The position numbers and the translations under genes are program-made. From Herbaspirillum sp. DW155 (lineage in GTDB: Bacteria > Pseudomonadota > Gammaproteobacteria > Burkholderiales > Burkholderiaceae_D): a DNA stretch of 64,000 nt. The DNA is taken from NCBI RefSeq assembly GCF_037076565.1, contig NZ_AP029028.1, positions 5,084,001-5,148,000 on the forward strand, given 5' to 3'. Of the stretch, positions 1 to 64,000 are shown piece after piece (position 1 is the stretch's first letter; each line of letters starts with the position of its first letter). The notes beneath the pieces are model-generated. The model was not told the DNA's origin. It searched no databases and saw only the letters and a program-made list of their open reading frames with translations.

Positions 1-147
1 GCCCGCACAGGCCAAGCCTTCTTGCGAGATGGTCGCACGCGTCACTTCCACGGCGTCAAAGCCCAGAACATCATAGCCACCGCGCTTCAACGAAAACGCC
101 ATGCCCTTGCCCATATTGCCCAGGCCGATAACCCCAATCTTCTTCAT
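1..147 (-). CDS. NAD(P)-dependent 3-hydroxyisobutyrate dehydrogenase-family oxidoreductase (N-terminal part only)
   Basis: Only the first 49 codons lie in the window; the gene runs off the left edge. The visible start is a Rossmann nucleotide-binding beta-alpha-beta unit with the GLGNMG motif at residues 8-13, typical of the 3-hydroxyisobutyrate / tartronate-semialdehyde dehydrogenase family, which reduces or oxidises short hydroxy acids with NAD(P). The ATG at 147 is preceded by a purine-rich stretch (GAGGAACGG). It is divergent from the LysR gene at 383, so that regulator may control it. The substrate cannot be told from this fragment. Confidence 0.75.
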   Translation of the reverse strand, partial: MKKIGVIGLGNMGKGMAFSLKRGGYDVLGFDAVEVTRATISQEGLACAG

Positions 148-223
148 TCCGTTCCTCTGCTCAGTTAATAAATCACCAAATGAATGCGCCCCGCCTCATA
201 AGGATGCACAGAATCGCACCAAA

Positions 224-233
224 ATTGCGCAAT
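224..233. promoter_or_regulatory. Palindrome ATTGCGCAAT in the divergent promoter region
   Basis: A perfect 10-bp palindrome lies in the 235-bp gap between the divergent oxidoreductase (start 147) and LysR gene (start 383). The TTGC/GCAA arms resemble the core of LysR-type binding boxes. It is a plausible autoregulatory site, but a single short palindrome is weak evidence. The rest of the gap is AT-rich and shows nothing else. Confidence 0.3.
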
Positions 234-382
234 GCAGCAAATAACAGGTGTAAGGCACAACTTGCTGGTAGATGAGTGCCTTTTAGCTGAACTTGCATCG
301 CATGACGTTGAGTTTGGAGTCTTTGGCAATTACAATCAATGTGCACGGATAATCTTTATTGTTCTAATTTGGAGAACTTGAA

Positions 383-1297
383 ATGAGCGAGATGTTGAAT
401 GAAAACCGTCTCTCCTATTTGTTCGAAGCAGTCAAAACGGGGACGGTGAGAGCGGCGGCCGATTCGTTGGACATCGCGCCATCGGCAATCAGTCGGCAGA
501 TAAGCCTGCTCGAACAAGAGCTGGACGTTCCCCTCATTGAGCGACACAAACGAGGGGTTAGCCCTACCGAGGCGGGAAAGCTGCTCATCGAATATTTCCG
601 CGAACAACGTTCGCACCAGTCGGATTTACTGACGAAACTTCAGGAGATTCGAGGCCTGCGCCGCGGCTCGATAAACGTCATCATGGGTGAAGGTTTCATC
701 TCTGACATGGTGAGCGGCCCCATCAAGCAGTTTTGCAAGAAGTACCCCGAGATATCGCTGGTTCTGGACCTGGCCGGAACGAACGAAGTCGTCAGCGCTG
801 TAGGGTCTGACGAAGCGGAGATTGGACTAGTTTTCAACCCGCCTGTTGACCCGAAGATTGTCAGTCGCGCCATTGCCAAGCAGCCGATGTACGCGATTGT
901 GGGAAAAGAGTTCCCTCTTCTGGGGAAGGTCGAGTCAGTGACGTTGCGGGACTTGGCCAGCTATCCAATGGCGCTGACGCACCTTGCCTATGGAACACGT
1001 CAACTGGTTGAAGCAGCGATGCTTATCGAGAAGGTGCGCTTCTCTCCCACCATTACGACGAACTCCATTGCCATCTTGAAGCACTTCGTGAAATCAGAAT
1101 TGGGCTTTACCCTGCTTCCACTGTTCGCCGTTACAGCGGAAATGTCTAACGACGAGCTCTATACAATCCCCGTCCGAAACACCCTCTTGGCCCGCTCGGA
1201 GGCGCATCTGATTACGCGGACAGGCCGGAAGCTATCCCTTGCAGCAGACCGTCTACTGCAGCACCTGAGTACAAGGATGAAAGCATTCCAAATTTGA
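383..1297 (+). CDS. LysR-family transcriptional regulator
   Basis: A 304-residue protein of normal LysR length. It has an N-terminal winged HTH (about residues 8-66, including AADSLDIAPSAISRQISLLE) followed by a periplasmic-binding-protein-like effector domain (about 95-295). The ATG is preceded by GGAGAA at good spacing. It is divergent from the dehydrogenase-family gene at the left edge, the usual arrangement for a LysR regulator and its target. The effector is unknown. Confidence 0.9.
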   Translation: MSEMLNENRLSYLFEAVKTGTVRAAADSLDIAPSAISRQISLLEQELDVPLIERHKRGVSPTEAGKLLIEYFREQRSHQSDLLTKLQEIRGLRRGSINVIMGEGFISDMVSGPIKQFCKKYPEISLVLDLAGTNEVVSAVGSDEAEIGLVFNPPVDPKIVSRAIAKQPMYAIVGKEFPLLGKVESVTLRDLASYPMALTHLAYGTRQLVEAAMLIEKVRFSPTITTNSIAILKHFVKSELGFTLLPLFAVTAEMSNDELYTIPVRNTLLARSEAHLITRTGRKLSLAADRLLQHLSTRMKAFQI

Positions 1298-1303
1298 TGG
1301 CCG

Positions 1304-1327
1304 AAAAAAGGGCCCCACACGGGGGCC
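1304..1327 (-). terminator. Rho-independent terminator of the minus-strand amino-acid ABC operon
   Basis: Read on the minus strand, a GC-only stem (GGCCCC / GGGGCC with a GTGT loop) is followed directly by six T residues. It lies just downstream of the stop of the VOC gene (1369) and between two converging genes. Confidence 0.75.
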
Positions 1328-1368
1328 AAAAGGGAAGGTACTGCGTGGTACTCGTTACAGCTCACACC

Positions 1369-2256
1369 TTATGCTCTCTGGAATTCCATAATCACATTGC
1401 CACACTGGTCAGGTGAGATGACATAGCTTCCACTGGGCGACTTCTGGAAACGCACACCATTTTCTTGCCAGATATTTTCCAGGTTCGCGAATTGAGGTGT
1501 AGAAACCGAGATTGAAATGCCATGCGCTTGGTCTTCATCATCCCACTTCGGAAAGTCAACCTCCCCCAGAAGCGCTTTGGCAACATCCTTTGTGGCAATT
1601 CGAATCAATCCACACCCTGTATCGGCCACCACCAGACCATCACTCACCGTCACGGCCGATTTACCATAGAACTGCTCGTAGCGACGCGCCAGTAGCTTGG
1701 GCTCAGGTGCTACGTAGGTCACCGCAGTGACCGCATTGACCTCGTTCGGGTGTTTCTGCCACTCAGGAATCCAGATGAGCTCCGGCCGATGCTGGTGACA
1801 GATGAAGTTAGAGACATCGCGCTGCTCCTCATTCATGAACAGCCCCAGAGAGACAACCGCCACATCTGGCGTACCATCTGGCTTCTTCATGTTGCGGACG
1901 AAGTCAATTTGTCCTTGACTCTTCAGACCGCGCTCCATCAACAACTGATGGTCTCCCTTGCCATCCTTGCTGTGCAACGCCACCAAGCCGAGACCTTCGA
2001 CCCGGTCAGTGAAGTTGCCCACATTGCTCCCGTAGCAAAAGCCGTTGACAGCGTTCGTACCAAACTTGGAAGCGTCATGCACCGCGATGATTTCGATGAA
2101 GTTATCGACGAACATCAGCAGCGAGAGTGTCGTTCCCCAAGGGTGATACCCGACAGGAGTAGGAGCAAATCCGAGCTTCTGAAATTGCTTGCGGACGTGC
2201 TCGAAGTCGCGAACGGTCACGACCGGATGGTCAATACCAAATTGCGTTTGTGCCAT
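1369..2256 (-). CDS. VOC (glyoxalase/dioxygenase-fold) family protein
   Basis: A 295-residue protein whose N-terminus (FGIDHPVVTVRDFEHVRKQF) and later HGISISVSTPQ region resemble the vicinal-oxygen-chelate fold; VOC proteins are metal-dependent lyases, isomerases, dioxygenases or binding proteins. A good ribosome site (AGAGGT) precedes the ATG. It is the last gene of the minus-strand unit that starts with the amino-acid binding protein, only 2 bp after the serine acetyltransferase stop, so the two are probably translationally coupled. The substrate is not recognisable; the context suggests a small amino-acid-derived or sulfur compound. Confidence 0.7.
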   Translation of the reverse strand: MAQTQFGIDHPVVTVRDFEHVRKQFQKLGFAPTPVGYHPWGTTLSLLMFVDNFIEIIAVHDASKFGTNAVNGFCYGSNVGNFTDRVEGLGLVALHSKDGKGDHQLLMERGLKSQGQIDFVRNMKKPDGTPDVAVVSLGLFMNEEQRDVSNFICHQHRPELIWIPEWQKHPNEVNAVTAVTYVAPEPKLLARRYEQFYGKSAVTVSDGLVVADTGCGLIRIATKDVAKALLGEVDFPKWDDEDQAHGISISVSTPQFANLENIWQENGVRFQKSPSGSYVISPDQCGNVIMEFQRA

Positions 2257-2258
2257 AT

Positions 2259-3104
2259 CTACCTCTTTTGAGCCTGAGTGGATGTTGATTTGAAGTCTGC
2301 GTCGATGGCGTCAAGACGCTCAGGAACGTCGCCAATCTCCTTGGCGGGAATGCCGGCCACAACCTTGCGAGCACCAACGCTCTTCAGCACGACGCTGGAG
2401 GCAGCCACCAAGGCGCCAGGTCCCACTTCAATGTTTCCTAAAATTGTCGCACCCGCACAAACGGTTGCCCCCTTGCGAATTTTGGGATGCCGGTCGCCGG
2501 CCTGAGTCAACGTGCTGCCCAGGGTGACGCCATGCCAAATGTTTACATCGTCTTCAATAACAGCGGTCGACCCGACAACGAGCCCCATACCGTGGTCGAT
2601 AAATACCTGCTTGCCGATACGCGCAGCAGGGTGAATATCGATGCCGTACTGGATGGCGCTCCAGTTCTGAATCATTGCCGCCAACTGGTGCTTGCGCTCC
2701 ACCCACAGCGCATTTGTAATGCGATAAACCTGAAGTGCCTGAAAGCCGCGAAAGCTGAGGAATCCCGTCAGTAGGTCAGGGCATGCAGGATTGACCGCAT
2801 CCAGCTTTTCCAAGTCGAGCGCGGCGAACTCGGAGATTTCCGGTGTGCGTTCGAGAACGGTCTTGAACTCGCCAAAGAGTTGGATGGCCTCAGGGGCCGA
2901 TGCCTCAATCGCTTGCGCAAGCGTGGCTGCCAGAGCTGCTTCGAACGACGGCTGCGCAAGAATCAGTTGGTCAAGTGTCCCTCCCAGCAGCGGGGTCGTG
3001 GCCTGGAGCTCCTTTGCTTGTGCAAACAGAGCGTCCCAAATCTCTGGCACCTTGCAACGGTCCCCTGTCCCCTGCGCCAGTCCGGCGCTATCTAGTGCTG
3101 TCAT
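2259..3104 (-). CDS. Serine O-acetyltransferase family protein (CysE/EpsC type)
   Basis: About 281 residues. The C-terminal half is a left-handed beta-helix of hexapeptide repeats with the hallmark run from GIDIHPAARIG through FIDHGMG and the catalytic His-containing DDVNIWHGVTLG segment, as in enzymes that make O-acetylserine for cysteine synthesis. I place the start at ATG 3104 (AAGGAAAGACC upstream) rather than the upstream TTG. It sits directly after the amino-acid ABC ATPase gene and before the VOC gene. A second, operon-linked SAT next to a transporter suggests uptake-linked sulfur amino-acid metabolism rather than housekeeping cysteine synthesis; this is inference. Confidence 0.85.
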   Translation of the reverse strand: MTALDSAGLAQGTGDRCKVPEIWDALFAQAKELQATTPLLGGTLDQLILAQPSFEAALAATLAQAIEASAPEAIQLFGEFKTVLERTPEISEFAALDLEKLDAVNPACPDLLTGFLSFRGFQALQVYRITNALWVERKHQLAAMIQNWSAIQYGIDIHPAARIGKQVFIDHGMGLVVGSTAVIEDDVNIWHGVTLGSTLTQAGDRHPKIRKGATVCAGATILGNIEVGPGALVAASSVVLKSVGARKVVAGIPAKEIGDVPERLDAIDADFKSTSTQAQKR

Positions 3105-3139
3105 TGGTCTTTCCTTTACAACGTTCAATGCACTATTTC

Positions 3140-3898
3140 CTAGTGCTTCAGTACCCGCGACAGGAACGAACGCGTCCGTTCCTCCTTCGGGCTATCGAAG
3201 ATGTCCTCCGGGCTGCCGGCCTCCAGTACCGTTCCGCGGTCGATAAAGACGACGCGATTCGCAACTTCACGCGCGAAACCCATCTCATGCGTCACAATGA
3301 CCATCGTCATTCCCTCGTTGGCCAGCTCCCGCATGACATCAAGGACTTCGCGCACCATCTCGGGGTCCAACGCGGAAGTGGGCTCATCGAACAGCATGAC
3401 GTGGGGTTCCATGGCCAGGGCACGCGCAATGGCAACACGCTGCTGCTGTCCTCCTGACAGTTGTCCGGGATATTTCATTGCGTGGTCCTGCAGGCCGACG
3501 CGCTTCAGCAGCCGCATCCCGTTTTCCTCGGCGTCCTTTTGGTTCTTGTGCCGCACGCGCATGGGTGCCAGTGTGATGTTCTCCAGTACCGTCATGTGTG
3601 GGAACAGGTTGAACTGCTGGAAGACCATCCCTACACCTTTTCGAACGTCGGTCAGACGCTTATCGTCGCCGATTTCACGTTCCTCTTCGCAAGGAAGTTC
3701 GCAGCCATCGACTAGAATGCTCCCCTTTTGAAATACTTCCAGACCATTGATACAGCGAATCAGCGTTGATTTTCCCGAACCGCTGGCACCGATGACCACA
3801 ACCACCTCACCACGGCCGATTTGAAGGTCAACACCGCGCAGCACCTGCACCGGACCGTAGGCTTTGTTCAGATTACGAATAGAAACAATCGCATTCAT
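3140..3898 (-). CDS. Polar amino-acid ABC transporter ATP-binding protein (GlnQ/AapP type)
   Basis: A 252-residue ABC ATPase of standard PAAT size. Walker A is GASGSGKST (about residues 37-45), the signature is LSGGQQQR (about 144-151), Walker B is VMLFDEP followed by TSALDPE, and the switch His is in VTHEMGFA. It energises import through the two permeases encoded upstream. The RBS AAAGGAAA precedes the ATG. Confidence 0.93.
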
Positions 3899-3920
3899 TC
3901 AGATTTCCTTTCTGCAGATA

Positions 3921-5057
3921 TCAGCGATGGCCGCTCGCCATCTTGGCTTCGAGTCGACGCGCACCGAAAGTAACGACGGAGGCGATTGCCAGGTAAACCG
4001 TGAACATGAACAGGTAGATTTCATAGGTGTAACCACCCGATTGCGGATTCACCAACACCATCTGGCCTGCGCGCAAGAAATCCGTGATTCCGATAATGAA
4101 GAGCAGCGGAACGGTATTGAACACGTCCAGGACGTTACCCACCAGCGCCGGCACCACCACCCTCAGGGCCTGCGGCAATACCACATCGCGATTGATGTAA
4201 TACGGAGTCATGCCGAGGGACTGTGCCGCCTCGACCTGCCCTTTGGGAACGCTCTGTAGACCGCTTCGGACGTATTCGGCGACATACGCCGCAAAGAACA
4301 GCGTGAAGCCGAAAAGACCGCGCACAAGGTCGGGGCCAGGATGTTCCGGGCTCAGCAGCGGAGTCACTACCCAGATGCAATAGACAACCAAAATCAAAGG
4401 CAGTGACCGCATCACCTCGATATAGGAGGTGCAAATTACCTGGACGCCCGCAAACCTGCTCCGGCGACCAAAGGCCAACGCCACGCCAAGCGGAATGGAG
4501 AGAACCGAGGCGGCCAGGGTAAAGAGCACGCTCATCATCAGGCCACCAACGCGGTCCCATCCCGCCGGAGCAACGAGCCCCATAATGGCGAGGAACCCGA
4601 GGCACCACAATACAGCAGCGTATTTCCTGAGTGACGACACCTTCAATGCCACCGCATGAGCGAGGATGCCCACCGCCATGCAACCAAAGAGATAGGTCGC
4701 TGTACTGCCGCCGCTATAGGAGGCATAGAGACCGACAAACGCAAGGACCACAATGGATGCCATGGTAAAGCTCGCCGATGCCGTCACGAGGGCACTGAAA
4801 GTGATACCGACCAAAGCAGAACTCAGGACGGCTGCCCCCCAGACTCTGGGCACCAGCTCTGCCGGTAAGGTTCCGACTATCAACACGCGCAGATTCTCTT
4901 CGACCGCATGCCATTTGGCCACGCTGATGCCCCAGTGAAGCAAAGAGATGGCAGCCCAGATAATCAGCGGAAGAATGACCAGCGTCAGAAGCGAATCCGC
5001 TGGTGTAGCGAAGAGATTCCTTCTCACCCACTTCATCGAGATGCTATTGGCGCTCAT
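3921..5057 (-). CDS. Amino-acid ABC transporter permease (AapM-like)
   Basis: A 378-residue inner-membrane protein with several hydrophobic segments. The C-terminal half carries the binding-protein-dependent transport domain with the EAA-type loop (residues about 277-300, containing EAAQSLGMTPY). The long N-terminal half with additional membrane segments matches the AapM branch of general L-amino-acid transporters rather than the short GlnP type. Its start overlaps the stop of the preceding permease gene by 4 bp (ATGA). Confidence 0.88.
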   Translation of the reverse strand: MSANSISMKWVRRNLFATPADSLLTLVILPLIIWAAISLLHWGISVAKWHAVEENLRVLIVGTLPAELVPRVWGAAVLSSALVGITFSALVTASASFTMASIVVLAFVGLYASYSGGSTATYLFGCMAVGILAHAVALKVSSLRKYAAVLWCLGFLAIMGLVAPAGWDRVGGLMMSVLFTLAASVLSIPLGVALAFGRRSRFAGVQVICTSYIEVMRSLPLILVVYCIWVVTPLLSPEHPGPDLVRGLFGFTLFFAAYVAEYVRSGLQSVPKGQVEAAQSLGMTPYYINRDVVLPQALRVVVPALVGNVLDVFNTVPLLFIIGITDFLRAGQMVLVNPQSGGYTYEIYLFMFTVYLAIASVVTFGARRLEAKMASGHR

Positions 5058-6238
5058 CGGGCACCTCCTTTTTTGAGCAAGCGCTTGTTTGCCGCGTTTA
5101 TCCCCCAGCTAATCATCCAGCTGACCAGCAGGTACACCACCATCACCACAATCATCCCTTCAAGGCTCCGTCCCGATTGGTTAGCGACCGTTCCATAGAC
5201 GTTGAACAAGTCAGAGAAGCCAATCGCGATGCCCAGGGAGGTCGATTTGGCCAGACTGATGTACTGGTTACCGAAAGCCGGCAGTACGACGCGGGCGACC
5301 TGTGGAATCAGCACATCCTTGAAGGTCGCGCGACGTGTGAGTCCAAGCGCGGCAGCCGCCTCCCACTGTCCCTTCGGAATGGCATTGATGGAACCGCGCA
5401 CAATCTCAGCCAGGAAGGCTGCCGTATAAACGCTCAGGCCAAGTAGCAACGCGATGATTTCAGGGCTCAGACTGAAACCGCCACTCACGTTGAAGCCGGT
5501 AATTTCAGGATAGGTCGCTACCAGAGGGAAGCCCAAAGCGAGACTGACCACAAGGCTGACGACAGCGTAAGCCACCCAGGCAATACGCTTTTGTTTGCTC
5601 AGTCCAGCTTTCAGCAGGAAGACGGGCACCAGGAGCATTGCTACCATGGCAGTGAGTGACGGCTGTTGAACCAGCTCCAATCCAGGGAAATAGAGGCCTT
5701 GCTGGGAGAACAGAACCGAATTCAGCCAGAGAGTCGCATCATTGAGCGCTGGCATGCGCAGGACAACAGCGAAATACCAAAACACCAGCTGAATGAGCAT
5801 CGGCGTATTTCGGACGAATTCGACCAGTACGAAGCTCAGTTGGCGCACCAGCCAATTCTGTGAAACACGGGCAATACCCAGGAACACACCGAGAACAGTG
5901 GCGGCCGCAATGGCCAACAACGATGTCTTCAGGGTGTTCAACAGGCCCAGGAACAGGGCCTGGGCGTTGGTATCGCTCGACACGAACTTGCGCATGCCAT
6001 CCAACGTCACCAGCTCACCTTCGCTGATGTCAAAGTTCGCGGACTGGGAGAGGAAGCCCATGTCAAAGCTGATACCGTTGCGCGCCAAGCCGCTGCGGAT
6101 TGCATAGGCAAGCCAGGCGAACAGGACAATTGCAACCACGACGATGGACGCTTGCTTTGCCAGATACAGGAGCCGCCGACGCGACTTAACTTCGGTACCT
6201 GCCGTGGAAGCCGGGATTTCGATAGTCATCTGAGTCAT
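5054..6238 (-). CDS. Amino-acid ABC transporter permease (AapQ-like)
   Basis: A 394-residue inner-membrane protein. It has an N-terminal membrane anchor (about residues 30-48), the transport domain beginning near LLNTLKTSLLAI, and an EAA loop (QWEAAAALGLTRR). It pairs with the following AapM-like permease as the heterodimeric channel, and their genes overlap by 4 bp. Order and sizes (J-Q-M-P) match the general L-amino-acid Aap system. Confidence 0.9.
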   Translation of the reverse strand: MTQMTIEIPASTAGTEVKSRRRLLYLAKQASIVVVAIVLFAWLAYAIRSGLARNGISFDMGFLSQSANFDISEGELVTLDGMRKFVSSDTNAQALFLGLLNTLKTSLLAIAAATVLGVFLGIARVSQNWLVRQLSFVLVEFVRNTPMLIQLVFWYFAVVLRMPALNDATLWLNSVLFSQQGLYFPGLELVQQPSLTAMVAMLLVPVFLLKAGLSKQKRIAWVAYAVVSLVVSLALGFPLVATYPEITGFNVSGGFSLSPEIIALLLGLSVYTAAFLAEIVRGSINAIPKGQWEAAAALGLTRRATFKDVLIPQVARVVLPAFGNQYISLAKSTSLGIAIGFSDLFNVYGTVANQSGRSLEGMIVVMVVYLLVSWMISWGINAANKRLLKKGGAR

Positions 6239-6302
6239 TTTGCTGAGGACCAGTTAGATGGCGATATCGCCAGGCCAGACGGCCTGGCGCAGTTCAGCCT
6301 GT

Positions 6303-7340
6303 TCAAATCCAGGGCGGTGAGTACAGGGCACCGCCTTCGGTCCAAGGCGCATTCAGGGTACCCTTGCGGTCAACATAGGTCGGCGTCTTGGGGCCCAGGT
6401 TACGCTCATACATCTCGCCGAAGTTACCGACTTGGGTAATGACCTTGCTCACGAAATCTGCCGGCAGACCGAAGTCAGGACCAAAGCTGCCACCGACGCC
6501 CAGGAACTTCTGCTGGAACGGGTCCTTGCTCTTCAGGCTAGCTTCGATGTTCGTGGACGTAATCTTGCTTTCTTCCGCTTGGAACAATGCGTAGGTAATC
6601 CAGCGGAGCGCGTTCCTCCAGCGCGAGTCATTAGCCACGGTGAAGCCGGCGAACGGCGATTTATCCAGGCTCTCGGGGAGAATCATGTATTCATCCGGCT
6701 TGGGTGCATTAGCTTTCCATGCAGCCAGTGCGGAGCGGTCCGTACTCATACCGATGCAGCGGCCTGACTCCATCGCGGCGAACAACTTTTCCAGGTTCTC
6801 GTAGGTCAGGACCTTGGTGTTGGCACTCCAGCCGTTGGCCTTGATGTAGCCGGAGAGTGTCTGCTCGGTAGCGGAACCTTGGGTGGTGCAGATGGTGGCA
6901 CCGTTCAATTCCTTGACCGACTTGATTTTGTTGCCCTTCACCATGATGGCATTGCCGTCATAGAAGTAGATGGGAAGGAAATCCACCGTGATGGCCGATT
7001 CTCTCGCGGGCTTCACCGTGGTGTGGGCAAATACGACATCCACTTGATTGGTCTGTACAGCGTTGAAGCGGCTTTTGTCGGTGACCACGACGAATTTCAC
7101 CTTCTTCGCGTCACCGAGCACTGCCGCGGCAACCGCGCGGCACATGTCAACGTCCAGACCTTCCATCTCGCCGTTCTTGGTGTTGAGGTAGCCGAAGCCT
7201 GGGGCAGAATTGTCCGTGCCACAATTCAGCACGCCGCGCTGCTTGACCTTGTCCAGGACCGAGGCCGCTTGGCTGGTAGACGCCGCCATACAGGCGGCGG
7301 CAAGAAGGATGATGCGTAGTGCAAAAGCAAAGCGTTTCAT
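6303..7340 (-). CDS. Periplasmic amino-acid-binding protein (AapJ-like)
   Basis: A 345-residue solute-binding protein with a Sec signal peptide (about residues 1-24, ending TSQAA) and the PAAT-family start VLDKVKQRGVLNCG. The start is set at ATG 7340 because GGAGGAATCTC lies immediately upstream; an upstream in-frame ATG at 7385 lacks this. It is the first gene of the operon and divergent from the LysR gene at 7470, which likely regulates it. Ligand specificity (general L-amino acids versus a special sulfur-containing amino acid) cannot be read from the sequence. Confidence 0.92.
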   Translation of the reverse strand: MKRFAFALRIILLAAACMAASTSQAASVLDKVKQRGVLNCGTDNSAPGFGYLNTKNGEMEGLDVDMCRAVAAAVLGDAKKVKFVVVTDKSRFNAVQTNQVDVVFAHTTVKPARESAITVDFLPIYFYDGNAIMVKGNKIKSVKELNGATICTTQGSATEQTLSGYIKANGWSANTKVLTYENLEKLFAAMESGRCIGMSTDRSALAAWKANAPKPDEYMILPESLDKSPFAGFTVANDSRWRNALRWITYALFQAEESKITSTNIEASLKSKDPFQQKFLGVGGSFGPDFGLPADFVSKVITQVGNFGEMYERNLGPKTPTYVDRKGTLNAPWTEGGALYSPPWI

Positions 7341-7469
7341 GAGATTCCTCCATTTTGATTGGCTGGCGGTTACTTGCCAGCTCATAATAGGAATCGCCTT
7401 TACTTAGGTCTACTTATCATTATTTAAGATATACATTAGTAAAATTTCCGATTTATTTGAGGTATCCAC

Positions 7470-8390
7470 ATGGAAATATCCAGGCTTCGCGCGCTTCGCG
7501 AGCTAGCTAATCGGCAAACAATGGCTGCAGTAGCAGACGCTCTCTGCCTTACTGCATCTGCTGTGTCGCAACAAATCTCGCAGTTGGAAGAGGAAGTTGG
7601 CGTACCGCTTACAGAGCGCCAAGGACGCGGAGTCCGCCTGACGCCGGCTGGAGAACTCCTGGTCGAGCACACAGAGCGATTAATGGTGGTCCTGGATGAG
7701 GCGAAAGCCGACATCGCCCAATTGAAGAAAGAAGTAGCGGGTGTACTTCGTGTGGCCGTCTTCCCGACAGTCGCAGCCGCGTTGATGCCTCACGTGGTGA
7801 ATGCACTTCGGGAGACTTACCCCTACCTGCAGGTGAAAATAGACGAGATGGAGCCTTCCGATGGCCTCGCAGCGCTTGGTTCCTGGCAGTCCGACGTATC
7901 GTTCGTTGATGACTTATCGCTGCAGCTGGCAACCAAGCCGAATTCGGCCGAATATCACCATGTGCTTGATGACTACCTATATGTGCTGCTTCCGCAGAAG
8001 CATCCGCTGGCAAAGAAGCAGACAGTATCCATCGGAGCACTTCGAGACGAACAATGGGCACTGGATTCAGCTTCGAGCGTCTACGCTGAGTTCGTTCAGA
8101 ATTTGTGCCGGCGGGCAGGTTACGAGCCAAACGTGAATGCCAACTGCCGCGGGTTCGAGGTTGTATCCGCGATGGTCTCCGCCGGCTGTTCGGTGACCGT
8201 GATGCCAGGCTTGCGGGTTGCCTACCGATTGAACAAGGTCGCCGCAGTCAAATTATCCCCTGAGGTCAAGCGACGAATTTCGATTGCCTACCGGAAGGGT
8301 GAACGAAACCATCCGGCTGTTAAGGTTTTCGTAGAACAAGCCATTCAGAGCGCCGCTGCCCTTGGCCTCACGAACCAACTGGGCAGCTAG
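7470..8390 (+). CDS. LysR-family transcriptional regulator of the adjacent amino-acid transporter
   Basis: A 306-residue protein with an N-terminal HTH (about residues 3-60, SAVSQQISQLEEEVGVPL) and a LysR substrate-binding domain. The ATG follows TGAGGTATCCAC. It is divergent from the binding-protein gene across a 129-bp AT-rich gap, the classical regulator/target arrangement. The C-terminus borders an AT-rich accessory region. Confidence 0.9.
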   Translation: MEISRLRALRELANRQTMAAVADALCLTASAVSQQISQLEEEVGVPLTERQGRGVRLTPAGELLVEHTERLMVVLDEAKADIAQLKKEVAGVLRVAVFPTVAAALMPHVVNALRETYPYLQVKIDEMEPSDGLAALGSWQSDVSFVDDLSLQLATKPNSAEYHHVLDDYLYVLLPQKHPLAKKQTVSIGALRDEQWALDSASSVYAEFVQNLCRRAGYEPNVNANCRGFEVVSAMVSAGCSVTVMPGLRVAYRLNKVAAVKLSPEVKRRISIAYRKGERNHPAVKVFVEQAIQSAAALGLTNQLGS

Positions 8391-8739
8391 CTGCTCATAG
8401 ATTTTTTTGGCGAATTTGCCAATACAATGATGGCTTTTCTTCTTATACAGCGCCTTCAGGAAAAACATCAGGTGCACGTTGCGGTCGCGCGCTAGTCGCC
8501 TGGGCTGCAAAGCGCGAAGCGCAATACGCCGACTTAAAACGCTTCTAAATTTGGGGATGTATTGGGAAGGTGTCTGTGCTCGTATTAAAGAGCGAAGTCC
8601 CTTTCCTCTCTAATGATTACGGAGAAATAAACGGAAGGGCTTCTATATGTAAGGAGAACCTTAATACAGAGAGGTGTATTTAGGGCCTCAAAAACCAATA
8701 GCTGAAAACCTACAAGCAAAATCAATAGGGGGTTTAAGG
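8391..8739. other. AT-rich non-coding left border of the accessory island
   Basis: About 350 bp with clearly lower GC than the flanking operons. A minus-strand frame (8253-8510) runs through it and into the LysR 3' end, but it has no ribosome site and no recognisable family. I see no convincing gene here. Confidence 0.4.
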
Positions 8740-8910
8740 ATGATATTTAAAGTGCTTCCCAGGGGAGGGAAAGCTCCGGCCAACGCCACAAACACTGTCT
8801 TCTTGGAAATCGACCACTGGAACGATTATTCATTCGTAACGCAGTTCTACATGGTATTCCATGATGAATCGGGTATTCAAATGCGCCGAAACGGCATTGA
8901 GGTGAAATAA
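8740..8910 (+). pseudogene. 57-residue N-terminal fragment of an unrecognised protein
   Basis: An ORF starting at ATG 8740, preceded by GGGGGTTTAAGG, encodes 57 residues with a compact beta-rich pattern (FKVLPRGGKAPANATNTVFL, then IDHWNDYSFVTQFYMVF). It stops just where base composition switches from AT-rich to GC-rich DNA (about 8911). This reads as the first domain of a longer protein cut by a recombination junction, not as a complete small protein. The parent family is not recognised. Confidence 0.4.
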
Positions 8911-9238
8911 GAATTAGTGGGCGATGAGCCCCGCCAGATTGGCGAACTGATTATCACCAACAGCGATGACGCGCGCGGCCGGCCGACCAAAGTTGCGCCG
9001 CTGCAGCGCGAATCCAGTGAGGTGTTGATGGAGCTGCTTGACGTCCAGGTCGATGCTTTCCGGGGGAGTCGCATGGTCCAGAAGGGCATTGAGCTCAAAG
9101 ATACCAGCCAGGGGTGTGCCGAACAGGTCCAAGCCTGGCTATTCGTTCGGGCCGGCGCACGGTTACCGCAAACATCCAGAGAGCGGTTCTTCAAAGAATC
9201 GGGCGGGGACCAGCACTAGGGAGAGCGTGTGATTACGC
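8911..9238. other. GC-rich segment without a convincing gene
   Basis: Both strands are open (plus about 8917-9219, minus 8914-9132) but neither has a ribosome site or a recognisable family. The abrupt composition change from the preceding fragment suggests a remnant of different origin. Confidence 0.3.
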
Positions 9239-9742
9239 TTACGCCAAGGCCTGATTCACTTCTTCTTCGACAACCGTGCCCATCAGTTCCGCCAAAATCT
9301 GACGGGCGACTGCTTTCTCCCCTCTGTAGATGGCGAGCGGTGCGTTGTGCTTCACCACACAAAACTCTGAACTTTGTTTTTTTAGGTCATGGCACAAAAT
9401 GTGAATCAGCCACGCCTCTAGGCTAGTACGTCGCTCCACATCTTGATAATCCGGACCAAGCATTTTCACGTACGCGGTGAACTCCGTCGGCAAATCGTAG
9501 CCGTATGCTCCCATGTTGAGTGCAACACGCCGAAGCGTGCCAGTCGCGCCAAAGTGCCGTCGAATACGTTCCACCACGTCATATGTTGCAGCTTTTCCGT
9601 ACTCCCCAACATAGAACGGCGCAGTTGAATCTGGCCGAACGAGGAAGTAGACCGCAGGATTTTTTGCACCCGGACGAAACAACTCCCCATCCTTCGCTGC
9701 GGCATACCGCCCATTCACTTGGTGATAGTTGATTTTCTGCAT
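9239..9742 (-). CDS. GIY-YIG-like nuclease-domain protein
   Basis: 167 residues. The N-terminal third has the layout of a GIY-YIG fold: VYFLV (residues 31-35), FYVGEYG (about 43-49) in place of the YIG strand, an Arg-rich helix RIRRHFG, and a later Glu in LEAWLIHIL (about 109-117) at the expected metal-binding position. GIY-YIG enzymes cut DNA and are common in mobile and defence loci. The first motif is VYF rather than GIY, so catalytic activity is uncertain. GGGGGGA precedes the ATG. It lies alone in the AT-rich island between non-coding stretches. Confidence 0.5.
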   Translation of the reverse strand: MQKINYHQVNGRYAAAKDGELFRPGAKNPAVYFLVRPDSTAPFYVGEYGKAATYDVVERIRRHFGATGTLRRVALNMGAYGYDLPTEFTAYVKMLGPDYQDVERRTSLEAWLIHILCHDLKKQSSEFCVVKHNAPLAIYRGEKAVARQILAELMGTVVEEEVNQALA

Positions 9743-10346
9743 ATTTGAGTCCCCCCTTTTTTACCGGCAATATTAACGCCTACAGACCGATATTGTCTGC
9801 GTCGTTTATTCAGTGCGGCAACGGGGCGATTCCCTCTACATACAGAGATATCGCGGCACAATCGAAATCGGCTGCGCTTCAAGGAAAAATATAGGCCTCT
9901 CAGGAATAGGTCGCGGGACTTCTCTTGGCTATTCCACTCCAGGTGGAACCTCATTCCTAAGATGAGGCGGCGCTTAGCTTTTACCACGGACACCCGCTTT
10001 GCTAAGCCTTGCTAGTCTTTCGACTAGACCTCCTTGCTGGCTGTTGGCTCTCACCGAAACGACAGGGAGGACTTTTTTCTCTTATGATAAATGGAGCATG
10101 ATGGTATGTATCGCCACTCGATTTCGGGGCACGAAACCAGCCACGGCGCAAATACCGCATCAACATGCAGAAGCCCCGACAAGCGGGGCCTCTGGTCCAT
10201 CGGGTCCGATTCCTCTTACCTAGCGATTGCTAGGCCAAGCAGAACTTGGCGGGCGACCTCGCGAGTCGGCTCAAGAGGTCCTTTAGGACAGCATATCAAG
10301 CTGATGTTTACAACGCAAATTCAATGCAGCGTGGGAGCAACGCCGT
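9743..10346. other. 600-bp gene-free stretch with a series of short perfect hairpins
   Basis: No supported ORF. It contains several perfect short inverted repeats: CTAGTC-tttc-GACTAG (10012-10027), a CCCCG/CGGGG stem around 10166-10180, CCTAGC-gatt-GCTAGG (10219-10234), GCCAAG-cagaa-CTTGGC (10234-10250) and a small TCCTttAGGA near 10279. The density of hairpins is unusual for a spacer and could mark a structured RNA or stacked terminators. Confidence 0.35.
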
Positions 10347-10598
10347 CTACATCTTCAACAGGTGCCGTAGTGCAACTTCATTGGCTTCGCGGAGACCCAA
10401 CCCGGCATAGCTCTTGGCAAAACGGTAAGATGAGCCGACATGAAGGTCAACCGAGTATGGGCCATTCAGCCGGCAGCCAAGGTGAAATGCCGCGTCTCTA
10501 CTGATACAGACGTACACGAATTCCCCTGGATGGACGTCCGAGAGAACGGAGAATTCCTCAATGAGCTCTAAGGCGTCTGACAAATTCAAAGCGGACAC
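10347..10598 (-). CDS. Small hypothetical protein coupled to the upstream HTH gene
   Basis: 83 residues with GTG start. The start shares its G with the TAG stop of the preceding gene (TAGTG), and GGAGAC lies 6-7 bases upstream, so translation is almost certainly coupled. It is predicted soluble, with an acidic helical N-terminus (ALNLSDALELIEEFSVL). The family is not recognised. Its tight coupling to a putative DNA-binding protein suggests they act together, for example as a partner of an antitoxin-like regulator; this is inference. Confidence 0.55.
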   Translation of the reverse strand: MSALNLSDALELIEEFSVLSDVHPGEFVYVCISRDAAFHLGCRLNGPYSVDLHVGSSYRFAKSYAGLGLREANEVALRHLLKM

Positions 10599-11200
10599 TA
10601 GCTAGTCTCCATTCCGGCCGAGGGCATACCATCCCAGCCTGCGACACGTGGCATCCCTTGCGGCATGTCTGCCATCAAGTCGGCCAGCCTGTATCGTTGG
10701 TGGGTCGACTCTTCTATTCCGAAACGGACACTCTTCCCCGCTCGCAACAGAATATCGACGAGAGAATCGATAGTGATATTCTCAGGATTCAACCGCGTTA
10801 TTTCATACACCCGCGCGGGCTTCACCCCAAGTTTGTCTGAGGCACCGGCGTAAGTGAGTTGGTTCTCATCCACCCAGGCCGCGACCTCCTTCATCAGGCT
10901 TTCCATGAGGGCCAGTTTTTCCATGAGGACCGCGTCCTTTTCCTCCCCATTGTCTGGAACCTCCGTCGAATAGAGCACTGCGGTCGGTATGGCACTCTCG
11001 ACGTCCGCTATAGCAACACGAATTGCCTGCTCCAAAGAGGTAGCATTGCGCGTGAAATCGAGAACAATTTTCCCAGGCGTACCTACTTCAACGAGAGCAT
11101 CCAAGCAGCCAGCCTCACCGAGCCGTTCGAGGATATCGTCCGCATCACTGGCGCTGTCGGCCGGGTCTAGCTGAAATCGAAGGGTGAATTCATGTTCCAT
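10598..11200 (-). CDS. Two-domain HTH protein: small conserved N-domain fused to a HigA2/XRE-like helix-turn-helix
   Basis: 200 residues. The start ATG 11200 is preceded by AGGAAG. Residues 1-90 form a beta-alpha domain (HEFTLRFQLDPAD... and SLEQAIRVAIADVESAIPTA) seen in small proteins that usually end in their own DNA-binding segment. Residues about 105-170 form an XRE-like HTH (WVDENQLTYAGASDKLGVK, then ITIDSLVDILLRAGKSVRFG) like antitoxins of the HigA2 group. The promoter region upstream has three TGTCCGAAA repeats and a broken duplicate of this gene's own start, suggesting autoregulation and a past duplication. Confidence 0.65.
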   Translation of the reverse strand: MEHEFTLRFQLDPADSASDADDILERLGEAGCLDALVEVGTPGKIVLDFTRNATSLEQAIRVAIADVESAIPTAVLYSTEVPDNGEEKDAVLMEKLALMESLMKEVAAWVDENQLTYAGASDKLGVKPARVYEITRLNPENITIDSLVDILLRAGKSVRFGIEESTHQRYRLADLMADMPQGMPRVAGWDGMPSAGMETS

Positions 11201-11280
11201 GTCGCTTCCTGGTGGAGCCGATGGCATCAGTTCAGGCCGCCCTGCGACGAAAACAAGTTGCTCTCAAACAGAGCATCGTA

Positions 11281-11352
11281 TGTCCGAAACAGGTGCCAAT
11301 TTTTCCCGGCTTGTCCGAAAACCACTTCGATTTATGATGGTTTTGTCCGAAA
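11281..11352. repeat. Three direct repeats of TGTCCGAAA at 31-32 bp spacing
   Basis: Identical 9-mers start at 11281, 11312 and 11344, about three helical turns apart, in the promoter region of the HTH gene that starts at 11200. Regular helical phasing suggests binding of a protein to one DNA face, most simply autoregulation by the HTH protein or by the neighbouring HipB-like protein. Confidence 0.5.
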
Positions 11353-11404
11353 AGTATGTAGATTTTCAGATTAGTTTCCGGAAGAACATTGCTCGACCGT
11401 CGTT

Positions 11405-11490
11405 CTCCAGAATTACTCCGAGTAAGCAGCGTTATACAGCTTCAGGATAATTATCCGACTCTCGGAGAACGCCGATTTCAAGTCAGTTAT
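11405..11490. repeat. Imperfect direct repeat, copy 1, with 12-bp palindrome GGATAATTATCC
   Basis: About 85 bp resembling 11577-11661. The best conserved part is GCGTTATAC, then the perfect palindrome GGATAATTATCC (11445-11456), followed by a small TCCGA/TCGGA hairpin and an AACGC block. It lies between hipA and the HTH gene. The GGATA/TATCC arms are like those of known HipB operators, though the spacing differs. Confidence 0.5.
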
Positions 11491-11554
11491 CGTCCACGTC
11501 ACTGGCGGCGTCGGCCGGGTCTAGCACATATCGGAGGATAAAGTGATGCTCCAT
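11483..11554 (-). pseudogene. Truncated duplicate of the 5' end of the HTH gene at 10598-11200
   Basis: Starting at ATG 11554, 23 codons encode a peptide that matches the first 23 residues of the intact neighbour at about 16 positions (MEHHFILRYVLDPADAASDV versus MEHEFTLRFQLDPADSASDA) and then hits TGA. The nucleotide match continues through the gene start. This is the leftover of a tandem paralogue. Confidence 0.75.
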
Positions 11555-11576
11555 GGGTGTATCCGACTCTTAGGGA

Positions 11577-11661
11577 AACAAGGAATTGCGCCGCTATACC
11601 GCGTTATACCGAGTCTGGATAATTATCCGCTTCCGGGATAACGCTGTTTCCCAAGCAGTTA
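11577..11661. repeat. Imperfect direct repeat, copy 2, with 12-bp palindrome GGATAATTATCC
   Basis: Second copy of the 85-bp repeat, with the palindrome at 11617-11628. It ends at the hipA stop codon region, which shows that the duplication unit included DNA just downstream of hipA. About 172 bp separates equivalent positions in the two copies. Confidence 0.5.
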
Positions 11662-12885
11662 GCTCAATCGCTCCACATTGGCCTTCACCTGGGCGGCCAT
11701 GCCGCGAACTGTGGCCGCACGGACTTCCGCGGCATCGAATGCCTTGGCAAAGCCGCCAGCGACAGCCAAATGCCTGTCTATATATTCTTGCGCCTTGTCG
11801 CTCGAGATGTCTGCAAAAGCAGCAAGCTCAATCATGTGGTTACGAGTGATTGCCCGCGCTTCTCCCATCACATCCATCTGATGATAGCCACCGGGACCCG
11901 CTGCAAAAGTCAAGTCATAGGCCGGCGACAGCTTCCAGCGGCGGTCCTTATCGATACAGAAGGAGATGTTCTTGGGATGGTCGTCTCGATTATTGAATAC
12001 GACATTGAACACCACGCGGGCAAATGCCTTTTCCACCTCGCCCCCTTCTCCTGTGAGCTCGCGCGTAACCTGGAGGAACTCTGTATAGCCCAATGCCCCA
12101 GGCACGCGGAAGTCTGCACCTGTGACGCCGGCCAACGTATGGACTGGCACGCGCAAACCGTTTTCTACATCGAAGCGAGCGACACCGAAAGCGCCCAGCT
12201 TCTTGGATAGGTCAAAGTATCGGGTGGCAGGTATATCTAATCCACAGTCCCGCGCCAAGGCGGCGTAGGTGTTCTCAATGGCGCACACCTCTTTGTGCTC
12301 ACCGGGCAATTGGAATTTCACCATCCAGGGGATACCGTTTGCGACGTCCTGCATCTTCATGTCACCGGTGGACGGGTTGTAATCCACTAGAATCTTGGGT
12401 CGTGCGCCGTGTGGAGCAGCTCCTGCCGCAAATAGTGGAAGAAAGAACTCGATATCCTTGCCGCGCATAACATCCTGAGCCTGTTGTGCCAGCTCACAAA
12501 GGTCAAAGGTTGTCGTGGGCGCAGTCAAGACTTGGGCCGGCGCATATGTCAGAGCACCCATCGTCTGGCTTCCAAGGAGAGCCAGACGGTCAAGTGATGA
12601 CACGTCGTCGATTTCGAGGCCGTTCTTGCGCAAATACTGGTCCATCAACATCATCCCCCACCCGTCGGGCAAGCTGTCTGCGAAAAGCCCTGGCAGAAAT
12701 TTCTGTTCCCGCCGGAAGGTGAACGATTGCTCCCCCATCGGGAGTTTGAGCGGAGACAGCTCAAGGCCTTGCATGACAGCTTGGAAGGTGTAGCTAAAGA
12801 CAACGTTACCGTCAGTGCCCTGCTCTAATACTCCTAGATGCCAGCGCTCTCCCCAGCCTTCGTAGTAAACATCAAGGCTTTTCAA
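11659..12885 (-). CDS. hipA: HipA-family serine/threonine kinase toxin
   Basis: 408 residues, the usual HipA length. It has the N-terminal HipA domain (through SLPDGWGMMLMDQYL, about 71-85), a P-loop-like segment AAPHGARPKIL (about 155-165), the catalytic loop NNRDDHPKN (298-306) and the metal-binding SPAYDL (320-325), all conserved, so kinase activity is expected. HipA kinases phosphorylate targets such as glutamyl-tRNA synthetase and induce growth arrest. The start overlaps the stop of the upstream HipB-like gene by 4 bp. It is the best preserved gene of an otherwise fragmentary island. Confidence 0.9.
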   Translation of the reverse strand: MKSLDVYYEGWGERWHLGVLEQGTDGNVVFSYTFQAVMQGLELSPLKLPMGEQSFTFRREQKFLPGLFADSLPDGWGMMLMDQYLRKNGLEIDDVSSLDRLALLGSQTMGALTYAPAQVLTAPTTTFDLCELAQQAQDVMRGKDIEFFLPLFAAGAAPHGARPKILVDYNPSTGDMKMQDVANGIPWMVKFQLPGEHKEVCAIENTYAALARDCGLDIPATRYFDLSKKLGAFGVARFDVENGLRVPVHTLAGVTGADFRVPGALGYTEFLQVTRELTGEGGEVEKAFARVVFNVVFNNRDDHPKNISFCIDKDRRWKLSPAYDLTFAAGPGGYHQMDVMGEARAITRNHMIELAAFADISSDKAQEYIDRHLAVAGGFAKAFDAAEVRAATVRGMAAQVKANVERLS

Positions 12886-13199
12886 TTGGAACTCCTCTTT
12901 GGTTGGGTAATATTGTCCACAGCAATCTGAACCCTCGTCTTGACGGTCAGCTCTGGCGAAGGGCCACGCGGTCCTTCTTTCATTTTCTTCAGCTCTATCT
13001 GGTCGAAGATATCGAGTTCGAGGCCGAAGCGGTGCAGCACCACCATCAGCTCCATGACGGAATAGTCGCCCGTTGCGTCCAGGATGCGCACAATGGTGCC
13101 CGCGGCGAGCCCCAGTTCAGCGTCGAGGGCGTCGTAATCGTAGACAAAATTGCTTAAGGCGTTGCGTAGGTAGGCCGAAATGTCGTCAAGCGTCTTCAT
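12882..13199 (-). CDS. hipB: HipB-like HTH antitoxin/repressor
   Basis: 105 residues. An N-terminal five-helix XRE-type fold is visible (LDAELGLAAGTIVRILDATGDYSVMELMVVL, shown in part: about residues 26-56), followed by a charged C-terminal tail rich in Lys/Pro. Position directly upstream of hipA with a 4-bp overlap fits the antitoxin, which neutralises the kinase and represses the operon. Sequence similarity to E. coli HipB is not obvious by eye; the call rests on fold pattern, size and context. Confidence 0.7.
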   Translation of the reverse strand: MKTLDDISAYLRNALSNFVYDYDALDAELGLAAGTIVRILDATGDYSVMELMVVLHRFGLELDIFDQIELKKMKEGPRGPSPELTVKTRVQIAVDNITQPKRSSN

Positions 13200-13897
13200 A
13201 GAGGCTCCTAATGCGGTTCGCGGTGGCGAATGCGGCCAGTTTAAGGCTTGGATGGAGATGGAGAAAGGGGGTTACGGACTATGTACCTTTAATCGAGCCA
13301 TGGGAGTTGAGCGTTCGATTTAAGGGGCACTGTAGAGCGACGCATAAACGATTGGGCGGCTTGTTATCTGACGGCCATCGTAGAAAGGTCCGGCGGGGCC
13401 CACAGCATGTGGAGAGGGAGATGAGGAAAGGGCAGACCATGAGCTGCAGCCAGAGTTGCGGCCGGTAATAGTCACGACGCCCCACTTCTCCCGCTCAATC
13501 TCGCCAGCCTCCTATCCATGCGCATGGTTCCCAGCTGGTCCGTCTGCTCCGTCGATGGATACCCCAAAAATGCAAACTTTGGAGTCGTTGCTCGATTCGG
13601 CACTCAAAGTGGCGTTGTCATCAGAAAAGAAAGGCTTTCATTTCTCCTTTTTTCAGCACCACGATTTTTCTGGAAAGGCATGCCCAAAATAAGGCTTTCC
13701 TTTTTAAAGGAGTAGACTAGACAAGGGACTGCGGAAGATTTCCAAGAAAAGGAAAGCTTTTCATTTCTGGTCAACAGTGTGTCACGTTGCCACTTGTCGA
13801 GTTGCATCGGAAACTGCCCCGCTCTCCCCGGAAATTTGCCTCCTAAGTTGACAGAGATCGCGGCGCGGAAAATGCCGCGCTGAACTTCGTCAGCTTG
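13200..13897. other. 700-bp gene-free spacer with an A/T-rich repeat patch (about 13625-13770)
   Basis: No supported gene. The patch contains three related motifs: AAAGGCTTTCATTTCTCC (about 13630), AAGGCTTTCC followed by TTTTTAAAGGAG (about 13691), and GGAAAGCTTTTCATTTCTGG (about 13751). They are partly palindromic. They look like degenerate copies of a short intergenic repeat. The spacer separates the accessory island from conserved chromosomal genes. Confidence 0.35.
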
Positions 13898-14773
13898 TCA
13901 GCTGGCAGATGCCCCAATACTATCGAGGGCGGCTATCGCTTCGTCCGACAACTTCAAGGCGGCGGCAGCGATGTTCTGCTGCAGATGGCCAACCGAAGAG
14001 GTTCCCGGAATCAGCAGAATATTCGGAGAACGTTGCAGCAGCCACGCCAGAGCCGTTTGCAACGGCGTCGCCCCGCAGTCGGCAGCCACGCGCTCAAGCG
14101 TCTTCGATTGCAGGGGCGAGAAGCCACCCAGCGGGAAGAACGGCACGTAGGCAATCCCTTCTTTCGACAGCTGCTCTACCAGCGCGTCGTCACCCCGATG
14201 GGCAAGGTTGTATTGGTTTTGCACGCAGACGATCTCCGTCATCGTCCTTGCCTGGGCGATCTGTCTGGCCGTCGCGTTACTCAGGCCGATATGCCGGACG
14301 AGACCTTTTTGCTTCAGGTCCGCCAGTACACTCATCGGTTCTTCGAGATCACCCTCCGCCGGTCCGGCCACATCGAACATCAGGCGCAGGTTCACCACAT
14401 CCAGTACATCCAGGCCCAGATTGCGCAAATTGTCGTGCACAGCCGATTCCAGTTCGGCGGCAGACATGGCCTTCTGCCATGAGGCGTCGTCCCCGCGACG
14501 AGCCCCAATCTTGGTCACGATCACCAGGTCGTCGCGATATGGATGCAGAGCCTCGCGAATGATCTGGTTGGTGACGTGCGGACCGTAGAAATCGCTGGTG
14601 TCGATGTGGTTGATGCCCATCTCCACTGCTGAGCGCAGCACGGTGATGGCCTGTTGTCGATCCTTGGGAGGACCAAACACATGGGGGCCCGCCAGCTGCA
14701 TGGCGCCATACCCCATGCGAGTAACGTCGAGATCGCCGAGCAGATAGCGGCCGGCTTGTTGAGCTTGATTCAT
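13898..14773 (-). CDS. Aldo/keto reductase family oxidoreductase
   Basis: 291 residues. The AKR TIM barrel shows the catalytic Asp-Tyr pair in INHIDTSDFYGPH (Asp about 49, Tyr about 54), the Lys in VTKIGARRG, and the C-terminal NADPH-binding IPGTSSVGHLQQN. Such enzymes reduce aldehydes and ketones with NADPH in the cytosol. The start is set at ATG 14773 (GGAGACAAGG upstream); an upstream in-frame ATG has no ribosome site. It is divergent from the LysR gene at 14885, its likely regulator. Confidence 0.9.
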   Translation of the reverse strand: MNQAQQAGRYLLGDLDVTRMGYGAMQLAGPHVFGPPKDRQQAITVLRSAVEMGINHIDTSDFYGPHVTNQIIREALHPYRDDLVIVTKIGARRGDDASWQKAMSAAELESAVHDNLRNLGLDVLDVVNLRLMFDVAGPAEGDLEEPMSVLADLKQKGLVRHIGLSNATARQIAQARTMTEIVCVQNQYNLAHRGDDALVEQLSKEGIAYVPFFPLGGFSPLQSKTLERVAADCGATPLQTALAWLLQRSPNILLIPGTSSVGHLQQNIAAAALKLSDEAIAALDSIGASAS

Positions 14774-14884
14774 CCTTGTCTCCCTGGTTGCGGACATGCA
14801 TAACTTGAGGGCAGTGTAGGAGCCCCGGCGTTGTGCGACAATCCCGAACAATAAGACAGGGTGTGCGAAATTCCAGACAATCCA

Positions 14885-15790
14885 ATGGCAATGGCTGATC
14901 TACAAGACATTGGCGCCTTCATGGCCGTCGCTACGCATGGCGGCTTTCGCAGCGCCGCACGTATCACCGGTACCAGTGCTTCGCAACTGAGCGAGGCTGT
15001 ACGCCGGCTGGAGTCACGTCTCGGCGTGCGACTGCTCAATCGAACCACACGCAGCGTGGCGACAACCGATGCTGGCCAGCGCTTGCTGGAACAACTGACA
15101 CCGGCACTGAGCGCCGTTGAATCGGCGCTGGACGTGGTCAACGGTTTTCGTGACCGTCCCGCCGGGCGCTTGCGACTGAATGTTCCATTGGCGGCCTCCA
15201 GACTGGTATTGCCGCGCATCGTTCCGCAATTCCTTGCCGAGTACCCCGAAATCTGCCTGGAGGTGATCGTGGAGGATCGATTCGTGGACCTGCTGCAATC
15301 AGGCTGTGACGCCGGCATCCGATATGAAGAAAGCATGGATCAAGACATGGTGGCGATTCCTATTGGTCCGCGGCGTCAGCGCATGGCACTGGCGGCTTCG
15401 CCCGGTTATCTCGCACAACACGGCAGGCCAAGGCACCCGCGCGATCTGCGCGAGCATATCTGTCTGCGCGGACGCTTTTCCAGTGGTGCCATGCCGCCGT
15501 GGCACTTTACGAAAAAAGGAAAATCATTGACGGTGGAAACAAACGGACCGCTGATCGTCAACTTTGGTGCTGCCGCTGACCTGGCAGTTGATGCGGCGGT
15601 CGCCGGCGCGGGCGTGATCTACCTGTTCGAGGAGTGGCTGCAGCCTTATATCGACCGCGGCGAACTGGAGCCATTGTTGAAGCCTTGGTGGCCCAGCTTT
15701 ACCGGCCCGTTGCTGTACTATCCTGGTCGCCGTTACCTGCCGGCGCCATTGCGCGCCTTCGTGGACTTCGCAAAGACCATGCGTTGGTAG
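14885..15790 (+). CDS. LysR-family transcriptional regulator
   Basis: About 302 residues with the HTH at the N-terminus (GGFRSAARITGTSASQLSEA; RRLESRLGVRLLNRTTRSV follows) and a substrate-binding domain of the CrgA/PtrR-like subgroup. The start could be 14861 (GTG), 14885 or 14891; none has a strong ribosome site, and 14885 leaves the usual short N-terminus. It is divergent from the aldo/keto reductase. Confidence 0.88.
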   Translation: MAMADLQDIGAFMAVATHGGFRSAARITGTSASQLSEAVRRLESRLGVRLLNRTTRSVATTDAGQRLLEQLTPALSAVESALDVVNGFRDRPAGRLRLNVPLAASRLVLPRIVPQFLAEYPEICLEVIVEDRFVDLLQSGCDAGIRYEESMDQDMVAIPIGPRRQRMALAASPGYLAQHGRPRHPRDLREHICLRGRFSSGAMPPWHFTKKGKSLTVETNGPLIVNFGAAADLAVDAAVAGAGVIYLFEEWLQPYIDRGELEPLLKPWWPSFTGPLLYYPGRRYLPAPLRAFVDFAKTMRW

Positions 15791-16088
15791 CCAATCGAAG
15801 TTGTATGCAAACCCGACTGGTTGCATGCAGCAAGGTCCATCCATTAGCCGCCCTAATAAGGGAATTAAGCATTGCCCGGCTAGTCAGAGTCGCCCGCCCC
15901 TGACAGACTTTGCCGTGCCCAGGGAAGCTGCCCCCCCCCCCAGCGAACCCGGCGCAAGACGCGGACGCCCGTCCGTGCTCACCAGCATCGACAAACGCCG
16001 GGCAGCGGCCCGGCGGCTGGTGGGTTGAGCGCTCCGCTGAACTTCCTTTCCCCCTTTGCGTGCTGTAGCCCCAGTGACTGGAAATGCA
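15791..16088. other. Intergenic region with an 11-C homopolymer (15931-15941)
   Basis: No supported gene. It contains an uninterrupted run of eleven C residues and, near 15996-16015, a GC-rich palindromic patch (CCGGGCAGCGGCCCGG). A short plus frame ending at 16028 (GARRGRPSVLTSIDKRRAAA) is open but lacks a start signal. The poly-C tract could be a slippage site, although no intact reading frame crosses it. Confidence 0.4.
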
Positions 16089-17210
16089 ATGAACGAACAT
16101 ACCGAAATCGCAGAAAAATCCCTCCCTCCGGAACAGACCACCGTAAGCCGGCGCGGCATGCTCAAGGCGGCCGGCGCCGGTCTTGCCGCCCTGGGAACCA
16201 CTTTCGTGACGACTGCCAGCGCACAAGCCACCCGCAGCTTGCCCCTGCAATTCACCGACGGTGGCGCGCTGTGGGACAAGACCTTCCCGCAAAGCGCCAG
16301 GGTGGAGCACCGCAAGGTCAGCTTCCGCAACCGCTATGGCATCGTGCTCTCGGGTGATCTCTATGAACCGAGGAACATCAGCGGCCGCATTGCCGCCATC
16401 GTGGTCAGCGGTCCGTTCGGTGCGGTCAAGGAGCAATCCTCCGGGCTGTATGCCCAGACCATGGCCGAGCGCGGCTTCGTCACGCTGGCCTTCGATCCAT
16501 CCTTCACCGGCGAGAGTGGCGGCGAGCCGCGCAATGTGGCTTCGCCCGACATCAATACCGAGGACTTCAGCGCTGCGGTCGACTTCATCGGTTTGCTGCC
16601 CAACGTGGATCGCGCACGCATCGGCATGATCGGCGTCTGCGGCTGGGGTGGCATGGCCCTGAACGCAGCCGCAGTGGACAAGCGCGTCAGGGCGGTGGTC
16701 GCCAGCACCATGTATGACATGACGCGCGTGCTCTCGCGGGGTTACAACGACAGCGTAACCCTGGCGCAGCGCACGCAGATGCTGGAGCAACTGGGCCAGC
16801 AACGCTGGAAGGACGCCGAGAACGGCACTCCCGCCTATGGTCCGGTCATGAACCAGCTCAAGGGCGGCGAAGCACGGTTCCTGGTGGAGTATCACGATTA
16901 CTACCGGACCGCCCGCGGTTTCCATCCAAGATCGGTGAACTCCAATGCGTCCTGGACCGTGACCATGCCGCTGTCCTTCGTCAACATGCCCATCCTCAGC
17001 TACATCAAGGAGATTTCGCCACGTCCGCTGTTGCTGATCCACGGCGAGAAGGCACATTCGCGCTACTTCAGCGAAACCGCCTTCGCGGCAGCGGCCGAAC
17101 CGAAGGAGCTGATGATCATTCCGGGAGCGGTTCACGTTGACCTGTATGACCGGGTTGATCTGATTCCCTTTGACAAGCTGACCAGTTTCTTCCGTACGCA
17201 CCTCGCCTAG
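16089..17210 (+). CDS. Tat-exported alpha/beta hydrolase with a cysteine nucleophile elbow
   Basis: 373 residues. The N-terminus has a twin-arginine signal (SRRGMLKAAGAGLAALG, about 20-36, cleavage after ASA). The hydrolase core follows, with the elbow GVCGWGG: Cys replaces the common Ser, as in dienelactone hydrolase and some COG1073 proteins. A candidate acid and the catalytic His are in LLLIHGEKAH and PGAVHVDLYDR. The start is ATG 16089, where a signal peptide begins directly. Periplasmic action on an ester or lactone is likely; the substrate is unknown. Confidence 0.8.
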   Translation: MNEHTEIAEKSLPPEQTTVSRRGMLKAAGAGLAALGTTFVTTASAQATRSLPLQFTDGGALWDKTFPQSARVEHRKVSFRNRYGIVLSGDLYEPRNISGRIAAIVVSGPFGAVKEQSSGLYAQTMAERGFVTLAFDPSFTGESGGEPRNVASPDINTEDFSAAVDFIGLLPNVDRARIGMIGVCGWGGMALNAAAVDKRVRAVVASTMYDMTRVLSRGYNDSVTLAQRTQMLEQLGQQRWKDAENGTPAYGPVMNQLKGGEARFLVEYHDYYRTARGFHPRSVNSNASWTVTMPLSFVNMPILSYIKEISPRPLLLIHGEKAHSRYFSETAFAAAAEPKELMIIPGAVHVDLYDRVDLIPFDKLTSFFRTHLA

Positions 17211-17305
17211 GGATGCAGTCGGAGTGAGCACCGGATCGCCGGGCGGGGCACTCAGGTGTTCAGGCGCATCCTGATCGGCCGCGCACTGCTGCGGCCAACG
17301 TGTGA

Positions 17306-17737
17306 CGAGGCCCGTGCGGCAGGCGCGGGCAACTGGTAGTCAACAGCGGACCGCGTTACCGGGCCAGCTGGGGTTTCTACGATCATCTCTTCGATGCCAG
17401 CCACGGCGCGATGACGGACTACTAGAACCCATTTCATAAATAGGCGTGAGATGCGTTCTGTCCAGAAAGGGCGCTGGCAAGGCGCGCGACGCGTCGTGTG
17501 GCGGTGCCACACGCAAGGAGTGCAACGCGGCCAGCGCCCTTTCTGGACAGAACCCGCAGGGAGCGGCCCGTTTGGGCGAATTGCTGCGTTACGAATTTGG
17601 GTCAAGACGCCCAGTCTTGACCCAAATTCGCGCCTTGCACTTCATCCCAAACGGGACTCGCTCGCACTCACGCCTATTTATGAAATGGGTTCTACGGACC
17701 AGGGCGACATGCCCAGGTTTGGAGCAAGGTGCTCTAG
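17306..17737 (+). pseudogene. ORF remnant interrupted by the 268-bp mobile element
   Basis: The frame from 17306 ends in ...ASWGFYDHLFDASHGAMTDY and then TAG, and that TAG is formed by the first bases of the inserted element. Removing the element plus one TA copy joins 17422 to 17693 and continues the frame as YGPGRHAQVWSKVL to a TAG at 17735-17737. The composition is protein-like (several Trp, Tyr, Phe, His), so this looks like the 3' end of a gene already lacking its 5' part. The family is not recognised. Confidence 0.4.
17425..17692 (+). mobile_element. 268-bp MITE-like element, copy 1
   Basis: The element is bounded by perfect terminal inverted repeats (GAACCCATTTCATAAATAGG... and its complement, about 26 bp) and flanked by TA on both sides, as in elements that target TA (IS630/Tc1-mariner or part of IS5). 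Internally there is a 24-bp perfect inverted repeat (17455-17478 / 17530-17553), a 17-bp perfect hairpin (17592-17608 / 17614-17630) and flanking 10-bp arms (17567-17576 / 17646-17655). It contains no transposase, so it is non-autonomous. It is the reverse complement of copy 2 at 40250-40517 with a single base difference. Confidence 0.85.
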
Positions 17738-18000
17738 ATCACGGGAACGCCGCTCAGATGCCGGCACCCGCTCGTCCGGCACGGCGTCTGGCACATTTCC
17801 TGCTAGACGAGAACTGTTGCAATGGCGCCGCGCCGCCTCATCCGGTCATCGCGGCACTGCAACAAATCCTTTACCATGCGCTCCTGCGGCGGCTGCCGAC
17901 GATTGAAGGCAGCTGCACACCGATGGCTGTGCCGGCTTACCCGCGGGCATGGCCATTGACGTGACGCGTTCGTTATCCACGATTGATGATTGGTATTGCC

Positions 18001-18648
18001 ATGACGACTTCCACTGCGGATTCCTCGCCCTCCACGCCCATTGCCTCCACGCCGCCCGTGCGCCACAGCTGGATCGACAACCTGCAAGGCCAGCTCTTCG
18101 GCGTGGTGATGATTTCCTTTGGCATGTCCATGCTGCACAGTCTGGGGCTGATCATCGGACAGATCGCCGGCGTGGCCTTTCTGGTGACCTATGTGACGGG
18201 CATGAGCTTCGGCATGGCCTTCACCCTCATCAATCTGCCCTTCTACCTGCTGGCCGCCCTGCGCATGGGGGCGGCCTTCACCTGGCGCACCCTGGCCGCC
18301 GTCACGGCAGTCTCTTTGCTGACCAACATCGCCGGCAACTACATCAGCTACAGCCATCTCGATCCCGCCGTGGGCGCGGTGCTGGCCGGGCTGTGCGTGG
18401 GCATTGGCCTCATCGGCCTGTTCCGCCATCAGGCCAGCTGCGGCGGCATGAGCATCCTCGCCACCTACGTGCAGGAACGCACCGGCTTCAAGGCCGGCTG
18501 GCTGCTGATGGGTTTTGATCTGGCGCTGTTCGCCACGGCCGCCTTCTTCCTGCCGGCAGAGCGGGTCATGTATTCGCTGGTCGGGGCCGTGACGATGAAC
18601 CTGTTCGTGGCCTGGAATCACCGCTACGAGTGGTATATCGCCCGATAG
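18001..18648 (+). CDS. YitT-family membrane protein
   Basis: 215 residues with five or six hydrophobic segments after a Pro/Ser/Thr-rich cytoplasmic start. The conserved stretch LINLPFYLLAALRMG and the later RHQASCGGMSILATYVQERTG correspond to the YitT/DUF161 family of inner-membrane proteins of poorly known function. The start is ATG 18001; a second in-frame ATG lies upstream at 17983. Confidence 0.8.
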   Translation: MTTSTADSSPSTPIASTPPVRHSWIDNLQGQLFGVVMISFGMSMLHSLGLIIGQIAGVAFLVTYVTGMSFGMAFTLINLPFYLLAALRMGAAFTWRTLAAVTAVSLLTNIAGNYISYSHLDPAVGAVLAGLCVGIGLIGLFRHQASCGGMSILATYVQERTGFKAGWLLMGFDLALFATAAFFLPAERVMYSLVGAVTMNLFVAWNHRYEWYIAR

Positions 18649-18774
18649 GCCGCGCTGGCAGGCGGCGTCGCGCAGGACGATTCCATTACAATCCGGGAAA
18701 CACATGCATTACCTGCATTGCATGAATCTTGCTGGCATTGCCGGTATCCCTGAGATTTTTTCGTCCTGCCGTCC

Positions 18775-20034
18775 ATGAGCCAAGTCCTGAACTACCTGAT
18801 CACCGCCCGCCGCTGCGAAGTGGAAGAACTGCAACGCCTGGCACGCACCTGCCAGCTGGTCCTGACAGTAGGCAAGCTGATCCACTGCCTGCAGCAGGAG
18901 CGCGGCATTTCCAACATCTACCTCGGCTCGCGCGGCGAGCGCGACGGGCAGGTATGGCAGGAGCGCGTGGCCGCCAGCCAGGCGGCACAGCGCCAGTTCG
19001 AGGCCTGGCTGGAATCGACCGAACACGACAACGCCCTCTCCAACGGTGCGCGCCTGTACACCCGTATCGCCTTCGCCCTGCATGCCCTCGATGGCATGCC
19101 CAGGCTGCGCGCCGACGTGGCCGCGCTGGCCTGCACGCCGGCGGCCAGCTACGAGCGCTTCAAGACCGTGGTGGGAGCGCTGCTGGCGCTGGTGTTCGAA
19201 GCCGCCGACGTGGCGGTCGATCCGCAGATCTCGCGCCTGCTGGTGGCGCTGTTCAACCTCATGCAGGGCAAGGAATTCGCCGGCCGCGAACGTGCCTCCG
19301 GCGCCGCTGCCTTTGCCATGGGCAAGATCACGCGCGAGCAGGAGCAAGCCATCGAGACCCAGATCGAGATGCAGGAGCAGGCCCTGCGCCGCTTCGAATC
19401 CTTCGCCGAGGGCTTCCGCAACGAATGGAGCGCCATGCAGGCGACCCTGCCCCTGGCCGATCTGGAAAGGCTGCGCCGCAAGCTGCTCACCGCTCACGAC
19501 CGGCCACTGGCGACCGACCTGGCCGATGCCTGGTATCAATGCTGCTCCACCCGCATCGATGGTCTGCATCAGGTCGAGATCCATCTGGCGCAATACGTGC
19601 AGTCGCAATGCCGGGAGAAGATCGTCGAATTGCAGAAGGAACTGGACGACCAGGGCCAGCTCTTCAGCCAGGCCGATGCACTGGACCCGCTGGCCCCGCT
19701 GGCGGCGTTCTCTTCCAGCCTGGAAGGCCAGACCCTGCCGGAGGAATCGCTGCGCGCAGGCGTGGGTCCGCACCTGACGCAATCCATCGTCGAGATCCTG
19801 CGCAGCCAGTCCGAACGCCTGCAAAACCTGACCCAGGAACTGGCCACCGTGCGCGAGAGCCTGGAAGAACGCAAGCTCATCGAGCGCGCCAAGGGCGTGC
19901 TGATGATGAAGCAGGGACTCAACGAAGAAGCCGCCTATCGCCTGCTGCGCAAGCATGCGATGAACCAGAACCGGCGCATTGCCGAGGTGGCCCAGGCGAT
20001 CCTGTCGCTGACCGAAATCCTGCCGGACGCCTGA
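18775..20034 (+). CDS. nasR: NIT-ANTAR nitrate-responsive antitermination regulator (NasR-like)
   Basis: 419 residues. The N-terminal all-helical NIT domain (about 30-290, with LIHCLQQERGISNIYLGSRG) is the nitrate/nitrite sensor type. The C-terminus (about 345-405) is an ANTAR RNA-binding domain (LIERAKGVLMMKQGLNEEAA followed by HAMNQNRRIAEVA). NasR binds leader RNA hairpins and prevents termination of nitrate-assimilation mRNAs when nitrate is bound. No nitrate reductase gene is in the window; its neighbour is the guanidine operon, so it may be a separate transcription unit that happens to adjoin, or a nitrogen-control partner. Confidence 0.85.
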   Translation: MSQVLNYLITARRCEVEELQRLARTCQLVLTVGKLIHCLQQERGISNIYLGSRGERDGQVWQERVAASQAAQRQFEAWLESTEHDNALSNGARLYTRIAFALHALDGMPRLRADVAALACTPAASYERFKTVVGALLALVFEAADVAVDPQISRLLVALFNLMQGKEFAGRERASGAAAFAMGKITREQEQAIETQIEMQEQALRRFESFAEGFRNEWSAMQATLPLADLERLRRKLLTAHDRPLATDLADAWYQCCSTRIDGLHQVEIHLAQYVQSQCREKIVELQKELDDQGQLFSQADALDPLAPLAAFSSSLEGQTLPEESLRAGVGPHLTQSIVEILRSQSERLQNLTQELATVRESLEERKLIERAKGVLMMKQGLNEEAAYRLLRKHAMNQNRRIAEVAQAILSLTEILPDA

Positions 20035-20050
20035 GTCTCCCCCTTTTCGC

Positions 20051-21466
20051 TCAGGCCGCCAGCAAGCGCCCTTCGATCTGGCGCTGTCCGACCAGCGGCT
20101 GTCCGTGTGCGCGCTGCAAGGCATCGGCCACGCCCAGCAGGGCCTGGTCGCTGAAGGCCGGGCCGAACACGGTGATCCCCCAGGGCAGGCCATTCTTCAT
20201 GAAGTTCATGGGTGTGGCCACGGCAGCGTAATCCAGCATGTTCATGAAATTGGTGTACCAGCCCAGGTCCGAATTGCGCTGTACCGGCTGCTCGCGCAAT
20301 TCTTCCAGCGTCACCGGACGCGGGTAGGCCGGCGTCACCACGCAATCGACGGTGGCCAGGATGCGGTCGCATTCGACCTTCAGTTGCTGCAGGCGATATT
20401 GCGCGCGGAAGGTATCCACGGCGCTGTACTCGGGCGCCTTGCGCAGCACGTCGCGGATCACCGGCAAGACGGCCTCGGGCCGTTCCTGCAACAAGGTTTC
20501 GATGATGCTGTAACGCTCGGCCACCCATGGTCCCTCGTAGAGCAGGCGCGCAGCCTCCAGGAAGGGCGTGAAATCGATGGGCACGGCCACGCCGCCGATG
20601 GCTTCCATCTGCGCCAGCGCCTCCACGAACAGGGCCGGGCTTTCGCTGCAGCCGAGGAATTCCAGCTGACGCGGCACGCCGAAACGCAGTCCCTGGCGCG
20701 GCGGCCGGAACGCCGAGGCGTCGTTGTGCGGCAGGTTGGCACGGCTGTATTCGTCGCGCTCATCGGACTGCCCGGACTGCGTACACAAGGCCAGCAAGTG
20801 GCTGGCTTCGGCCGCCGTGGCGGTGAAGAAGGTGACGCAATCCAGCGTGCGGCAAGCGGGCACCACCCCGGCGGTGGACAGCAAACCCTTGGTCGCCTTG
20901 AGCCCGACCAGGTTGTTCAGTGCCGCCGGGACGCGACCACTGCCGGCAGTGTCGGTACCCAGCGCAAAACTGGACAGGCCCAGCGCCACCGCCAGCGCCG
21001 AACCGGAGGAGGAGCCGCCGGAGGGATAGTCCGGATGCACGCTGTTGCGGCAGGCGCCATAAGGCGAGCGCGTGCCGTTCAGACCGGTGGCGAACTGGTC
21101 CAGGTTGCACTTGCCGATGGGGATGGCGCCCAGCCCGATCAGTTGCGCCACCAGCGTGGCGCTTTCGCGCGGCACATGGCTGAAGGCCGGACAGCCGGCC
21201 GTGGTCGGGATGCCGGCCAGGTCGATGTTGTCCTTGATCGAGAAGGGCAGGCCATACAGCGGCAGGCTGTGCGGCGATTGCCGTTCCAGCGCCTGCAGAT
21301 AGGGCTCGGTTTCTGCCTCGCTCAGCAGGTGGATGTAGAGCCGGTATTGCGGATTGAGTTTCTCTGCGGTTTCACGCAGGCGCCTGATCACCGTACGCGG
21401 GTCCAGCGTGCCCGCGCGATAGGCGGCGGTGAGCGCATCGATGCGCAGGTCAAAGGAATGGATCAT
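20051..21466 (-). CDS. atzF: Allophanate hydrolase, amidase domain only
   Basis: 471 residues of amidase-signature fold. The Ser-cisSer-Lys triad is visible: Lys in FSIKDNIDLAG, cis-Ser in SGGSSSGSALAVA and nucleophile Ser in GTDTAGSGRVPA. It converts allophanate to ammonia and CO2, the last step of guanidine degradation. Characterised AtzF-type enzymes are about 600 residues with a C-terminal domain that acts on the first decarboxylation/hydrolysis intermediate; here the protein ends after the amidase domain. The start (ATG 21466) overlaps the carboxylase stop by 4 bp, and AGGAGG precedes it. Confidence 0.88.
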   Translation of the reverse strand: MIHSFDLRIDALTAAYRAGTLDPRTVIRRLRETAEKLNPQYRLYIHLLSEAETEPYLQALERQSPHSLPLYGLPFSIKDNIDLAGIPTTAGCPAFSHVPRESATLVAQLIGLGAIPIGKCNLDQFATGLNGTRSPYGACRNSVHPDYPSGGSSSGSALAVALGLSSFALGTDTAGSGRVPAALNNLVGLKATKGLLSTAGVVPACRTLDCVTFFTATAAEASHLLALCTQSGQSDERDEYSRANLPHNDASAFRPPRQGLRFGVPRQLEFLGCSESPALFVEALAQMEAIGGVAVPIDFTPFLEAARLLYEGPWVAERYSIIETLLQERPEAVLPVIRDVLRKAPEYSAVDTFRAQYRLQQLKVECDRILATVDCVVTPAYPRPVTLEELREQPVQRNSDLGWYTNFMNMLDYAAVATPMNFMKNGLPWGITVFGPAFSDQALLGVADALQRAHGQPLVGQRQIEGRLLAA

Positions 21467-24400
21467 GCGGCCTCCTGTGGGGTCTGTTCCATCACCAGCA
21501 CGCACTGGCCTGCACGCACCGGGCTGCCGGGCTGCACGCGTACTTCGGCGACGATGCCGGCCTCGGGCGCGGCAATGTTGATTTCCATCTTCATCGATTC
21601 CAGGATCATCAGCAGTTCACCCTGTGCCACACGCTGGCCCGGACTCACCTTGACCTGCCAGAGATTGCCGGCAATGGGCGCATCGACGGCCACTTGCCCT
21701 GCCTGCAGCGGCTGATCCTCTTGTACGACGGCACTGCTTTCCTCGCTCTCGAAGTCGGCCTGGCCGCTGGCGATCCAGCGCTGGCGCTCGGCATCGAAGG
21801 CCGCCTGCTGGTGCTGGCGGAAGGCGGCGATGCCCTCGGCTTCGCGCTGCAGGAAATCCTGGTACTGCGCCAGATCGAGGCGGGTCTCTTCGATACCGAT
21901 CTCGAAACGGCCCAGCGGAAAATCGCGGCGAATGGTCTGCAATTCCTCGGCGCTGACCGGATAGAAACGGATCTGGTCGAAGAAACGCAGCAGCCAGGGC
22001 TTGCCGTGGAAGGCCGCGACCTCGCGATAGCGGTTCCACATCTGCAGGGTGCGTCCGACGAACTGGTAACCGCCCGGCCCTTCCATGCCGTAGATGCACA
22101 GGTAGGCGCCACCGATGCCTACCGAGTTCTCGGCGGTCCAGGTGCGCGCCGGGTTGTACTTGGTGGTGACCAGGCGATGGCGCGGGTCCAGCGGGGTAGC
22201 CACCGGCGCGCCCAGATAGACGTCGCCCAGTCCCATGACCAGATAGCTGGCATCGAAGACGGTCTCGCGCACGGCACCGATATCCCGGAGATCGTTGATG
22301 CGACGGATGAATTCGAGATTGCTGGGACACCACGGCGCATCCTTGCGCACCGTGGTCATGTATTTCTCGATGGCGAGCTGGCAGGCCGGATCATCCCAGG
22401 ACAAGGGCAGATGCACGATACGCGACGAAACCGTCAGGTTTTCGCGGGCGCAGACGGCATCCCACAAACCGCTGATGGTCTGCAGCAGGGTGCTCAGGGG
22501 CAGAGCCTCCGGCTGGTAATGCACCTGTAGCGAGCGGATGCCGGGGGTGAGATCGATCACGCCGGGCAGGGCCTGTTCTTCCAGCGCCGCAATCAGCGCA
22601 TGCACGCGGAAGCGCAGCACCAGGTCGAGCTGCGGGCTGCCCACTTCCAGCAGCAGATTGGCATCACCCGACAGGCGCGCTACCAGGCGCCGTTCATCCT
22701 GTCCCAGGTCCAGCACGATGGGCGAGGTCAGAGCAGCGGGCGTCCATGTCACCGGTTGCGGCTGCAGGCTGGCGACAGCGGCGTGGGCGGCCAGCGCGAT
22801 ACGACGCGCCGTGGCCACGTCCACCGGGACGAAGCGCAGCCTGTCGCCGGCCTTGAGCTGGCCGATCTGCCAGAGATCGGCCTCGATCACCGTCACCGGG
22901 CAGACGAACCCGCCCAGACTGGGACCATCCGGCCCCAGGATCACGGGCATGTCACCGGTGAAGTCGACCGCACCCACGGCATAGGGATTGTCATGAATGT
23001 TGGAGGGATGCAGGCCGGCCTCGCCGCCGCTGTCGCGCACCCACTCCGGCTTGGGACCGATCAGGCGTACGCCGGTGCGGCTGGAATTGAAATGGACTTC
23101 CCAGTCGGTCGCAAAAAAAGTCTCCATGTAAGCCGGTGTGAAATATTCCGGCGCGCCATGCGGACCGTAGATCACACGGACCTGCCGGACCGTCTCCAGT
23201 GCGGGATACAGGCCGTCCGGCAGGGTCTGCCCGGCTGCCGCCGCGTCGCCATCGGCCAGCGGCAGCAGGTGCAGGACGTCACCACTGGCCAGCGCACGCC
23301 CGGCGTGACCACCGAACTGCCCCAGCGTGAAGGTACTGCGGCTGCCCAGATAAGCCGGCACCTGCACACCACCACGCACAGCCAGATAACTGCGGGCACC
23401 GGCAGCGCTGATGGTGCCGAGCCTGAGGGTGCTGCCGGCGGCCACCTGCAGTACGGTCGCCATCGGCTGCGCCACGCCATCGAGCAGCACCGGGATCGCC
23501 GCCCCGGTGACCACCACCATGGCCGCCGTGTTGAAGCGCAGGACCGGCCCGCTCATGGTCACTTCCAGCGCGGCCGCATCCTCGGCATTGCCCAGCAGGC
23601 GGTTGCCCAGGCGCAGCGCGCGCTCATCCATCGGTCCCGAAGGCGGTACGCCGACAGCCCAGTAGCCGATGCGACCGGGATGGTCCTGCACCGTGGTCTG
23701 GGTGCCGGGTGAGAGCACTTCCACCGTGTCGGCGCGATAGACCAGTTGTTCCAGGCAGCGTGTCCACGGCTGGCCGCTGGCAAACGGCACATCGGCCAGA
23801 ATCTGGCGCAGGTAGTGCTGGTTGGTTTCCACGCCATACAGCCGGGTCTCGCGCAAGGCGGTGTCCAGCGCCAGACGCGCTTCTTCACGGGTGGGCTGCC
23901 AGCTGATGAGCTTGGCGATCATGGGATCGAAATACGGCGGGATCTCACATCCGGCCTCGACCCAGGTATCGATGCGCAGTGCCTGGCCATCGGCGGGTGG
24001 AAACTCGACCGCTGTCAGCAGGCCGGGACAGGGCTGGAACTGGCGGCCCGGATCTTCCGCGTAAAGACGCGCCTGGATCGCATGGCCGCGCGGCTGCAAG
24101 GTGGCTGCCAGTTGTGCCAGCGGCGGCAGCTCGCCGGCGGCCAGCTCGATCATCCAGCGCACCAGATCGACACCCCAGACCTGTTCGGTGACGCCATGCT
24201 CCACCTGCAGGCGCGTGTTGACTTCCAGGAAGTAGAACTGCCCGGCCTGACTGTCATAGACGAACTCCACCGTGCCCGCACTGCGGTAGTTCACGGCCCG
24301 CGCCAGCTTGATGGCAGCGGCACACAGGGCCTCGGCCATGCCCTCGGGCAGGTTGGGGGCCGGGGTTTCTTCCAGCACCTTCTGGTTGCGCCGCTGCACC

Positions 24401-25086
24401 GAGCAGTCACGCACGCCCAGGGCGATCACCTCACCCTGCCCATCGCCGAAGACCTGCACTTCCAGATGGCGGGCACGTTCGATGTATTTTTCGATGAAGA
24501 CGCCGGCATCGCTGAAATTGTTCTGGCCCAACCGGCGCACGGAATCAAAGGCATCGGCCAGTTCGGCATCGCTGCGGCAGACGCGCATGCCGATGCCACC
24601 ACCACCGGCAGTGCTCTTCAACATTACCGGATAGCCCACGCGGGCGGCGGCCGCCAGGGCATCGTCGGCCGTCTCCAGCAGGTCCGTACCTTCCAGCATC
24701 GGTACGCCCTGCTCGCGCGCCAGTGCGCGTGCCGTGTGCTTCAGGCCGAAGATGCGCAACTGTGCGGGGGTGGGTCCGACGAAGGCGATGCCGGCCGCTT
24801 CGCAGGCTTCGGCAAAGCCGGCATTCTCGGACAGGAAGCCATAGCCCGGATGGATGGCCTGGGCGCCGCTGTCGCGGGCGGCCGCCAGGATCTTGTCCAC
24901 GGCGAGATAGGTCTGGGTGGCCGGACCTTCGCCCAGCGAGATGGCGCGGTCGGCCTGCAGCACGTGCAGGCTGCCGAGATCGGCTTCGGAATAGACGCAC
25001 ACGCCGGTCACGTCCAGCGTGCGCAGGGTGCGCAGGATGCGGCAGGCAATGGCGCCGCGGTTGGCGATGAGCAGATGGTCAAACAT
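21463..25086 (-). CDS. Biotin-dependent carboxylase of the urea carboxylase family, most likely guanidine carboxylase
   Basis: 1207 residues in the family order: biotin carboxylase ATP-grasp domain (about 1-450, with MLKSTAGGGGIGMR), KipA/AHS2-like and KipI/AHS1-like carboxyltransferase domains (about 470-1010), and a C-terminal biotinyl domain with ILESMKMEINI (Lys biotinylated, about 1160). It carboxylates its amide-type substrate using ATP and bicarbonate. Automated annotation would say urea carboxylase. Because the operon is led by a guanidine-I riboswitch and contains both DUF1989 subunits, guanidine is the likely physiological substrate, giving carboxyguanidine. Confidence 0.88.
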   Translation of the reverse strand: MFDHLLIANRGAIACRILRTLRTLDVTGVCVYSEADLGSLHVLQADRAISLGEGPATQTYLAVDKILAAARDSGAQAIHPGYGFLSENAGFAEACEAAGIAFVGPTPAQLRIFGLKHTARALAREQGVPMLEGTDLLETADDALAAAARVGYPVMLKSTAGGGGIGMRVCRSDAELADAFDSVRRLGQNNFSDAGVFIEKYIERARHLEVQVFGDGQGEVIALGVRDCSVQRRNQKVLEETPAPNLPEGMAEALCAAAIKLARAVNYRSAGTVEFVYDSQAGQFYFLEVNTRLQVEHGVTEQVWGVDLVRWMIELAAGELPPLAQLAATLQPRGHAIQARLYAEDPGRQFQPCPGLLTAVEFPPADGQALRIDTWVEAGCEIPPYFDPMIAKLISWQPTREEARLALDTALRETRLYGVETNQHYLRQILADVPFASGQPWTRCLEQLVYRADTVEVLSPGTQTTVQDHPGRIGYWAVGVPPSGPMDERALRLGNRLLGNAEDAAALEVTMSGPVLRFNTAAMVVVTGAAIPVLLDGVAQPMATVLQVAAGSTLRLGTISAAGARSYLAVRGGVQVPAYLGSRSTFTLGQFGGHAGRALASGDVLHLLPLADGDAAAAGQTLPDGLYPALETVRQVRVIYGPHGAPEYFTPAYMETFFATDWEVHFNSSRTGVRLIGPKPEWVRDSGGEAGLHPSNIHDNPYAVGAVDFTGDMPVILGPDGPSLGGFVCPVTVIEADLWQIGQLKAGDRLRFVPVDVATARRIALAAHAAVASLQPQPVTWTPAALTSPIVLDLGQDERRLVARLSGDANLLLEVGSPQLDLVLRFRVHALIAALEEQALPGVIDLTPGIRSLQVHYQPEALPLSTLLQTISGLWDAVCARENLTVSSRIVHLPLSWDDPACQLAIEKYMTTVRKDAPWCPSNLEFIRRINDLRDIGAVRETVFDASYLVMGLGDVYLGAPVATPLDPRHRLVTTKYNPARTWTAENSVGIGGAYLCIYGMEGPGGYQFVGRTLQMWNRYREVAAFHGKPWLLRFFDQIRFYPVSAEELQTIRRDFPLGRFEIGIEETRLDLAQYQDFLQREAEGIAAFRQHQQAAFDAERQRWIASGQADFESEESSAVVQEDQPLQAGQVAVDAPIAGNLWQVKVSPGQRVAQGELLMILESMKMEINIAAPEAGIVAEVRVQPGSPVRAGQCVLVMEQTPQEAA

Positions 25087-25184
25087 TCAGGTGGCCTTGA
25101 AATCCGGGTCGTCCCGTGATTCGGAAAACCGGCTCGCGGTCGTCCGCGAGAGGTGCAGGGCAGCGTGCGCGCATGCGACAGGTA

Positions 25185-25820
25185 TCAGTCCCAGACCAGC
25201 ACTTCGGCTGCAGTCGGGTTCCAGCCATTGCAGGGGTTGTTCAACTGCGGGCAATTGGAAATAAGCACGATCAGGTCCTGCTCGGCGCGCAGCTCCACGT
25301 ACTTGCCGGGCGCGGAGATGCCATCCTCGAAGGTGAGGCCGCCTTCCGGCGTGACCGGCACGTTCATGAAGAAGTTGATGTTGGCGCCGATGTCGCGTTT
25401 GTTGAGGCGTCCGTCGTGCAGGCAGGCGCACAGGAAATTGTCGCGGCAGCTGTGCATGTAGCGCTTCTCCAGCGCATAGCGCACGGTATTGCTCTCCTGC
25501 GCGCAGGCGCCACCCAGGGTGTCATGGCGGCCGCAGGTATCGGCCACGATGGTGGCCAGGGCACGCCCCAGGTTGGAATAGAGCACGCTGCCCGCGCCCA
25601 GGTAGGCGCGGTTCTGGCGGCGCAGCGTGCGCTGGGGATCGTAGCGTTCGCGCGGATTGGTGCTGCTGTAGAACAGGGTGTCGATGGCCTGGTTGCCTTC
25701 CAGATCCAGCAGCCGCACGGTCTGGCCGGCGCGGACGTTGAAGAGATAAGGTTCGCCGGCCGGGATCACGTGACGGAACACGGCTTGCTCGGGGACGCGC
25801 TGGCTTTCGATGATGTGCAT
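25185..25820 (-). CDS. cgdB: Carboxyguanidine deiminase subunit, DUF1989 (urea amidolyase-associated protein 2 type)
   Basis: 211 residues, a DUF1989 protein. It shows the family's cysteine-rich metal-site-like stretch around TCGRHDTLGGACAQE and MHSCRDNFLCACL and the central FMNVPVTPEGGLTFEDGIS. Established work on riboswitch-linked clusters assigns the DUF1989 pair as a heteromeric carboxyguanidine deiminase that releases ammonia and yields allophanate. It follows its partner gene closely and is followed after 98 bp by the carboxylase. The A/B designation is by gene order and size only. Confidence 0.82.
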   Translation of the reverse strand: MHIIESQRVPEQAVFRHVIPAGEPYLFNVRAGQTVRLLDLEGNQAIDTLFYSSTNPRERYDPQRTLRRQNRAYLGAGSVLYSNLGRALATIVADTCGRHDTLGGACAQESNTVRYALEKRYMHSCRDNFLCACLHDGRLNKRDIGANINFFMNVPVTPEGGLTFEDGISAPGKYVELRAEQDLIVLISNCPQLNNPCNGWNPTAAEVLVWD

Positions 25821-25835
25821 GTGATTCTCCCTGGC

Positions 25836-26567
25836 TCAGAGATGGAAGCGTTCGGTGTTGTGGAAGGCGCGCTCGTTCTCGGGGCGCGAATGGCGGCAGG
25901 CATGCGTGCTGTCGTCGCTGTGCGTGTGCAGCCATTCCAGCCGGACCGGGCGCGGCGCGTAGTGCGGATGCGGGTCCATGGGATGCTGCAAGGCCGTCAG
26001 GATCATGAGCGTATCCATCGGTGCGGCCAGCTCGATGAAGTCACCGGCCCTGGAATTGCCGGGCACGAAGTGGAACACGCCCTCGGCATCCACGCTCACG
26101 CGCGAGAACAGGTTCACCACCATCAGCAGGTCTTGCAGGTCGAGGTTCCACTTGCCCATTTCCACCAGCAGGTTGTCGGCGCCGTTGCGATAGAAGCCGT
26201 TGCGCAGTTCCTGATAGCGGCCCTGGCCGTATTTCTCGCGCACCTCTTCGGCATTGAGCACGCCGCCGAAGCTGTCATGCCAGCCGCAGGTATCTTCGGT
26301 GATGGCCGCGAGCACGCGCCCCATGTCGGAGTACAGGCAATGGCCGGCCTGCAGGCGCGCGGTGTGCTGGCCCTTCAGCGTATCGGGCAGGTTCAGCCGT
26401 TCGCTGGGCTGCTGGGCGTTCAACATCATCATGCTGACGTTGGCGCCGCCTTCGATGTCGGTGATGCGCAGCGACTGGCCGCGCTTGAGGATGAAAGAGG
26501 TATGGCCGCCACCGGGCAGCACTTCTTCGTAGAGTCTGGCTTGCAGGGCCAGGGGATCCTTGCTCAT
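25836..26567 (-). CDS. cgdA: Carboxyguanidine deiminase subunit, DUF1989 (urea amidolyase-associated protein 1 type)
   Basis: 243 residues, the longer DUF1989 partner. It has the parallel motifs GGGHTSFILKRGQSLRITD, LYSDMGRVLAAITEDTCGWH and NLFSRVSVDAEGVFHFVPG. The start is ATG 26567, 1 base after the ATPase stop; the in-frame upstream region overlaps that gene and is not needed. It is expected to form the deiminase complex with the following subunit in the cytosol. Confidence 0.82.
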   Translation of the reverse strand: MSKDPLALQARLYEEVLPGGGHTSFILKRGQSLRITDIEGGANVSMMMLNAQQPSERLNLPDTLKGQHTARLQAGHCLYSDMGRVLAAITEDTCGWHDSFGGVLNAEEVREKYGQGRYQELRNGFYRNGADNLLVEMGKWNLDLQDLLMVVNLFSRVSVDAEGVFHFVPGNSRAGDFIELAAPMDTLMILTALQHPMDPHPHYAPRPVRLEWLHTHSDDSTHACRHSRPENERAFHNTERFHL

Positions 26568-26568
26568 G

Positions 26569-27341
<773 letters not shown>

Positions 27342-27345
<4 letters not shown>

Positions 27346-28157
27346 GCGCGGCCTCCTTCAGCCCAGGGGAAGAAGCGCCGGTGCACGGCACGCAGCAGCC
27401 AGTCCATCAGCCAGGCCAGCAGCGTGATCCAGACCACATAGGGCAGGATGATGTCCATGGCCAGGTAACGACGCACGAGGAAGATGCGATAGCCGAGACC
27501 GGCCGTCGCCGAAATCGCCTCGGCGGAAATCAGGAACAGCCAGGCCGCGCCCAGCGACAGCCGCAGCGAGACCAAGAGACGCGCCAGCATCTGCGGCAAG
27601 GCCACGCGCACGACCAAGGTCCAGCTGTTGGCCCCGAGCGTCTGCGCCTTGATCAGCAGTTCGGCGGGAATGGCGCGGCCGGTATGTTCGAGGTCGCGCG
27701 CCAGCAGCGGCGTAACGCCGATGACGATCAGCATCACCTTGGACAATTCATCCAGCCCCATGACGATGAAGAGAATCGGCAGGATCGCCAGCGGCGGCAC
27801 CATCGAAATCACCGTCAGCAGCGGCGAGAAGCCGGCGCGCAGAACCGGGAAGATGCCATTGGCAATGCCCAGCACCAACCCGGCCACGGCGGCGATGCCC
27901 AGGCCCAGCAGCACCCGCTGCAGGCTGGCCAGGGTGTCGCTCCAGAACAGATAGTCGCCGGTGCGCGGATCTTCCATGAAGGCCATGTGGCGGATCGCAT
28001 CGACCATCTGCCCCAGGCTGGGCAGCAGCTTGTCGTTGGGATTGTCGGCCAGGCGCGTAGCCGAACCGAAGGCGTAGAGCAGCGCCAGGATGAGGAAGGG
28101 CAAGAGCGTGAGCAGCCATTGCCCGGAGCGGTCGGGATGGCGATTCAGGAAACGCAT
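27342..28157 (-). CDS. ABC transporter permease, probable guanidine uptake
   Basis: 271 residues with about six membrane segments and the NitT/TauT-class permease loop (AELLIKAQTLGANSWTLVVR). The start is ATG 28157, preceded by AGGGAGG; the longer open frame reaching 28280 runs into the leader between riboswitch and gene and is rejected. It is the first gene of the leftward guanidine operon. Its periplasmic binding protein is encoded on the other side of the divergent promoter region. Confidence 0.9.
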
Positions 28158-28292
28158 GATGCGCCTCCCTGCGACAGGGATGGAGGCAGCGCAGAGGCTG
28201 CCAGAGGGGAGCTGGGGATGCGAACAGCGATCACGATGGACTCCGGTCGGGGTTGAACAAAAGCAGGAGCAGCGCGGCACCTGTGGTGCAAC

Positions 28293-28390
28293 TCTCTCCC
28301 GGGCTTTTGTCCCGCCGTGTAACCTCGACCGAGGTCGCCGGCTCTCGGACCAGTCATCTGCCTGCGGCAGACCGGAACCCTAGCCAGCTA
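28293..28390 (-). promoter_or_regulatory. Guanidine-I (ykkC) riboswitch controlling the leftward operon
   Basis: Minus-strand leader with the conserved ykkC blocks in order: CTAGGGTTCCGG, ACTGGTCCGAGAG, then ACACGGCGGGACAAAAGCCC and GGGAGA. Variable arms lie between them. It lies about 135 bp before the permease start. Downstream, AAAAGC..GGAG can pair with CTCC..GCTTTT followed by GTT, a plausible competing terminator, so ligand binding would permit readthrough. The conserved blocks match the second copy at 29085-29172. Confidence 0.92.
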
Positions 28391-28471
28391 TTTGGACTAC
28401 TTGTGCAGCCGTTGGACGATCAACTCATCTCAGATCATCGGTGCGGACTGCTCTGCATTGATGTGGATTTC

Positions 28472-28487
28472 AGCAAATTCCATACCA
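28472..28487 (-). promoter_or_regulatory. Sigma-54 (-24/-12) promoter of the leftward guanidine operon
   Basis: On the minus strand TGGTATGGAATTTGCT keeps the invariant GG and GC with exactly 10 bases between them, as in the consensus TGGCACG-N4-TTGCW. It would start transcription about 70 nt before the riboswitch. The matching site on the opposite strand (29010-29025) is closer to consensus and supports this one. Confidence 0.6.
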
Positions 28488-28643
28488 TCACCGCCGGCGC
28501 CGCAGCCACTGCACGGCGTGCGCCAGGGCCTCGATGAGCAGCAATGAAGTGCGCATCCGGCCACACAGCGGCAACGCTTGCGTGGCCTCGGTGGAAAAGG
28601 CGATGGGAAAAACGGCGGCACTGCTTGAGCGGGTCGTGGGCAT
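28488..28643 (-). CDS. Possible 51-residue small protein between the divergent guanidine promoters
   Basis: The ATG at 28643 has GCAGGAG 8-9 bases upstream. The 51 codons have strongly GC-biased third positions, as in the surrounding real genes, and stop at TGA 28488-28490, touching the sigma-54 promoter. The peptide is Ser/Thr/Ala-rich at the start, has a hydrophobic helix (RTSLLLIEALAHAVQWL) and ends in four Arg. The family is unknown. It may be a genuine small gene or a chance frame in the enhancer region. Confidence 0.35.
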   Translation of the reverse strand: MPTTRSSSAAVFPIAFSTEATQALPLCGRMRTSLLLIEALAHAVQWLRRRR

Positions 28644-29009
28644 GGTCTACTCCTGCGAACATGGCCTGGCCGTCCAGGATGGTTGTCGAAGCCTGCGCGA
28701 ATGCCAGTGCTCCAATCCAAGTCGTCTTGGCTCGCCCTATGCGAGAACGACGATCTTGTATGCAAGTTCCGGGCCAAGCTTTGCACGATCGGGACGGACG
28801 GCGCAAAGCCGCTCCTGTGCTGGCTTCCGACGGAACAGCCCGACCGCCGCAGCGCGCGCCAGCGCAAGCATGGTGCACGCCGGCACCGATTTGGCGCGCG
28901 GCGGCTGCGCCATCGGCGCGCATTCCGACCCGCGCGCTAGTCCTTCTGGCCGGTGCCCTATTAATAGCGAAAACGCGGTTCAGGCATCGTTCAGGCATCG
29001 CCATCGGAT
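28644..29009. other. Divergent control region between the two guanidine units
   Basis: No convincing gene; open frames exist on both strands because of high GC but none has a ribosome site with a recognisable product. As it separates two sigma-54-type promoters, it is where an enhancer-binding protein such as NtrC would act. An inverted repeat GGTGC-acgccg-GCACC is at 28872-28887; its arms are NtrC-like but in the opposite order. Confidence 0.35.
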
Positions 29010-29025
29010 TGGCACGAACCTTGCT
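29010..29025 (+). promoter_or_regulatory. Sigma-54 (-24/-12) promoter of the rightward guanidine unit
   Basis: TGGCACGAACCTTGCT is a full match to the consensus TGGCACG-N4-TTGCW. It lies 60 bp before the riboswitch at 29085, placing the transcript start near 29037. It implies control by a sigma-54 activator, most simply the nitrogen regulator NtrC. Confidence 0.85.
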
Positions 29026-29084
29026 GAAAAGCGAGCGGGAGCCGGCGAGTCCGGTCTTGAGTCAGCACAATTTGCAATGGACAG

Positions 29085-29172
29085 CTAGGGTTCCGGTTCG
29101 CTGGTGCGGATGTCTGGTCCGAGAGCAGTCGACCTCGCAAGAGGTTACACGGCGGGAGAAAAGCCCGGGAGA
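29085..29172 (+). promoter_or_regulatory. Guanidine-I (ykkC) riboswitch controlling the binding-protein gene
   Basis: Plus-strand leader with CTAGGGTTCCGG (29085), TCTGGTCCGAGAG (29112), and ACACGGCGGGAGAAAAGCCC ending in GGGAGA at 29172. The last block also forms the 5' half of a terminator, so the switch is transcriptional: guanidine binding sequesters GCCCGGGAG and lets polymerase continue into the gene at 29240. Confidence 0.95.
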
Positions 29173-29212
29173 TGACGCGATCGCAAGAGCGCGCCGCTCC
29201 CGGGCTTTTTTC
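29162..29212 (+). terminator. Riboswitch-controlled intrinsic terminator
   Basis: AGCCCGGGAG (29162-29171) pairs perfectly with CTCCCGGGCT (29197-29206), followed by a T-run. The 5' strand is shared with the riboswitch core, giving mutually exclusive structures. Confidence 0.92.
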
Positions 29213-29239
29213 CAATAAACCCTTCGAGGACCCTACGCC

Positions 29240-30316
29240 GTGTACAACATTTCCCGAATCCTTGGTGGCGCTGCCATCGCCCTGGCCGCCTTCGCTGGCG
29301 CGCTCTCATCCGCCCACGCCGCCCCCCGCACCGATTTCAAGGTCTGTACTTCCATCTATGCCGGCTGGATGCCCTGGGGCGAAGCCCAGGCACAAGGCAT
29401 CCTGGCCAAGTGGGGCAAGAAGTACGGCATCACCATCAGTGCCGTGCAGTTGAACGACTACGTGGAATCGATCAACCAGTACACCGCCGGCAAGTTCGAC
29501 GGCTGCACCATGACCAACATGGATGCGCTCACCATTCCCGCAGCCGGTGGCGTGGACTCCACCGCCCTGATCGTGGGCGACTATTCCAACGGCAACGACG
29601 GCATCGTGCTGAAGGGGAAGAACAAGAAGCTGACCGACATCAAGGGCCAGTCGGTGCAGCTGGTGGAATTCTCGGTCTCGCATTACCTGCTGGCGCGGGC
29701 ACTGGAAACGGCCGGCCTGCGCGAGCGTGACGTCAAGGTGGTCAACACCAGCGACGCCGACATCACCGCCGCCTTCGCCACCCCCGCTGTCACCAGCACG
29801 GTGACCTGGAACCCGATGCTGTCCTCGATTGCCGCATCGCCCGATGTCTCGCTGGTCTACACCTCCAGGCAGCTGCCCGGTGAAATCATGGACCTGATGG
29901 TCGTCAATACCAAGACCCTGCAGGAGAACCCTGCCTTGGGCAAGGCACTCACCGGCGCCTGGTACGAAATGATGTCCATCATGACCGCCAAGGATGAGCG
30001 TGCCACCCGCGCGCTGACCGCCATGGGCAAGGCCTCCGGCACCGACCTGGCGGGCTTCCAGTCGCAGCTCGCGGCCACGGCCATGTTCTACCAGCCCAAG
30101 GCGGCGCTGGAGTTCGCCACCAAGAAGGAACTGCCCGGCATCATGGGCCGTATCGCCAAGTTCAGCTTTGACCACGGCATCCTCGGCCCCAACGTCAAGA
30201 GCGCCGATGGCATCGGCATCGCCTTCGATGGCAACGTGGTGATCGGCGACAAGAAGAACGTCAAGCTGCGCTTCGATCCGACCTACATGAAGATGGCGGC
30301 CGACGGAAAACTTTAA
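29240..30316 (+). CDS. Periplasmic ABC substrate-binding protein, probable guanidine-binding
   Basis: 358 residues with GTG start (GAGGACCCTACGCC upstream) and a Sec signal peptide (about 1-29, ending AHA). The mature protein has the NitT/TauT binding-protein pattern (VCTSIYAGWMPWGEAQAQGI, then YVESINQYTAGKFDGCTMTN). It has its own riboswitch and promoter, separate from the permease/ATPase unit, which would allow the high copy number binding proteins need. Ligand assignment to guanidine comes from the riboswitch, not from motifs. Confidence 0.88.
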   Translation: MYNISRILGGAAIALAAFAGALSSAHAAPRTDFKVCTSIYAGWMPWGEAQAQGILAKWGKKYGITISAVQLNDYVESINQYTAGKFDGCTMTNMDALTIPAAGGVDSTALIVGDYSNGNDGIVLKGKNKKLTDIKGQSVQLVEFSVSHYLLARALETAGLRERDVKVVNTSDADITAAFATPAVTSTVTWNPMLSSIAASPDVSLVYTSRQLPGEIMDLMVVNTKTLQENPALGKALTGAWYEMMSIMTAKDERATRALTAMGKASGTDLAGFQSQLAATAMFYQPKAALEFATKKELPGIMGRIAKFSFDHGILGPNVKSADGIGIAFDGNVVIGDKKNVKLRFDPTYMKMAADGKL

Positions 30317-30452
30317 GTTTTTCGCGCGCATGCGCCTGTAGTCCCCGCAGTACCTGCATCACAAACGACTTGCGCGGGTCCGGCAACGGACCCGCCGGGC
30401 CCTGCTCGTCCCTTGCTTTCACAACGATACAGTTCAACCCACGGAGAGAACC

Positions 30453-31400
30453 TTGACTACCTACACCACTTCCCTGTCGCGCCTGCACAGCCGCTCTGTC
30501 CTCGGCACCTGTGCCGCTGCGCTCGCCGCCCTGCTGGCCTGCGCACCGGCACTGGCCGACGATGCCGCTCCGGCTGCCACCGCAGAGCCCGCCGGCCCCT
30601 GGACCATCACCAAGCACATCGACCTGGCCTCGCGCTACGTGCTGCGCGGTGTCACCACCACCTACGGCAATGGCCAGCCGCTGGGCAATGCCGGTGCCGA
30701 TGCGCCTGAGTCTGACCAGGCTGCGCTGCAATGGGGCATCGATTTCGTCCACACCAGCGGCTGGAGCTTTGGCTACTGGGCGTCCACCATCAACTATTCG
30801 TACAAGCAGCTGGGCAATTCCTACAGTGACCGCAGCATCACCGAATTCCAGAAACCGCGCTCGGTCGAAAACGATCTCTACTTCGCCTACGCCGGCAACA
30901 TCACCGGCGACCTCGGCTATACCCTGGGCATGACCGGCTACTACTATGCCAACGGCAGCCATGCCAATGCCTTCGAAACCAAGGCCGGACTGACCTGGGG
31001 CGCGCTGTCCCTGAACGCGCAGACGCTGCTCAACGATGTGGTCTGGGGCAACAAGGGCGACACCTACTGGACCCTGGCCTACACCAGGCCGCTGCCTTAC
31101 GACATCACCTTCACCAGTACGCTGGGCGCCTACACCTATCACCGCGAAGGCAAGTACCTCGGCACCCGCGATACCGCCACCGGCACGGCCTGCGGCGCCG
31201 GGCAGGCGTTCGTGGTCAATGGCTGCTTCGCCGGCAACGGCCCCAGCAGCGGCGGCCTGCGCCACCTGACGCTGGGCCTGTCGGCGCCGTTCCCGAATTC
31301 GTCCATCACCTGGTCGCTGCAGGCCATCCTGGGCGGTTACAACCGCTTTGATATCAAGCAGGGCAACCAGCTGGTGGGGATGTTGAGTCTGGGCTTCTGA
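30453..31400 (+). CDS. TorF-family putative outer-membrane porin
   Basis: 315 residues. It has a signal peptide (about 1-36, ending ALA) and alternating amphipathic beta strands with many aromatic residues (IDLASRYVLRGVTTTYGNG, WSFGYWASTINYSY). It ends in Phe, the outer-membrane barrel signature. It is a TorF/Gcw_chp type barrel. It follows the guanidine-binding protein by 136 bp without an obvious terminator, so it is probably co-transcribed and may let guanidine cross the outer membrane. Confidence 0.78.
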   Translation: MTTYTTSLSRLHSRSVLGTCAAALAALLACAPALADDAAPAATAEPAGPWTITKHIDLASRYVLRGVTTTYGNGQPLGNAGADAPESDQAALQWGIDFVHTSGWSFGYWASTINYSYKQLGNSYSDRSITEFQKPRSVENDLYFAYAGNITGDLGYTLGMTGYYYANGSHANAFETKAGLTWGALSLNAQTLLNDVVWGNKGDTYWTLAYTRPLPYDITFTSTLGAYTYHREGKYLGTRDTATGTACGAGQAFVVNGCFAGNGPSSGGLRHLTLGLSAPFPNSSITWSLQAILGGYNRFDIKQGNQLVGMLSLGF

Positions 31401-31599
31401 GCGCAGGCGCTGCCTGACAGTCCAGGCAGCGCAGTGGCTGTCCCTATCCGGCAGGATTGGGAGGGACGGCCTGTCTCATCGTGATGGCCTCCACTAGGGC
31501 CTGTTCACATTAAATCTGCGAGTGCGAGAGGTCGCCCCCAGAATGCGCGCTGGCCGGTTTGCACGCGGAGCAGCAATCATCCATGCGCCGGTCGCATCG
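31401..31599. other. Intergenic region between converging TorF and GNAT genes
   Basis: No gene. It contains AGGGCCTGTTCACATTAAAT near 31496-31515, which resembles the terminal repeats of some insertion sequences, but no partner repeat is found, so no element is called. Confidence 0.25.
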
Positions 31600-32157
31600 T
31601 CAGCGCACTGATTCCGCTGCCAGAGGCAATTGCATCAGCACCGTATCGACCAGGCAATCAAACTTGCGGCCCACGTTCCTGAGCGTACCGATGTGCTGGA
31701 ACCCCAGCTTGCGATGCAAAGTGACGGAGGCCAGGTTGCCGCTGTCGCCGATGACGGCCACCATCTGCATATAGCCCTGGGCACGGCATTGTTCCACCAG
31801 CGCGCTCATCAGCCGCTTGCCCACGCCCTTGCCGTGGTGCCGGTTGCTGACATAGATCGAACTCTCCACCGTCCCGTTATAAGCCGAGCGTGTCCGATAG
31901 AGAGCGGCATAGGCATAGCCGATCACCTCTGCCCCCTCCAGGGCAACCAGCCACGGCAGGCCGGCGCGGCGCAGCCGGTCGAGGCGGCGATGCATCTCCG
32001 CCAGCGACGGCGGTACCTCCTCAAACGTACACAAAGAGGTCAGCACGTAGACGGCATAGATGTCGAGCATGGCCGCAACGTGTTCGGAGCGTGCCTCGGC
32101 CAGGGTGATGGCAGCGCTTGGGGGGAGCATCGGGGTATCCATGGCTGCGATGGTCAC
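31600..32157 (-). CDS. GNAT N-acetyltransferase (phosphinothricin/methionine-sulfone acetyltransferase type)
   Basis: 185 residues. It carries the Pat-like pattern: LDIYAVYVLTSLCTFEEVPP near the N-terminus, GYAYAALYRTRSAYNGTVESSIYV, the acetyl-CoA loop HHGKGVGKRLM (about 106-116) and NLASVTLHRKLGFQHIGTL. Such enzymes acetylate glutamine-analogue inhibitors and related amino acids. The exact start is uncertain because ATG 32157, 32142 and 32130 all lack a strong ribosome site. Confidence 0.85.
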   Translation of the reverse strand: MTIAAMDTPMLPPSAAITLAEARSEHVAAMLDIYAVYVLTSLCTFEEVPPSLAEMHRRLDRLRRAGLPWLVALEGAEVIGYAYAALYRTRSAYNGTVESSIYVSNRHHGKGVGKRLMSALVEQCRAQGYMQMVAVIGDSGNLASVTLHRKLGFQHIGTLRNVGRKFDCLVDTVLMQLPLAAESVR

Positions 32158-32375
32158 ATATCCGATGTCGCTGAAATAGCTTATTCTCTTTATTCATTGC
32201 ATAAGCATTCCTTATATAAAAATCTCCTTGATCGACCAGTCGAAGACCTTCGTCAAGGTCTTGAACCGGGCCTGATCGGGCAGGAAATCCGCGCTGGAAC
32301 GGAAGAGGGAGGAGATGCTCAGACAGCAGGCACGGGAACAGCAGGAACCACCGTCATCAGCGCCCCCGGCAGGCG

Positions 32376-32405
32376 GGGCAGGGCTGCTTGCCCTGCCCTG
32401 TTTTT
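32376..32405 (+). terminator. Strong hairpin with T-run upstream of the TonB-receptor stop
   Basis: GGGCAGGGC-tgctt-GCCCTGCCC followed by TGTTTTTG on the plus strand. No plus-strand gene ends just before it. It may act against antisense transcription into the receptor gene or be a leftover of a lost gene in the preceding 200 bp, where I see no intact ORF. Confidence 0.55.
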
Positions 32406-32407
32406 GT

Positions 32408-34498
32408 TCAATACTTCACATTGGCCGACACATAGACTGCCCGCCCGTCCCCCGGAGCATGCCGGGTCCGGTCATTGATCCAGACGTATTCATAGTAGCG
32501 ATTGGCCAGGTTCTTGAGCTGCAACTCCAGGCTCAGTGTGCGCGTGAGCTGATAGGTGGCGCTGGCATCGACGAGCGTATAGCCACCGAACTTGCCGCCG
32601 GTATTGGCGGTGGTCAGGTAATAGCTGCCCTGGCCGTTGACCGAGGCGGACAGCTTCAGGTCCGCGCTGGCCTGATAATCGATCCCGCCCGAATAGACGG
32701 TGCGCGGCACATGGTCGATCTCCTTGCCGATGGTATTGGGCGCCGTCGGGTCGGGCGTGACGATTTCCGAACGCTGGCGCGAATAGGCCAGCCACAGTGT
32801 GATGCGCTTGCCGGCACGCACATTGAGCTGCAGGTCGACACCGCTGCGCCGCGTGCTGCCGACGTTTTCAGAGTCGCCCGTGGGGTCGTTCAGACGCCGC
32901 CTGACCTCATCCGAAGCGCGCTGCTCCCACACCGCCACGCGACCATCCAGCCACTCCACCGGGGTGAACTTGAGACCGCTTTCCCAACCCTCGTTGAGGG
33001 ACGGCCGCAAGTCATTGTTGTTGGACTTGTAGGCCGCAGCGCCCGCGCCAACCTGGAAGGTCCGGCCCCAGTTGGCGTAGACACTGGCCTGGCGGATCGG
33101 CGTGTACACCACGCTCAGCTTGGGCTGGCGGATATAGCCGTAGTCCTGGATGCCATAGCTCACGCCGCGCGACGGGTCATTGAAACGTCCTCCCACGTGG
33201 TCCACGCGATAGCCGGGAATGATGCGCAGCGCCTCTACCGGCTTGATCACGGCCTGCACATAGGCGCCCACCGTATCGAAGACGAAATGATGATCGCGCG
33301 TCTGCGACACCCGCACCTGGTTGACGGTGTTGTAACGCGGACTCTGGTCTTCCTGACGCTCCAGGTTGAAACCACCTTCCAGTGCCAGGTCGCTCATGCC
33401 CCCCAGCGCCTGCCAGCGGGGACGATAGGTGGCCGTGGTCAGCAGGCCGTAGTGGGTCTCGTCGATGAGGCGTTCCTGCTGCGAGGTGGTGGAGGAATAG
33501 CGCAGCCAGCGCTGGTCGCGGACCCGGTTCAGGTAGAGCCTCGCACCGACCGAGAGCTGGTCGTCAATGTCGGCATCGACATGCAGACTGACCTGATCCA
33601 TCTGCCGGTTTCCGCCATCGGATTGGGCATAGGCATAGGAAGACGTCGGGTTGCTGTATGCATCCTGGGCGGTGAGGTAGCCCGGTTCCTGCGCGTAGGC
33701 GTTGGCATGGCGAATGCTCAGGCCGGTGCGATAGCGCCCGTCATCGCTGGTGTAGAACCACTTGCCGGAGAAGGCGATGTTCTCGCTCTGCGCATGCTGG
33801 CGGTAGCCATCCGATTTTTCGTAACCGAGAAAATAGTTCTGTGACCAGTTGCCGTTCTCCACGCCCTTGACCACTTGCACCTGGCGCGTGTTGAAGCTGC
33901 CATAGCTCAGGCGCGCTTCATCGTAGTTGCCACCCTGGCGGGTGACGATGTTGACGTTGCCGGCGATATTGTGCAGGCCGTAGCGCGCATCGTTGGTGCC
34001 GCGCACGACTTCGATGCGCTCGATGTCCAGCGGGAACAGCGTGCCCAGGAAGGGCATGCCGCCGGCATTGTCGTTGCTGGGCACGCCATCGATGAGGAGC
34101 TTGACGGCATTGACCTCGCCCTCACCGTTGAAGCCGCGAAAAGAAAGCTTGCCCGACTCGTTGCCCTGATGGAAGCGGGTCAGCATGACGCCCGGCGACT
34201 GCGCAAACAGCTCCCAGTTGTATTGCACCTGCTGTTGCTGGATGCGGTCGGCCCCGATCAGGTCGACCGAACTGAGCACATTGTTCACCGGCAGCGGGCC
34301 GCTGCGGCGGCCACTGACTTCCACCGTGCCCAGCGTGAGCGCAGAGTCCTCGCCAGCGCCGGCCGATTGCGCCATGGCCAAGGGTGCGGCGCCCAGGGCC
34401 AGCAGGCTGGACAGGGCGGTCAGTTTCAACATGGGTCGGGCGCGATGCAGCGGCCCGGGCCTGCGGGCAGAAATGATGGTCATTGGTCTTGTAATCAT
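32408..34498 (-). CDS. TonB-dependent outer-membrane receptor
   Basis: 696 residues. After a signal-peptide region (hydrophobic core LTALSSLLALGAAPLAMAQ, about 26-44) there is a plug domain with LTLGTVEVSG (TonB-box-like), LSFRGFNGEGEVNAVKLLID and IERIEVVRGTNDARYGLHNI. A 22-strand barrel ends in ANVKY. It imports a ferric siderophore or another large ligand using TonB energy. The true start may be 34483 or 34432, since no clear ribosome site decides. It is divergent from a LysR gene. Confidence 0.88.
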   Translation of the reverse strand: MITRPMTIISARRPGPLHRARPMLKLTALSSLLALGAAPLAMAQSAGAGEDSALTLGTVEVSGRRSGPLPVNNVLSSVDLIGADRIQQQQVQYNWELFAQSPGVMLTRFHQGNESGKLSFRGFNGEGEVNAVKLLIDGVPSNDNAGGMPFLGTLFPLDIERIEVVRGTNDARYGLHNIAGNVNIVTRQGGNYDEARLSYGSFNTRQVQVVKGVENGNWSQNYFLGYEKSDGYRQHAQSENIAFSGKWFYTSDDGRYRTGLSIRHANAYAQEPGYLTAQDAYSNPTSSYAYAQSDGGNRQMDQVSLHVDADIDDQLSVGARLYLNRVRDQRWLRYSSTTSQQERLIDETHYGLLTTATYRPRWQALGGMSDLALEGGFNLERQEDQSPRYNTVNQVRVSQTRDHHFVFDTVGAYVQAVIKPVEALRIIPGYRVDHVGGRFNDPSRGVSYGIQDYGYIRQPKLSVVYTPIRQASVYANWGRTFQVGAGAAAYKSNNNDLRPSLNEGWESGLKFTPVEWLDGRVAVWEQRASDEVRRRLNDPTGDSENVGSTRRSGVDLQLNVRAGKRITLWLAYSRQRSEIVTPDPTAPNTIGKEIDHVPRTVYSGGIDYQASADLKLSASVNGQGSYYLTTANTGGKFGGYTLVDASATYQLTRTLSLELQLKNLANRYYEYVWINDRTRHAPGDGRAVYVSANVKY

Positions 34499-34668
34499 CG
34501 AATGGCATGCGGCCTCGCCCGGCAGTCACGCTGCCGTCCCCTGGATGCCGCATGGGAAATCAGGAGCGGCAAGGATAAGCGGGGATGATGGCGAATTGAA
34601 TGTGGCAATTTGTCGCAGGGGCTTGCTACCATGCGTCATTTCAATCTCACCCAGCCGACCTGCCGCGC

Positions 34669-35580
34669 ATGAAAAAGACCGACCTCCGCACGCTCGACCT
34701 GAACCTGCTCAAGGCGCTGGCCGCCCTGCTGGACGAACGCAACGTCACGCGCGCCGCCGCCCGCCTGGGTGTGAGCCAGCCGGCCATGAGCGGCATCCTC
34801 ACGCGGCTGCGCGAGAGTTTCGATGACCCGCTGTTTGCGCGCGGCCAGCGCGGCATCATCCCGACGCCACGGGCGCTGGAGCTGGCCCAGCCGGTGCAGC
34901 GCGTACTGCGCGACATCGACGGCCTGCTGCATCCGCCGGTCTTCGACCCGGCCACTGCGCAACTGGATTTCACTATCGCCGCCACCGACTACGCCTTGCG
35001 GGCGGTGGCGCTGCCTTTTCTGGCTGCGCTCAAGCAGCATGCGCCGTATATCCGGGTGGCGCTGGCCTCGATGGAGGATGCGCCGCTGCAGGAGCGGCTG
35101 GAACGCGGCGAGATCGACCTGGCCCTCACCACGCCGCAGGACACCCCGCCCGGTCTGCATGCGCGGCGGCTCTTCGATGAACACTACGTCTGCGCGCTGC
35201 GCGAGGATCATCCGGTGGTGCGCGGGCGGCGCATGTCGCTCAGGCAGTTCTGTGCGCTCGACCATGCACTGGTGTCGTATGCAGGCGATCCCTTCCACGG
35301 CGTGACCGACCAGGCGCTGGCCCAGCGCGGATTGCAGCGGCGCGTGAGTCTGTCGGTCAAGCGCTTCCTCGTGCTGCCGGAAATCTTGCGCAATACCGAT
35401 CTGGTGGCGGTGGTTCCCTATCGGCTGGTGGCGGGCGTGGCCGGCCTGAAACTGCTGGACCCGCCACTGGAAATTGCCGGTTTCACCAAGACCGCCGCCT
35501 GGCATGAACGCACCCACCGCGATCCGGCTCAGCGCTGGCTGCGACAGTTGCTCTTTGCCACGGCGGGCTTGTTGCCTTAA
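34669..35580 (+). CDS. LysR-family transcriptional regulator (NodD-like subgroup)
   Basis: About 303 residues starting MKKTDLRTLDLNLLKALAAL. HTH residues 20-45 (AAARLGVSQPAMSGILTRL), followed by the DPLFARGQRGIIPTPRALEL stretch typical of the NodD/NahR-like subgroup, and an effector domain. Start 34669 was chosen because the HTH then begins at the usual distance; upstream in-frame codons are not LysR-like. It is divergent from the TonB receptor. The 3' end overlaps the stop of the converging SRPBCC gene by 4 bp. Confidence 0.88.
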   Translation: MKKTDLRTLDLNLLKALAALLDERNVTRAAARLGVSQPAMSGILTRLRESFDDPLFARGQRGIIPTPRALELAQPVQRVLRDIDGLLHPPVFDPATAQLDFTIAATDYALRAVALPFLAALKQHAPYIRVALASMEDAPLQERLERGEIDLALTTPQDTPPGLHARRLFDEHYVCALREDHPVVRGRRMSLRQFCALDHALVSYAGDPFHGVTDQALAQRGLQRRVSLSVKRFLVLPEILRNTDLVAVVPYRLVAGVAGLKLLDPPLEIAGFTKTAAWHERTHRDPAQRWLRQLLFATAGLLP

Positions 35581-36116
35581 CGGCGTGCAGCGACGGCCGC
35601 CGCTGCCCGGGCCAGACCGGTGATCCATTCCTGATGGGCATTGAGCATGGGATTGGGCAGGGTCGCCGCCAGCGTGCGGGCAGGCTGGCCGTTCTGGGTT
35701 TCCTGCGTGAGGATGCGCACGCGCCCGCCTTCCAGATCCTCGAACAGCCAGGCATGGTGCACATCCAGGCGCTGTGCGGCATCGCCCTCGACCCAGCCGT
35801 GCCAGGCCACGCGGGCGGCGTGGCCGGGCCGTGGCGGGACATACTCGGTCACCTGGGCCTCGACCGCAAAGCCGAAGGTGGTAAAGCGAAAACGTGCGCC
35901 CGCCGACAGCAGCGGGCCGCTGCCGTCGTGGAAGCGAATCTCGCTGGCGTTGCCGTAACAGGACGACCACGCGGTGGTGTCATTGAGCAGCGGCCACACC
36001 TGCGCCGCCGAGAGGCCGGCAATGATCACTTCATTGGAAACATAGTTGTCGGTGGTACCGGGCAGATAGCCGGCAGGCCAGACGATGGCGGCCTGGGTCG
36101 GGGCAGAAGCGGACAT
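35577..36116 (-). CDS. SRPBCC (START/Bet v 1 fold) family protein
   Basis: 179 residues. Beta-strand/helix pattern of polyketide-cyclase-like ligand-binding proteins: EVIIAGLSAAQVWPLLNDTT, then RFTTFGFAVEAQVTEYVPP, then HAWLFEDLEGGRVRILTQET and a long C-terminal helix. It probably binds or modifies a small hydrophobic compound. AGGAAC precedes the ATG. It belongs to a three-gene minus-strand cluster with a carboxymuconolactone-decarboxylase-like protein and a flavodoxin. Confidence 0.8.
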   Translation of the reverse strand: MSASAPTQAAIVWPAGYLPGTTDNYVSNEVIIAGLSAAQVWPLLNDTTAWSSCYGNASEIRFHDGSGPLLSAGARFRFTTFGFAVEAQVTEYVPPRPGHAARVAWHGWVEGDAAQRLDVHHAWLFEDLEGGRVRILTQETQNGQPARTLAATLPNPMLNAHQEWITGLARAAAAVAARR

Positions 36117-36197
36117 GGGAGTTCCTGGATGAATGTTGGACAGGTCTGCATGATGCAGTCCGGCGAATTATTCATCCAATCCTGAAAAGCGAATTTT

Positions 36198-36218
36198 GAT
36201 ATCAGCTGAACTGATATC
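36198..36218. promoter_or_regulatory. 8-bp inverted repeat GATATCAG-ctgaa-CTGATATC
   Basis: A perfect dyad between the CMD-family stop (36236) and the SRPBCC start (36116). On neither strand is it followed by a T-run, so it looks like an operator for the SRPBCC gene rather than a terminator. Confidence 0.4.
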
Positions 36219-36235
36219 TGGCTCACTCATCCGGA

Positions 36236-36937
36236 TCACTCCGCCATCACCACTGCCGCCGCCCTCTGTGCCAGACCCCAGCCGCAATAGAAGGCGATAT
36301 GCGCCAATGCCTCGCCAAACTGCTCACGGTGCAATCCGTGATGGCTGGCCAGGGCAAGATAGGCAGGCAGGCGCTCGGTCTGGCCCATCGCCGCCAGAGC
36401 CGCCAGGGTGACCAGGACACGTTCGCGCGCGGGCAGTCCGGGACGGCGCCAGATCTTCTGCAGCAAGACCGTTTCGGTGAAGTGCGCCAGTGCCGGCGAG
36501 AGCGAGGCCGTCTGCCCGATGCCGAACACCGCTTCCTGAAGGTGGAACGGAACGACCGCCGCCAGATCCAGCAACGGTGGTGCCGCAGCGGCCGGCAAGT
36601 CCACCTGCAGGCCGCGCTGCAGCAGCACCTCGCGCGCCGCGCCGATGGCGGCGAAGGCATTGGCCAGGCTGGCGTAGCAGCCCAGATGGGTCAGCAGCTC
36701 GCTCAGCTCGTCGGCCGACAGGCCGCTGTCGAGCGCCTTGTTGAAGTAATGCGGATAAGCCAGCGTGGCATTGCGTGCCACCAGGGCTGCCACCGTGACC
36801 AGGGCGCGCTCGCGTGTGCTCAGGCCGGGACGGTGCCACAGTTCATCGACCACGTGCTCGCGGGTCAGGTCGACCAGCGCCGGGGCCACGCTGGAGAGCA
36901 TCTCGAAGAGCGCATCGGTTGCAGAGGCTTGTGACAT
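36236..36937 (-). CDS. Carboxymuconolactone decarboxylase / AhpD-like family protein
   Basis: 233 residues in two homologous all-helical halves, each with the CMD pattern: first RPGLSTRERALVTVAALVAR... DELSELLTHLGCYASLANAF, second RPGLPARERVLVTLAALAAM... EQFGEALAHIAFYCGWGLA. The AhpD redox motif (CxxC) is absent, so it is closer to the decarboxylase branch or a non-redox homologue. The ATG is preceded by AAAGGAG. It is in a cluster with a flavodoxin and SRPBCC protein. Confidence 0.82.
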   Translation of the reverse strand: MSQASATDALFEMLSSVAPALVDLTREHVVDELWHRPGLSTRERALVTVAALVARNATLAYPHYFNKALDSGLSADELSELLTHLGCYASLANAFAAIGAAREVLLQRGLQVDLPAAAAPPLLDLAAVVPFHLQEAVFGIGQTASLSPALAHFTETVLLQKIWRRPGLPARERVLVTLAALAAMGQTERLPAYLALASHHGLHREQFGEALAHIAFYCGWGLAQRAAAVVMAE

Positions 36938-36954
36938 GACGGGCTCCTTTGCGC

Positions 36955-37512
36955 TCAGGCGCGGCCGCGTGCGAATTGTGCGGCCACTTCGGCCACGCGC
37001 TTGCCCAGGTAGGCCGCCGTGGCCAGGTCGCTGGCGCCGGGGGTAACGTCGGCAGGGGCATCGTCGGATTGCGCCATCGCGCCCAGCCAGCCACCGATGC
37101 GATTGAGTTCGTCACCGGTCTTGCCGGGGAACAGATCGATGCCCGTCCAGATCATGCCGTGCTGGGCGGCCAACAGCGCCATGGTCATCAGGGAATTGAG
37201 TTTGTCGCCATGCAGGGCGCCGGAATTGGTGAAGCCGGCAGCGACCTTGTTGCGCCAGGTCTGGGGGATCCACGCCTGGCGGGTGGAGTCTTCCATGAAC
37301 TGCTTGAAGCGCGCAGAGATGGTGCCGTTGTAGGTCGGCGAGCCGAAGATGACAGCCTCGCTGTCGGCGATGGCGCTCCAGTCGACACTGCCGGCCGATA
37401 GCGGCACCAGGATGGCGTGGGCACCCGCGATTTCCTCCACGCCGCGTGCCACGGATTGTGCGAGTTTTTCAGTGTGGCCGTAGCCGCTGTCGAAGACGAT
37501 GCTGATGTTCAT
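36955..37512 (-). CDS. Flavodoxin-fold NAD(P)H:quinone reductase-like protein (WrbA/FMN-reductase family)
   Basis: 185 residues. FMN phosphate loop FDSGYGHTEKLAQSV (about 7-21), the second FMN loop FGSPTYNGTISARFKQFM (about 76-93) and GALHGDKLNS as in WrbA-type proteins. It reduces quinones or other acceptors using NAD(P)H in the cytosol. CAGGAGAAACC precedes the ATG. It is divergent from the LysR gene at 37654. Confidence 0.88.
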   Translation of the reverse strand: MNISIVFDSGYGHTEKLAQSVARGVEEIAGAHAILVPLSAGSVDWSAIADSEAVIFGSPTYNGTISARFKQFMEDSTRQAWIPQTWRNKVAAGFTNSGALHGDKLNSLMTMALLAAQHGMIWTGIDLFPGKTGDELNRIGGWLGAMAQSDDAPADVTPGASDLATAAYLGKRVAEVAAQFARGRA

Positions 37513-37607
37513 GGTTTCTCCTGTGGATAAATCAAACGGGTCAAACGGTGACAGGGCTTATTCTGGGCAACATGATTCGATGACGGTAGCGGTGCAATCG
37601 TTTAGGA

Positions 37608-37621
37608 TTCATCAAGATGAA
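37608..37621. promoter_or_regulatory. Dyad TTCATC-aa-GATGAA in the flavodoxin/LysR promoter region
   Basis: A perfect 6-bp inverted repeat in the 141-bp divergent gap, 33 bp before the LysR start. It is a candidate regulatory site for the LysR protein. Confidence 0.35.
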
Positions 37622-37653
37622 CTTATCAATCTTTTTCCCGGAGAACATCTGGC

Positions 37654-38607
37654 ATGGATACTTCACAGCGGGTACGCGCGATCATTTCCTTCGTGCAGGC
37701 GGCCGATAGCGGCAGCTTTGCCGGTGCCGGCCGGGCGCTGGGCATTTCCTCCGCGGCGGTCAGCCAGAACGTGGCCGGACTGGAGACGGCGCTGGGCGTG
37801 CGGCTGATGAACCGCACCACGCGCAGCCTGAACCTGACCGAGGAAGGCAACGCCTTCCTGCGTCAGGCGCGCATTGCCCTGGATGCACTGGACCAGGCCA
37901 CCGATGCCGTAGTCGCTGCGCGCGCCGCGCCGGCCGGCCGTGTGCGCATCTCCACCAGCGCCGCCTTCGGACGCGAACAGTTGCTGCCGCTGCTGCCCGG
38001 CCTGACCCGGCGCTATCCGGCACTGTCGCTGGAGGTGGATTTCGATGACCGGGTGATCGATCTGGTACAGGACGGCTATGACCTGGCCATCCGCGGTGGA
38101 CGCATCGCCGATTCCTCGCTGGTCTCGCGCACCATCTGCAAACTGAATCTGGTGCTGGTGGCCAGCCCGGCCTACCTGGAAGCGCGCGGCACGCCGCGCC
38201 GGCCGCAGGACCTGCACAGGCACGACCTGATCACGCGCAAGTTCCTGGGGGGCAAGGTGTCGCCCTGGAATTTCCAGGGCAGCGACGGCAGCATGACGAC
38301 CTGGAATACCGAACAGGCGCTGCTGACCCTCTCCTCGCCGGAGACGCTGGTGCAGGCGGCATTGGCCGGCCTGGGCGTGGCCGAAGTGGGGGCACATCAT
38401 GCGTGGCGCCATCTTCAGCGCGGCGAACTGAAGGTGCTGCTGCCGCGCAGCCATCATCCGGGCCATTACGAGATGTGCCTGCAGTATCCGCATCGTGCGC
38501 TGGTGGCCCCGCGTGTGCGGGTGGCGGTGGATTATCTGCTGGAAAGTTTCGCGGCCATGGAAGAACTGCACGTGCCGCTGGCCGCGCTGCGCAGGTACGC
38601 AGCGTGA
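37654..38607 (+). CDS. LysR-family transcriptional regulator
   Basis: 317 residues. HTH at about 17-45 (GSFAGAGRALGISSAAVSQN), LMNRTTRSLNLTEEG wing, and an effector-binding domain of the common CrgA-like group. The start ATG 37654 has CGGAGAA upstream. It is divergent from the flavodoxin gene and probably regulates the three-gene cluster 35577-37512. Confidence 0.9.
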   Translation: MDTSQRVRAIISFVQAADSGSFAGAGRALGISSAAVSQNVAGLETALGVRLMNRTTRSLNLTEEGNAFLRQARIALDALDQATDAVVAARAAPAGRVRISTSAAFGREQLLPLLPGLTRRYPALSLEVDFDDRVIDLVQDGYDLAIRGGRIADSSLVSRTICKLNLVLVASPAYLEARGTPRRPQDLHRHDLITRKFLGGKVSPWNFQGSDGSMTTWNTEQALLTLSSPETLVQAALAGLGVAEVGAHHAWRHLQRGELKVLLPRSHHPGHYEMCLQYPHRALVAPRVRVAVDYLLESFAAMEELHVPLAALRRYAA

Positions 38608-38620
38608 TCGCGGGAAGGCT

Positions 38621-39085
38621 TCACTCCTGCTCGATCAGCGCCGTATAAGGCCCCGGCTGGCGCAGGACGTCGAGGTCGCCGCTGATGTGGCCCAGCCTGA
38701 CCAGTCCTTTCGAGTAGGCGAAGTCCTTGTAGAACAAGGCGATATTGCCCCAGGGCGCATAGAAGGCGATGTCACCGGTGCGCGGCGTATAGCCGTCCGG
38801 CTCGCCGCGCACATCGAGCTTGCGCGGCAGCTGGGCGATCTTCTCGGTCTGGTGATAGTCGGAGAGTTCCAGCGTGAGCGGCAGCTGCGCAGCGAAATCG
38901 CGGGCGGCCTGCCCGCCTTCGAGGCGGGCGGTGAGGATGGTGTCGGCAATGGTGATGCGCAGGGTCATGGGCAGCCTCTTAGCAGGGGAACGGGTCTGGG
39001 CCACGGCTTGCCAGGGCAACAGGCTTGCCATCGCAGCCATCAGGAAAGCGCTCAGTATCAGGCGCAGCAGGGATGAAGAAGACAT
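38621..39085 (-). CDS. Exported cyclophilin-like fold protein
   Basis: 154 residues: an N-terminal signal peptide or anchor (about 1-28, ending AVAQ) followed by a compact beta barrel with DTILTARLEGGQAARDFAAQ, LPLTLELSDYHQTEKIAQL and GDIAFYAPWGNIALFYKDF, matching the small bacterial cyclophilin-like family (not a proline isomerase in known cases). The function is unknown. It stands alone between two LysR genes. Confidence 0.78.
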   Translation of the reverse strand: MSSSSLLRLILSAFLMAAMASLLPWQAVAQTRSPAKRLPMTLRITIADTILTARLEGGQAARDFAAQLPLTLELSDYHQTEKIAQLPRKLDVRGEPDGYTPRTGDIAFYAPWGNIALFYKDFAYSKGLVRLGHISGDLDVLRQPGPYTALIEQE

Positions 39086-39200
39086 GGGCAGCCCGCAGGA
39101 AATTCATCTGCGCCGATTGTCGCCGCACCAGCGGTTTCCGATTAGCCCCGGCGCCCTGAATACTGTCATCAGCCCAGCTTATGAATCCGGCCTCCCGTCA

Positions 39201-40112
39201 TCAGCCTGGCTGGCGCGAGCGTCCTTCATAGCGCAGGGCATTGACCACCAGCGAAAACGCCGGCGAAGGCTGGCGCCGGCTCGGATAGTAGAGGTGATAG
39301 CCTTCGAAGACCGGGCACCAGTCCTCCAGCACCCGCACCAGCCGGCCGCTGTCGAGATGGGCTTGCAGGTCGTCTTCCGGCAGCAGTACCACGCCCAGTC
39401 CGGCCAGGGCAGCGTCGATCTGCGGCGGCACGGTGTTGAAGATGAGGGCGCCATCGACGCGCACGTTGATCTTCTCGCCGTCTTTTTCAAAATCCCACAC
39501 GTAGAGTCCGCCCGAGGTAGGCATGCGCTGGTTGATGCAATCCTGGGCCATCAGATCGTGCGGATGCTGCGGCACCGGATAGCGCGTGAAATACTCCGGC
39601 GAGGCCGCCACCACCATGCGCAACGGCGGGCCGATGGGTACCGCGATCATGTCGCGGTCGATGGTCCTGCCCCAGCGCACCCCGGCATCGAAGCGGTCCG
39701 CCACGATGTCGCGCAGGGCATAGCTCATGTCGAACTCCAGCTTGATGTCGGGATAGCGCTTCAACAGCGGCGCCAGCTTGGGCAGCAGGACGCGCTGGAT
39801 CATGCCGTCGCCACAGGTGAGGCGGACGGTCCCGCCGGGTTTTTCGCGCAGGGCGGTGAGCGCATCGAGCTCGGCTTCGATCTCGTCGAAGCGGTTGCCG
39901 ATGGTCTGGATCAGGCGCTCCCCTGCTGGCGTGAGCGCGATGCTGCGCGTGGTGCGGGTCAACAGGCGAATCTGCAGGCGCTCTTCGAGGCCGCGGATGG
40001 CTTGCGAGAGCGCCGATTGCGTCACACCCAGGGTGGCGGCGGCGCGCGTGAAACTGCCCTCACGCGCAACGGTGACAAAGCCCAGCAAGTCGTTGAGATT
40101 GCGTTTGATCAT
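39201..40112 (-). CDS. LysR-family transcriptional regulator
   Basis: 303 residues: MIKRNLNDLLGFVTVAREGS, then the HTH AAATLGVTQSALSQAIRGLE (about 25-44), LLTRTTRSIALTPAGERL, and an effector domain. It faces away from the MFS exporter gene at 40639, with which it would normally share a divergent promoter; that intergenic region now contains the 268-bp mobile element. Confidence 0.9.
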   Translation of the reverse strand: MIKRNLNDLLGFVTVAREGSFTRAAATLGVTQSALSQAIRGLEERLQIRLLTRTTRSIALTPAGERLIQTIGNRFDEIEAELDALTALREKPGGTVRLTCGDGMIQRVLLPKLAPLLKRYPDIKLEFDMSYALRDIVADRFDAGVRWGRTIDRDMIAVPIGPPLRMVVAASPEYFTRYPVPQHPHDLMAQDCINQRMPTSGGLYVWDFEKDGEKINVRVDGALIFNTVPPQIDAALAGLGVVLLPEDDLQAHLDSGRLVRVLEDWCPVFEGYHLYYPSRRQPSPAFSLVVNALRYEGRSRQPG

Positions 40113-40249
40113 GCAGCCACCCTTCCAATGGTGAGCAAGAACATCAGGTCAGCCTGAGATCGGCCCGCTGCAAACAGGACGCGATGCCGGAGGGGGATGG
40201 GATTCATTGATTAGTTCTTCTAATAGGGTAATTAAGGACTGATTACCTA

Positions 40250-40517
40250 GAACCCATTTCATAAATAGGCGTGAGTGCGAGCGAGTCCCGTTTGGGATGA
40301 AGTGCAAGGCGCGAATTTGGGTCAAGACTGGGCGTCTTGACCCAAATTCGTAACGCAGCAATTCGCCCAAACGGGCCGCTCCCTGCGGGTTCTGTCCAGA
40401 AAGGGCGCTGGCCGCGTTGCGCTCCTTGCGTGTGGCACCGCCACACGACGCGTCGCGCGCCTTGCCAGCGCCCTTTCTGGACAGAACGCATCTCACGCCT
40501 ATTTATGAAATGGGTTC
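40250..40517 (-). mobile_element. 268-bp MITE-like element, copy 2
   Basis: The exact reverse complement of copy 1 (17425-17692) except for one base (a C/T difference corresponding to 17521). It has the same terminal inverted repeats and flanking TA on each side (CTAG at both ends here). It is inserted in the divergent promoter region between the LysR gene (start 40112) and the MFS gene (start 40639), so it may alter expression of both. The near-identity implies recent movement or gene conversion. Confidence 0.85.
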
Positions 40518-40638
40518 TAGTCAATATGGAGCGGGCGCGCGACACTGGGCCGCTTCGACATTCTCCAGGGCAGACACTGCCAGTGCCGCGTACGCTCCAT
40601 GGCGTGAGGCGGCTGGCAGGGTATTGCCGGTCATCATC

Positions 40639-41865
40639 ATGAGCAGTTCTTCTTCCACCGTATTGCCTCTCTCGTCGGACGCACCAGCGCACGCCTGCTG
40701 GAGCGGCGTCTTCGCCATGACGCTCACGGCCTTCGCGCTGGTGGCCTCCGAATTCATGCCGGTCAGCCTGCTGACACCCATCGCACATGATCTCGGGGTC
40801 AGCGAAGGGCTGGCCGGGCAGGCCATCTCGGTCTCCGGCACCTTCGCCGTCCTCACCAGCCTGTCGATTGCACGCCTGGCCGGCAGGCTGCCGCGCAAGA
40901 CGCTGCTGCTGTGGCTGACAGCGTTGATGCTGCTGTCCGCTCCGGTCATTGCATGGGCGCCCAACTATCCCGTCTACATGGCCGGGCGGGTCTTGATCGG
41001 CATCGCCATCGGCGGCTTCTGGTCGATGTCGGCCGCTGCGGCCATCCGCCTGGTACCGCCGCACAAGGTGGGGCGCGCCCTGGCCATCTTCAATGGCGGC
41101 AATGCCCTGGCCACCGTGGTGGCCGCACCGCTGGGCAGCTATCTCGGTGCCGTCATCGGCTGGCGCGGCGCCTTCCTGTGCCTGGCGCCGGTGGCCTTGC
41201 TGGCACTGCTGTGGCAAGGGGCCAGCCTGCCGCCGATGCGTCCTGCGGCGCGTGCACAGGCCGCACCGCATCCACTGGCCCTGCTCGCCACACCTCTGGT
41301 GGCCCTGGGCATGGCGGGTGCGAGCCTGCTCTTCATGGGCCAGTTCACGCTCTTCACCTATCTGCGTCCCTTCCTCGAAAACGAGACGCGCGTGCAGGTG
41401 CAAACCCTGTCGCTGATCCTGCTGCTGATCGGCGTGGCCGGCTTCATCGGCACCATGCTGATCGGGCGGTGGCTGCAGCGTTCGTTCTATGCCACGCTGG
41501 TCTTCATCCCGCTGCTGATGGCCATCATCGCGCTGGCACTGGTGGCCTGCGGTCATCACGTGTTGCCGGTGAGCCTGCTGCTGGCGCTGTGGGGCCTGGT
41601 GACGACGGCGGCCCCCGTGGGCTGGTGGTCGTGGGTGGCCCGTACCCTGCCCGAGAACGCCGAAGCCGGTGGCGGGCTGATGGTCGCGCTGGTGCAACTG
41701 GCCATCGGACTGGGATCGACCATGGGCGGCCTGCTGTTCGATCACGGCGGCTATCAATTCAGCTTCTTTGCCAGCGCCGGCGTGCTGCTGGCCGCTGCCT
41801 TGCTGGCCGCGCTCACGGCACGCCAGGATCGCGGGCATTCAGTCACCAAGAGGACATCTCCATGA
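40639..41865 (+). CDS. MFS transporter, DHA1 drug/nucleoside efflux type
   Basis: About 408 residues with twelve hydrophobic segments. The start [20 protein letters not shown] and the loop-2/3 region [14 protein letters not shown] followed by [16 protein letters not shown] place it in the 12-TM DHA1 family, close to arabinose/purine-nucleoside exporters (NepI/YdhP-like). The start was set at ATG 40639; the longer frame runs back into the mobile element. Its stop overlaps the cupin start by 4 bp. Confidence 0.88.
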
Positions 41866-42275
41866 AAATCATCCGTAACGGCAGCACTCCTTCGGCCAAA
41901 GGTCCGGCCTCCTTCTTCACCGGCAACGTGCGTATCGACAGTTTCTTCCAGGGCGAGGAACCGGCGCGTGCAGGCGGTGCCATCGTCACCTTCGAACCCG
42001 GCGCCCGCACCGTCTGGCATACCCATCCGCTGGGCCAGACCCTGATTGTCACGCAGGGGGTAGGCTGGACCCAATGCGAAGGCGGCCCGCGTACCGAGAT
42101 CCGGGCCGGCGACGTGGTGTGGTGCCCCTGCCAGCGCCGTCACTGGCACGGCGCTACCGCCACCACGGCGATGACGCACGTGGCCATCACCGAGCTGCTC
42201 GATGGCAAGAACGTCGAGTGGATGGAACCGGTCAGTGATGAGCAATACCTGGGTGGGCCGGTCGTCACCGACTGA
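41862..42275 (+). CDS. Cupin-domain protein
   Basis: 137 residues, a single small cupin. Motif 1 is [20 protein letters not shown] with two His and a Glu-equivalent replaced by Gln; motif 2 is [15 protein letters not shown]. Such proteins are often annotated quinol or carboxymuconolactone-type cupins and bind a metal. AGGACATCTCC precedes the ATG, which overlaps the MFS stop (ATGA), so both are one operon. Probably modifies a compound exported by the MFS partner; the reaction is unknown. Confidence 0.82.
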
Positions 42276-42370
42276 CGGCTTTACCCTGCCATGTCCCTGC
42301 GTGGCGGCAAGCCGCCATCACCCTCATCGCACTCATCCGCGCACCGCGCCAGGCGCTGAACACGGGAGCT

Positions 42371-42411
42371 AAAAAAATCGGACTGGCGCGATGGCACCAG
42401 TCCGATTTTTC
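42371..42411. terminator. Bidirectional intrinsic terminator
   Basis: TCGGACTGG (42378-42386) and CCAGTCCGA (42397-42405) form a perfect 9-bp stem flanked by seven A on the left and five T on the right. It can end both the plus-strand cupin transcript and the minus-strand alcohol dehydrogenase transcript. Confidence 0.9.
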
Positions 42412-42434
42412 TTGAGGCCGCGCTGTTACAACAA

Positions 42435-43484
42435 TCAGGCCGCCATGCTGGCGTTGTCGATCACGAAGCGATACTTGATGTCGCCCTTGAGCATGCGCTC
42501 GTAGGCAGTGTTGATCTCCTCAGCACGGATGAGTTCGATGTCGGCGACGATGCCGTGTTCGGCGCAGAAGTCCAGCATCTCCTGGGTTTCCGGAATGCCA
42601 CCGATGAGAGAGCCGGCCAGCGAACGGCGCTTCATGATGAGATTGAAGACATTCGGCGACGGATGCGGCGTGGCCGGTGCGCCGACCAGGGTCATGGTGC
42701 CTTCACGCTTCAACAGCGAGAGGAAGGCATCGAGGTCGTGCGGTGCCGCCACGGTATTGAGGATGAAGTCGAAGCTCTTGGCGTGCGCGGCCATCTCTTC
42801 AGCGTTGCGCGAGACCACCACTTCATCGGCACCCAGGGCCTTGGCATCGGCGCGTTTGGATTCTGATGTGGTGAAGGCCACCACGTGCGCGCCCATGGCG
42901 TGCGCGATCTTGATCCCCATATGGCCGAGGCCGCCGATGCCGACCACGCCGACCTTCTTGCCGGGACCGGCGCCCCAGTGGCGCAGCGGCGAATAGGTGG
43001 TGATGCCGGCGCACAGCAGCGGGGCCACGGCGGCCAGGTCGGCTTCCGGATGGCGCACGTTCAACACGTAGCGCTCATGCACCACGATCTGCTGCGAGTA
43101 GCCGCCCAGGGTCCAGCCGGGGGCGTCGTCGGTCTTGCCGTTGTAGGTGCCGACCATGTTGTCGCAATAGTTTTCCAGGCCTTCTTCGCAGTCCGGGCAG
43201 CTCTGGCAGCTGTCGACGATACAGCCCACGCCGACCAGATCGCCGACCTTGAACTTGCTGACGTGCTTGCCCACGGCCGCAACACGGCCCACGATCTCGT
43301 GGCCGGGAACGCAGGGGTACTGGGTGCCGGCCCATTCGGAACGGACCTGGTGCAGGTCGGAGTGGCAGATGCCGCAGTAGGCGATATCGATCTGCACGTC
43401 GTGCGGGCCGGTGGCGCGACGGGTGATTTCGAGATGTTCGATCGGCTTGTCGGCCGCGTGGGCGCCATAAGCATGTACTTGCAT
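42435..43484 (-). CDS. Zinc-dependent alcohol dehydrogenase (YahK/CAD-like)
   Basis: 349 residues. Catalytic zinc site CGICHSDLH with GHEIVG; structural zinc cysteines in CQSCPDCEEGLENYC; NADP-type Rossmann motif GIGGLGHMG (about 182-190). Family members reduce aldehydes, including cinnamyl- and short-chain aldehydes, with NADPH. Start ATG 43484 follows AGGAGATCCC; the longer frame to 43538 is not needed. Confidence 0.92.
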   Translation of the reverse strand: MQVHAYGAHAADKPIEHLEITRRATGPHDVQIDIAYCGICHSDLHQVRSEWAGTQYPCVPGHEIVGRVAAVGKHVSKFKVGDLVGVGCIVDSCQSCPDCEEGLENYCDNMVGTYNGKTDDAPGWTLGGYSQQIVVHERYVLNVRHPEADLAAVAPLLCAGITTYSPLRHWGAGPGKKVGVVGIGGLGHMGIKIAHAMGAHVVAFTTSESKRADAKALGADEVVVSRNAEEMAAHAKSFDFILNTVAAPHDLDAFLSLLKREGTMTLVGAPATPHPSPNVFNLIMKRRSLAGSLIGGIPETQEMLDFCAEHGIVADIELIRAEEINTAYERMLKGDIKYRFVIDNASMAA

Positions 43485-43728
43485 GGGATCTCCTAAAGTA
43501 AGCTGGCGATGAAAATGAACAGGCAAAGAACTCGTCAACCTGTCATGGAAATGGATGTAAATGGAATATTGTGGCGTTCATCAAACAGCAAAGACAGGCC
43601 TATTTCACCAGGATTCCTGCCTAAAATTCCAGGACGGAAACGGACATCGGCGAGTCATTTCCGATGCATCCGCCAGGCGGGCAGAGTGCGTGCCAGTCTG
43701 GCGATTCTGCCTCATCATGCGAAGCGAG

Positions 43729-43770
43729 ATTAGCCGGTCCGGGCTTAATTGGTCTATAAGCCGGGCTAAT
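43729..43770. promoter_or_regulatory. Nested inverted repeats upstream of the XdhC-type gene
   Basis: The outer arms are ATTAGCC (43729-43735) and GGCTAAT (43764-43770). The inner arms are GGCTTA (43742-43747) and TAAGCC (43757-43762). They lie within the 358-bp divergent gap between alcohol dehydrogenase and the XdhC gene, about 75 bp before the latter's start. The arrangement suggests a two-dimer operator. Confidence 0.4.
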
Positions 43771-43842
43771 TAGTTCCGGCGCCGATCTCATGTCAGACTG
43801 GCCGCCTGTACCGCTTCGTGAACACCCTGTGAATGCCCTCCG

Positions 43843-44877
43843 ATGAACGACACCACCGACCTCAAGGTATTGCGCGCCCTGCGCGACTGGCGCCGCGAGG
43901 GCCGTAGCGCCCTGCTGGCCACCGTGGTCTCGACCTGGGGCTCGTCACCGCGGCCGGTGGGATCACAGCTGGCGATCCGCGATGACGGCCGGCTCATCGG
44001 TTCGGTCTCCGGTGGCTGCATCGAGGATGACCTGCTGTTCCAGTACCTCAGCCAGCGCCCGGCAGGCTGGGGCCGCGCCGAGGCGCCGCAGCAGGTACGC
44101 TACGGCATCGATGCCGATGAGGCACATCGCTTCGGCCTGCCCTGCGGCGGCACGCTGGCGCTGCTGCTGGAATTCGATCCACCGGCGGACATGCTGGACG
44201 AACTGGTCAACACGCTGGAACGTGGCCAGCTGGTCTGTCGCCGCCTGGATTGCCACGATGGCCGCAGCCGCATCGAAGTCAGCGAGTCGCCGACCGAACT
44301 GGTGTTCGACGGCAACACGTTGCGCCATACCATGGGGCCGGATTACCGGATGCTGTTGATCGGTGCCGGCATGCTGGCCGAATACCTGGCGACGATGGCG
44401 CTCTTCAACGGTTTTTCGGTGACCATCTGCGATCCGCGTTCGGAATACCTGGGCAGCTGGTCGGTGGAGGGCGTACGCATTGTCACCGACATGCCCGACG
44501 ATGCCGTGCTGGCCTTCCGCCCCGATCAGCGCAGCTGCGTCATCGCCCTCACCCACGATCCCAAGCTGGATGACCTGGCACTGCTGGAAGCGGTGGCCAG
44601 CCCGGCCTTCTATGTCGGTGCCATCGGTTCGCGCCGCAACAGTGCGGCGCGCAAGGACCGCATGATCACCCACTTCGGCCAGACCGAAGAAAGCCTGGCG
44701 CGCCTGCGCGGACCCATCGGGCTCTACATCGGCAGCAAGACGCCAGCGGAAATCGCAGTGAGCGTGATGGCCGAGGTACTGGCCGTCAAGAATGGCCTGC
44801 GCCTGCCGGAAACCTTATCGGTCGCATCGATGAAAGAAGCCGCATCGCCGACCGCCAGCCCCGCCCCGAAACGCTGA
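43843..44877 (+). CDS. XdhC/CoxI-family molybdenum-cofactor insertion protein
   Basis: 344 residues. N-terminal XdhC_CoxI domain (ALLATVVSTWGSSPRPVGSQ, then GSVSGGCIEDDLL) and C-terminal NAD-binding-like XdhC_C domain (MLLIGAGMLAEYLATMALF, then VGAIGSRRNSAARK). XdhC proteins sulfurate and insert molybdopterin cofactor into xanthine-oxidase-family hydroxylases. It probably serves the molybdenum hydroxylase encoded at 46324-50567, three genes away. Confidence 0.9.
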   Translation: MNDTTDLKVLRALRDWRREGRSALLATVVSTWGSSPRPVGSQLAIRDDGRLIGSVSGGCIEDDLLFQYLSQRPAGWGRAEAPQQVRYGIDADEAHRFGLPCGGTLALLLEFDPPADMLDELVNTLERGQLVCRRLDCHDGRSRIEVSESPTELVFDGNTLRHTMGPDYRMLLIGAGMLAEYLATMALFNGFSVTICDPRSEYLGSWSVEGVRIVTDMPDDAVLAFRPDQRSCVIALTHDPKLDDLALLEAVASPAFYVGAIGSRRNSAARKDRMITHFGQTEESLARLRGPIGLYIGSKTPAEIAVSVMAEVLAVKNGLRLPETLSVASMKEAASPTASPAPKR

Positions 44878-44941
44878 GCCACCCTGCGCCGAGCTACCCA
44901 CACGGTATCTCGCCGGGCTCTGCCCTCTCTGCTCCTGCACC

Positions 44942-46246
44942 ATGACTGATACGACCACACTGGCCGCCGCCATCGACGAGCATCTGGCCGGCAATGCCGA
45001 AGCCGCAGCTCAAACTTACCTGCGCATTCTGGAAGACGACCCCATCCATCCCGAGGCACTGCATTACTACGGCATCTACCTGTACCAGGCAGGCCGCCAT
45101 GCCGAGGCGATCGAATCCCTGGAACTGGCGGCCGCGCTCGATCCGGGACAAGGCCATTGGCACAACGACCGCGGCAATGTGCTGTTCGCGCAGGGCTTGT
45201 GGGAAGCCGCTGCAGAGGCCTATCAGGAGGCGGTCAGCTGCCTGCCCGATGATGCACAATGCTGGACCAACCTGGGAAGCGCGCTGCGGCAAATGGCGCA
45301 TGTCGGGCAAGCGCGTTCCGCTTTCCTGCAGGCGGTGGCGTTGCAGCCCGACAACCTGGCCGCGCTGCAGCAACTGGGAGCGATCTACGAGCAGGAAGGC
45401 GACAACATGCAGGCATCGCACTACCAGTGCCGTGCCTACGTGTTGCCGCCATGGGAGGGCAAATCACGCGAGCTGCTGGGCATTTCCTTCTACTTCCTGA
45501 ACCGTCTGGAGGAAGCCGCCGAGGTCTATCGCACCTGGCTCAGCGAAGAACCGGATCATCCGGTCGCGGCCCACATGCTGGCGGCATGCTCGCAGCAAGA
45601 GGTTCCGGTGCGCGCCTCGGACGCCTACATCGAACGTCACTTTGACCGCTACGCCGAGACCTTCGAACAGAACCTGCTGCACAGCCTCGACTATCGCGGT
45701 GCGCAGATGATCGCCACCGGCCTGGCGCGGATCGATCCGCCTGTGCAGCCAGGCCGCACGATCGATCTCGGCTGCGGTACCGGCTTGTGTGCGCCGGTCC
45801 TGGCGCCTTACAGCGCCCATCTGGTTGGTGTCGACCTCTCCGGCAAGATGCTCGCCAAGGCCGCTGCCAGCGGCCACTATGATCTGCTGGTGAAATCCGA
45901 GATCGGCCGCTATCTGGCCAGCGTGCCTGCTTCCTGCGAGCTCATCGCTGCCGCCGATACCCTGATCTATTTCGGTCACCTGCTCCCGCTGCTGACGTCA
46001 ATGCATGCGGCGCTGAAAGAAGGTGGGTATCTGGTCTTCACCATCGAGGTACTGGCCTCCGATGAAGCTGCCGGCCAGGACTTCCTGCTGCATCCGAGCG
46101 GACGCTACCGGCACCGGCCGGATGCCGTGGCGCGCCTCCTGGCGCAGTGCGGGCTGGCATTGCGGCATCGCAGCCTGCACGTGCTGCGCAAGGAAATCGG
46201 CGCTGACGTCGCCGGTGCCGTCTTCCTGGCCCAACGTACTGCCTGA
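44942..46246 (+). CDS. TPR-repeat protein with C-terminal SAM-dependent methyltransferase domain
   Basis: 434 residues. Residues 1 to about 210 contain consecutive tetratricopeptide repeats (for example AIESLELAAALDPGQGHWHN, ALRQMAHVGQARSAFLQAVA). The C-terminal half is a class I methyltransferase with motif I IDLGCGTGLCAPVL (about 272-285) and the acidic strand end GVDLSGKM. Such fusions resemble proteins annotated as contactin-like or NodS-type methyltransferases; the substrate is unknown. It lies 64 bp after the XdhC gene on the same strand. Confidence 0.85.
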   Translation: MTDTTTLAAAIDEHLAGNAEAAAQTYLRILEDDPIHPEALHYYGIYLYQAGRHAEAIESLELAAALDPGQGHWHNDRGNVLFAQGLWEAAAEAYQEAVSCLPDDAQCWTNLGSALRQMAHVGQARSAFLQAVALQPDNLAALQQLGAIYEQEGDNMQASHYQCRAYVLPPWEGKSRELLGISFYFLNRLEEAAEVYRTWLSEEPDHPVAAHMLAACSQQEVPVRASDAYIERHFDRYAETFEQNLLHSLDYRGAQMIATGLARIDPPVQPGRTIDLGCGTGLCAPVLAPYSAHLVGVDLSGKMLAKAAASGHYDLLVKSEIGRYLASVPASCELIAAADTLIYFGHLLPLLTSMHAALKEGGYLVFTIEVLASDEAAGQDFLLHPSGRYRHRPDAVARLLAQCGLALRHRSLHVLRKEIGADVAGAVFLAQRTA

Positions 46247-46263
46247 TCTGCCCTGCCCGGCAT

Positions 46264-46298
46264 AAAAAAGGACCGCTGCCTGTCAAGGCCAGCGGTCC
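46264..46298 (-). terminator. Intrinsic terminator of the molybdenum hydroxylase operon
   Basis: On the minus strand GGACCGCTG and CAGCGGTCC form a 9-bp stem followed by six T (plus-strand A-run 46264-46269). It lies 25 bp after the cytochrome stop. Confidence 0.88.
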
Positions 46299-46323
46299 GA
46301 ACGGGACTTCATGAAAAACAGGA

Positions 46324-47682
46324 TCAGCGCATCTGCAACACGATGGGGTTGCTGCTGGCCGGATTGGTGCGTTCGCGCAGGGTCTTGACGTCTTCCACCT
46401 TGACCGCGCCGCCGTGGTTGCCCCAGCTGCTGCGCACGAAGGTGAGCACGTCGGCGATCTCGGCATCGCTCAACTGATTGCGGAAGGGCGGCATGCGATA
46501 CGAATCCGGTACGCCAGCAGCGACCACACGCGCCGAGCCGTTCAGGGTCACGTTGATGGCTGATGCGTCCTCCCTGGCCAGCGAGGAGACGGCACCGGCC
46601 AGCGGTGGAATCCACGGCGCACGCCCGCGCCCATCGACCGCATGGCAGGCCGCGCACTTGGCCATGTAGGTGCGTGCAGCGGGCGTCTCCAGGCGTTGTG
46701 CAGCCAGGGCGGTGGTGGTGCCGCCATCATATTTCCAAGGATCACCATCGCGCCTGGGATCGCCCGGCAAGGACTTCAGGTAGCGGGCGATGGCCTGCAG
46801 ATCCTGGTCGCTCATGAACTGCGTAGAGTTGTTGAAGGCATCGGCCATGGAACCGAACACCACCGCATGCTGGTTGCGGCCGGTCTTGAGGAACTGCACC
46901 ACCTCCGCCTCGCTCCAGCGGCCGATGCCGATGTTGACGTCGCCGCGCAGGCTGGGGGCGTACCAGCCATCGAGCAGTGCACCGGACAGGTAGAGCGGGT
47001 TGCCGCCGTCGAGCCCCTTTTCGTTCATGGCCACGCCGCGCGGCGTATGGCAGCTGCCGCAGTGGCCGGCCCCCTGGACCAGATAGGCGCCCCGGTTCCA
47101 GAGTGCATCCTGTTTCGGATCAGGCTGGTAGGGATGCGGGCTGGTGAAGGCCAGATTCCAGAAGGCCAGCGGCCAACGCATGTTGAGTGGCCAGGGAATC
47201 TCGCTTTCCTGATTGGCCTGCACCACCGGTTTGACGCCATGCATGAAGTAGGCATAGAGCGCCCCGATGTCCTCGTCCGACATCTTGGCGTAGGAGGGAT
47301 AGGGCATGGCCGGATAGAGCCGGTGACCATCGCGCGCCACACCGTGGCGCAGGGCGCGGTCGAATTCGGCCAGGGTGTAGTCGCCGATGCCGCTGCCGCG
47401 GTCGGGCGTGATGTTGGTGGCGTAGATGGAACCCAGCGGGGTGGCCATTTCCAGCCCACCGGCGAAGGGCTTGCTCTTGGGCGTACTGTGGCAGGCCACG
47501 CAATCAGCCTGGCGTGCCACATACTCGCCACGCCGGATCAGTTCGGCCGAAGGCGGCGGTGGTGCCGGCGCGGCGTCGAAGGGCGAGGCCGGGGTACGCA
47601 GGGCGATCCAGGCTGCGGCGATCACCAGCGCTGCGAGGATCAACAGGAAGACGCGCAGCTTGCCGTTTTTTTTATCAGTCAT
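46324..47682 (-). CDS. Triheme cytochrome c, electron-acceptor subunit of the molybdenum hydroxylase
   Basis: 452 residues. One N-terminal membrane anchor (about 8-28) and three CxxCH heme sites: CVACH (61-65), CGSCH (208-212) and CAACH (343-347), with Met ligands in later loops. This is the architecture of the cytochrome subunit of membrane-bound alcohol/aldehyde and isoquinoline-type dehydrogenases, which pass electrons from the molybdenum/FeS enzyme to the quinone pool or oxidase. It is encoded directly after the molybdopterin subunit. Confidence 0.9.
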   Translation of the reverse strand: MTDKKNGKLRVFLLILAALVIAAAWIALRTPASPFDAAPAPPPPSAELIRRGEYVARQADCVACHSTPKSKPFAGGLEMATPLGSIYATNITPDRGSGIGDYTLAEFDRALRHGVARDGHRLYPAMPYPSYAKMSDEDIGALYAYFMHGVKPVVQANQESEIPWPLNMRWPLAFWNLAFTSPHPYQPDPKQDALWNRGAYLVQGAGHCGSCHTPRGVAMNEKGLDGGNPLYLSGALLDGWYAPSLRGDVNIGIGRWSEAEVVQFLKTGRNQHAVVFGSMADAFNNSTQFMSDQDLQAIARYLKSLPGDPRRDGDPWKYDGGTTTALAAQRLETPAARTYMAKCAACHAVDGRGRAPWIPPLAGAVSSLAREDASAINVTLNGSARVVAAGVPDSYRMPPFRNQLSDAEIADVLTFVRSSWGNHGGAVKVEDVKTLRERTNPASSNPIVLQMR

Positions 47683-47700
47683 GAATGCGTCAGTCCGCCA

Positions 47701-49947
47701 TCAGACCTTGAAGGTGTAATGCGACAGCGGCATGCTGCGGATGCGCTGGCCGGTGAGGTGCGATACCGCATTGGCCACCGCCGGCGGCACGGCCGGCAGC
47801 GGCGGCTCGCCGATGCCGCCCATCTTGGCGCCACTCTCGATGATCTTCACGTGGACCCGTGCCATGCGCTGCGGCGGCAGGATGGGGTAGAGATCTTAGT
47901 TGCGTGCCACGCGTGCGCCTTCCTTGTAGACCACCTCTTCCAGCAAGACCTGCGACAGGCCCAGCGTGACGGCGCCATTGACCTGCGCCTCGACGATGGC
48001 CGGGTTGACGATGCGGCCCGGATCGATGGCTTCCCAGATGTCGTGCACGCGCACCTGGCCGTTCTCGATGGAGACTTCGGCAATGGCCGCCGTCTCGGTG
48101 CCGAAGGCCTTGGCCATGGCGATACCGCGCGCGCGGCGCGTGCCGTCGGGCGCAGTGAAGGGACCGCGCTTCCAGCCACCGGACAGATCGGCGGCCGCAC
48201 GCAGTAGCGTGGTCAGGCGCTCGTTGCCCTGCAGCAGGCGCAGCTCATAGGGATCCTGGCCGCCCTTGTCGGCGATCTCGTCGAGGAAGGCTTCGTAGAA
48301 AAAGTCATTCATCGAATTGCCGACCGAACGCCAGTACCCAAGGATGGGCGGGTTCTTCACGAAACGCTGGCCGATGCGCTTGTGGGCAAACTGATAGGAC
48401 TTGCCGGCCAATCCTTCCAGCGCGGTCGGGTCGATCTTGTTGCGCTTGTTGGCAATCGATTCGGTCGGACCTTCGGTGGCGCTGATGGCTTCGATGGCGA
48501 TGGGGAAACCCTTGTCATCCAGGCCGGCGCGGAACTGCACCACCGCCATCGGACGCATGGTGTCGCGGGCGAATTCCTCCTCGCGGCTCCAGATCACCTT
48601 GACCGGACGGCCCACGGCCTTGGCCAGCTGGATCGCCTGCGGGAACACCATGGCCGTCTCGTAGAGGAAGTGACGCCCGAAGAAGCCGCCCAGCAGCGGC
48701 GAATGGATGATGATCTTTTCCGGGGCCAGTCCGGTCTGCTTGGCGATGGCGCCCTGGAACATCTCCGGCGCCTGGTTGGGTATCCACATCTCCAGCGTGC
48801 CATCGGCATTGAAGCGGGCGGTGGCCGAGGGCGGCTCCAGCTGCGCGTGGTTCAGGTACTGGCTGCGGTAGCTGGCTTGCACCACGGTCTTGGCACTGGC
48901 CAGGGCCTTGGCCACGTCGCCTTCGTTCTCGGACTCATCCACCGTGGCGGTGGACCTGGCCAGCTGATCGGCGAAGGCCTCGGTGGAAAAGTCGGCCGGT
49001 ACGTAGCGGCGATCCGGTGCCGGGCCGGGGTCGCTCCAGTCGACCTGCAGCGCTTCGACGGCGCGCTTGGCATTCCACCAGCGCTCGGCCACCACGGCCA
49101 CAGCGCCCGGCAGGCGATGCACCGAATGCACGCCGCTCATCTTGCGCACCTCGGCTTCATTGCGGATGCTGCCCACGTCCAGCCCCAGGCGGGGTGCGTG
49201 TTGCACGGCGGCCTGCAGCATGTTCTCGACTTGCGTGTCGATGCCGTATTGCGCGCGGCCGGTGGATTTGTCGAGCACATCCAATCGCGCCAGGGGCTTG
49301 CCGATCCAGCGGAACTGGCTGTCGTCCTTGAGCCGGATGGTCTCCAGCGGCGGATTGGGCAGGTCCAGCGCCTTGGGCGCGAGTTCGCCATAGCTGATCG
49401 AACGGCCACTGGCCGCATGCACCACGCGTCCGGGCTCGGTGGTGAGGCTCTCCAGCGGCACCTGCCATTGATTGGCGGCGGCCTGCATGAGCAGATGACG
49501 CGCCAGTGCACCCACGCGGCGCATGGTCGGATAGCTGGTGCGCACCGACATGCTGCCACCGGTGATGCGAATGCCGATGTCCATCACCTTGTACTGGTCA
49601 TTGGCGGGCGCATTGTGGACTACGAAGCGCGCCGGATCGGCATCCAGCTCTTCGCCCACGATCTGTGCCATGGCCGTGAAGATGCCCTGCCCGCCTTCGA
49701 CGAAGGGGCTTTGCAGATGGATGCTGTTGTCGGGACGGATTTCCAGGAAGGCCGGCACGCGCGTGCCGGGCGCAGCCGGCGCGGCATTGGCCTGCGCACG
49801 GGCATTGCCGGCCGGCAAGGTGAAGCCGACCACCAGCGAACCGGCGGCGGTGCCGGCCGAGGTCAGCAGGAAGCGGCGGCGCGAGACGTTGACCGGCTCG
49901 CCCTCGGGCAGCAGTTCGTGCAGCGGCAGATCGCGTGGCTGGTTCAT
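47701..49947 (-). pseudogene. Molybdopterin-binding subunit of an isoquinoline 1-oxidoreductase/aldehyde dehydrogenase-type enzyme, interrupted by an in-frame stop
   Basis: The start ATG 49947 overlaps the 2Fe-2S gene stop by 4 bp. A Tat signal (SRRRFLLTSAGTAAG) is followed by the xanthine-oxidase-family large subunit. At 47898-47896 a TAA stops translation after ARN, at 683 residues. The same frame continues without gap for 64 codons (DLYPILPPQRMARVHVKI..., KMGGIGEPPLPAVPPAV) to TGA at 47703-47701. The lost tail includes the GxGEPP motif with the catalytic glutamate, so the product as written should be inactive. A single TAC-to-TAA change would explain it. Confidence 0.88.
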
Positions 49948-50567
49948 GCTTGCTCCTTGCCGGCCTTGGCCTTCTGGGTCTTGCTCCACTGGATGGCGGC
50001 GACGGCCCCCACGCCGACCACGGCGGCAGCGGCCACGGCGGCACGGTTCACGCCATCGGTACCAACCGGTGCGGCCGGCGAGGTGGCCGCAGCAGCGGCG
50101 GCTGGTGCGCCAGTTGCGCCAGTTGCGCCTGACAAGTCATGCATGGCGGCCTTGATGGCGTTGTAGGTACCGCAGCGGCAGAGGTTGACCATGGCCGCGG
50201 CGATCTGTTCGTCGCTGGGCTGGGCCACCTGCTTCAGGAGGGCGGTGGCGGCCATCACCTGGCCGGACTGGCAATAGCCGCATTGCGGCACCTGATGCCT
50301 GACCCAGGCATCGACCACTTTCTGGCCGACCGGATCGGCGGTGACCGCTTCAATCGTGGTGACCTTACGCCCGGCCATGGCGCCCACCGGCATGACGCAG
50401 GAGCGCAGCACCTCGCCATCGACCATCACCGAACAGGCGCCACATTGGGCCAGGCCGCAGCCGTACTTGGTCCCGGTCATGCCGAGTTCATCGCGGATCA
50501 CCCACAGCAGGGGCGTTTCGGCATCGGAGGTGATCTGGTAAGTCTTGTCGTTGATCTGGAGTTCCAT
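49944..50567 (-). CDS. 2Fe-2S subunit of the molybdenum hydroxylase, with a C-terminal membrane-like tail
   Basis: 207 residues. The N-terminal plant-type ferredoxin cluster (GCGLAQCGACSVMVDG) and second cluster domain (CGYCQSGQVM, MVNLCRCGTYNAIKAAM) are complete. Beyond residue about 150 it has an unusual Ala-rich linker and a hydrophobic segment (AAVAAAAVVGVGAVAAIQW) followed by a Lys-rich end, which would anchor the subunit. Start 50567 follows AGGAACC. First gene of the operon. Confidence 0.88.
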   Translation of the reverse strand: MELQINDKTYQITSDAETPLLWVIRDELGMTGTKYGCGLAQCGACSVMVDGEVLRSCVMPVGAMAGRKVTTIEAVTADPVGQKVVDAWVRHQVPQCGYCQSGQVMAATALLKQVAQPSDEQIAAAMVNLCRCGTYNAIKAAMHDLSGATGATGAPAAAAAATSPAAPVGTDGVNRAAVAAAAVVGVGAVAAIQWSKTQKAKAGKEQA

Positions 50568-50659
50568 GGTTCCTGCCATCGGGGTTGAGAACGCAAGCCA
50601 GCGCGGACGGGCGCTCTGGAGGGATGTGAAGGACGCAGCAAGGCGACATTAAATGCAAT

Positions 50660-50686
50660 CCCCGCATGATGGCGCATCACGCGGGG
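50660..50686. promoter_or_regulatory. Perfect-stem dyad upstream of the molybdenum hydroxylase operon
   Basis: CCCCGC-A-TGATG-gcg-CATCA-C-GCGGGG: 11 paired bases with one mismatch, about 93 bp before the 2Fe-2S gene start. No T-run follows on either strand. Candidate operator or leader hairpin. The remaining gap to 50814 shows nothing else. Confidence 0.4.
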
Positions 50687-50814
50687 ACTGATTAGCTGAG
50701 CTGAACTTAAAGGGGATATTAGACGAGCTAATGAATCTCGTCCGGAGGTGAAGGGAAAAGTCAGAAACCAGGGCAGCGCTCAACCCGAGCGCAAGAGCTT
50801 GCAGATCGTCCCGG

Positions 50815-51264
50815 CTAGCTGGCGTCGGTCGCCTTGCGTGGCCGTCCGCCCTTCCTGCCATTTTCGCGTACGGCCAGAATCTTGGCCTCGCTGCTGCGGC
50901 TGCCGTTGCGGGCGGCGACGACCGTGGTGGCCAACTTCATCAGCGAAGGGCTGGCTGCGACCAGCCCCGCTATCGACACGTGCAGGTCCCGCTCTTCGAG
51001 GCAGAGGGCGGTGCCGGCGTATCCGATTTCGATGCGCCCCAGCTCAGCTGTACTCAAGGTGCTGAACTCGGGATAGTGGTCAATCGGCAGGAAGATGCCG
51101 GTCTTGTCGGCGAAGCCGATAGCGATGACTTCAAGGCTGGGCAAGTAAGTCACGCGGGTAGCCTGCAAGCCGGACTGGCTGCGCTGTCGGCCCAGGGCCA
51201 TGGCCTGCTCCAGCACTTCCTCCGTGACGGAAGGGTTATCGCGTTTCTTTGCTTTGACTGTCAT
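50815..51264 (-). CDS. DUF2442-domain protein with a basic C-terminal tail
   Basis: 149 residues starting MTVKAKKRDN at ATG 51264, overlapping the DUF4160 stop by 4 bp. The core (LPSLEVIAIGFADKTGIFLP, TLSTAELGRIEIGYAGTALC) fits DUF2442, and the end (ENGRKGGRPRKATDAS) has an AT-hook-like GRP motif. DUF4160/DUF2442 pairs occur widely and are suspected toxin-antitoxin or regulatory modules without a firm function. The longer upstream frame overlaps the neighbour and is rejected. Confidence 0.7.
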   Translation of the reverse strand: MTVKAKKRDNPSVTEEVLEQAMALGRQRSQSGLQATRVTYLPSLEVIAIGFADKTGIFLPIDHYPEFSTLSTAELGRIEIGYAGTALCLEERDLHVSIAGLVAASPSLMKLATTVVAARNGSRSSEAKILAVRENGRKGGRPRKATDAS

Positions 51265-51689
51265 AACTCGATCTCCAGGGGCAGCGCATGCCCGACAAGT
51301 TGCAACTCGGTTCGGTCGCGCCAGGGCACATAACGGGCCGAGACGATCTCGAAGGTGTTCCTCCGGAACACGCTGGGGCTGACCACCTGTTCCCGGCAGG
51401 AATCCCAATGCTGGTGGTCGACACAGACAGAGTGCCGGCTCAACCACCACCGCTGGCGTGCCATCCGCAGGTTGGCCGGTTGTTCGATGACCTGCCTGAG
51501 CTCCTCGAGCAGGGAGGCGCTCGGTCCATGTCCTGTCGGCTTCACGTCCCAGAGCGCCACGCCGTTATGCCAAAAGCTGAATTGGAAGCGGGCATCCCAG
51601 CGCTGGTTTCCCACGTGCACATGCGGCGGGCAGTGCTCGTTGCGGGTGAAGATGGAAACAACGTAGCCTCGATGGGAACAGATCTTCAT
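51261..51689 (-). CDS. DUF4160-like protein
   Basis: 142 residues starting MKICSHRGYVVSIFTRNEHC at ATG 51689. The HCPPHVHVGNQRWDARFQF stretch is the hallmark of DUF4160 proteins (PPHVHV motif). It is longer than the usual ~80 residues because of an additional C-terminal half. First gene of a two-gene unit with the DUF2442 protein; a short palindrome CCTAACCGTTAGG (51693-51705) lies just before its start and could be its operator. Confidence 0.68.
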   Translation of the reverse strand: MKICSHRGYVVSIFTRNEHCPPHVHVGNQRWDARFQFSFWHNGVALWDVKPTGHGPSASLLEELRQVIEQPANLRMARQRWWLSRHSVCVDHQHWDSCREQVVSPSVFRRNTFEIVSARYVPWRDRTELQLVGHALPLEIEL

Positions 51690-51705
51690 AAACCTAACCG
51701 TTAGG

Positions 51706-51935
51706 TTATTGGATTGAGAGCCCCATTGCAAGCCTTGTACGCACACCCGGCTGCGGCGAGCGCATCTTGCATGCAAATACAACGGATGAACTCAGACGGG
51801 GAAATGGAACGGCGCCGCGTCAGCAGCGCCGTGTTCCGAGGAGGCTAAGGAGGGAAAGAAGAGATGTCAGCGGCAGGGGCGAAGGTAACGCCGCTTTCTA
51901 AAAATTTTTCAATAAGTATTCGCGGCGCAAGGCCG
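51706..51935. other. Intergenic region without recognised features
   Basis: 230 bp between the DUF4160 start and the mutarotase stop. It contains an A/T-rich patch near 51895-51915 but no stem with a T-run that I can call a terminator. Confidence 0.4.
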
Positions 51936-53000
51936 TCAGTCCCGCACCCCCAGGCGATACACCGTGGTCTGCCGGTACACCTGTCCCGGCCGCAGGATCA
52001 CGGCCTCGCGCAATGGCGTGTTGACCTGATCGGGATAGGACTGCGCCTCCAGGCAGAAGCCGTCATGGATGGCATACGGCTGCTCGCCCCGGCCCTGCAC
52101 ACCGGAGAGGAAATTGCCGCTATAGAACTGCAACCCCGTCTCGGTGGTGGAAACGCGCAACTCGCGCCCCGAGCCCGGCTCGTAGACGCTGGCCACCTCG
52201 CGCAGGGTCTGCGCCACGCGACTCTCGCCCGGCGCCGGTTCATGTTCGCTGCGCAGGCAATAGCAATGGTCGAAGCCACCGGCCAGTTTCAGTTGCGGAT
52301 CGGGCCAGTCCAGGCGCGGGCCGATGGGGGCCGGCTGGCGGAAATCGAAGGCGCTGCCGGCCACATCGGCGCGGCCTTCCGGAATCAGCCTGGCATCGAC
52401 CTGCAGGTAGCCATCGGCCTCGATGGCGATGATGTGATCGCGGATATCGCTGGTGCCACCATTGAGGTTGAAGTAGGCATGCGAGGTCAGGTTGATGGGC
52501 GTGGCCGCATCGCTGGTGGCGGTGTAGTCGATGCGCAACTGGCCCTCATCATCCAGCCGGTACAGCACCGACGCCATCACCGTGCCGGGAAAGCCCGCCT
52601 GCCCCGCCGGCGAGACCAGCATCAGGCGCAGACCTTCGGGATCGGGCTGCACCTGCCAGCGCTGGGCATGGAAACCTTCGCGACCGCCATGCAGATGATT
52701 GTCGCCTTCGTTGCAATCGACCTGATGTGCCACGCCGTCGAGTTCGAAACGTCCCCCGGCAATGCGGTTACCCCAGCGCCCGACGATGGCGCCGAAATAC
52801 GCCGGGTTGTGCGCGTATTGCTCGACCCGCTCAAAGCCCAGCAGGACATCGGCCTCACGGCCATAGCGATCCGGTGCCCACCAGTTGACCATGGTGGCGC
52901 CGAGGTCGCTGATGGTCACGCGCATGCCGGTGTGATTGCGCAGGGTGTAGAGACGGATACCGTCAGCGGAGGTGGTGTGGGAGAGGGTGAAGTGCGTCAT
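51936..53000 (-). CDS. galM: Aldose 1-epimerase (mutarotase)
   Basis: 354 residues. The catalytic His in NEGDNHLHGGREGFHAQRW and TSHAYFNLNGG, Asp in GGFDHCYCL and Glu in TTETGLQFYSGN are all present. It interconverts alpha and beta anomers of aldoses, supplying the anomer the xylose dehydrogenase uses. It is encoded directly after xylR with a 4-bp overlap. Confidence 0.92.
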   Translation of the reverse strand: MTHFTLSHTTSADGIRLYTLRNHTGMRVTISDLGATMVNWWAPDRYGREADVLLGFERVEQYAHNPAYFGAIVGRWGNRIAGGRFELDGVAHQVDCNEGDNHLHGGREGFHAQRWQVQPDPEGLRLMLVSPAGQAGFPGTVMASVLYRLDDEGQLRIDYTATSDAATPINLTSHAYFNLNGGTSDIRDHIIAIEADGYLQVDARLIPEGRADVAGSAFDFRQPAPIGPRLDWPDPQLKLAGGFDHCYCLRSEHEPAPGESRVAQTLREVASVYEPGSGRELRVSTTETGLQFYSGNFLSGVQGRGEQPYAIHDGFCLEAQSYPDQVNTPLREAVILRPGQVYRQTTVYRLGVRD

Positions 53001-54262
53001 TTTGTGGTGGTAAGAAGGGAGGGCCCCGTGGATTTCTTCTTGGGTCGGACGGCGGAGGCGGACGGCGCAGCCGAGCGCTCCAGTCCGGCGACGAATTGTT
53101 CCTGATACTCCCTGGGCGTGCAGCCCAGTTCGCGTTTGAACACGGCGTGCAGGTATTGCACGGTGGTAAAACCGCAGCTCACGGCGATGTCGGCGGCATG
53201 GCTGCCGGCCTGTTCCAGCATGCGCTTGGCGGCCTCCAGCTTGAAGCGCAGGATCTCATCATGGACGCTGCGGCCCAGCTCACGGCGGAAATACCATTCC
53301 AGCGACGAGCGCGAGATGCCCACGTAGTCGGCCACCTGGTCGGTCTTGATGCCCTGACAGGCGTACTGGCGGATGAAGTGCAGCGCCTGCATCACGTGCG
53401 GATGATTGCGCACCTCGTGGCGGCTGGAAGCCAGCACGTTGATACCCACCGGCGGCACCATGATGCGCGTGTCCGGAAAGCGCGCGCCATGCAGCATCTG
53501 GTGCAGCAGGTGGGCGGCGGTGCGGCCCATCTCGACGCTGCCCTGGATCACCGAACTCAGGGGAATGCGCGTGAGCACACGTGCCAGCGGATCATTGTCG
53601 ATCCCGATCAGCGCCACCTGCTCCGGCACCGCGATGCCGGCGAACAGGCAGGCCTGCAACAACTGCCGCGCCCGCGCATCGGTGACGGCGATGATGCCCA
53701 CCGGCTTGGGCAGGCTGCGCACCCAGGCGATCTGCTGCTCCACGGCGGTATCCCAGGACTGCGCACTGGTGCCCACGCCGCGATAGATGTGACCGGTGAT
53801 GCCGTCCGCCCCGGTGAGGTCGGTGAAGATGCGCTCGCGCTCCTGCGCCCAGCGGTTGCAGGGCGACTCGGGCAAGCTGTACAGGGCGAAATGCTGCAGG
53901 CCGGCTTCGATCAGGTGGTCGTAGGCCAGCTTGACCATCTTGTAGTTGTCAGTGGCCACGTAGGGCCGGTTGGCCGGATATTGCGAGGGGTCCGCATAGG
54001 AGCCGCCGATGGCCACCACCGGCAACTGCACGCCTTCCAGCGCGGCGGTCGTCACGGGGTCGTCGAAGTCGGCAATGATGCCGTGCCCGGCCCAGCGCTC
54101 GATGCCCTGCGGGCGGCAGCGGAAATCCTCCTCCAGGTACAAGTCCCAGGAGGCGCGGGTGCTGCTAATGTATTCGCCGATGCCGGAAATGATTTCCCGG
54201 TCGAAAATCTTGTTGCCATTGAAGAGCAAGGCAATCCGGTGCACCGTGGGAGTTTTTGCCAC
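52997..54262 (-). CDS. xylR: Xylose operon regulator XylR (periplasmic-binding-like domain plus AraC HTH)
   Basis: 421 residues. The start is set at GTG 54262, which has CAGGAGACACAGC directly upstream and gives VAKTPTVHRIALLFNGNKIF, aligning with the start of E. coli XylR; longer frames lack a ribosome site. The N-terminal sugar-binding domain (about 8-290, with EEDFRCR and IIADFDDPV) is followed by an AraC-type double HTH (about 310-410, ISRSSLEWYFRRELGRSVHD and AVSCGFTTVQYLHAVFKREL). It activates xylose genes when xylose is bound. Divergent from xylF. Confidence 0.93.
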   Translation of the reverse strand: MAKTPTVHRIALLFNGNKIFDREIISGIGEYISSTRASWDLYLEEDFRCRPQGIERWAGHGIIADFDDPVTTAALEGVQLPVVAIGGSYADPSQYPANRPYVATDNYKMVKLAYDHLIEAGLQHFALYSLPESPCNRWAQERERIFTDLTGADGITGHIYRGVGTSAQSWDTAVEQQIAWVRSLPKPVGIIAVTDARARQLLQACLFAGIAVPEQVALIGIDNDPLARVLTRIPLSSVIQGSVEMGRTAAHLLHQMLHGARFPDTRIMVPPVGINVLASSRHEVRNHPHVMQALHFIRQYACQGIKTDQVADYVGISRSSLEWYFRRELGRSVHDEILRFKLEAAKRMLEQAGSHAADIAVSCGFTTVQYLHAVFKRELGCTPREYQEQFVAGLERSAAPSASAVRPKKKSTGPSLLTTTK

Positions 54263-54586
54263 GCTGTGTCTCCTGTTTGCCGGCGTCGTCGGGCGCGCCG
54301 TTCTTGTGTTCGTCGAATTGTAGCGAGCCATCGTCGAAATGACGGATATGTGCTCCTGCAACAAAAAGAATCACTAAGCCGTTTGGTGAATTTCGTAATT
54401 GTAGAGGGGATTGGCACGGGGCTAGACTCCCCCTCGCACCATCATGCGGCGTGACCCCATCCTGACAAGCTCGGCCCCAAGCGCCCCCGGAAGAGATTGC
54501 CCCAAAACGGGCCACCGATTCCACCCGGTCATGCCGCTTCAAAAATCATAATCAATTCAAATTCAATTCAAATCGGAGACTGGACT

Positions 54587-55603
54587 ATGAAGGCAATGCT
54601 GAAGAAGACCGTATTGGCGCTGATGACCGTGACCACCCTGTCCATGGTGGCCGGCAGCGCCATGGCCGACGCCAAGAATCCCAAGATCGGTTTTTCCATC
54701 GATGACCTGCGCGTGGAGCGCTGGGCGCGCGACCGCGACTTCTTCACCGCCGCCGCCGAAAAGCTGGGCGCCAAGGTCTATGTGCAATCGGCCGATGCCA
54801 GCGAGCAACGCCAGATTTCGCAGATCGAGAATCTGATCTCGCGCGGCGTGGACGTGATCGTGATCGTCCCCTTCAACGCCACGGTCCTGACCAACACCAT
54901 CAAGGAAGCCAAGAAGACCGGCATCAAGGTGCTGTCCTATGACCGCCTGATCCTCAACGCCGATGTCGATGCCTACATCTCCTTCGATAACGAGAAGGTC
55001 GGTGAAATGCAGGCCGAGGGCATCCTGAAGGTCAAGAACAAGGGCAACTTCTTCCTCCTGGGCGGCTCGCCCACCGACAACAACGCCAAGATGTTCCGCG
55101 AAGGTCAGATGAAGGCGTTGAAGCCCTACATCGACAAGGGCGACATCAAGATCGTCGGCCAGCAATGGGTCAAGGAATGGAACCCGACCGAAGCGCTGTC
55201 CATCGTCGAGAATGCGCTGACGGCCAACAACAACAAGATCGACGCCATCGTGGCCTCCAACGACGGCACTGCCGGTGGCGCGATCCAGGCTCTGGCCGCG
55301 CAGAAGCTGGCCGGCAAGGTGCCGGTCTCGGGTCAGGATGCCGATCTCGCCGCAGTCAAGCGCGTGGTGGCCGGGACCCAGACCATGACCGTCTACAAGC
55401 CCCTGAAGCAGATCGCCACCGAAGCCGCCAACCTGTCCGTGCAACTGGCCCGCAACGAGAAGCCGACCTACAACGCCCAGTATGACAACGGCTTCAAGAA
55501 GGTCGACAGCCTGCTCTTGAAACCCATCCTGCTGACCAAGGAAAACGTCAAGGTGCTGGTCGATGATGGCTTCTACACCCAGGCCCAGATCGACGGCCGC
55601 TGA
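54587..55603 (+). CDS. xylF: D-xylose ABC transporter periplasmic binding protein
   Basis: 338 residues with a signal peptide (about 1-27, ending AMA) and the XylF pattern KIGFSIDDLRVERWARDRDF, VIVIVPFNATVLTNTIKEA, KVLSYDRLILNADVDAYISF. First gene of the xylose operon, 325 bp from the divergent xylR start; that gap holds short AATTCAAATTCAATTCAAAT-type repeats near 54553-54573. CGGAGAC precedes the ATG. Confidence 0.95.
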   Translation: MKAMLKKTVLALMTVTTLSMVAGSAMADAKNPKIGFSIDDLRVERWARDRDFFTAAAEKLGAKVYVQSADASEQRQISQIENLISRGVDVIVIVPFNATVLTNTIKEAKKTGIKVLSYDRLILNADVDAYISFDNEKVGEMQAEGILKVKNKGNFFLLGGSPTDNNAKMFREGQMKALKPYIDKGDIKIVGQQWVKEWNPTEALSIVENALTANNNKIDAIVASNDGTAGGAIQALAAQKLAGKVPVSGQDADLAAVKRVVAGTQTMTVYKPLKQIATEAANLSVQLARNEKPTYNAQYDNGFKKVDSLLLKPILLTKENVKVLVDDGFYTQAQIDGR

Positions 55604-55617
55604 TCGCTGACTCAAGC

Positions 55618-55680
55618 ATGCCGGCTGCATCCCCCGGAGCAGCCGGCATCGCCGTCTGCGCCGCCCTGCGCGGCGCAGAC
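55618..55680 (+). promoter_or_regulatory. Tandem perfect hairpins between xylF and xylG
   Basis: Two adjacent stems, each of 11 perfect base pairs: ATGCCGGCTGC / GCAGCCGGCAT (55618-55628, 55639-55649) and GTCTGCGCCGC / GCGGCGCAGAC (55654-55664, 55670-55680). No T-run follows. Such structures after a binding-protein gene commonly stabilise its mRNA and lower expression of the following ATPase gene. Confidence 0.75.
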
Positions 55681-55707
55681 CCTGAAGACTGACTGGAAAG
55701 AACAGGC

Positions 55708-57264
55708 ATGTCCGAGTATCTGTTAGAAATGAAAGGCATCGTCAAGAGCTTTGGCGGTGTGCGTGCCCTGGACGGCATCGACATCAAGATCCGGCCCGGT
55801 GAATGCGTGGGCCTGTGCGGTGAAAACGGCGCGGGCAAATCGACGCTGATGAAGATCCTCTCCGGTGTCTATCCCCACGGCACCTGGGACGGCGAAATCC
55901 TGTGGGACGGCAAGCCGTTGCAGGCCCATTCGGTGCGTGACACCGAAGCCGCCGGCATCGTCATCATCCACCAGGAACTGATGCTGGTCCCCGAGCTGTC
56001 GGTGGCCGAGAACATCTTCATGGGCCACGAGATCACCCTGCCGGGTGGACGCATGAACTACCCGGCCATGTATCGCCGCGCCGAAGAACTGATGCGCGAA
56101 CTGAACATGCCCGACATCAACGTGGCCCTGCCGGTCTCGCAATATGGCGGCGGCCATCAGCAACTGGTGGAGATCGCCAAGGCGCTCAACAAGGATGCGC
56201 GCCTGCTGATCCTGGATGAACCCTCGTCGTCGCTCACCGCCTCCGAGATCGCAGTGCTGTTGAAGATCATCAAGGACCTGAAGGCGCGCGGCGTGGCCTG
56301 CGTCTACATCTCCCACAAGCTCGACGAAGTGGCCGAGATCTGCGACACCATCTCGGTGATCCGCGATGGCAGGCACATCGCCACCACGCCCATGCAGGAG
56401 ATGGACGTGGACAAGATCATCACGCAGATGGTCGGCCGCGAAATCACCGCCATGTATCCCGAGCGCAATCACGCCATCGGCGAAGTGGTGCTCGAAGCCC
56501 GCCACATCACCTGCTACGACATCGACAATCCACGTCGCAAGCGGGTCGATGATGTTTCCTTCAGCGTGCGCCGGGGCGAGATCCTGGGCATTGCCGGACT
56601 GGTCGGTGCGGGGCGTACCGAACTGGTGTCAGCCATCTTCGGCGCCTACCGCGGACGTTACGAAGGGCAGGTGCTGCTGGAGGGCAAGCCGGCCGATACC
56701 GGCTCGCCCCTGAAGTCCATCCGCCAGGGCCTGTGCATGGTGCCGGAAGACCGCAAGCACCACGGCATCGTGCCCGATCTGGACGTGGGCCAGAACATCA
56801 CGCTGACGGTGTTGAACCGCTTCTCGCGTGGCACCCGCATCGACAGTAGCGCCGAACTGAAAACCATCCAGGACGAGATCAGCCGCCTGCGCGTCAAGAC
56901 GGCCTCGCCCTTCCTGCCCATCACGGGGCTGTCGGGCGGCAACCAGCAGAAGGCGGTGCTCTCGAAGATGCTGCTGGCCCAGCCCAAGGTGCTGATCCTG
57001 GACGAACCCACGCGCGGCGTGGACGTGGGCGCCAAGGCGGAAATCTACCGGCTCATCTCGGAGCTGGCCAAACTGGGCCTGGCCATCATCATGGTCTCCT
57101 CCGAACTGGCCGAAGTGCTCGGCGTGTCGGACCGCGTGCTGGTGATCGGCGAAGGCAAACTGCGCGGCGACTTCATCAACGACAACCTGAGCCAGGAAAC
57201 CGTGCTGGCCGCTGCCATCAACCAGCCCGTCCCGCAAGCGTCCCCACGCGCGGTGGCGGTCTGA
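55708..57264 (+). CDS. xylG: D-xylose ABC transporter ATP-binding protein (two ABC domains)
   Basis: 518 residues in two ABC modules. The first has Walker [10 protein letters not shown] (about 37-45), a signature region YGGGHQQL and Walker B LLILDEP. The second has the degenerate [10 protein letters not shown] in place of Walker A, signature LSGGNQQK and Walker [13 protein letters not shown]. This is the normal XylG/RbsA arrangement. Confidence 0.95.
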
Positions 57265-57289
57265 CAAAACATCACAAGGTGAATTCGGT

Positions 57290-58480
57290 ATGACTACAAG
57301 CAATCTGAGCAGCGCCACCGGCGGTGCGGTCGGTGGAGCGGGCGGCATGGCCAATCTGAAGCTGGTGTTTCGCCGCTACAAGATCATTGCGCTCTTGATC
57401 GCCATCGCCATCATCTGGGGCTTCTTCAGCTTCATGACCGATGGCGGTTTCGTGACACCCCGCAATCTCTCCAACCTGCTGCGCCAGATGTCGGTGACCG
57501 GCATCCTGGCCTGCGGCATGGTGCTGGTCATCATCGCCGGCGAAATCGACCTGTCGGTGGGTTCGCTGCTGGGCCTGCTGGGCGGCATCGCCGCGCTGCT
57601 GGATGTGAGCCATCATCTGCCGCTGGCACTGAACCTGGTGCTGGCGCTGGGCTTCGGACTCGGGCTCGGTCTGTTGAACGGCTACCTGACGGCTTATCTG
57701 GGCATCCCCTCCTTCATCGTCGGCCTGGGCGGCATGCTGGCCTTCCGCGGCATCCTGCTGGGCATCACCGGCGGCCTCACCATTGCGCCGGTGTCGGACA
57801 ACATGGTCTATCTCGGCCAGGGCTATCTGCCGCCGCAGATCGGTGTGGCGCTGGGCATTGCGCTGTTCGTGCTGGCCGTGGCGCTGACGTGGATGAGCCG
57901 CGTCAACCGCAGCCGTCATGGCCTGCCGCTGGTGGCGCTGTGGCGCGATGGCCTGAAGGTGCTGGTGATCGGCGCGGTGCTGCTGGCCTTCGTGCGCACG
58001 CTCAACAGCTATGACGGCATCCCCGTGCCGGTGCTGCTGTTGCTGGCGCTGCTGGGCCTGTTCAGCTACGTGAGCACGCAGACCGTGTTCGGCCGCCGCA
58101 TCTATTCGGTGGGCAGCAACATGGAAGCCACCCGCCTGTCGGGCGTGAACGTGCAGGCCGTCAAGCTGTGGGTGTTCGGCATCATGGGCCTGATGTGCGC
58201 ACTGGCCGGGCTGGTCAATACGGCGCGCCTGGCGGCAGGCTCGCCGTCGGCTGGCAACATGGGTGAACTCGATGCGATCGCGGCCTGCTTCATCGGCGGC
58301 ACTTCCATGCGCGGCGGCTCCGGCACCATCTATGGCGCGCTTATTGGCGCCCTGGTCATGGCCAGTCTGGACAATGGCATGTCCATGCTGGACGTGGGAA
58401 CCTACTGGCAGATGATCGTCAAGGGCAGCATCCTGGTGCTGGCGGTGTGGGTCGACGTGAGTACCCGTTCAGGCCGCTGA
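57290..58480 (+). CDS. xylH: D-xylose ABC transporter permease
   Basis: 396 residues with about ten membrane segments. The family features are GEIDLSVGSLLGLLGGIAAL, YLGIPSFIVGLGGMLAFRG and VYSVGSN-like RRIYSVGSNMEATRLSGVNV. It forms the channel with XylFG and starts 25 bp after the xylG stop. Ends the transport part of the operon. Confidence 0.95.
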   Translation: MTTSNLSSATGGAVGGAGGMANLKLVFRRYKIIALLIAIAIIWGFFSFMTDGGFVTPRNLSNLLRQMSVTGILACGMVLVIIAGEIDLSVGSLLGLLGGIAALLDVSHHLPLALNLVLALGFGLGLGLLNGYLTAYLGIPSFIVGLGGMLAFRGILLGITGGLTIAPVSDNMVYLGQGYLPPQIGVALGIALFVLAVALTWMSRVNRSRHGLPLVALWRDGLKVLVIGAVLLAFVRTLNSYDGIPVPVLLLLALLGLFSYVSTQTVFGRRIYSVGSNMEATRLSGVNVQAVKLWVFGIMGLMCALAGLVNTARLAAGSPSAGNMGELDAIAACFIGGTSMRGGSGTIYGALIGALVMASLDNGMSMLDVGTYWQMIVKGSILVLAVWVDVSTRSGR

Positions 58481-58557
58481 TCCACCAGTATTACAAATCA
58501 TTTATATCGTTTCCGGGCCGCACCAGCGGCCCATCCTATCCTCTGGAGTAACCAAGC

Positions 58558-59349
58558 ATGACCGCAGCTACCACCCCCGTCTTCGAACACGCCCTCTATC
58601 GCAGCCTCGCCGGCAAACGCGTCGTCATCACCGGCGGCGGCAGCGGCATCGGTGCGGCCCTGGTGGAAGCCTTCGTCGGGCAAGGCGCGCAGGTCTGCTT
58701 CCTGGATATCGCCACCGACTCCTCGGAGGCACTGGTGGCCTCGCTCAAGGATGCCGCGATCACACCGCGCTTTTTCCCCTGCAACCTGATGAACCTGGAA
58801 GCCCTGCGCGCCACCTTCACCGAGATCGAGACCGTCATGGGTGGTGTCGACATCCTCATCAACAACGCTGCCAACGATGACCGCCACAAGACCGAGGCCG
58901 TCACCCCCGCCTACTGGGATGAGCGCCTGGCGGTCAACCTGCGCCATCAGTTCTTCTGCGCCCAGGCGGTATTGCCGGGCATGCGTGAGCGCAAGCAGGG
59001 CGTGATCCTCAATTTCGGTTCGATCTCCTGGCACCTGGGCCTGCCGGACCTCACCCTGTACATGACCGCCAAGGCCGGCATCGAAGGCATGACCCGCGGC
59101 ATGGCGCGCGACTTCGGGCGCGAGGGCGTACGCGTCAATGCCATCATTCCGGGGGCCATCCGCACCCCGCGTCAGACCCTGCTCTGGCACACACCCGAAG
59201 AAGAGGCGAAAATCCTGGCTGCGCAATGCCTGCCTACCCGCATCGATCCGCATGACGTCGCTGCACTGGCGCTGTTCCTGTCCTCCGACAGCGGCGCCAA
59301 GTGCACCGGTCGCGAATACTACGTCGATGCCGGCTGGCTGGGCGCGTAA
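58558..59349 (+). CDS. xylB: NAD(P)-dependent D-xylose 1-dehydrogenase (SDR, Caulobacter XylB type)
   Basis: 263 residues. The SDR cofactor motif TGGGSGIG (about 22-29), NNAANDDRHKTE, the catalytic Ser in NFGSISWHLG and YxxxK as YMTAK are present. The stretch from NDDRHK through YWDERLAVNLRH and SISWHLGL is very close to Caulobacter xylose dehydrogenase, which oxidises D-xylose to xylonolactone. CTGGAGTAACC precedes the ATG. First catabolic gene after the transporter. Confidence 0.88.
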   Translation: MTAATTPVFEHALYRSLAGKRVVITGGGSGIGAALVEAFVGQGAQVCFLDIATDSSEALVASLKDAAITPRFFPCNLMNLEALRATFTEIETVMGGVDILINNAANDDRHKTEAVTPAYWDERLAVNLRHQFFCAQAVLPGMRERKQGVILNFGSISWHLGLPDLTLYMTAKAGIEGMTRGMARDFGREGVRVNAIIPGAIRTPRQTLLWHTPEEEAKILAAQCLPTRIDPHDVAALALFLSSDSGAKCTGREYYVDAGWLGA

Positions 59350-59382
59350 TTTCACTACACGCCTTGCGGCCCAGAGGACTCC

Positions 59383-61167
59383 ATGAACAAGCCTACCGCC
59401 ACACCCCGTCGCTTCCGCTCCCAGGACTGGTTCGACAACCCCGACCACATCGACATGACCGCGCTCTACCTGGAGCGCTTCATGAACTACGGCATCACCG
59501 CCGAAGAACTGCGCTCGGGCCGTCCCATCATCGGCATCGCCCAGAGCGGCAGCGACATCAGCCCGTGCAACCGCATCCATCTGGAACTGGCCAAGCGGGT
59601 GCGCGACGGCATCCGCGATGCGGGCGGGATTCCGATGGAGTTTCCGCTGCATCCCATCTTCGAGAACTGCCGCCGTCCGACCGCCGCCATCGACCGCAAC
59701 CTGGCCTACCTGGGTCTGGTGGAAATCCTGCATGGCTATCCCATCGATGCCGTGGTGCTCACCACCGGCTGCGACAAGACCACGCCCTCGCAGATCATGG
59801 CGGCCGCTACCGTGGACATCCCGGCCATCGTGCTCTCCGGCGGCCCCATGCTGGATGGCTGGATGGACGGCGAGCTGGTCGGTTCCGGCTCGGCCATCTG
59901 GAAAGGCCGCAAGCTGCTCTCGGCCGGCACCATCGACAACGAGAAATTCCTGGAGATCGCCGCTGCCTCCGCGCCCTCTTCCGGCCACTGCAACACCATG
60001 GGCACCGCCTCCACCATGAACGCCATGGCCGAAGCGCTGGGCATGTCGCTGACCGGCTGCTCGGCCATCCCCGCGCCCTACCGCGAACGCGGCCAGATGG
60101 CCTACGAGACCGGCCGCCGCATCGTCGGCATGGCGTACGAAGACCTGCGTCCTTCGGCCATCCTCACGCGCGACGCCTTCCTCGATGCCATCGTCGTCAA
60201 CGCGGCCATCGGCGGCTCCACCAATGCCCAGCCGCACATCATGGCCATGGCACGCCATGCGGGCGTGGAACTGCATTCGGAAGACTGGATGCAGTATGGT
60301 TACGATGTGCCGCTGCTCTTGAACATGCAGCCGGCCGGCAAGTACCTCGGTGAACGATTCCACCGCGCTGGCGGCGTACCGGCCATCATGTGGGAACTGC
60401 AGCAGGCCGGCAAGCTGCGCGCCGGGCGCATCACCGCCACCGGCAAGACCATGGCCGAGAACCTGCAGGGCCGTCAGTCGCAGGATAGGGAAATGATTTA
60501 CGCATTTTCCGCGCCGCTGCGCGAACGCGCCGGTTTCCTGGTGTTGAAGGGCAACCTGTTCGACTTCGCCATCATGAAGACCAGCGTGATTTCGGACACT
60601 TTCCGCGAGCGCTATCTGAGCACGCCCGGCCAGGAGAACATCTTCGAATGCCGTGCCGTGGTCTTCGATGGTTCGGACGACTACCACGCCCGCATCAACG
60701 ATCCGGCACTGCAGATCGACGAGAACACCCTGCTGGCCATTCGCGGTGCCGGTCCGGTAGGCTGGCCCGGTTCGGCCGAGGTGGTCAACATGCAACCGCC
60801 GGACGCGCTCATCAAGCGCGGCATCTCGACCCTGCCCACGCTGGGCGATGGCCGCCAGTCCGGCACTTCCGACAGCCCCTCCATCCTCAATGCCTCGCCC
60901 GAGAGCGCCGTCGGTGGTGGTCTGGCGTATCTGCGCGATGGCGACCGCGTGCGCATCGATCTCAACACCGGTGAATGCAACATGCTCATCAGCGAGGAAG
61001 AACTGGCGCGTCGCAAGAGCGAAGGCATCCCGCCGGTACCGCCCAGCCAGACGCCCTGGCAGGAAATCTATCGCAGCACGGTCGGTCAGCTGGAGACCGG
61101 TGCCTGCATGGAACTGGCCTTGAAGTACCAGGGCGTGGCGCAAACCATGCCCCGGCACAATCACTGA
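59383..61167 (+). CDS. xylD: D-xylonate dehydratase (IlvD/Edd family)
   Basis: 594 residues. Fe-S cluster cysteines in IAQSGSDISPCNRIHLELAK (first), LTTGCDKTTPSQ (second) and GHCNTMGTASTMNAMAEALG (third) follow the IlvD/Edd family. It dehydrates D-xylonate to 2-keto-3-deoxy-D-xylonate. GAGGACTCC precedes the ATG, 33 bp after the dehydrogenase stop. Other sugar-acid dehydratases of this subfamily (L-arabinonate) cannot be excluded by sequence; context favours xylonate. Confidence 0.85.
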   Translation: MNKPTATPRRFRSQDWFDNPDHIDMTALYLERFMNYGITAEELRSGRPIIGIAQSGSDISPCNRIHLELAKRVRDGIRDAGGIPMEFPLHPIFENCRRPTAAIDRNLAYLGLVEILHGYPIDAVVLTTGCDKTTPSQIMAAATVDIPAIVLSGGPMLDGWMDGELVGSGSAIWKGRKLLSAGTIDNEKFLEIAAASAPSSGHCNTMGTASTMNAMAEALGMSLTGCSAIPAPYRERGQMAYETGRRIVGMAYEDLRPSAILTRDAFLDAIVVNAAIGGSTNAQPHIMAMARHAGVELHSEDWMQYGYDVPLLLNMQPAGKYLGERFHRAGGVPAIMWELQQAGKLRAGRITATGKTMAENLQGRQSQDREMIYAFSAPLRERAGFLVLKGNLFDFAIMKTSVISDTFRERYLSTPGQENIFECRAVVFDGSDDYHARINDPALQIDENTLLAIRGAGPVGWPGSAEVVNMQPPDALIKRGISTLPTLGDGRQSGTSDSPSILNASPESAVGGGLAYLRDGDRVRIDLNTGECNMLISEEELARRKSEGIPPVPPSQTPWQEIYRSTVGQLETGACMELALKYQGVAQTMPRHNH

Positions 61168-61231
61168 CATGCTGACCCTGCATCGTGAATTGCGCATGCC
61201 ACCGGCCCCGGTGAGAAGGATCAAGGGGCCG

Positions 61232-62095
61232 ATGCGCATCGATGCGCACCAGCACTTCTGGCGCTACCGTTCCGAGGACTATCCCTGGATCGGTACCGGC
61301 ATGGACCTGCTGGCGCAAGACCGCCTGCCCTACCAGTTCCAGCCGCTGCTGGAGGCGCAGGGCCTGCATGCGTCGATCACGGTGCAAGCCCGTCCGGGCC
61401 GCGAGGAAACCGGCTTCCTGCTGGAGATGGCGCGGCGTGATGCGCGCATTGCCGGCGTGATCGCCTGGGACGACATCGCCGCGCCGCAACTGGCCGAGCG
61501 CATGGAGCAGTGGGGCCGGTCCAAGCTGTTGGGACTGCGCCATCCCATGCAGGAAGACGATGATGCCGGCCTGCTGCTGTCCCGACCGCAATTCCATCGC
61601 GGCGTACGCTGGCTGCAGGAGCGTGATTACGTGCTGGACGTGCTGGCCCATGAACGCCACCTGCCGCAACTGCGCCAGCTCTGCGCGCTGCATGACCAGC
61701 ACTGGGTGGTCTTGAACCATCTCGGCAAACCGGCCCTGAAGGAATTCCGCAAGGGCCGCGCCGCCTTCGAACGCTGGCGCCAGGAAATGCGTGAACTGAC
61801 CGCCATGCCGCACGTGGCCTGCAAGATCTCGGGCCTGCTGACCGAAGCCGACTGGCTGCGCGGCCTGTGCACGCGCGACTTCGATCACATCGTGCAATGC
61901 CTCGATACGGCGCTGGAGCTGTTCGGTCCGCAGCGCCTCATGTTCGGTTCGGACTGGCCCGTGTGCCTGCTCGCTGCCTCCTATGCACGGGTGGTGGCGG
62001 TGGTACGCGAATGGGCGGCCAAACGTCTTTCTCCCGCTGATCAGGATGCCTTGTGGGGTGAATCCTCGGCGCGGATTTATGGCCTGATGCCATAA
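61232..62095 (+). CDS. Amidohydrolase-family sugar lactonase
   Basis: 287 residues from ATG 61232 (AAGGGG upstream). The metal-binding start is MRIDAHQHFWRY (HxH), with another His in NHLGKP and the Asp in FGSDWPVCLLAASY, the layout of L-fucono-/L-rhamnonolactone hydrolases. In this operon it likely opens xylonolactone to xylonate. Caulobacter uses an unrelated SMP-30 lactonase for that step, so this is a non-orthologous replacement if the inference is right. An earlier in-frame ATG at 61169 is possible. Confidence 0.78.
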   Translation: MRIDAHQHFWRYRSEDYPWIGTGMDLLAQDRLPYQFQPLLEAQGLHASITVQARPGREETGFLLEMARRDARIAGVIAWDDIAAPQLAERMEQWGRSKLLGLRHPMQEDDDAGLLLSRPQFHRGVRWLQERDYVLDVLAHERHLPQLRQLCALHDQHWVVLNHLGKPALKEFRKGRAAFERWRQEMRELTAMPHVACKISGLLTEADWLRGLCTRDFDHIVQCLDTALELFGPQRLMFGSDWPVCLLAASYARVVAVVREWAAKRLSPADQDALWGESSARIYGLMP

Positions 62096-62161
62096 GGTTT
62101 TCCCCGGATTCCTTTTCATTGCCAAGCGCAATTCCCGGTGCGATATTGCATCGAGGGAAGT

Positions 62162-62175
62162 CTTGTCATGACAAG
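62162..62175. promoter_or_regulatory. Perfect 14-bp palindrome CTTGTCATGACAAG
   Basis: It lies 37 bp before the annotated start of the diguanylate cyclase gene. The TTGTC/GACAA arms fit FadR-type (FCD) GntR operators. No such regulator is in the window. Confidence 0.45.
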
Positions 62176-62212
62176 GTAAGGGGAGATAAAAATCAAACGC
62201 CTCAAACGCAAC

Positions 62213-63718
62213 ATGACCCTGATCATCTGCGTCCTGGCGCTGATGGCAGCCGTCATCACCGCGCTGGTGCTCTATCAGAGCTACAAGCAGATAGAACGCA
62301 GCTCGATCAATCATGCCCTGAACGTGGCGCGCATTGCGCAACGCTCGATCTCGCGCAACATGGAACTGCTCTCGCTGGCCCTGGACAGCCTGGCCTGGCG
62401 CTATCGCCATACCCGGCTGCACAGCATGCCCGCGCAACAGCAGCTGGAATTCCTGCTGGGCGAAAAGGTCGAGGCCAGCTATATCGCCGCGCAGGGCATC
62501 GTCAATGCCGAAGGCGAACTGGTGGTCGGTTCGCCGGTACTGGGCGAGATCATGCCCGGGCTCTTTTCGGGACGCGATTTCTTCGACGTTCCGCGCAACG
62601 ACGCAGGCGCCACGCTGTACGTCTCGCCACCGCTGTCGGTGCGCATCGAACGGCGCGTCCACGTGATCGTGCTCTCCAAGCGCCTGGTGGAGGTGGATGG
62701 CAGTTTTGCCGGCATCGCCTTCATGGTGCTGTACCTGGACTATTTCCGGCAGCTCTTCGAGGGCCTGTCACTGGACAAGCATGCCGTCATCTCGCTCTAT
62801 TCCATGAATGGAGTCGCCTACATGCGCCAGCCTTACGACGAGGCCTTCATCGGATCGCAGGCGGGTCATCTCCCGCATCTGCATACCATGCTGTCGCCAG
62901 ACTCGCCCGCCGAAGGCAGCTATTTCGCGCGCTCCCCGCAGGATGAAGTGCAACGCCTGTATGCCTATGTGCGCATCCCGCAGAACCGCTGGGTGGTCTT
63001 CATCGGATGGGCCAAGCGTGAACTGTTCGGTGAATGGACGCGCATGCTGTATGCGGTCGTGTTCCTGATGGCAGCCTTCAGTATCGCCGGCATCTATCTC
63101 ATCAGCCGGCTGCGCGACGAATTCTTCCGCCGCAGCAAGCTGGACCAGCAACTGGAAGAGCAGGCCCGCACCGACAAACTGACCGGCCTGCTGAACCGCC
63201 GCGCCCTCGACGAGAGCTTGCAAGGGGCATGGCACAAAGCCCAGCGTAATGAAATGGCGCGCTTTGCGGTGCTGTTTGCGGATGTGGATTTCTTCAAGCT
63301 CTACAACGATACCTATGGCCATAAGGCGGGCGATTATGCCCTGGTGGCCGTGGCCCGTTGCATCAGGGGCGCGGTCGCCCGACATTGCGACCGGAGCGGA
63401 CGCTATGGCGGCGAGGAATTCGTGGCGCTGCTCGACGAAGCCGATGCCGAGGGCGCACTGCATGTGGCCAAGCAGATCCTTGCGGCGCTGCAGGCGCAGA
63501 AGATCCCGCATGAACGCAGTCCCTTCGGCCGCCTCACCATCAGCATCGGCATAGCCTGCCTGGACCGCAGCGTGCACCGCAGTGTCGAGGAAGTGGTGAA
63601 GGCGGCCGACCAGGCGCTCTATCAGGCCAAGCGCGAAGGCCGCAACCGCGCGCGCCTGTTCCAGGCGCCGGCCGAGATGGCGCCGGCCGGATGGCAGTTC
63701 AGTTCAGCGAACAGTTGA
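62213..63718 (+). CDS. Membrane-bound diguanylate cyclase with periplasmic sensor domain
   Basis: 501 residues. Two membrane segments (about 1-22 and 281-300) enclose a periplasmic Cache-like sensor. The C-terminal GGDEF domain has RYGGEEF, an active signature, with the inhibitory RxxD site (RHCD) five residues before it. It makes cyclic di-GMP. A strong ribosome site GGGGAG (62180-62185) lies too far from ATG 62213, but well placed for an in-frame ATC at 62192 that would add KRLKRN before the first membrane segment; translation may start there, or the start region may contain an error. Confidence 0.9.
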   Translation: MTLIICVLALMAAVITALVLYQSYKQIERSSINHALNVARIAQRSISRNMELLSLALDSLAWRYRHTRLHSMPAQQQLEFLLGEKVEASYIAAQGIVNAEGELVVGSPVLGEIMPGLFSGRDFFDVPRNDAGATLYVSPPLSVRIERRVHVIVLSKRLVEVDGSFAGIAFMVLYLDYFRQLFEGLSLDKHAVISLYSMNGVAYMRQPYDEAFIGSQAGHLPHLHTMLSPDSPAEGSYFARSPQDEVQRLYAYVRIPQNRWVVFIGWAKRELFGEWTRMLYAVVFLMAAFSIAGIYLISRLRDEFFRRSKLDQQLEEQARTDKLTGLLNRRALDESLQGAWHKAQRNEMARFAVLFADVDFFKLYNDTYGHKAGDYALVAVARCIRGAVARHCDRSGRYGGEEFVALLDEADAEGALHVAKQILAALQAQKIPHERSPFGRLTISIGIACLDRSVHRSVEEVVKAADQALYQAKREGRNRARLFQAPAEMAPAGWQFSSANS

Positions 63719-64000
63719 GCCACTTGGCGATGCGCACGCCATCCAGGCGCGAGCCCTCGGCGGTATCGCTGCCCAGCATGGTGACGATCACCGGACGGCG
63801 GTCATGCACCAGCAGGCGCAGCACCATGTTGTGGCCGGATTCGTTGATGAAGCCGGTCTTCTGCAGCGAGGCGTTGACCTGGCCGTAGCGGATCAGGCGG
63901 TTGGAATTGATGTACTGCAACTGGCCGCGTCCGATGTTGATGATCTTCTGCTTGTCCAGCGAATCATTGCGGATGAGCTGGTAGCGATTGGCCGCCTTGA
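63699..64000 (-). CDS. D-alanyl-D-alanine carboxypeptidase / endopeptidase (PBP7-like, peptidase S11), C-terminal part
   Basis: The last 99 codons are visible; the 5' part is beyond the right edge. The third active-site motif is KTG in ASLQKTGFINESGHN, followed by the S11-typical RLLVHDRRPVIVTMLGS and RIAKWLN. It trims cell-wall peptides in the periplasm. Its 3' end overlaps the converging diguanylate cyclase stop by 20 bp. Confidence 0.88.
   Translation of the reverse strand, partial: KAANRYQLIRNDSLDKQKIINIGRGQLQYINSNRLIRYGQVNASLQKTGFINESGHNMVLRLLVHDRRPVIVTMLGSDTAEGSRLDGVRIAKWLNCSLN

Follow-up and report, generated by a model that had tools for sequence, protein, structure and literature searches.

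Divergent guanidine-I riboswitches, an internal guanidine-II riboswitch and a guanidine-II-like leader at a predicted three-transcript guanidine locus of Herbaspirillum

The locus described here carries the guanidine import and breakdown genes of Herbaspirillum sp. DW155, arranged in three diverging predicted transcripts (Table 1); positions are those of the window, by which we mean the whole stretch of 64,000 nucleotides that was analysed. The leftward operon runs from the permease through the ATPase, UAAP1, UAAP2 and the carboxylase to the allophanate hydrolase, and its genes overlap or nearly touch except that 98 bp separate UAAP2 from the carboxylase. Rightward, the gene of the importer's substrate-binding protein is followed by a TorF-like porin gene. 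UAAP1 and UAAP2 are the two carboxyguanidine deiminase subunits; the best named match to UAAP2, at 99% identity, came from Herbaspirillum sp. ASV7 (locus L115). In the carboxylase, a biotin-dependent enzyme, Asp708 aligns with Asn737 of the urea carboxylase of K. lactis (chain 3va7), a position which presumably corresponds to the published specificity position N1330. According to the available text of PMC12186494, an Asp replacing the active-site Asn of urea carboxylase marks guanidine carboxylases, and by this rule Asp708 identifies the enzyme as a guanidine carboxylase.

Table 1. Features of the guanidine locus, with positions in the window, strand and the evidence for each.
Feature	Position	Strand	Evidence or remark
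Allophanate hydrolase, amidase domain only	20051..21505	-	TIGR02713, 563 bits
Guanidine carboxylase (model name urea carboxylase)	21463..25086	-	TIGR02712, 1863 bits; Asp708
Guanidine-II (Gd-II, mini-ykkC) riboswitch inside the operon	25104..25151	-	RF01068, 35.6 bits, cut-off 32
UAAP2	25185..25820	-	TIGR03424, 316 bits
UAAP1	25836..26588	-	TIGR03425, 319 bits; start codon position unsettled
ABC ATPase	26569..27345	-	PF00005
ABC permease (TauC/NtrB type)	27342..28157	-	PF00528; NCBIfam matches all under cut-off
Predicted terminator of the leftward Gd-I	28255..28308	-	fold -22.7 kcal/mol, bulged stem, tail UUUUGUU; overlaps aptamer 3' strand
Guanidine-I (Gd-I) aptamer leading the permease operon	28294..28394	-	RF00442, 96.7 bits
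Sigma-54-like site TGGTATGGAATTTGCT, ahead of the permease operon	28472..28487	-	2 mismatches, 11/13
Unannotated small ORF, 51 aa	28488..28643	-	Shine-Dalgarno AGGAG at 28650-28654
Gd-II-like leader, two ACGR hairpins	28665..28730	-	twin-hairpin scans, alignment; CCAAG-ACGA-CTTGG, 38-nt linker, CCTGG-ACGG-CCAGG
5' hairpin CTCGC-loop-GCGAG, abutting the first ACGR hairpin	28731..28745	-	alignment and pair count; invariant stem, variable loop
Sigma-54-like site TGGCCCGGAACTTGCA, ahead of the small ORF	28761..28776	-	1 mismatch, 12/13
Two candidate NtrC-like sites, weak and putative, 21 bp apart	28862-28876, 28883-28897		conserved; window counts 7 at <=1 mismatch, 88 at <=2
Sigma-54-like site TGGCACGAACCTTGCT, ahead of the binding-protein transcript	29010..29025	+	0 mismatches, 13/13
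Gd-I aptamer leading the binding-protein gene	29074..29173	+	RF00442, 90.3 bits
Predicted strong terminator of the rightward Gd-I	29160..29213	+	fold -32.7 kcal/mol, U6 tail; overlaps aptamer 3' strand
Importer substrate-binding protein, GTG start	29240..30316	+	TIGR03427, 535 bits, cut-off 334

Two candidate reading frames near the start of the permease were set aside. An alternative GTG start at 28280 is open in the window; the nine-locus alignment described below diverges from about 28220 to the ATG at 28157, and this ATG was preferred. A 29-aa upstream ORF (GTG 28234, minus strand), which lies between the leftward Gd-I aptamer and the permease and overlaps the permease start, is open in 9/9 loci and was rejected as coding, its changes per codon position (70/99/121, equal-length pairs) being unlike those expected of coding selection.

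Rfam release 15 at gathering thresholds placed both Gd-I aptamers in the window, each spanning the full RF00442 model (1-107), and a search of the whole 5.47 Mb genome found no others. The initial annotation had recognised two ykkC copies on opposite strands about 690 bp apart; both exceed the RF00442 gathering score of 63, and the spacing was a fair estimate of the 679 bp measured between the aptamers. The genes that each copy was said to lead were also found in place, the binding-protein gene (TIGR03427) behind the plus-strand aptamer and permease, ATPase, UAAP1, UAAP2, carboxylase and hydrolase behind the minus-strand one. The predicted rightward terminator draws on the AAAGCCCGGGAG strand, in competition with the 3' strand of the aptamer, and both predicted terminators are kept in the nine-locus alignment. 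A simple terminator scan, restricted to loops of 3-8 nt and to stems free of bulges, picked up neither. A strong rightward terminator and a weaker leftward stem had been claimed as well, and the fold energies and tails agree; the unequal predicted stabilities would fit different output from the two Gd-I leaders.

The second riboswitch class is represented inside the operon, in the 98-bp gap between UAAP2 and the carboxylase, where a Gd-II riboswitch ends 17 nt ahead of the carboxylase start. It reads as two ACGR stem-loops before the start codon and is the sole RF01068 match of the genome up to E 1, while a strict twin-hairpin scan (stems of at least 5 bp) misses it, the second stem having four pairs. 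Such a stack of Gd-I and Gd-II is common and has already been published for Vreelandella. As described in the available text of PMC12508155, the guanidine carboxylase operon of V. boliviensis shares a Gd-I in its 5' leader and a Gd-II between cgdB and gca, both of which bind guanidine by in-line probing, whereas that text describes one operon and mentions neither a divergent Gd-I pair nor a small ORF behind a Gd-II-like leader nor a sigma-54 promoter. Methylguanidine, too, is a ligand of the Vreelandella Gd-II (PMC12508155). The SAM-II/SAM-V tandem likewise applies two classes with one ligand to the transcription and translation of one message (PMC9481103, PMC11508383, in the portions available), but these two share one leader, whereas the switches considered here lie four genes apart and are distributed over three predicted transcripts. 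The available portion of the 2022 survey of tandem riboswitches gives no tandem with any guanidine class (PMC9481103). The Gd-I and Gd-II riboswitches, the guanidine carboxylase cluster and the Gd-I/Gd-II stack are the ordinary parts of the locus, and the less ordinary one is an importer split over divergent Gd-I transcripts.

The distribution of this split was followed at three levels. Within the genus, 13 of the 34 genomes carry Gd-I (the window's included), and nine, again with the window's, have the divergent pair between permease and binding protein, with gaps of 668-714 bp; the internal Gd-II accompanies the pair in all nine (the window and eight relatives). Another genome, G030, holds two further divergent Gd-I pairs, in which permease and ATPase stand opposite a binding protein only 28-34% identical to the queries. 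For H. seropedicae SmR1, PMC7011215 (2020) reports two RF00442 copies, Hsnc110 and Hsnc116 (99.0 and 93.4 bits), before the adjacent genes HSERO_RS22365 and RS22370, which by their sizes (101 and 100 nt) and position are very likely the same Gd-I pair; in its available text the pair is simply listed, the genes are called lipid kinases, and Gd-II, small ORF and promoter go unmentioned.

In the order sample, 50 of 399 genomes had Gd-I, and five of these (G000, G361, G518, G547 and G577, the window's included) had a divergent pair within 1.5 kb. The binding protein stands on both sides of the pair in G518 and G547, the carboxylase does so in G361, and in G577 the binding protein faces UAAP1, UAAP2 and the carboxylase. 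Among 80 named UAAP2 loci (the best 80 of 540 relatives), in which Gd-I was called by a model built from 20 Gd-I sequences, 78 had Gd-I and 12 had more than one; 48 had a twin ACGR hairpin at most 120 bp before the carboxylase by a looser rule, 46 of them together with Gd-I, and 44 had such a twin between UAAP2 and the carboxylase under the strict rule of at least 5 bp per stem. A divergent Gd-I pair within 1.5 kb occurred in three of these best 80 of 540, namely L115 (Herbaspirillum) and two Gluconobacter loci, the latter with the carboxylase on one side and UAAP1, UAAP2 and hydrolase on the other. Six Pseudomonas loci have two same-strand binding-protein genes, each with its own Gd-I, and in L121 and L123 the permease also has its own. 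On the counts from the named loci and the order sample, the divergent pair is therefore uncommon yet recurrent, and not unique. The split importer had been called unusual in the initial annotation, which is only partly right: the arrangement is present in 9/34 genus genomes and is uncommon elsewhere, with comparable cases in the order sample, Gluconobacter, Pseudomonas and G030.

A relative with a different layout, G018, bears on the history of the split. There a single Gd-I leads one strand of genes in the order binding protein, permease, ATPase, UAAP1, UAAP2, Gd-II, carboxylase and hydrolase, apparently the older arrangement. L131 and L191 also have single-Gd-I operons, and in these, as in G018, the first gene after the aptamer encodes the binding protein. 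In an alignment of 20 Gd-I sequences, the window's two included, the window aptamers are 79% identical to each other, 83% (plus) and 73% (minus) identical to that of G018, and 47-63% identical to the other 17. Because of these identities and the G018 layout, the split probably arose within the genus with duplication of the aptamer. It could then be a neutral rearrangement, in which an ancestral operon like that of G018 was broken and its aptamer duplicated, both transcripts respond alike and control was not gained. In keeping with such a history, each of the two aptamers most resembles the other and the binding-protein leader of G018, and G018 retains one operon; we regard this history as a serious possibility, though at somewhat less than an even chance. 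The two predicted terminators, on the other hand, differ and are each kept across nine genomes, and splits recur in distantly related loci, which suggests, without proving it, that the arrangement has some value.

The gap between the two aptamers contains more than had been described. The initial annotation spoke of one control region, and the two Gd-I are indeed there; this understated the locus, since a Gd-II-like leader heads a third putative transcript in the gap and a Gd-II lies inside the operon. The Gd-II at 25104-25151(-), the small ORF and the leader in the gap had all been omitted from that annotation. The small ORF is found in nine of the 34 genus genomes, the same nine that have the divergent Gd-I pair, and encodes 50-61 aa in the relatives. 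Its frame stops at the same aligned place in 9/9 loci, with 57/35/115 changes per codon position (equal-length pairs). The protein falls in two clusters of a collection of 5.8 billion proteins, one of them being the window's own protein, and three members scanned against Pfam matched no family at E 10.

The nine-locus alignment of the Gd-I/Gd-I gap contains invariant blocks, and ahead of the small ORF these include the two ACGR hairpins of the Gd-II-like leader, the second of which ends 10 nt upstream of the Shine-Dalgarno sequence. Both ACGR loops are closed by a G-C pair, and over ten loci (the nine and G018) the hairpins are constant except for the outermost pair of the second one in G018, while the linker length ranges over 31-48 nt. 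A twin ACGR scan (stems of at least 5 bp) found this leader as the only such element of the window, and 20,000 first-order Markov simulations of the gap produced no twin. Applied to the 1.56 Mb of the named loci (the best 80 of 540 UAAP2 relatives), the same scan gave 46 twins. In 44 cases the twin falls in the gap that separates UAAP2 from the carboxylase; the remaining two are the Gd-II-like leader in L115, not counted as independent of G024, and one in Pseudomonas profundi (L138), which is also divergent from a Gd-I.

As set out in the available text of PMC5486947 and PMC9300104, the Gd-II class consists of two ACGR stem-loops, with the G-C closing pair as the pocket floor, a spacer mostly of at least 13 nt and a Shine-Dalgarno sequence downstream, and the Gd-II-like leader resembles the E. 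coli sugE Gd-II in having ACGA in P1 and ACGG in P2. It differs from known Gd-II in its linker of 31-48 nt, in its A-U second pair in P1, in the lack of an Rfam call and in leading an orphan small ORF or a bioB gene pair. The first stem (AG-ACGA-CU) has A-U beneath the closing pair and the second (GG-ACGG-CC) has G-C, whereas G-C stands there in both hairpins of all 44 carboxylase-gap twins; RF01068 gives no match to 28665-28730 even at E 10.

Folding was sensitive to the stretch chosen. The window fold keeps both ACGR hairpins when cut at 28735 or 28750 and loses the first from 28760, with a z-score of -1.5 for the leader. In the lowest-energy folds of five relatives the first hairpin was lost in 5/5 and the second in three of these; the first was also lost in the folded stretch of L030, and the second in the G018 leader. 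The 5' arm of the second hairpin (UCCUG) could pair with the Shine-Dalgarno CAGGA, and constrained folds gave -43.4 kcal/mol with both hairpins formed vs -41.7 kcal/mol with the Shine-Dalgarno paired, the free optimum being -45.4 kcal/mol with the first hairpin lost; the two constrained states are thus predicted to be close enough to switch. An upstream GUCGU/ACGAC pairing displaces the first hairpin in the five folded relatives. We considered it as an off-state and set it aside, as it rests on an unmapped start site.

These folds, together with the Rfam negative and the lack of covariation (14 of 15 pairs never vary over the ten loci), would suit an explanation in which only the three Rfam-called riboswitches are real and the twin hairpins owe their conservation to a role as DNA operators or as promoter-proximal palindromes, the small ORF being under protein control or none. 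Both hairpin stems are DNA palindromes, and upstream there is another palindrome, CTTGCATGCAAG (in the window, CTTGTATGCAAG). Against this, the loops read ACGR on the coding strand in 10/10 loci, the second hairpin keeps its place before the Shine-Dalgarno sequence, and the two stems are of unlike sequence and so not one operator. Apart from this element, such twins are a mark of Gd-II in the loci scanned, and in G018 the same element stands before another gene with a Shine-Dalgarno sequence of its own. We regard the operator explanation as the less likely one, and a leader RNA of the Gd-II type as the preferred reading of the twin hairpins.

The G018 case was found by a pattern search that placed the Gd-II-like leader in nine of 294 family genomes, all of this genus, these being G018 and eight of the nine small-ORF genomes; the ninth, G027, lies outside the 294-genome sample and also has the leader. 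In G018 the leader is oriented away from the one Gd-I operon, and behind it come the gene of a 322-aa protein and then a biotin synthase gene (TIGR00433, 396 bits). As read from the sequence, a hairpin arm could again pair with the Shine-Dalgarno sequence, ACUCU with GGAGU, through one G-U. The 322-aa protein has no Pfam or NCBIfam match; its homologues occur in four of 34 genus genomes, all four with Gd-I, and two of them are at only 26-27% identity. G018 has two bioB genes over the cut-off, 69% identical to each other, compared with a single bioB in the window's genome, in G012 and in G031 and none in the incomplete genome G023; in G023 the 322-aa homologue lies at a contig end with no bioB visible beside it. 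That a guanidine carboxylase dependent on biotin has a second biotin synthase beside it is consistent with guanidine control of this transcript.

Promoter-like sites were sought with the sigma-54 pattern TGGCACG-N4-TTGCW, which has a GG/GC core, and with the NtrC consensus. Sigma-54-like sites precede all three leaders in 9/9 loci, scoring 12-13 of 13 ahead of the binding protein, 10-12 ahead of the small ORF (just 10 in three relatives) and 11-12 ahead of the permease. The sole site of the 64 kb window with no mismatch and the sole site with one mismatch both lie in this gap; elsewhere in the window no site reaches 12, three reach at least 11 and 29 reach at least 10. Genome-wide, the pattern TGGCAYG-N4-TTGCW gave 14 matches, the site at 29010..29025 among them, against one for the reversed pattern. 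It could still be that nitrogen control is absent, the sigma-54-like sites being chance matches and the transcripts starting at ordinary promoters. The number of window matches with at most two mismatches equals the chance expectation (17 vs 17.3), the permease-side site scores at a level reached three times in the rest of the window, and in H. seropedicae 117 RNAs including both Gd-I were expressed in one or more of three media, of which two contained ammonium and the third nitrate, according to the available text of PMC7011215. We regard this explanation as unlikely, given that the two best sites of the window both fall in this gap, that the motif outnumbers its reversed control 14 to 1 across the genome, that a site stands on the correct side of each leader in 9/9 loci and, more weakly with 0.2 expected by chance, that 28000-29400 holds no sigma-70-like site.

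We favour, as somewhat more probable than its negation, an arrangement of three nitrogen-permitted transcripts started by sigma-54, each led by a guanidine-sensing RNA, with a further switch inside the operon. With sigma-54-like promoters on all three, nitrogen limitation would permit their transcription, and guanidine would permit their completion and translation. Rightward, guanidine-bound Gd-I would antiterminate into the binding-protein gene; leftward, the second Gd-I with its weaker predicted terminator would release permease, ATPase, UAAP1 and UAAP2 in response to guanidine, and the internal Gd-II would open translation of the carboxylase, so that the biotin enzyme would be gated twice by one ligand. 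In the gap, the Gd-II-like leader would open translation of the 51-aa protein, guanidine holding the two ACGR hairpins in a kissing complex that would keep the 5' arm of the second hairpin (UCCUG) off the Shine-Dalgarno sequence (CAGGA). The neutral rearrangement considered above is compatible with most of this three-transcript arrangement.

A fuller proposal, which we put forward tentatively and at close to an even chance, is that an uncatalogued long-linker variant of Gd-II controls the 51-aa orphan here and, in the sister lineage, an unknown gene together with a second, dedicated biotin synthase, so that guanidine would raise the cofactor of its own carboxylase; with the two Gd-I, the internal Gd-II and three sigma-54 promoters, this would make a nitrogen-AND-guanidine gate of four switches and two classes at one locus. 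One ligand would then be read repeatedly, in binding-protein transcription, operon transcription, carboxylase translation and probably small-protein translation, and the locus would offer a natural test of whether stacked sensors set separate thresholds, guard against partial induction or match a costly biotin enzyme and its cofactor to the substrate. If the Gd-II-like leader responds to guanidine, covariance-model catalogues miss long-linker guanidine-II switches, and hidden guanidine genes, such as the orphan small protein and the second biotin synthase, become testable.

Our literature search, made without the small ORF as a named query and mostly outside subscription papers, did not find the Gd-II-like leader, the small ORF, a second bioB behind such a leader or the sigma-54 sites, and this is no claim of priority. 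The P. profundi twin of L138 has a 60-nt linker and a sub-threshold RF01068 match (22.7 bits) in which one hairpin is paired differently, and it is kept as a lead only. The gene that follows it has no NCBIfam match and appears dioxygenase-like from its N-terminal sequence.

A twin ACGR leader with a long linker (60 nt) was found in the guanidine locus of Pseudomonas profundi (L138:3788-7461), divergent from the operon led by the guanidine-I riboswitch (Gd-I). As the strand of this leader carries a dioxygenase-like gene and, farther along, a TIGR03427 binding protein, the importer may be split there as it is in the window. Six other Pseudomonas loci (L121, L123, L133, L136, L147 and L148) have two to three Gd-I copies, all on the same strand, and two binding-protein genes, each preceded by its own Gd-I. 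In locus L246 (genome G361), a divergent Gd-I pair separates two distinct genes for a carboxylase, which show 53% and 56% identity to that of the window.

Further features of the window are listed below. Homologues of the TorF-like protein occur within or adjoining several guanidine clusters of other genera, and this protein may thus provide an outer-membrane route. The conserved block contains the palindrome CTTGCATGCAAG, which reads CTTGTATGCAAG in the window, and is a possible protein site. The frame upstream of the permease was open in all nine loci; despite staying open, it changes across them without a coding pattern, and it was rejected as a coding gene. Alignments of the allophanate hydrolase to two matched models (lengths 563 and 600) extended to about 418 and 455; the protein lacks a C-terminal domain.

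Additional features of the window
Feature	Position	Strand	Remarks
NIT (nitrate/nitrite sensing) + ANTAR gene	18775-20034		convergent with carboxylase operon end
Allophanate hydrolase	20051-21505		483 aa, amidase part only
Open frame	28158-28234	-	GTG start preceded by GGAG; between leftward Gd-I and permease
Strongly conserved block with palindrome	28733-28777		overlaps small-ORF promoter
TorF-like outer-membrane protein gene	30453-31400		next after binding-protein gene

In the divergent Herbaspirillum G018, the Gd-II-like leader is followed by two genes, the whole stretch spanning L038:10009-12150 (+). One encodes a 322-aa protein that matched no family, the other a second biotin synthase; the other bioB copy of this genome is located elsewhere.
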